Shown here one piece after another: positions 1-20,711 of a stretch of DNA of 20,711 nt. A program made the position numbers and the translations under genes. Source of the DNA: Podochytrium sp. JEL0797. Taxonomy: Eukaryota; Chytridiomycota; Chytridiomycetes; Chytridiales; Chytriomycetaceae. The stretch is taken from NCBI GenBank assembly GCA_027596195.1, contig JADGJG010000414.1, forward strand, positions 1 to 20,711, read 5' to 3'. Position 1 is the first letter of the stretch. Each line of letters starts with the position of its first letter. The notes beneath the pieces are model-generated. The model was given only the letters and a program-made list of their open reading frames with translations. It had not been told where the DNA came from and did not search any database.

Positions 1-2
1 TC

Positions 3-250
3 CAAGTCTTCGCTGCCCGTCAGCCTCATGAAACCGGAACAGAGGGAGATATCTTACTTGACAGAGAGATTCGTCCCAAGTCTGTGTCATCCGACGCCCC
101 GTTCGCCGCATTTCAGACCGCGATCGGCCATTCACCATCGAATCACAGGGCACGCATTCTATCGAGGTTCGTTTGATTTAACCTAATGACATTCTCGTTG
201 TCTGACAGGGCCTGCTGCTTCTCGATCCAACCAATGCGGACTTCAATTAA
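3..250 (+). CDS. 3' end of an unrecognised gene (partial, tentative)
   Basis: A frame open from the window edge (3-170) reads as a mixed, natural-looking peptide (…DILLDREIRPKSVSSDAPF…). Splicing a 38-bp intron (171-208, GTTTGA…CTGACAG) keeps frame and ends in GLLLLDPTNADFN, stop at 248-250. The acceptor and the short length resemble a 35-bp intron in the large nucleoporin gene further along, but the GTTTGA donor is weak. A competing donor at 167 gives another frame with no early stop. The opposite strand also carries a good-looking intron (RC GTAAGA…GGGCAG, about 12-57), so the strand is not certain. I do not recognise the family. Confidence 0.33.
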
Positions 251-995
251 CTTGAGTGGATGCCGCTTCGGCGGTTATATTTTTTCTTTGTCTTCTGTTG
301 TTTCGTTTCTTCTCCATTCTCATTTTGCTCTTCTTTCCTTGATCACTCTTCCTGGGGAGGAAATTCGGGAAATTCAAATCTTCACATTGGGAGTTCTCGG
401 AGATGAAATGGAGTCTTTGGGGTTTTTTGAATGGAGCTCCTGCTCATTTCACTTGCGCTGTCATTCCCTGCATCGACTTGCCTCCCCTGATCATCTTCCT
501 TCTCATATGATGATATCTATTTTTGGGACACACGCAATGGGCCTCTTCAACGCGTACGTGACTACTCCGCCTCCACTCACACCACCTTCCGAGGTACCGC
601 ATAGCTCTCCCGTTCCCCTGGAAATCTCGTCCCGGTATATTCTGATTCACTCAGTTCCTGCAGTTCACAATCTCAAGCGAGTCGAGATGCGGTTGGTGGC
701 TGTCACGTCACGACTTGCATGTTGCTGAAGACGGGAATCATGAAGGAGATCGCGAGCTCAAGGATGTGCAGAAGTTCGAGCTTGAAGGCGCTGTTTCGGA
801 TGTATGGGTCTCGAGGGAAGATGTGGGTGGATCAAATAATGGAGGTTTCAGATTCCGCGTGGGGATGTGCTGGGACAGTTTGAGATTGGGTTTTAGGTGC
901 CCTATCAAAAATGGTTGAAGATGATAATAAGCGAACAGATTAGAAGCACGTTTGAGTTCGGAAGGAAGGAAGAGGTGTCCTCGCTTAAATGAGTC
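245..995 (-). pseudogene. Decayed or unrecognised minus-strand coding stretch, frame-switching
   Basis: No intact ATG-started gene is seen, but the minus strand holds successive long open stretches in different frames that join end to end. 995-738 is open and includes LFAYYHLQPFLIGHLKPNLK and IPTRNLKPPLFDPP. Near 830 the sense shifts by one base into a frame open 834-703, giving HIFPRDPYIRNSAFKLELLH and LELAISFMIPVFSNMQ. About 655-577 gives ELSESEYTGTRFPGERESYA. About 582-503 gives VVTYALKRPIACVPKIDIII. About 443-245 is again open (PFKKPQRLHFISENSQCEDL…). An intron (GTCGTG or GTGACG … AACTGCAG, about 656-712) could bridge segments two and three in frame; the other joins need frameshifts. A decayed gene or repeat fragment fits best. 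The family is not recognised. Confidence 0.4.
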
Positions 996-1205
996 TCAAA
1001 CCGAATTAATTTTCGAGCGCGCCGTGTCGCGACCGAAGTCGTTTCGCTTTTCATGGCTCGTGATGAAACTCCCTTTTCTTGCCTTGTCTAGGAGATGCAT
1101 GGGGCCGTGCAAATACATGCTTCTTTTCTTTCCTGGGTCTTGGCACGGTCTTGTAGCCTTTTTGTTTTTTATAATACAAAGGTTGGAAGGAAAACAAGTC
1201 AAATT

Positions 1206-1216
1206 TTTATTTTATT
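1206..1216 (-). promoter_or_regulatory. Polyadenylation signal of the large nucleoporin gene
   Basis: Two overlapping AATAAA hexamers on the minus strand lie about 45 bp past the nucleoporin stop codon (1258-1260), in an A/T-rich stretch. Position and sequence suit a cleavage/polyadenylation signal. Confidence 0.5.
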
Positions 1217-1257
1217 TTTCACACTGACACATCAACAAAATAAAAGAATAAACAAAT

Positions 1258-3800
1258 TCAGCGATACTGCGAGAACGAAGGTTTTTTGTCACTCGATGGA
1301 GCAGCACCAAACACAGACCCGCCAGAGTTCGAGGCCGCAGCACCGAACGCAGAAGCTTGACTACCGCCACTGCCACCACCAAACACGCTTTGATTCGAAG
1401 TTCTGCAAGAAATAATGAGTTTTCACACCAAAAACGAGCAAAAAACGAATCACACTCACGAAGCAAATCCACCAAAGCCTCCAGCACCAGCACCAGAGCT
1501 CTGACCAAAGACAGACTTGTTCGATGCGACCGACGGGAATCCGGTCGGCGCCACCACAGCTGCAGGGGCTCCAAACCCAGACTGACCAAAGGCTCCACCA
1601 CTCGAGCCGAATCCAGATTGACCGAACGCGGGAGCAGAAGTTTGGCCAAAAGCGGAAGGCGCGGCAGCTTGACCAAAAGCGCTCACGGCAGGATTTGCTG
1701 CTTGCCCACCGAAGGCAGATTGCCCTGGACTTGCTTGTCCGAACGAAGATTGACCGAATGCCGATTGCCCCGCTGGCGGAGCACCGAAAGCAGAGGTAGT
1801 AGCGGTTTGACCAAATGCTGATGGGGCAGTCGCACCACCGAACGCACTGCCACTGGAAGGAGCTGCGGGCTGACCAAATGCTGACTGTCCAAAAGCCGGC
1901 GTGGCATTGTTGCTTCCAAATGCAGGTTTAACGGGAGCAGGTGTGCTAGGCTGACCAAATACTGAAGTCTTCGCACCGAACGGGGAAGCTCCCGAACCTC
2001 CGAATGCTCCAAACGCACTCTGAGAGGACGGCGTAACAGCAGGAGCAGGCGAGACACCCTGAGAAGCGGCAGCCCCAAGGAAAGAAAATCCACTAGCGGC
2101 AGGGGTCGACGGCAGAGATGGTTTTCCAAAGACTGAACCACTACCACCACCAGAGCCGAACACAGAAGTCGAGGCTGAAGCTGTTCCAAAGGCACTTGGT
2201 GCCGGTGTGGATGCAGCAGGAGTCGAAAAAGCACTCGCAAACATCGGGTTCACCTTGTTTTGGGAAGCAGACGGGCCACCAAGACTGAGAGACGCACCAA
2301 AACCCTGAGCAACGGCGGCGGGGACTTCGGGTAGCAGAGCTGCTGGAGCAAGACCAAATGTGTTACTTCCAGTTGAAGGAGCTCCGGCTTCAGGTTTCGT
2401 TGCCCTTTGACGACAATTTTTAGCTTTGTTTTGGAAAGAGGAGGCTGAAAACTCACCCAAACTGAGAAGAACCAATCGGAGTTGGGGTTACAAGAGGGAC
2501 AGTCGCTTTGAACGCTTGAGGGGATCTAATCAACGAGTAAATATCTCGCAAATGACAAAAAATATGACTTACGGTGGAGCAGGTGTAGAATTCGACACCC
2601 CAAAGACGGATGCAGTGGCGGAAGCTCCGACACTCGGAAGAGTTGATGTAAGGCTCTGGCCAAATCCTGTCGCAACCGGGGCAGGCACCACGGGCATGCT
2701 GCTCTTTTCGTCGACAGCAGCAGCATCCTTCAATGTCGCAGAGCCAAATCCTCCACTTGATGGGGCCGCATCCTTGGCTAGAGAAAACGAGAAACCGCCC
2801 TTCATTCCAGTGTCTGTCTTGGAGGCACCGACAAATCCACCAGACACGGGAACCGGTTGAGCAGGCTTCGTTTCACCAAACAGGGAAGGTTTCGCGGGCG
2901 CAATACCGCCGACCCTCTTGGTCTCACACGCAACGCATTGAGTTGCAGAATCGTCGTTGGGAACCATACACGTATCGCACACCCACTTGGCCCCAGAAGT
3001 TGATTTCGGGGCAATCACAGATGGTTCGGCAGCTTCCGTCGCTTTGAAACTGAATCCGCCCGCCGAAGGAGCTGAGGGTTTTGCAGAGGGAGCGAGCGAG
3101 AACCCGCCGGCCACAACTGGTTTCGAATCGGCAAACAGAGACGGCTTTGCTTGCGCGGCTCCACCGACGCGCTTGGTTTCGCATGCGACACACTGAGTAG
3201 CAGAATCTTCGTTGGGAACCATGCAGGTGTCGCACACCCACTTGGCTCCAGGTGAAATCTTTGGCGCAGGGGCGGGAGCTGCAGGCGCAGCTACATCAGA
3301 AGGTTTGAAACCGAACCCACTAGCAGCTGGGGCAAACGAGAATCCACCAGTAGTAGCAGGTTTCGAATCGCCGAACAGAGGCGGCTTTGTTGGCGCGGCT
3401 CCACCGACGCGCTTGGTTTCGCATGCGACACACTGAGTGGCAGAACCCTCGTTGGGAACCATGCAGGTGTTACACACCCACTTGGCTCCAGCTGTAGGTT
3501 TTGCCGCCACCGATGAGGTTCCAAAACCAGCTTGGGTCGCAGGGGCGGGTGCTTTCTGGGCACCGAAGCTGAGTCCGCTAGTAGAAGAAGTTGGTTTGGA
3601 TGCAGGGACAGCGACTGGAGCCTTCGGGCCACCAAAACTAAATCCTTCAGTACTGGGCACGGGCGGTTTGGGCGCAGCGACGGTTGGGGCCGGGGATTTC
3701 GAGGCAACGAAACTGAATCCATCAGTAGATGCCGGAGGTTTGGTCGCAAGGGCGGCGGCAACAGGTTTGGATGCAAAGAAGCCGGCTTTGACGTTGGGCG
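1258..3800 (-). other. C-terminal FG region with three zinc fingers and SxFG repeats
   Basis: Exon 24 carries FxFG motifs and three RanBP2-type fingers near 3421-3486, 3181-3246 and 2926-2991, the first a slight variant (CNTC, NEG). Exons 25-27 carry densely packed SAFG/SVFG repeats (about 1460-2404 and 1258-1402) and end in SFSQYR. Low complexity and repeat homogeneity are typical of FG domains, which bind karyopherins and mRNA exporters. Confidence 0.8.
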
Positions 3801-6800
3801 CCTGAGACGCAACCGACGGTTGTTGACTCGCAGCCTTCGCTTTGGCAGCCTTGGCCGCTTTGGATGCAGAAACCGCAGCATCCTTGAGAGACGTCATAAA
3901 CTGAAGCTGCTTTCGAACCGCGGGGGAAAGTTGAGCAGACGATTTTGGAATCAAATCTCCATCAGAGTCGTCCGAATCAAATTCGGCGGCGAAAGCGTTT
4001 TTGGATTTGATGGGCACGCTCTTCACTTGCTTGCTGGGCGATGTTGAAGGCTTGTAGAGCTGGATCTCTTCCAACATGGCATCAAGCTTCTTGGAAATGG
4101 TAACCGAATGGGAGGTGATTCTTCGAATGTTGCGGCAGAGCGTGTCCCAGTCGGGCAGCCTGAAAGGAAGCAACAATATGAGTGATAAAATATTGGATGT
4201 GTGTGAACATACTTCGCTGCCGTCTTGGCACCGGTCCTGATTTCCAAACCCTCCTTCATTTGAAGCAACGACGCTTTGACTTCCGACAACTCAAGCTCCA
4301 TTTGCTAAAGCGGAGAGAGAAACAGGTTAATTCACATATCAAGTTAGTCAGGGATATTACCTTGACTTTCTTTCGCAACAGACCCTGCAAGTGCGCAAAT
4401 TCTGGCCCCAGCTCGTTCTCAAAGTCCAACAGCTCCCTCGACTCCTTTTTAATGAACTTGAGCAGCTTTGCCGAATGCTCTTGCTTCCCAGAAACTTGAT
4501 GTAAAAAGATGATGTTAGCAACCAGCAAAAAGGCAATAAGTCTTGCGTACTCAATTTCAAGGAGTCCACCAGCTCGTCCTTGCGAGAAACTGTCTTTTCA
4601 CAATCGATTTTCACATGCGTCAACTTCTTGTTCAACTCTGTAATCTGAATGTGGGTCTCTTGCAGAATCTCGGATGAGTTCTTGACAGCCTTGGTGACGA
4701 ATTCGGCAGATGTCGAAACCGTCACGCGCAACTTCAACACAAAATCAGAATCAAACCATCACGACTACGAAAACAAACTTATCCACTCACATCTTTCAAA
4801 TCATCATCCAATTCGGCGCGCATGCGATCAAACAGCCCCAAGTAGTCCGATGGGTCTTGGTATTCTCGCGGCTTTGCCTCGCGTTTCGTAGGCGTGGGGA
4901 CTGCGGTGACGGGAGTGGATTTCGGAGTCGCCGCTTGTGGTTTCACCGGCGCTTTCGCGGTTTCGGGCTTTGGAGTCGACGGAACCGTTTTGGAAGTTGC
5001 TGGTTGGGCCGGGAACGTAAACGAAGCTGCGACCGACGCTTTGGGGGCAGGGTTGACCAACGGAGGTTTTGCGGCAGCTGCTGAAGCGCCAAACACAGCA
5101 CAATCCGGTTTCCCGATCGCAGGAGCTGGGGATCCGAAACTAAACCCTCCTCCCGATGGTGTTTCTGGCTTCGAACCATCCACCGACTTGAAGCTAAATC
5201 CTCCGACAACAGGAGCAGCATTCTTGGGAGCAGTGAAACTAAAACCGCCCGAACCAGAAGTTGGCTCGTTGCCGATCGAATTACCAAACAGCGACGGTTT
5301 CGCTGGAGCAGCACCGCCGACCCGCTTGGTCTCACACGCAACGCACTGAGTCGCAGAATCCTCATTTGGAACCATGCACGTATCGCACACCCACTTGGCT
5401 CCAGAAGTCGATTTAGCAGCAGGAGCGGCGGTCTCAGCAGGCCTGAAGCTGAATCCGCCCGGTGCAGAAGCCGCGGGTTTCGCAGATGGAGCAAAGGAGA
5501 ATCCACCAGCAGACGCAGGTTTGGCGTCCCCAAACAGCGACGGTTTCGCTGAAGTAGCACCGCCGACCCGCTTGGTCTCACACGCAACGCACTGAGTCGC
5601 AGAATCCTCATTTGGAACCATGCACGTATCACAGACCCATTTCGCGACACTCGACGATTTCGGAGCAGGAGCAGAAGGTTTGGCGGTTTCAGTGGGTTTG
5701 AAACTGAATCCGGCAGCAGAAGAAGCTGGAGGCGGCGCTCCAAACGACACGGAAGCCGCGATTCCTGTTGCAAAGCCGAATGCAGGAGCAGCCGGTGGAG
5801 TCGCCGCATCCGGTCCAGGAGCAAATCCCCATTTGAATGCAGGCGCGGGTGACTTTTCAGGATCAATCTTCAGTGAGTTCTGCTTCTGGGTCGGCTGCGC
5901 CAAAAACAAAAATAAGATCGCGTAAAAATTGAGTAACCGACAAAATCACCTTCGAGGCAGATGCAGCTACAACCTCCAAATTCTCCACAGAAGTTCTCAT
6001 TGCCGGACAAGCCACCTCCCTCCCTGCAGTTCCGGCTTCCACAAGGTTGTACACAACAAGGTACCCCGCGCTCGTCAACACGTACAACAACGGCGCAGGA
6101 CACAAGCTCGGTTGATCTGGGAAGCGACTCTTGACGCGTTCCTGGCTCACGAAATCAATACCCAAGCCGACAGGGAACGTTTCGTCGTCGTTCGCGTCGA
6201 GAGGAAGTTGAAGCGGATCGCCCATGCGCCATGTGTTCCATTCGCCGTTTTTGCAGCCAAGGAATCCGATGTCCGTGGAGGCGTGGTTCGCAAAGGGCAT
6301 GAGGTACGTGGAATCCCCGCTGAGAATCGCAATTTAGAATGAGATCGTGAGTACCCGGTGAAAAAAAGGACTCACAGGAACTCCACCAACGCTGGGTAAT
6401 AAAACAAGTCTCGCTCGTCCTTGGGATATGGGCATGGGTTCTCCAATCGGGTATAGGTCGTCTGGATTCCCGTCTTGGCCGTTCCCGACTGAGAAATCAC
6501 ATACGCGGCGCAATCTTCGTCCGTCACGCCATAAATCACGACAAACACTTTGTCTTCCAGCCAAACGATGCTTTGGACTGAGAACAAAAAAAATAACCGA
6601 ATCAGCCAAAACTCAGAGCACTCCGACATTCCAAAAAACAAAACAAACCTCCAATCTCCTTCCCCACCAACCCCGGCGGCACCGCAATCGTATTCTTGAC
6701 CACACCCTCCACCGAAACCTGATTGACAAGTCCCTCCTCATTCCCCACGGCAAGCTGTTTCCCCTTGCGACTCCAACACATGGAAAACACTTCCTCCGCG

Positions 6801-9800
6801 ATCGGGACAAACTCGCTCGACTCAATATTCAGCATACACACGGTGCCATCTCCATAGTTGACGGCACACAGGTGAGGGAAGGCTTCGGGGTTCGGGAGAA
6901 TGACAAAGTTTTCGTCGTTGGGTCCATGGAACTCGTTGGACGGTTCGATTTCACCCTGAATTTCAAAAAACGCACAGAAATCAGACATGATGCTCAAAAA
7001 TCAGAATTGGAGAATATTTACCGAAGCCAGCAGCGATGCTTCGTAAGTCAAAATCGCCCCGGAAGTCAACCCCACGAACACCACCTTCTCGTCCGCCGAC
7101 AGCCGAATCTGGTTCACGAGATAATCCTCCTCATTCAACTCCACTTCGAACTTGGACGCCACTTCAACAACCTGTCTCGAAGAGGCCTTGGATGGAACAA
7201 ACGTTAAAAAACGTCGAACTTCATTCTCCACAAAACAAGATCGAACCTTAGAAATCGTGTCCCTCACGTCCTTGGTCAGTGCGAAGCCGAATCCAGACGC
7301 GGTTCCAAACACCACATATCCAAACTTGTTGGAAACGGCCAAGAGGTCGTAACAGAGTTGCTCATCAGAAGCGTGAGTCTCATTGAGAGATTTCGAAACG
7401 CGAACTTTGACGTCGGATGGAATTTGTCTCGCCTCGATAAACTAATACAAACGGTGGGTGAGAAATGGGAAATTGCAAAACCAGAAGCATCGAAAGTACA
7501 TACGTCAACATCAATCTCTCCCCTCTGCTCCTCTTTGGCCGAATCCACCCCCCGCTTCTTGGCCTCTTTGGTTTTGGGAGCCGGAGCAGCGACGGGGGCC
7601 TGGAAACGAAATCAGGACTCTGGAGCTCAAAAACAAATAAATACAAACCTTCACGACCGGGTCCTCCATCTTCGCGATTGCAGCAGCCAAACCCTCCTCT
7701 TTGACCGCAACCTTCTCAGGAGACTTGTCCCGCTTCGGCACCTCCTCTTTCACAGGAGATGGCGCCTCCAACTTCACAGCCTTCTCGGGAGACTTGTCCC
7801 GCTTCTGCATCGCCTCCTTCACAGGAACTGGCACCTCCAACTTCGCGGAAACACCAGCATCAGCCTCCTTCTTCACCACAGGAACATCAACACCCTCAAA
7901 CTCCTCCACAGAAGCCCGCATCGCCGGACAAGCCACCTCCCTCCCCGCAGTTCCGGCTTCCACCAGATTGTACACAACAAGGCACCCCGCGTTCGTCAAC
8001 ACGTACAACAACGGCGCAGGACACAAGCTCGGTTGATCCGGGAAGATACTCTTCACGCGTTCTTGGCTCACGAAATCAATACTCATGCCGACAGGGAACG
8101 TTTCGTCGTCGTCCGCGTCGAGAGGAAGTTGAAGCGGATCGCCCATGCGCCATGTGTTCCATTCGCCGTTTTTGCAGCCAAGGAATCCGATGTCCGTGGA
8201 GGCGTGGTTCGCAAAGGGCATGAGGTACGTGGAATCCCCGCTGAGAATCGCAATTTAGAATGAGATCGTGAGTACCCGGTGGAAAAAAAGGACTCACAGG
8301 GACTCCACCAACGCTGGGTAATAAAACAAGTCTCGCTCGTCCTTGGGATATGGGCATGGGTTCTCCAATCGGGTATAGGTCGTCTGGATCCCCGTCTTGG
8401 CCGTTCCCGACTGAGAAATCACGTACGCGGCGCAATCTTCGTCCGTCACGCCATAAATCACGACAAACACTTTGTCTTCCAGCCAAACGATGCTTTGAAC
8501 TAAGAAAGAAAAAATACAACCAATCAGCCAAAACTCAGAGCACTCCAAGATTCCAAAAAACAAAACAAACCTCCAATTTCCTTCCCCACCAACCCCGGCG
8601 GCACCGCAATCGTATTCTTGACCACACCCTCCACCGAAACCTGATTGACAAGTCCCTCCTCATTCCCCACGGCAAGCTGTTTCCCCTTGCGACTCCAACA
8701 CATGGAAAACACTTCCTCCGCGATCGGGACAAACTCGCTCGTCTCAATATTCAGCATGCAAACGGTGCCATCGCCATAGTTGACGGCACACAGGTGAGGG
8801 AACGCTTCGGGGTTCGGGAGAATGACAAAGTTTTCGTCGTTGGGTCCATGGAACTCGTTCGACGGTTCGATTTCACCCTGAATTTCAAAAAACAGACAGA
8901 AATCAGCCATTTTGGTCTGAGACGAGAGAACTGAAGACAGCAGAATACTTACAGAGACCAACAGCGACGCTTCGTACGTCAAAATCGTCCCCGAAGTCAA
9001 CCCCACAAACACCACCCTCTCGTCCGCTGACAACCGAATCTGGTTCACGAGATAACCCTCGTCATTCAACTCCACTTCGAATTTCGTCGCAATTTCAACC
9101 GTCTGTCTCGCAGGGGACTTTGCGTTGAACAAAACGTTAAAAATTTTCGAAACCTCATTCTCCCCAAGCAAGACGAACCTTGGAGATCGTGTCCCTCACG
9201 TCCTTGGTGAGTGCGAAGCCGAATCCAGCCGCAGTCCCAAACACCACATATCCAAACTTGTTGGAAACGGCCAAGAGGTCGTAACAGAGTTGTTCGTCCG
9301 AAGCATGCGTGTCATTGAGCGATTCCGAAACGCGAACTTTGACGTCGGATGGAATTTGTCTCGCCTCGATAAACTAAAAGCCGGTGGGTGAGATATTGGA
9401 AAACGGAGAACGACAAGGATTGAAAACACATACATGAACATCAATCTCTCCCCTCTGCTCTTCCTTAGCCGAATCTACACCCCGCTTCTTGGCCTCTTTA
9501 GTTTTGGGGGCAGCAGCGACAGGAGCCTGCAAAAGAAATCAGGACTCGGGAGCTAAAACCGTCGAAAAACAATAAATACAAACCTTCACGACCGGATCCT
9601 CCACTTTCGCGATTGAAGCAGCCAAAGCCTTCTCTTTGACCGCAACCGTCGCAGGAGACTTGTTCCGCTTCGGCACCTCCTCCTTCACAAGCAAAACTGC
9701 CTCCAACTTCACAACCTTCTCGGGGGACTTCTCTCGTTTCTTCGCATCCTCCTCCTCCTCCTCCTCCTCCTTCACAACTTTCGTGATGGGCGACTTGTCC

Positions 9801-12779
9801 CTTTTTTCCACAACCTCCTTCTTCACAGCAACAGGAATCACAGAAGGCGGCGTCTTGACACCAAACGGCGACACCCCAGTCCCCGCAAACGCTCCAAAAG
9901 CGCTCTGCGAAGACGAAACAGCCGGCACCACGGGAGACTTGGCCATCACAGCCACTCCTCCCACCCTCTCCGGGGTTTTATCGCCGTTTTTGACTTCCGC
10001 ACCTCCCGCCTTCGCCCCAAAAGGAGAAGGTCCGCTCCCAGCAAACGCGCCAAACGCGCTCTGCGACGCACCCTTCTTGATTGGAGTCGACGTCGCCGCA
10101 GCCGCGGACCCGAGGAACGAAAAGTCGCCCGTTCCAGTCGACTGTCCGAACGCCGACTGTTGTCCAAACGCTGACGACTGTCCAAACACGGATGTGCCGG
10201 CCGAAGCGAGACCACTCGTTTTGCCAAACACGGAACCACCGCCGCCAGAAGTTGTGCTGGTGAACGCGGACGTTGTAGATCCGAACGCGGAGACGAGCGG
10301 TGCCGCGGGCGCGGGTGCAGGCGAAGCAGCGCTCAGGAACGAGAATCCACCCGTGGAAGCGCCAAAAGGTTTGGGAGCCGCCGCGGGTTCAACTGAAGCA
10401 GCCTCAGTTTCTTCTTTGGCCGCCTCCTCTGACTTCGCGCTTGCTCCAAACCCGAATCCAGTCGAAGCAGCTTCTTTGGGAGCGAAACTGAACCCAGTCG
10501 ACGCCGGATTCCCCTCCTCCTTTGGCACAAAACTGAACCCGCTTCCCACCTCCTTGGCTGCCCCAAACCCAAACCCAGTCGATCCACCAACAGCCGCCGC
10601 CCCAAACACACTCGCCGCACTCGCCGTCACCCCCTTCGCCAACCCAAACCCAGTCGACCCGCCATCCGCCTCCTTCGCCGCCCCACCAAACACAAACCCA
10701 GCATCCTTCGCAGCAGGCGATGGCGGCGCGAAACTGAACCCGCTCGTAATCGAAACAGGATCCCCTTTTTTGACTGCCGTTCCAAACAAGGACGGTTTCG
10801 CATGACCAGCGGAAGCAGGAGCCCAGCTTCCCGCGCGTTTGGTCTCACAGGCGACGCATTGCGTCGCAGAGTCCTCGTTGGGAACCATGCAAGTATCGCA
10901 AACCCATTTTTTGGGAGATGGGGTGGTCGGAGTCGTGATGAGTGGGGCAGGTCGCGCGGGAGATCGGCCTCGCGGTTCAGTGGTGGTGGTGGTGGTGGTG
11001 GGAGTGGGTTGAGAAGTAGAAGGAGCGAGTTTTGGGGTCGCGGGGGTTGTTTTTTCGGGAGACTTTTCGCGTTTCGGACTCGTGGAGGATTTTTTGGAGG
11101 GTGATTTTCCTCGCTTGGGGCTCACGCTCTGTCAAAAAAGTCAGACATATAAATCCAGGGAACTGGAGACGGCAACTCAACTCGTTCCCTAGGCAACTCC
11201 TTCGCCGCTATCATCCCATTGCACACCACATCTCTCCCCGCCGCAGTCGTATCCACCAAATGGTACACAAGCAAGCACCCGGCACTGTTCAACACATAAA
11301 GCAGCGGACCGGCAGGCAAATCGGGCTGGTCTGGGTGAGTCGATTTCAATAGGTCCGTGCTCGTGAAATCCATGTCGAGGCCCATCGGGTACGTGTCATC
11401 GTCGTTCTTGTCGAATGGAAGAGAAATGCTGCTGTCACCGAGGATCCATTTGTTCCAGGCGCCGTTTTGAAGAGCGAGGAAGCCGAACTCGGTGGAGGCG
11501 AAGTTCGCGTACGGGATAAGATAGGAGATGTCGCCCCTGTTGTTTGCACCACGGGTCAGAGAAAGGATACATTCGCCATGGATTCCAAAAACTCACATCG
11601 AGGTCACCAGGGAGTTGAAATAATTGGCGCGCAATCGTCCTTCGGCGGGGAAAGGACATGGGTCTTCGAGTTTCGTGTAGGTGGTCGAGATTCCAGTCTT
11701 GGCTTTCCCACTTTGCGTAATCACGTACGCGTGCGCTTCCTCCTCAATCTGATAGACGACTACGAACGTTTTGTCCTCGAGCCATAGAATGTGTTGGACT
11801 GGCGAAACACAGTCAATAACGTTACAGAAACAAGAAATAAGCGTCACGATTGTTACCTGTCATTGAATCCTCCGCGCAGTTTGGTGGCGGTGGAATCGTG
11901 TTTTTGATGACACCCTGGAGCGTAACTTGTTGCACAACTCCTTTCAGACCGCCAACCGCCAGCTGTTTGCCTTTACGACTCCAGCACATACACGTAATGT
12001 CTTCAAGGGACGACAAGGGGGCGAATTCGGCGGATTCCATGTCGAGCATGAACACGGCACCTCCAGCGCAGAGGATCGCGCATTTGGTGGGGTAAGCTTC
12101 CGGATTTGGGAGCATGACAAAATCTTCTTGGTTTGGGCATTCGAATGATTTGAAGGGGGTGTTGTGTCCCTGTTGAAAGCGCGAAAAGTCGAGGTGAGCA
12201 AAGCAGGTGCAAAATCGTTCACACACCTTTGCCAGCGAGGCAGCCTGATACAGCAAGATCTTTCCCGAGTTGAAGCCAATGCAGACGGTTTCGTGCGAGG
12301 CATTGAGGCGGATTTGGCACACGTGGTCACCGGGCGTTTCGAAGGTTTTTGCACCGGACATGGCGACCCACTGGCGCGGTGCAGCCTGGGGAGAGTGAGT
12401 GAGTTGTTTGCCTAGGTATGTCCAAGAGAGTCCTAGGGATGGCTAGGGATGCCCTAGGGATGCCTAGAGAGGAGGGCCAGAGAAAGCGCACCTGCTTCAG
12501 ACACCGCTGCACGTCCCTGGTCATGGCACAGCCAAAGCCCCTAGACGTGGCATAGACGGCATAGCCAAACACGCTCGACACCGCGAGAAGCGAGTAGTAG
12601 ATGGAGTCCTTGTCCGGCAGCGCGAACGCCTCGCCGACGCGCACCTTGGCCTCGACTGGCTCCTGGCGCAGCTGGAGTGTCTAGGAAAGTGTTAGGAAGT
12701 GCTCCTATGCTTCCTAGCTAGTCCTAGGTACCTCCGTCTGGTGCTGCCCGCCCTCCTTCGAGATGGCTGAGTCGGACAT
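1258..12779 (-). CDS. Giant FG nucleoporin of the Nup159/Nup214 family with three beta-propellers, six RanBP2 zinc fingers and a coiled coil
   Basis: Exons by my splicing (minus): 12779-12732, 12680-12492, 12385-12227, 12169-11857, 11798-11597, 11536-11164, 11128-9584, 9526-9434, 9373-9179, 9117-8953, 8877-8571, 8499-8298, 8240-7649, 7599-7504, 7441-7247, 7186-7022, 6955-6649, 6577-6376, 6319-5950, 5894-4791, 4731-4551, 4494-4361, 4304-4213, 4159-2573, 2525-2457, 2404-1460, 1402-1258. They total 9975 nt, 3324 aa, with all phases consistent. Domains: propeller I ~1-415, FG plus one zinc finger 429-943, propeller II ~975-1375, K-S-P-E-K linker, propeller III ~1494-1892, FG plus two zinc fingers 1907-2274, coiled coil ~2260-2440, FG plus three zinc fingers, then SxFG repeats to the end (SFSQYR). 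In the family, the propeller recruits the DEAD-box helicase Dbp5/DDX19 at the cytoplasmic pore face for mRNA export, FG repeats bind transport receptors, and the coiled coil joins the Nup82/Nup88-Nup62 subcomplex. Known members have one propeller. The start at 12779 is the first ATG, but an acceptor-like TTTTCTCAG just upstream leaves room for an earlier exon. Family assignment is near certain; single-gene status is likely. Confidence 0.85.
3890..4731 (-). other. Coiled-coil segment of the nucleoporin
   Basis: Exons 21-23 and the first part of exon 24 give about 170-180 residues rich in heptad-spaced hydrophobics and charge (for example ELNKKLTHVKIDCEKTVSRK and QMELELSEVKASLLQMKEGL), without FG motifs. 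In Nup159/Nup214 the coiled coil anchors the protein to the Nup82/Nup88-Nup62 subcomplex. Only one such segment is present for three propellers, which suggests a single attachment point. Confidence 0.75.
4791..5894 (-). other. FG region with two RanBP2-type zinc fingers
   Basis: Exon 20, 368 codons. GFSF-type FG motifs alternate with two zinc fingers at about 5576-5641 and 5332-5397, each WVC-x2-C…C-x2-C followed by ETKRVGG. In animals such fingers occur in Nup153 and Nup358/RanBP2 and bind Ran; binding here is inference. The exon ends in a Pro/Lys-rich stretch and YLGLFDRMRAELDDDLKD, which starts the coiled coil. Confidence 0.8.
5950..7599 (-). other. Beta-propeller III of the nucleoporin
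   Basis: Exons 14-19, the same architecture and intron positions as propeller II (matching exon lengths of 195, 165, 307 and 202 nt). Most differences are single substitutions, for example VFGTASGFGF versus VFGTAAGFGF. The exon before it contains a methionine (AKMEDPVVK) but shows no promoter, so translation by splicing from upstream is the simpler reading. It leads directly into the FG, zinc-finger and coiled-coil parts typical of a whole Nup159/Nup214. Confidence 0.85.
5970..7810 (-). repeat. Tandem duplication, copy 2 (propeller III unit)
   Basis: This block matches 7891-9745 along its whole length with an offset of 1921 bp at one end and 1930-1936 bp at the other. The match covers exons and introns alike: GAGGTACGTGGAATCCCCGC recurs at 6301 and 8222, and the intron beside it is nearly the same in both. 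The unit comprises the K-S-P-E-K linker, the K-T-K-E-A-K-K-R-G exon and a propeller. Scattered base changes and small indels show true copies that have begun to diverge. Confidence 0.9.
7891..9745 (-). repeat. Tandem duplication, copy 1 (propeller II unit)
   Basis: Partner of the 5970-7810 block. Intron positions and most intron bases are kept, so the duplication was genomic and not by retroposition, and is recent compared with the split from propeller I. Confidence 0.9.
8220..9526 (-). other. Beta-propeller II of the nucleoporin
   Basis: Exons 8 to 13 (the propeller part of exon 13 runs to about 7910; the position given covers most of it). It opens with a K-T-K-E-A-K-K-R-G linker exon that has no methionine, then FIEARQIPSDVKVRV, the CWSRKGKQLAVGN blade, IVWLEDKVFVVIY, WRMGDPLQLPLD and PAPLLYVLTNAG. 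There is no candidate start codon before the propeller, so it cannot be made as a separate complete propeller protein. Nearly identical to propeller III, including intron sequence and intron positions. Confidence 0.85.
9584..11128 (-). other. FG/zinc-finger exon after propeller I
   Basis: One 515-codon exon. Order: basic S/P-rich start with repeated K-S-P motifs, a Thr run from a (GTG)n tract near 10980-11002, one RanBP2-type zinc finger near 10846-10911 (C-x2-C-x10-C-x2-C with Trp and Asn in place), FxFG-type and SAFG repeats, then lysine-rich K-S-P-x-K linkers with a seven-Glu run (GAG/CTC microsatellite, 9748-9768). The exon has no coiled coil and no stop, and runs through VEDPVVK into the intron that leads to propeller II. 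FG repeats act as the permeability and docking phase of the pore. Confidence 0.8.
11164..12680 (-). other. Beta-propeller I (diverged copy) of the nucleoporin
   Basis: Exons 2-6 encode a Nup214/Nup159 propeller. Landmarks are FGYAVYATSRGFGCAMTRDV, the CWSRKGKQLAVGG blade, IPPPP, LWLEDKTFVVVY, NKWILGD…LPFDKNDDDTYPMG and PAGPLLYVLNSAG. The same signature order is present in propellers II and III, but the protein is clearly diverged from them and its introns are unrelated in sequence, so this copy split off earlier. It alone begins at an ATG. Confidence 0.85.
12386..12491 (-). repeat. Intron 2 with short CCTAGGGATG-type tandem repeats
   Basis: On the plus strand, 12430-12466 reads as about four imperfect 10-12 base units of (C)CTAGGGATG. 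CCTAGG also occurs at 12413 and in intron 1 (12723, next to the splice donor), where GCTAGTCCTAGG is found. The A/B propeller introns lack this motif. Confidence 0.6.
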
Positions 12780-12839
12780 TTCTTTCTCCAGTTTCTTTGA
12801 CTGAGAAAACAAAAAGAAAACAAATCCAGTCACCCATCA

Positions 12840-13703
12840 ATGCCCAGATTAATGCCCCACTCATCCGATGAACCCCTCGAGACCCATATACCCCCCCACA
12901 TTGTTCAGCTCATCTTCTCCTGGATCCACCCTGCCACGGCCATGCGCTATGCCCTGCTGTCCAGGGACATTCGCGAATGTCTTCGCGATCCGCACTTTGC
13001 CATGCTCAACATTGTGCGCTTCGTTTCACTGCGCGATCCCTCCAAAACCCACTGGCCAGACGAGTTCGACCGTCTGTGGTTCAAGTGGCCGAAACTCTAT
13101 CAGCGGGTCTATGCCGCCTTCGCACTCAAACCGCTGAACAAACTCGACTGGCGGGGCATCAACGCCCTGCGTCGATCCATCCCCAGAGCAATCGGATCGC
13201 TGTCATCTCTGACATCCCTGAACCTCGGCTCGAGTCGTTTGATTGGCCCAATTCCGCCGCAGATTGGCAAACTCACAAGCCTCGTTCATCTTTCCCTCAC
13301 TTGGAACCACCTCGAAGGCCATATACCCCCAGAACTCGGCAACCTGGTCAACCTCACATCCCTTTCACTCGCCGAAAACAACCTCCAAGGCCCCATCCCT
13401 GCCGAACTCGGAAACCTTGCTTTCCTCGAATCACTCGACCTGAGCTCCAATTCACTGCATGGCGCCATTCCTGTGCAAATAGGAGGACTCGTAAACTTAC
13501 GGTCGATGCTTCTACAAAACAACATGCTGTCGGGGTCAATCCCGGAGGAGATTGCGTGTTTGGTGAATCTCACGGAACTGAACATATACGAGAACGCGTT
13601 TGAAAAGTGGGTGATTCCTGCTAGAGTTTCTCCCGACTCTTCCATGTTTCTTTTGCTGCGCAAGATTGGGTTCTATTGTGAGGGAGAAAACACGTGGCGA
13701 TAA
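12840..13703 (+). CDS. F-box-like leucine-rich repeat protein
   Basis: Single exon, 287 aa. Residues ~17-50 ([20 protein letters not shown]…[10 protein letters not shown]) resemble a short F-box-like helix set. From about residue 100 there are about six LRRs of the plant-type pattern LxxLxxLxLxxNxLxGxIPxxLGNL. LRRs of this type bind proteins; an F-box would tie it to an SCF ubiquitin ligase, but that domain call is weak. The ATG at 12840 is used; one at 12852 is also possible. The start is 60 bp from the divergent nucleoporin start, so the two probably share a promoter. AATAAA at 13749-13754 could end the transcript. No signal peptide or membrane segment is seen. Confidence 0.8.
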
Positions 13704-13844
13704 CCAGGTGCTAATGGGCCTTTTTAGGCGTATAACCAATAGATAGAAAATAAAAACAAATCAAAAATTCCATCACGAGAGGAGGAAGAAGGATTTCCAT
13801 AAGAAAGAATGGCCGGGTGGCCTTCATTCGATGACAGGTAACGA

Positions 13845-13970
13845 GAGAGGCTTTTCGTCGCTGGATCTGTGGAACTCGTTCGACGGTTCAGTTTAGCTCT
13901 AGTTTTCGAAACAGTAGCGGGGAGTTTATGCTCCAAAACGGCTGTGGTAACGATTTTGGAGAAAGTTTAT
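13845..13970 (-). pseudogene. Relic of the nucleoporin propeller exon/intron boundary
   Basis: GGAACTCGTTCGACGGTTC at 13870-13888 is identical to propeller II at about 8850-8868, and the flanks match with scattered changes (TTTTCGTCGcTGGaTC versus TTTTCGTCGtTGGgTC). The minus strand reads EPSNEFH..SDE, against EPSNEFHGPNDENF in the intact copies. Downstream, bases up to about 13970 recall the intron of propeller III (ATGCTC(C)AAAA … TTGGAGAA). It is too short and altered to be functional. Confidence 0.65.
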
Positions 13971-14618
13971 TTGAGAGGGAGGTGGGGGCACCGTTGGGGT
14001 CACGCCGATACGCGTTTTTCCATTCTTCTACATTTTCTTATGTTCTCCTGAAACTCCGACTTTATGAATTCGGGGTTGGAAATGAGTGAAATTGTGAGGC
14101 GCAGGCAAAAGGGAAGCGGCGTTTTTTGACAGCTCGAAAAACAAGATCTCTCAAACACCCGATCCTTCCCCACTTGCTTGCAGTGTTGTTTCCGCTTGGT
14201 TAGACTCTCTCATTCCGGGAAAATGGAAGTACCACCCGCGATGGTTGGTTATCACCGTTAATCGGCAGGTTACTATTGATATTGGGGGGGCTGCCCCCTC
14301 CCCATTTGTTTGACGGACTTGTCTGGGAGCCTTCTCGCGGCGTCCGTTGTGAGTAGGAGATGTTCGCCTCTCCGAAGCCAATGCCCAGATCTGTTTGTTT
14401 TTTGACAGTTGTTTTTTTGTTTTCTTTTCGCGTTTGATCTGAGCCCAATAAAGTATTTCAATATTCACGTGTATCATTCGATTAGTTCCTCGTGGAGGTG
14501 ATGTGGGTGAAAGAGAGTGCAGAAGCGCGGGCATTTCTGCGAAAAAATAAAACAAAACACGATAATTTCGGGTTTGCTTGATGCGTGTCAAGGTCGATTC
14601 GTAAAAAACATTCGCTGA

Positions 14619-14624
14619 TTTATT
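14619..14624 (-). promoter_or_regulatory. Polyadenylation signal of the acidic LRR gene
   Basis: AATAAA on the minus strand, 55 bp past the stop codon at 14679-14681. Confidence 0.5.
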
Positions 14625-14678
14625 CATACCCAAGAATCAGAGAGGCAGAAGCCCATTCACACACAATTCATCAAAACA

Positions 14679-15839
14679 TCATTCAACCGCCAACATGGAA
14701 TGCTTCAATTTCCTCCCCGCATTTCTCGACCCCTTGACATGCTTTTCCTTCTCTTTGCGTTCAAACGAATCCATATCTCTCTGCAATCTCCTTGCCTCCC
14801 TTGTCTCCGAAACGCTCTCACTCGCCGAATCGTCATCCGTCGTGTTCATATCCTCGTTCTGGTGGTACCTTTTGGACAAATACTTGACAAACACGGGATC
14901 CTTGGCCGCCAACAAGCGTTGAAACTGACCCTCGAGTTCCGCCACATCCTCCAAATCGCGCACCATTTTCATGAATTTGCGCAGTTTCAGCGCCACATCT
15001 TCCAAGAGATCGTGGCGTTTGTGAACCGAACGCGAATGCTGGAACGATGAATCGTGGCTCGAGGTTTCGTCTTCATCATCATCGTGTGTGGTTTCATCAT
15101 GACTCGCGTTCGCGTCATACGCGTCGTCATCGTCCCGTTCGTTGTCATCACTCTCCACCTCCTCCGATCCACCCCGCACACGACGCACGGAACCAGGCTC
15201 CACAAACTCGACACTCTCGTCGTCAATAAACACAGCCACCTTGTGCCGAATGGGTCCAAACGCGGAGGGCACTTGACTCCCGGCGAGGCCTTCGTTTTGC
15301 GAAAAGTCGAGCACGAGGAGGGATTCCATGTCGGCGAGGATCGAGGGGATGCTGGTGACTTCGTTGTGGTTCATGTCGAGGTATTGGAGGTGTGGGAACA
15401 CGTTGGCGAGGTTCGGGGGGACTTGGGTGAATTGGTTGTGACCGCTGTGTGTGGTGGAGGGATGGGTGGTGAGTTATGGTGAGTGGGTTGTAAAGGTGGC
15501 CAAGTTGCTGGGGGCGGCGGGGGTATCACTCTTATGACAGCGCGCGATGTCGAGGGATTACGTGACACATGAGATATAAACGACACGGAATACTCACAGC
15601 AGCAAGGCGTGCAGGTTAGTTAGGTCCCAGGCATCTTCGGGCAACAATGAGAGATTCAGGTTGGACAGATCGAGGAAACCGGAACGTTTTGCCTCCGAAA
15701 CGCGCTGGCGAACAGTCTTCGAGTCCTGGGCGTGGAGAGCATCTTGGTGCGAGGATTTCTGGCCTTTGTGCGAGGCAACGGCGGCGGCTTGGCGGTCGCC
15801 GCGCTTTCCGGTTCGTGGTGAGCCAGAGCGGGAATTCAT
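14679..15839 (-). CDS. Leucine-rich repeat protein with acidic, disordered C-terminal half
   Basis: Two exons, 15839-15598 and 15444-14679, joined across a 153-bp intron (GTGAGT…CACAG) in phase; 335 aa. The join restores an LRR, LHALLLGHNQFTQVPPNL. Residues 1-50 are basic and polar; ~52-130 hold about three to four LRRs (LDLSNLNLSLLPEDAWDL, YLDMNHNEVTSIPSILADM, LLVLDFSQNEGL). The rest is Asp/Glu/Ser/His-rich (for example DDDDAYDANASHDE) with a helical, charged segment (LRKFMKMVRDLEDVAELEGQ) and a lysine-rich end. No transmembrane or signal segment is seen, so it is probably cytosolic or nuclear and binds proteins. No named orthologue is recognised. It is divergent from the uL29m gene, with 156 bp between starts. 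Confidence 0.85.
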
Positions 15840-15995
15840 TTTATATCGTGTTTTTTTTCTTTTTTTGGTGTTCTTGATTTATAATATTTGAGAAAGGGGT
15901 CGATCTATTCTTTAGTAAGAAATATTAATATTCTTCTTTTGTTCTGTTCTGCTTCTCTTTGTTTTGAACACAATAAAAAAAAAGAAGAAAAAAAC

Positions 15996-16931
15996 ATGAT
16001 CAGCTCGCTCCTCCGCCGGGCAGCTTCCTCCACAGCTCTTTTCGCGGCGCCTCGACCCGCCTTCGCTCCCATGGCACTGCGGGCATCGTTTGCACCGCGC
16101 TACTCGACTTCTACGCCCTCTTCGTTTGCCGCCAACACACCCAGCGAATCACCGGTCCCCCTCGAATCAACGCCCGAATCAACTCCCGCCTCTACTCCCG
16201 CCTCTCTCATTGAGGACACCCCCTTCCCGCCCCTCCCCGCCTTCGCCGCCAGCATCGCAACCTCCTCTGGCGAAGCAGGCCAGGGCTTGCTCGACTTCTT
16301 CGACTCGCCCAAGGGCTGGTACTGGAGTGACTCGGATCCCAAAACGGGCCGCGGATGGACCTGTGCCGAGCTGCGCACAAAGTCGTTTGACGACCTGCAC
16401 AAGCTGTGGTGGATCTGCATCAAGGAGCAGAACAAGCTGTTGTCGCAGAAGGACGAGGCGAGGATGTTCAAGGTCATCTTTCCGCATCCCGTGCGTTTGC
16501 AGCAGGTGAATTCGGTTTATTTGCCTCTCTCTCTTTCGCCACTGACTCTTTCTCTCGTCCAGGTCCGTGTCACCATGCGCGGAATCCGCATGGTCATCCA
16601 CGAACGCAGAATCGCCTACCTCCAAGCCCAAGCCATCGTCGAACGCGAAACCACGCGCCAACACCTCTTCGCAACCCACCTCACGGCCTATAAAACCGCC
16701 CACAACCTTCCCGAAGCCCAACGCATTCCGACCCCCGCCGAGGTCACGGCAAAAGTTGAGGCCGAGATGAAGAAGCTGTTCCGGACCCCTGTGCATGAGA
16801 TTGGCAGAAAGCCTGAGGAGAGGAGAAATGTGGAGCGCGCGTTGGATTTGACGGCGGGTGGAAGGAAAAAGAGAGGTGGGTTGGGCGAGAAGAGGGAGAA
16901 GATGAAGGGATCGAGGTGGACTGTTGTTTGA
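15996..16931 (+). CDS. Mitochondrial large-subunit ribosomal protein uL29m (MRPL47 / yeast Mrpl4 type)
   Basis: Exons 15996-16505 and 16563-16931; 292 aa. Residues 1 to ~35 (MISSLLRRAASSTALFAAPR…) are Arg/Ser/Ala-rich without acids, a typical mitochondrial presequence, followed by a Ser/Thr/Pro linker. Residues ~98-165 carry the uL29m signature: LLDFFDSPKGW, GRGWTCAELRTKSFDDLHKL, WWICIKEQNKLLSQ. The protein sits near the polypeptide exit tunnel of the mitoribosome. The 57-bp intron (GTGAAT…CGTCCAG) is a multiple of three and stop-free, so unspliced mRNA would stay in frame; splicing is preferred because it restores LQQVRVTMRG. The ATG at 15996 follows an A-rich leader; an upstream in-frame ATG at 15888 would spoil the presequence. 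Confidence 0.9.
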   Translation: MISSLLRRAASSTALFAAPRPAFAPMALRASFAPRYSTSTPSSFAANTPSESPVPLESTPESTPASTPASLIEDTPFPPLPAFAASIATSSGEAGQGLLDFFDSPKGWYWSDSDPKTGRGWTCAELRTKSFDDLHKLWWICIKEQNKLLSQKDEARMFKVIFPHPVRLQQVNSVYLPLSLSPLTLSLVQVRVTMRGIRMVIHERRIAYLQAQAIVERETTRQHLFATHLTAYKTAHNLPEAQRIPTPAEVTAKVEAEMKKLFRTPVHEIGRKPEERRNVERALDLTAGGRKKRGGLGEKREKMKGSRWTVV

Positions 16932-17046
16932 GGCGGGACTGTTTTTTGGAAACTTGCCGAGTGCATGAGGGTGGGATTCTTTGAGAATACAGATTCGAAA
17001 AGCAGCTGCAGAAACTAGAAAGTACGCGATCAATCGCTTTTATTGA

Positions 17047-17428
17047 TCAGAAGTCATACACCCGTCCATTCTTTTCCCAATCCCCGTATCGCGTCGGTTC
17101 AGGACCTTTGGGACCTCTGCTTACGATATCAGCTCAGATTCCCAGTCCGATTCCCAAAAAAGAGCAAAGCAACTCACCCGACTTCTCCCGTCACTGGATT
17201 CTTGTCCCCCTCAAAGTCACTCCTCGCGTCACTCTTTGGTGCATCCGGATGCTTCTCATCCGTCTTTGCGTTGAACTGCTTGACGAGATGCTCAAACTCC
17301 TTCTGCTGGTTGCGATCAGCGAGGGGAACGGGGCCTGGTTGGGATTTGAAGGGGGCTGCCGAGTAGGATCGAACGAGGGATGCAGGGGAGAGCAGGGTGG
17401 TTGGTCGTCGGGTGAAGAAGCGTTGCAT
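17047..17428 (-). CDS. SDHAF4: Succinate dehydrogenase assembly factor 4 (SDHAF4, DUF1674 family), mitochondrial
   Basis: Exons 17428-17178 and 17116-17047; 106 aa. The 61-bp intron (GTGAGT…GTAAGCAG) splits the conserved tail and splicing restores it: FEGDKNPVTGEVGGPKGPEP then TRYGDWEKNGRVYDF, the hallmark of SDHAF4. In the family, this matrix protein binds flavinated SDHA (Sdh1) before it joins SDHB and limits oxidant production. MQRFFTRRPTTLLSPASLVR, Arg-rich and without acids, is a good mitochondrial presequence, so the start at 17428 is chosen over a longer frame from 17521. It ends 115 bp from uL29m (convergent) and starts 52 bp from the divergent FRG1 gene. Confidence 0.93.
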
Positions 17429-17480
17429 GGCGGGTTTGGTTTGATTTTGCGATTTGGAAATCTTTTTCGAAACTGTGACG

Positions 17481-18685
17481 ATGAGCGGCAAATCGATGCG
17501 ATTGTCTTTCAAGGGCGACAAGCCAAAGTATGTCGCTTGCTCCTTCTTTCTCTCCTTATTTTAGGGATCCATCAGAGGGGCGAGAGTAGCGCCACACTCG
17601 AAAACTGCGCATTGCCTTGACGTTAACCCCCACCTCTCATTCCCCGCACACTCACCAACCACCCATCCATACTCCACCAAAACTCACCAACCTCCAATCC
17701 AGAAAGAAAAGAAAAACCACCTCCGACCGCACTAAAAACGGCTCCGACGACGACCTCCCCACCTCCACCACCACAGACAGCACATCCCAATGGTCAACAG
17801 CAACCGACATCTCCCACTTCATGGGCCCCCTCCTCCTCCTCTCCACCGCAACCCCACACCCCTCCTGTCTCGTTGTGAACGAGAAAACAAACGCACTCGC
17901 GTTGCAGAGCCTCGGCCCGGATCCCGACGTTGTCCTCTCGACTGTGGAACCTGTGCATGTCGGGCAGGTGTTTTTGGCGGCTCGGTTACCCACGGGAGAG
18001 GCCCGCGTTTCCATCAAGAGCGCGTTCGACATGTACCTCTCCTGCGACAAATTCGGAGAAGTCACGTGTGAGAAGGAAGCTGTGGGTCCCTACGAGGAAT
18101 GGGAAGTCGTGAAGCGCGAGGACGGATGGATTCTCCAGAGTGTCGTCAAGAACGCGTATTTGTCTGCGGAGCCGGATGGGAAGGACGATGCGTCGGTGGA
18201 TGAGGACGCGAGGAAGCGGATTGCGATGGGGAAGACGGGGTGGGGTGTGGGTGCTGGGAGAGTGTGTGGGAGTGTGAGGGCTGATGCGGAGACGGTTGGG
18301 TTTCGGGAGGTGTTTCAGGTGTGTTGGTTGTATTTCGCGATTTTTAGGTAGGATTGCTCACGTTGGCGTCACCCCCCGCGTAGATTCGTTGTCACACGCA
18401 AAACAAAATCAACGCGCACAAGAAAAAGAAGAAGGAGATGGAGGATTTGGATTCCGCCGCAGTCGATGCGGATCAGCTCAAAAAGTTTCAGAGTTATGGG
18501 CGCACGCAAATGAATGAGAAGGAAGCTGCGATTTTGAAGCGTGCGCAGAAGCAGGGGAATTTGAATGAGGCCTTGTTGGAGAGGCGGGAGAAGGTTTGGT
18601 TTTTTTTTTTGGTTTTTTGGTTTGTTTCAGTTTTCTAATCGATTCTTTTGGATGATAGATCAAGGCGGATCGGTACTGCAAATGA
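17481..18685 (+). CDS. FRG1: FRG1 family protein (actin-bundling / pre-mRNA-associated)
   Basis: Exons 17481-17527, 17703-18318, 18384-18593 and 18659-18685; 299 aa with phases consistent. A 47-nt first exon gives MSGKSMRLSFKGDKPK, and the second continues KKRK, matching the lysine-rich FRG1 N-terminus. The beta-trefoil (fascin-like) FRG1 domain spans about 50-235 (KSAFDMYLSCDKFGEV, KEAVGPYEEWEVV). The tail is the family signature: RCHTQNKINAHKKKKKEME, then EALLERREKIKADRYCK. In animals FRG1 is nuclear/nucleolar, co-purifies with spliceosomes and binds actin and RNA. The first intron is long for this locus (175 bp, C-rich). It is divergent from SDHAF4 with only 52 bp between starts. Confidence 0.93.
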
Positions 18686-18697
18686 TGTTGCGAGTTA

Positions 18698-18703
18698 AAT
18701 AAA
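18698..18703 (+). promoter_or_regulatory. Polyadenylation signal of FRG1
   Basis: AATAAA, 12 bp after the FRG1 stop codon and before the next same-strand gene at 18832. Confidence 0.5.
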
Positions 18704-18831
18704 GATTTAAGTTCTGTCCAAGGCCATTCGCACCCCTTCACAAAACTGTCTCATCAGCACCACGTGCCGCAGATTGAGAAAAAGAAAAAAATCCAATCTC
18801 CTTCTCGTTTCGATTTCCCAAACGCCCATCC

Positions 18832-19908
18832 ATGACAGCCGCTTCCACAACAACCCGCACCGCTCCCACCAAGCCCTCCTCTACACTCCCAACCCCAAAA
18901 CCGCGAACCACCACGACCACCACGACCACCGCCAAACTCCCCGCCCTCGCCCGAACTCTCTCCAAAGCCCCCACCACCACCTCAACCACAGTCCGCAAGC
19001 AAACCTCTCTCGCCAACACCCCACCCGCTTCCCGCGCCTCAACCCCACCCGTGTCCCGGTCCCGATCGGCCGCCCCCGCCTCGTCACTCTTGAACTCCTC
19101 GGCAGCGGCCAAGAGAAAGGAAGCCGCCGAAGCGAACTTGGAGAAGGAGTACCTCGTTGCGGCGTTGAAGGAACAAGTTGTTGAGTTGGAGCGTAAGCTT
19201 GAGAGGAGGGAGAGTGGGGAAGCGGATCAGTCTGTGGATTCGGAGGGATCTGTGGTTGTTGCAGTTGAGTGATTGTTGACTTGTTTAGTCGGCTTTGTGA
19301 GGGGAATGTATCTGGTTTGCGAATGCGTCCTGTCTGCGTGTGATGCCGAAACATTCGACGGGAGATCAATTATCGCCTGGACCTTCTCCGAAATAATCGA
19401 ATCAACTAACCCGCGGTACAAACAGACCCCCGAACCTTCCCCCCTCATCAAAGTCGCCGAACTCCAATCGAAACTCAAAATGCAAGACCTCGTGATTCAA
19501 AAACTCGAATCGAAAGTTACTGCGTTCGTGTCCAAAGACTCTGCCGTCGCGTTCCTCATGCAGGATAAAGAGAATAGCGAAGCGCGACTCGACATGATCA
19601 TCAAGGACAAGGATATGACGATTGAAATGATGAGGCGGCAGATTGAGATGCAGGTCTGTTTTTTGTTTTTTTGTTATTTAAGGGGGAAAAGGAAAGGTGT
19701 GAGGTTTGTTGACAATGGCGGTTTCCTTTTTGTGTAGGTTACGGGCTTGTTTTCCGAAGTCAACAAGTCGCGTGAGTTGCTCGTGTCGCAGGCCGAGACG
19801 CACGCGGAGGATTTGAAGCGTTTGAACGCGATGGTTACTTCGCAGGCGCAGGAGTTGGGTCAGTTGAGGGAGATGTTGAAGGAAAGGGGGGTCACTTTGG
19901 ATGAATAG
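18832..19908 (+). CDS. Unrecognised coiled-coil protein with basic Thr/Pro/Ser-rich N-terminus
   Basis: Proposed exons 18832-19263, 19426-19653 and 19738-19908; 276 aa. Residues 1-105 are disordered, rich in Thr, Pro, Ser, Ala and Arg, with a Thr run (TTTTTTTT) and no acids, a character often seen in microtubule- or nucleic-acid-binding tails. From ~108 on it is helical coiled coil (EANLEKEYLVAALKEQVVEL, AELQSKLKMQDLVIQKLESK, QELGQLREMLKERG). The 162-bp first intron has a convincing acceptor (branch CAACTAAC, then ACAAACAG), but its donor is uncertain: GTTGAG at 19264 is best in phase, and the in-frame stop at 19270-19272 must be spliced out. If it is retained, a 146-aa protein results. No family is recognised. 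Confidence 0.7.
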
Positions 19909-19979
19909 AAGAGGGCAAAGAGAGAAGGGGGGGGGCTAATGAAGGTGTCGATTTTTTTGGGTTGCTGACAGGCGTTTCT

Positions 19980-20135
19980 AGCTGGATTCTTGGATTCGCC
20001 AAATTCTATAATTAAACAGAGATTCTTTTAATTGGTTTAGTGGGGGGCGGGTGTAGACGCGTAAAAGTCGCACCTAAACGTTCCGCAAAACCGTTTCGAC
20101 GAAAGCGACTCGGCGAACGATTCCCCACTCGAGAA
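19980..20135 (+). repeat. Promoter-like direct repeat, copy 1
   Basis: Pairs with 20164-20290 at an offset of about 184 bp, with conserved order of short motifs and several indels. Confidence 0.7.
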
Positions 20136-20163
20136 TCTCTTTTCGCGAGTCGTTTTCTTTTAC

Positions 20164-20290
20164 AGCTGTATTCTTGGATTCGCAAAACTTTATAAATCGT
20201 ATAAAATTGGGGCAGGTGTATACGACGCGTAAAAATCGCGTGTTGTGTTCCGCACGAAAGTGACTCGGCGATGATTCCCCACTCGGTGAA
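20164..20290 (+). repeat. Promoter-like direct repeat, copy 2
   Basis: Second copy, nearer the gene. It keeps the TATAAA at 20191-20196 and ACGCGTAAAA, and has lost about 30 bases compared with copy 1. Confidence 0.7.
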
Positions 20291-20292
20291 TT

Positions 20293-20711
20293 ATGTCTGT
20301 GCATCATTGCTTCTATCTTAACTTCCGGCAGGTATAAATTCAACCTCGTAAATATTAGCGATATTCCAATTTCAGTCAAAACAAAAAAAAACACAAAAGG
20401 CAACCGACAACCGCGGAAACCCTTACAACGTCACCTCGTCCGGCACCAACAAACAGGTATGTTGTGCATCCATCTCTCTCTCTTTGCCTTGCCACCCGAT
20501 CGTCCCTGTTGTCTGCGATCATAGAGGCTGACTGACTGCGTTTTTCGGCACCCAGGGCAACCACTTTTGCTCTCGCGACTTTGGCAGCTCCGCGCCCAAC
20601 AAGAACATCTACCACTACTCCAACTCGGACTGGTCATACTACTATAAAAACTCGGACGGAACCCAGTATTTCTCTGGCGCGAACGGGTCGGGTGCCACGT
20701 CCACGGCCGGG
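20293..20711 (+). CDS. Small Gly/Ser/Tyr/Asn-rich protein of a fungal family, 5' part (cut by window end)
   Basis: The coding core is 20400-20456 plus 20556 onward, joined across a 99-bp intron (GTATGT…CACCCAG): NPYNVTSSGTNKQ then GNHFCSRDFGSSAPNKNIYH and YSNSDWSYYYKNSDGTQYF. This tandem Y-H-Y-S-N-x-D-x-S-Y-Y-Y pattern is one I recall from small fungal proteins of unknown role. No ATG precedes the core in its frame before a stop at 20349. One solution is ATG 20293, exon to 20331, a 44-bp intron (20332-20375, GTATAA…TTTCAG) and re-entry in phase at 20376. The alternative is that GTATAAAT at 20332 is a TATA box and the start codon is non-standard or lost (GCA where ATG would fit at 20400). The 3' end lies outside the window. 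Confidence 0.6.

Follow-up and report, generated by a model that had tools for sequence, protein, structure and literature searches.

Podochytrium sp. JEL0797 is predicted to encode a nucleoporin of the Nup159/Nup214 type that carries three propellers in series and a single coiled-coil anchor. That three propellers and one anchor belong to one gene is nearly certain. We further propose, with a probability of roughly 0.6, that the protein is a cytoplasmic nucleoporin in which the docking-type propeller has been multiplied in series on a single anchor, so that one chain would combine multivalent docking of the helicase Dbp5/DDX19 with Ran-binding zinc fingers.

The window, meaning the whole stretch of DNA that was analyzed, is one complete contig of 20,711 bases (C351) from a 24.4-Mb genome assembled in 995 contigs. 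The coding region runs on the minus strand from an ATG at 12779 to a stop codon ending at 1258 (12779-1258) and comprises 27 exons, 9,957 nt and 3,318 amino acids. Its 26 introns (47-106 nt) are all GT-AG, and there are no internal stops. Splicing was curated by hand, in part through homology between the copies; automatic models with 63 exons (over-split) or 22 exons (misjoined) were dropped in favor of the 27-exon model. The original prediction had named the same strand, coordinates and exon number and had placed three complete propellers in a single splice-consistent frame; all of this held, but its coding length of 9,975 nt did not. The 18-nt discrepancy fits the choice of the intron 6 donor (11181 in the curated model, 11163 in the automatic one), and the donor at 11163 would leave an intron of 35 nt. 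GenBank predicts a single protein of 3,338 amino acids, annotated as hypothetical (HDU98_007720; P0001). It differs from the curated model only by 20 residues, which correspond to an unspliced 60-nt intron 15 (7187-7246, minus strand). We spliced this intron out because of its homology to the counterpart in propeller II, which is 61 nt long and gives no in-frame read-through. The main features of the gene, in the order of transcription, are as follows:

11203-12680, minus strand: propeller I (amino acids 17-415; exons 2-6; match to human Nup214, E 9.7e-24)
9374-11202, minus strand: linker I-II (amino acids 416-968; exons 7-8; KR-KSP-rich stretches, one zinc finger, 18 FG)
7910-9373, minus strand: propeller II (amino acids 969-1368; exons 9-13; propeller profile match)
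7442-7909, minus strand: linker II-III (amino acids 1369-1487; charged, KRDKSPEK repeats, no FG)
5989-7441, minus strand: propeller III (amino acids 1488-1887; exons 15-19; match to human Nup214, E 7.1e-25)
3970-4814, minus strand: single coiled coil of the Nup159 anchor type (about amino acids 2261-2467; exons 20-24; coil profile match)
1258-3969, minus strand: C-terminal tail (39 FG in amino acids 2481-3318; three zinc fingers)
1206-1216, minus strand: two overlapping AATAAA poly(A) signals

The propeller, FG repeats and coiled-coil anchor of a Nup159/Nup214 protein were found in this chain. The seven-bladed propeller of family PF16755 is present, and when the propeller profile was run on HDU98_007720, propellers I, II and III covered its positions 2-405, 1-404 and 1-404 of 405. 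In sequence searches of solved structures, human Nup214 was the top match for propellers I and III (E-values above) and for a three-propeller profile (2e-31). All three propellers retain the family core motifs CWSRKGKQLAVG and DD-T-P-G and have intron phases and corresponding intron positions in common. FG repeats are present, with 72 FG dipeptides in the whole protein. The coil, used alone as a query, gave no significant PDB or Pfam match; a coil profile recognized it and also matched the Nup159 coil of ascomycetes and basidiomycetes. This profile found exactly one coil in the protein, as had been predicted. The propeller family, the FG repeats and the fungal Nup159-type coil are thus common to the Podochytrium protein and to animal Nup214/CAN and yeast Nup159. 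The Podochytrium protein departs from them in its added zinc fingers and in the number of propellers, usually a single one per chain (a feature that is not strictly defining) and here three; because of the propeller number we call it a variant of Nup159/Nup214. The pattern used picked out seven KR-KSP motifs, every one of them within the two inter-propeller linkers. They look like sites for proline-directed kinases, and the state of the linkers might thus be regulated.

Six RanBP2-type zinc fingers (PF00641), which the original prediction had left unmentioned, were located along the same chain:

10835-10915, minus strand: finger 1, in the I-II linker
5568-5642, minus strand: finger 2, between propeller III and the coil
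5322-5396, minus strand: finger 3, between propeller III and the coil
3409-3489, minus strand: finger 4, after the coil
3169-3249, minus strand: finger 5, after the coil
2914-2988, minus strand: finger 6, after the coil

Fingers of this type are common to Nup358/RanBP2 and Nup153, which gave the best PDB sequence matches of one Podochytrium finger. In contrast to the arrays of those two proteins, the Podochytrium fingers sit on a Nup214 backbone. The precomputed Pfam list of HDU98_007720 lacks the RanBP1-type (PF00638) and cyclophilin domains, and the protein is therefore not a Nup358; the Nup153-specific domain PF08604 is also absent from that list. Fingers also occur on Nup214-like proteins of Coemansia, Blyttiomyces, one further record, Piromyces and the oomycete Peronospora (P0013, P0132, P0133, P0136 and P0230, respectively), which likewise join propeller and fingers in one chain but have only one propeller. 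Zinc fingers on Nup214 may thus predate the propeller expansion. In three Chytriomyces proteins (P0134, P0138 and P0139), PF00638, PF00641 and PF08911, which we take to denote the RanBP1-type domain, the RanBP2-type finger and Nup50, respectively, stand together in the precomputed Pfam lists.

Two of the three propellers are close copies of each other, and the repeat structure of the DNA defined the units that contain them:

7885-9753, minus strand: tandem duplication unit with propeller II (repeat families D4-D9; period about 1.93 kb)
5964-7818, minus strand: tandem duplication unit with propeller III (repeat and copy-to-copy comparison)

On the copy-to-copy comparison, propellers II and III are products of an in-frame tandem duplication of 1.93 kb. 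They show 94% protein identity, a dS of 0.17 and a dN/dS of 0.17 over 400 codons, and at the DNA level their exons diverge by about 7% and their introns by 13%. The frame is kept with one codon of gap across the six exon pairs, whereas all six intron pairs contain gaps. Linker exons 8 and 14 differ by 10 synonymous changes and one replacement; the linker tail preceding them is looser (52 codons, dS 0.27, dN 0.12). A patch of propeller II at about 8883-8104 is about 98% identical in DNA to propeller III and includes one intron pair with no mismatches and one gap, while its flanks have a dS of 0.25-0.30. The simplest reading of this patch is a gene-conversion tract laid over an older duplication, and dN/dS within 8883-8104 consequently carries little information. 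Between propeller I and the other two, synonymous sites are near saturation.

To place this architecture among its relatives, we ran three protein searches, each scoring about 8,000 candidates that share most words, with the matches listed being 16 of 16, the best 120 of 123 and the best 120 of 395. Propellers were counted on the 240 distinct proteins listed, of which 180 matched the propeller profile at E < 1e-3 and 60 were dropped; the counts describe these listed matches and are not a genome census. One propeller was found in 173 of the 180 proteins, two in four, three in two and four in one. All seven records with more than one propeller come from five genera of Chytriomycetaceae, and together they represent the following species:

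Podochytrium sp. JEL0797, HDU98_007720: three propellers
Physocladia obscura, HK100_007553: two propellers
Entophlyctis luteolus, P0004: two propellers, part of the first absent from the record
Siphonaria JEL0065, HDU68_008173: two propellers, a piece of the first missing; record flagged as possibly contaminated
Chytriomyces confervae, CcCBS67573_g05788: four propellers, mutual identity 38-45%
C. hyalinus, HDU81_000145 and HDU81_007448: together fit four propellers, the records ending (P0005) and beginning (P0018) inside propeller 2

The serial order that was to be sought in related genomes was thus recovered, with two to four propellers, in predictions from five other Chytriomycetaceae species. 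These likewise combine serial propellers with RanBP2-type fingers and have one coil in all five records that reach it, but they differ from Podochytrium in propeller number and linkers. Since the Siphonaria record opens in a zinc-finger region resembling the Podochytrium I-II linker and seems to lack its 5' part, a further propeller upstream is possible. In public databases, these proteins are mostly annotated as hypothetical, and one is named E3 SUMO-protein ligase RanBP2. One propeller each was counted in the chytrids examined outside the family, namely Fimicolochytrium, Homolaphlyctis, Batrachochytrium salamandrivorans, Quaeritorhiza and Blyttiomyces. The prediction from Chytridiales sp. 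JEL 0842 (P0011), a record that may be incomplete, has a partial propeller. The sole single-propeller Chytriomycetaceae protein recognized among the 180 is P0131 of C. hyalinus, which has 831 amino acids, lies on a 4-kb contig and is marked partial. A coil profile built from the stronger matches hit 51 of the 180 listed proteins at E < 1e-3, exactly once each, and in ascomycete Nup159 proteins the matched coil lies near the C-terminus. Taken together, these predictions suggest that the serial-propeller architecture is a clade-wide family with a variable number of propellers.

The propeller of Nup159/Nup214 recruits the RNA-releasing enzyme Dbp5/DDX19 to the pore, and the zinc fingers of Nup358 and Nup153 hold Ran-GDP. 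Podochytrium retains Gle1 and a partner of the Nsp1/Nup62 type, and each of the two was matched on one contig. In humans, the N-terminal domain of Nup214 recruits DDX19 to the cytoplasmic side and is able to stimulate it jointly with Gle1 (PMC5998080). In the mechanism that we propose for Podochytrium, each propeller would serve as a helicase-docking platform. As in Nup159, one coil would anchor each chain at the pore, and the propellers would stand on KR-KSP linkers that are apparently phosphorylatable. If more than one propeller per chain held Dbp5/DDX19, each anchor would offer several docking sites, and three propellers per coil could triple the helicase sites per anchor. Several docks would raise the local helicase concentration for mRNPs exiting the pore, and the zinc fingers would hold Ran-GDP at the same pore face, like those of Nup358 and Nup153.

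The docking face was evaluated at two positions of human Nup214, R348 and D359, which we take to be helicase contacts. Arginine is found at the R348 position in none of the 16 serial propellers in which this loop could be read, compared with five of 11 single ones. The D359 position is aspartate in 9/16 serial and 10/11 single propellers; in Podochytrium propellers I, II and III it is D, E and E, respectively. The single-propeller chytrids Fimicolochytrium and Batrachochytrium are likewise without arginine at the R348 position. The loss of R348 in all serial propellers read weakens the case for multivalent docking, and the pattern at these two positions, where the evidence is mixed, speaks against an unchanged docking face.

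These residues would also agree with a different outcome, which we regard as the less probable one but still as a serious contender, namely that one gene makes one protein whose propellers have been repurposed. At most one propeller would then dock Dbp5, and the others would act as spacers or self-association domains or would engage different partners, for instance at the base of the flagellum. Divergence among the copies points the same way: propeller I shares just 50% identity with propellers II and III, so that equal function is not given, and the four C. confervae propellers are even less alike. Chytrids have flagellated spores. In human cells, the base of cilia is a reported location of Nup214 (PMC8421043). 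Set against this, propellers II and III are nearly identical and constrained, so these two probably share one function, and the core motifs are retained in all three propellers. Multivalent docking remains our preferred reading.

Both of these readings presuppose one gene, as the original prediction had claimed, and this is supported by the intron phases, the conservation of the duplicate, the single poly(A) site, the GenBank prediction of a single protein and the serial propellers of five other species. It is very improbable that the locus instead holds several transcription units, with separate mRNAs from promoters within it and the joined frame as a by-product of tandem duplication. The tandem duplication is genuine, and in-frame methionines occur at residues 503, 817, 1402 and 1449. 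The claim that no start codon lies between propellers I and II was accordingly only half right: the linking exon, exon 8, does lack methionine, but those at 503 and 817 lie in exon 7, and the sequence would allow an internal start there. The spliced frame, on the other hand, is open throughout, and no poly(A) signal separates the propellers, both as predicted; within 1-12960 of the minus strand, the only AATAAA hexamers are those at 1216 and 1211, immediately behind the stop codon, and one ATTAAA lies at 4453. Each duplicated unit opens in a linker and not at a start codon, and a lone copy would therefore have no beginning. In 2,000 resampling trials under a dinucleotide model, exon 7 (1,545 nt) never stayed open and exon 13 did so twice, compared with 418 and 1,184 times for linker exons 8 and 14. 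Because openness is this frequent, that of exons 8 and 14 alone proves nothing; their weight comes from conservation between the copies, which indicates codon constraint on the linkers. The two to four serial propellers predicted in the other species also argue against separate units. An artefact, either haplotypes chained in a draft assembly of 995 contigs or a false fusion in gene prediction, of the kind that the UNVERIFIED_CONTAM flag on the related Siphonaria record might bring to mind, is scarcely credible, since the divergence between II and III is too large for a read-level duplicate and serial propellers also appear in the Physocladia, Entophlyctis, C. confervae and C. hyalinus assemblies.

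A second genomic copy, on another contig (C760), was not counted as a gene, as it contains stops, frame changes and shuffled pieces. Exons similar to those of the nucleoporin lie there among pieces like 13.2-14.5 kb and 4.5-5.7 kb of the window; C760:1063-2145 and 11136-12300 (L025 and L026) hold propeller exons with intron remains and the zinc-finger and coil region. Judged from these remains, the segment is a decayed, rearranged segmental copy of parts of the nucleoporin locus. Upstream of the gene, at 13848-13911, we observed a 60-nt relic with 78% similarity to 8831-8890, where intron 10 ends and exon 11 begins, and the stretch around it is also found on C760. The interval 14296-14508 is a short dispersed repeat: a query of 13700-14700 matched 26 pieces in the genome, its own sequence among them, and most fell on this interval. 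The neighboring genes are as follows:

14679-15473, minus strand: LRR gene
15885-16931, plus strand: mitochondrial ribosomal protein L47
17590-18638, plus strand: FRG1-like gene, in at least two pieces

The first ATG of a divergent LRR (perhaps F-box) gene lies at 12840, and its use would place that start only 60 bases from the nucleoporin start, implying either a tiny promoter in common or an overlap. An acceptor-like AG stands directly before the nucleoporin ATG (12779) and leaves room for an upstream exon. Antisense to exon 7, an open frame of 409 codons was noted at 9576-10805 on the plus strand, which may be a side effect of the repetitive sequence that encodes the FG repeats.

The history of the propellers was examined in a tree of 29 of them, in which all serial propellers fall into one group (99/96) apart from the single ones. 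Chytriomyces propellers 1-4 group weakly (89/75), and the other serial propellers group together (97/94). Within species, Podochytrium II pairs with III (100/100) and Siphonaria 1 with 2 (99/91). A single ancestral duplication for all first propellers was weakly rejected: AU tests gave p 0.029 for the five first propellers as one clade (that of Siphonaria was left out, as the 5' part is apparently missing from its record) and p 0.037 for the 12 other serial propellers together, for groups chosen after the tree was seen and with gene conversion able to give the same pattern. A clade of the first propellers of Podochytrium, Physocladia and Entophlyctis was not rejected (p 0.13). Several rounds of duplication, some of them independent, would fit the tree, as would strong concerted evolution.

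Nup214/Nup159 is familiar as a protein with a single propeller, and its copy number is assumed to determine how many helicase docks a pore has; the role of Ran-type zinc fingers is usually credited to animal Nup358. Among the titles listed from the open-licence literature, we found no description of serial, variable-number propellers on one nucleoporin anchor, and the word chytrid is absent from PMC8421043 and PMC6371224. The parts are known, and what appears to be new is their serial, variable-number arrangement on one anchor. The protein also shows Ran-type zinc fingers on a fungal Nup214. Drawing these observations together, we tentatively suggest, at somewhat less than even odds, that within one chytrid family the helicase-dock propeller was multiplied repeatedly and partly independently, to two, three or four per chain, on one invariant anchor with Nup358-like, Ran-GDP-binding fingers, and that propeller number is an evolvable valency that sets Dbp5 per pore at fixed pore stoichiometry. 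The Chytriomycetaceae seem to have raised the number of propellers per pore protein more than once. A clade with up to four propellers per anchor would provide a ready-made series in which to ask if mRNA export is limited by Dbp5 recruitment; such variation is difficult to produce as cleanly in yeast or human cells.
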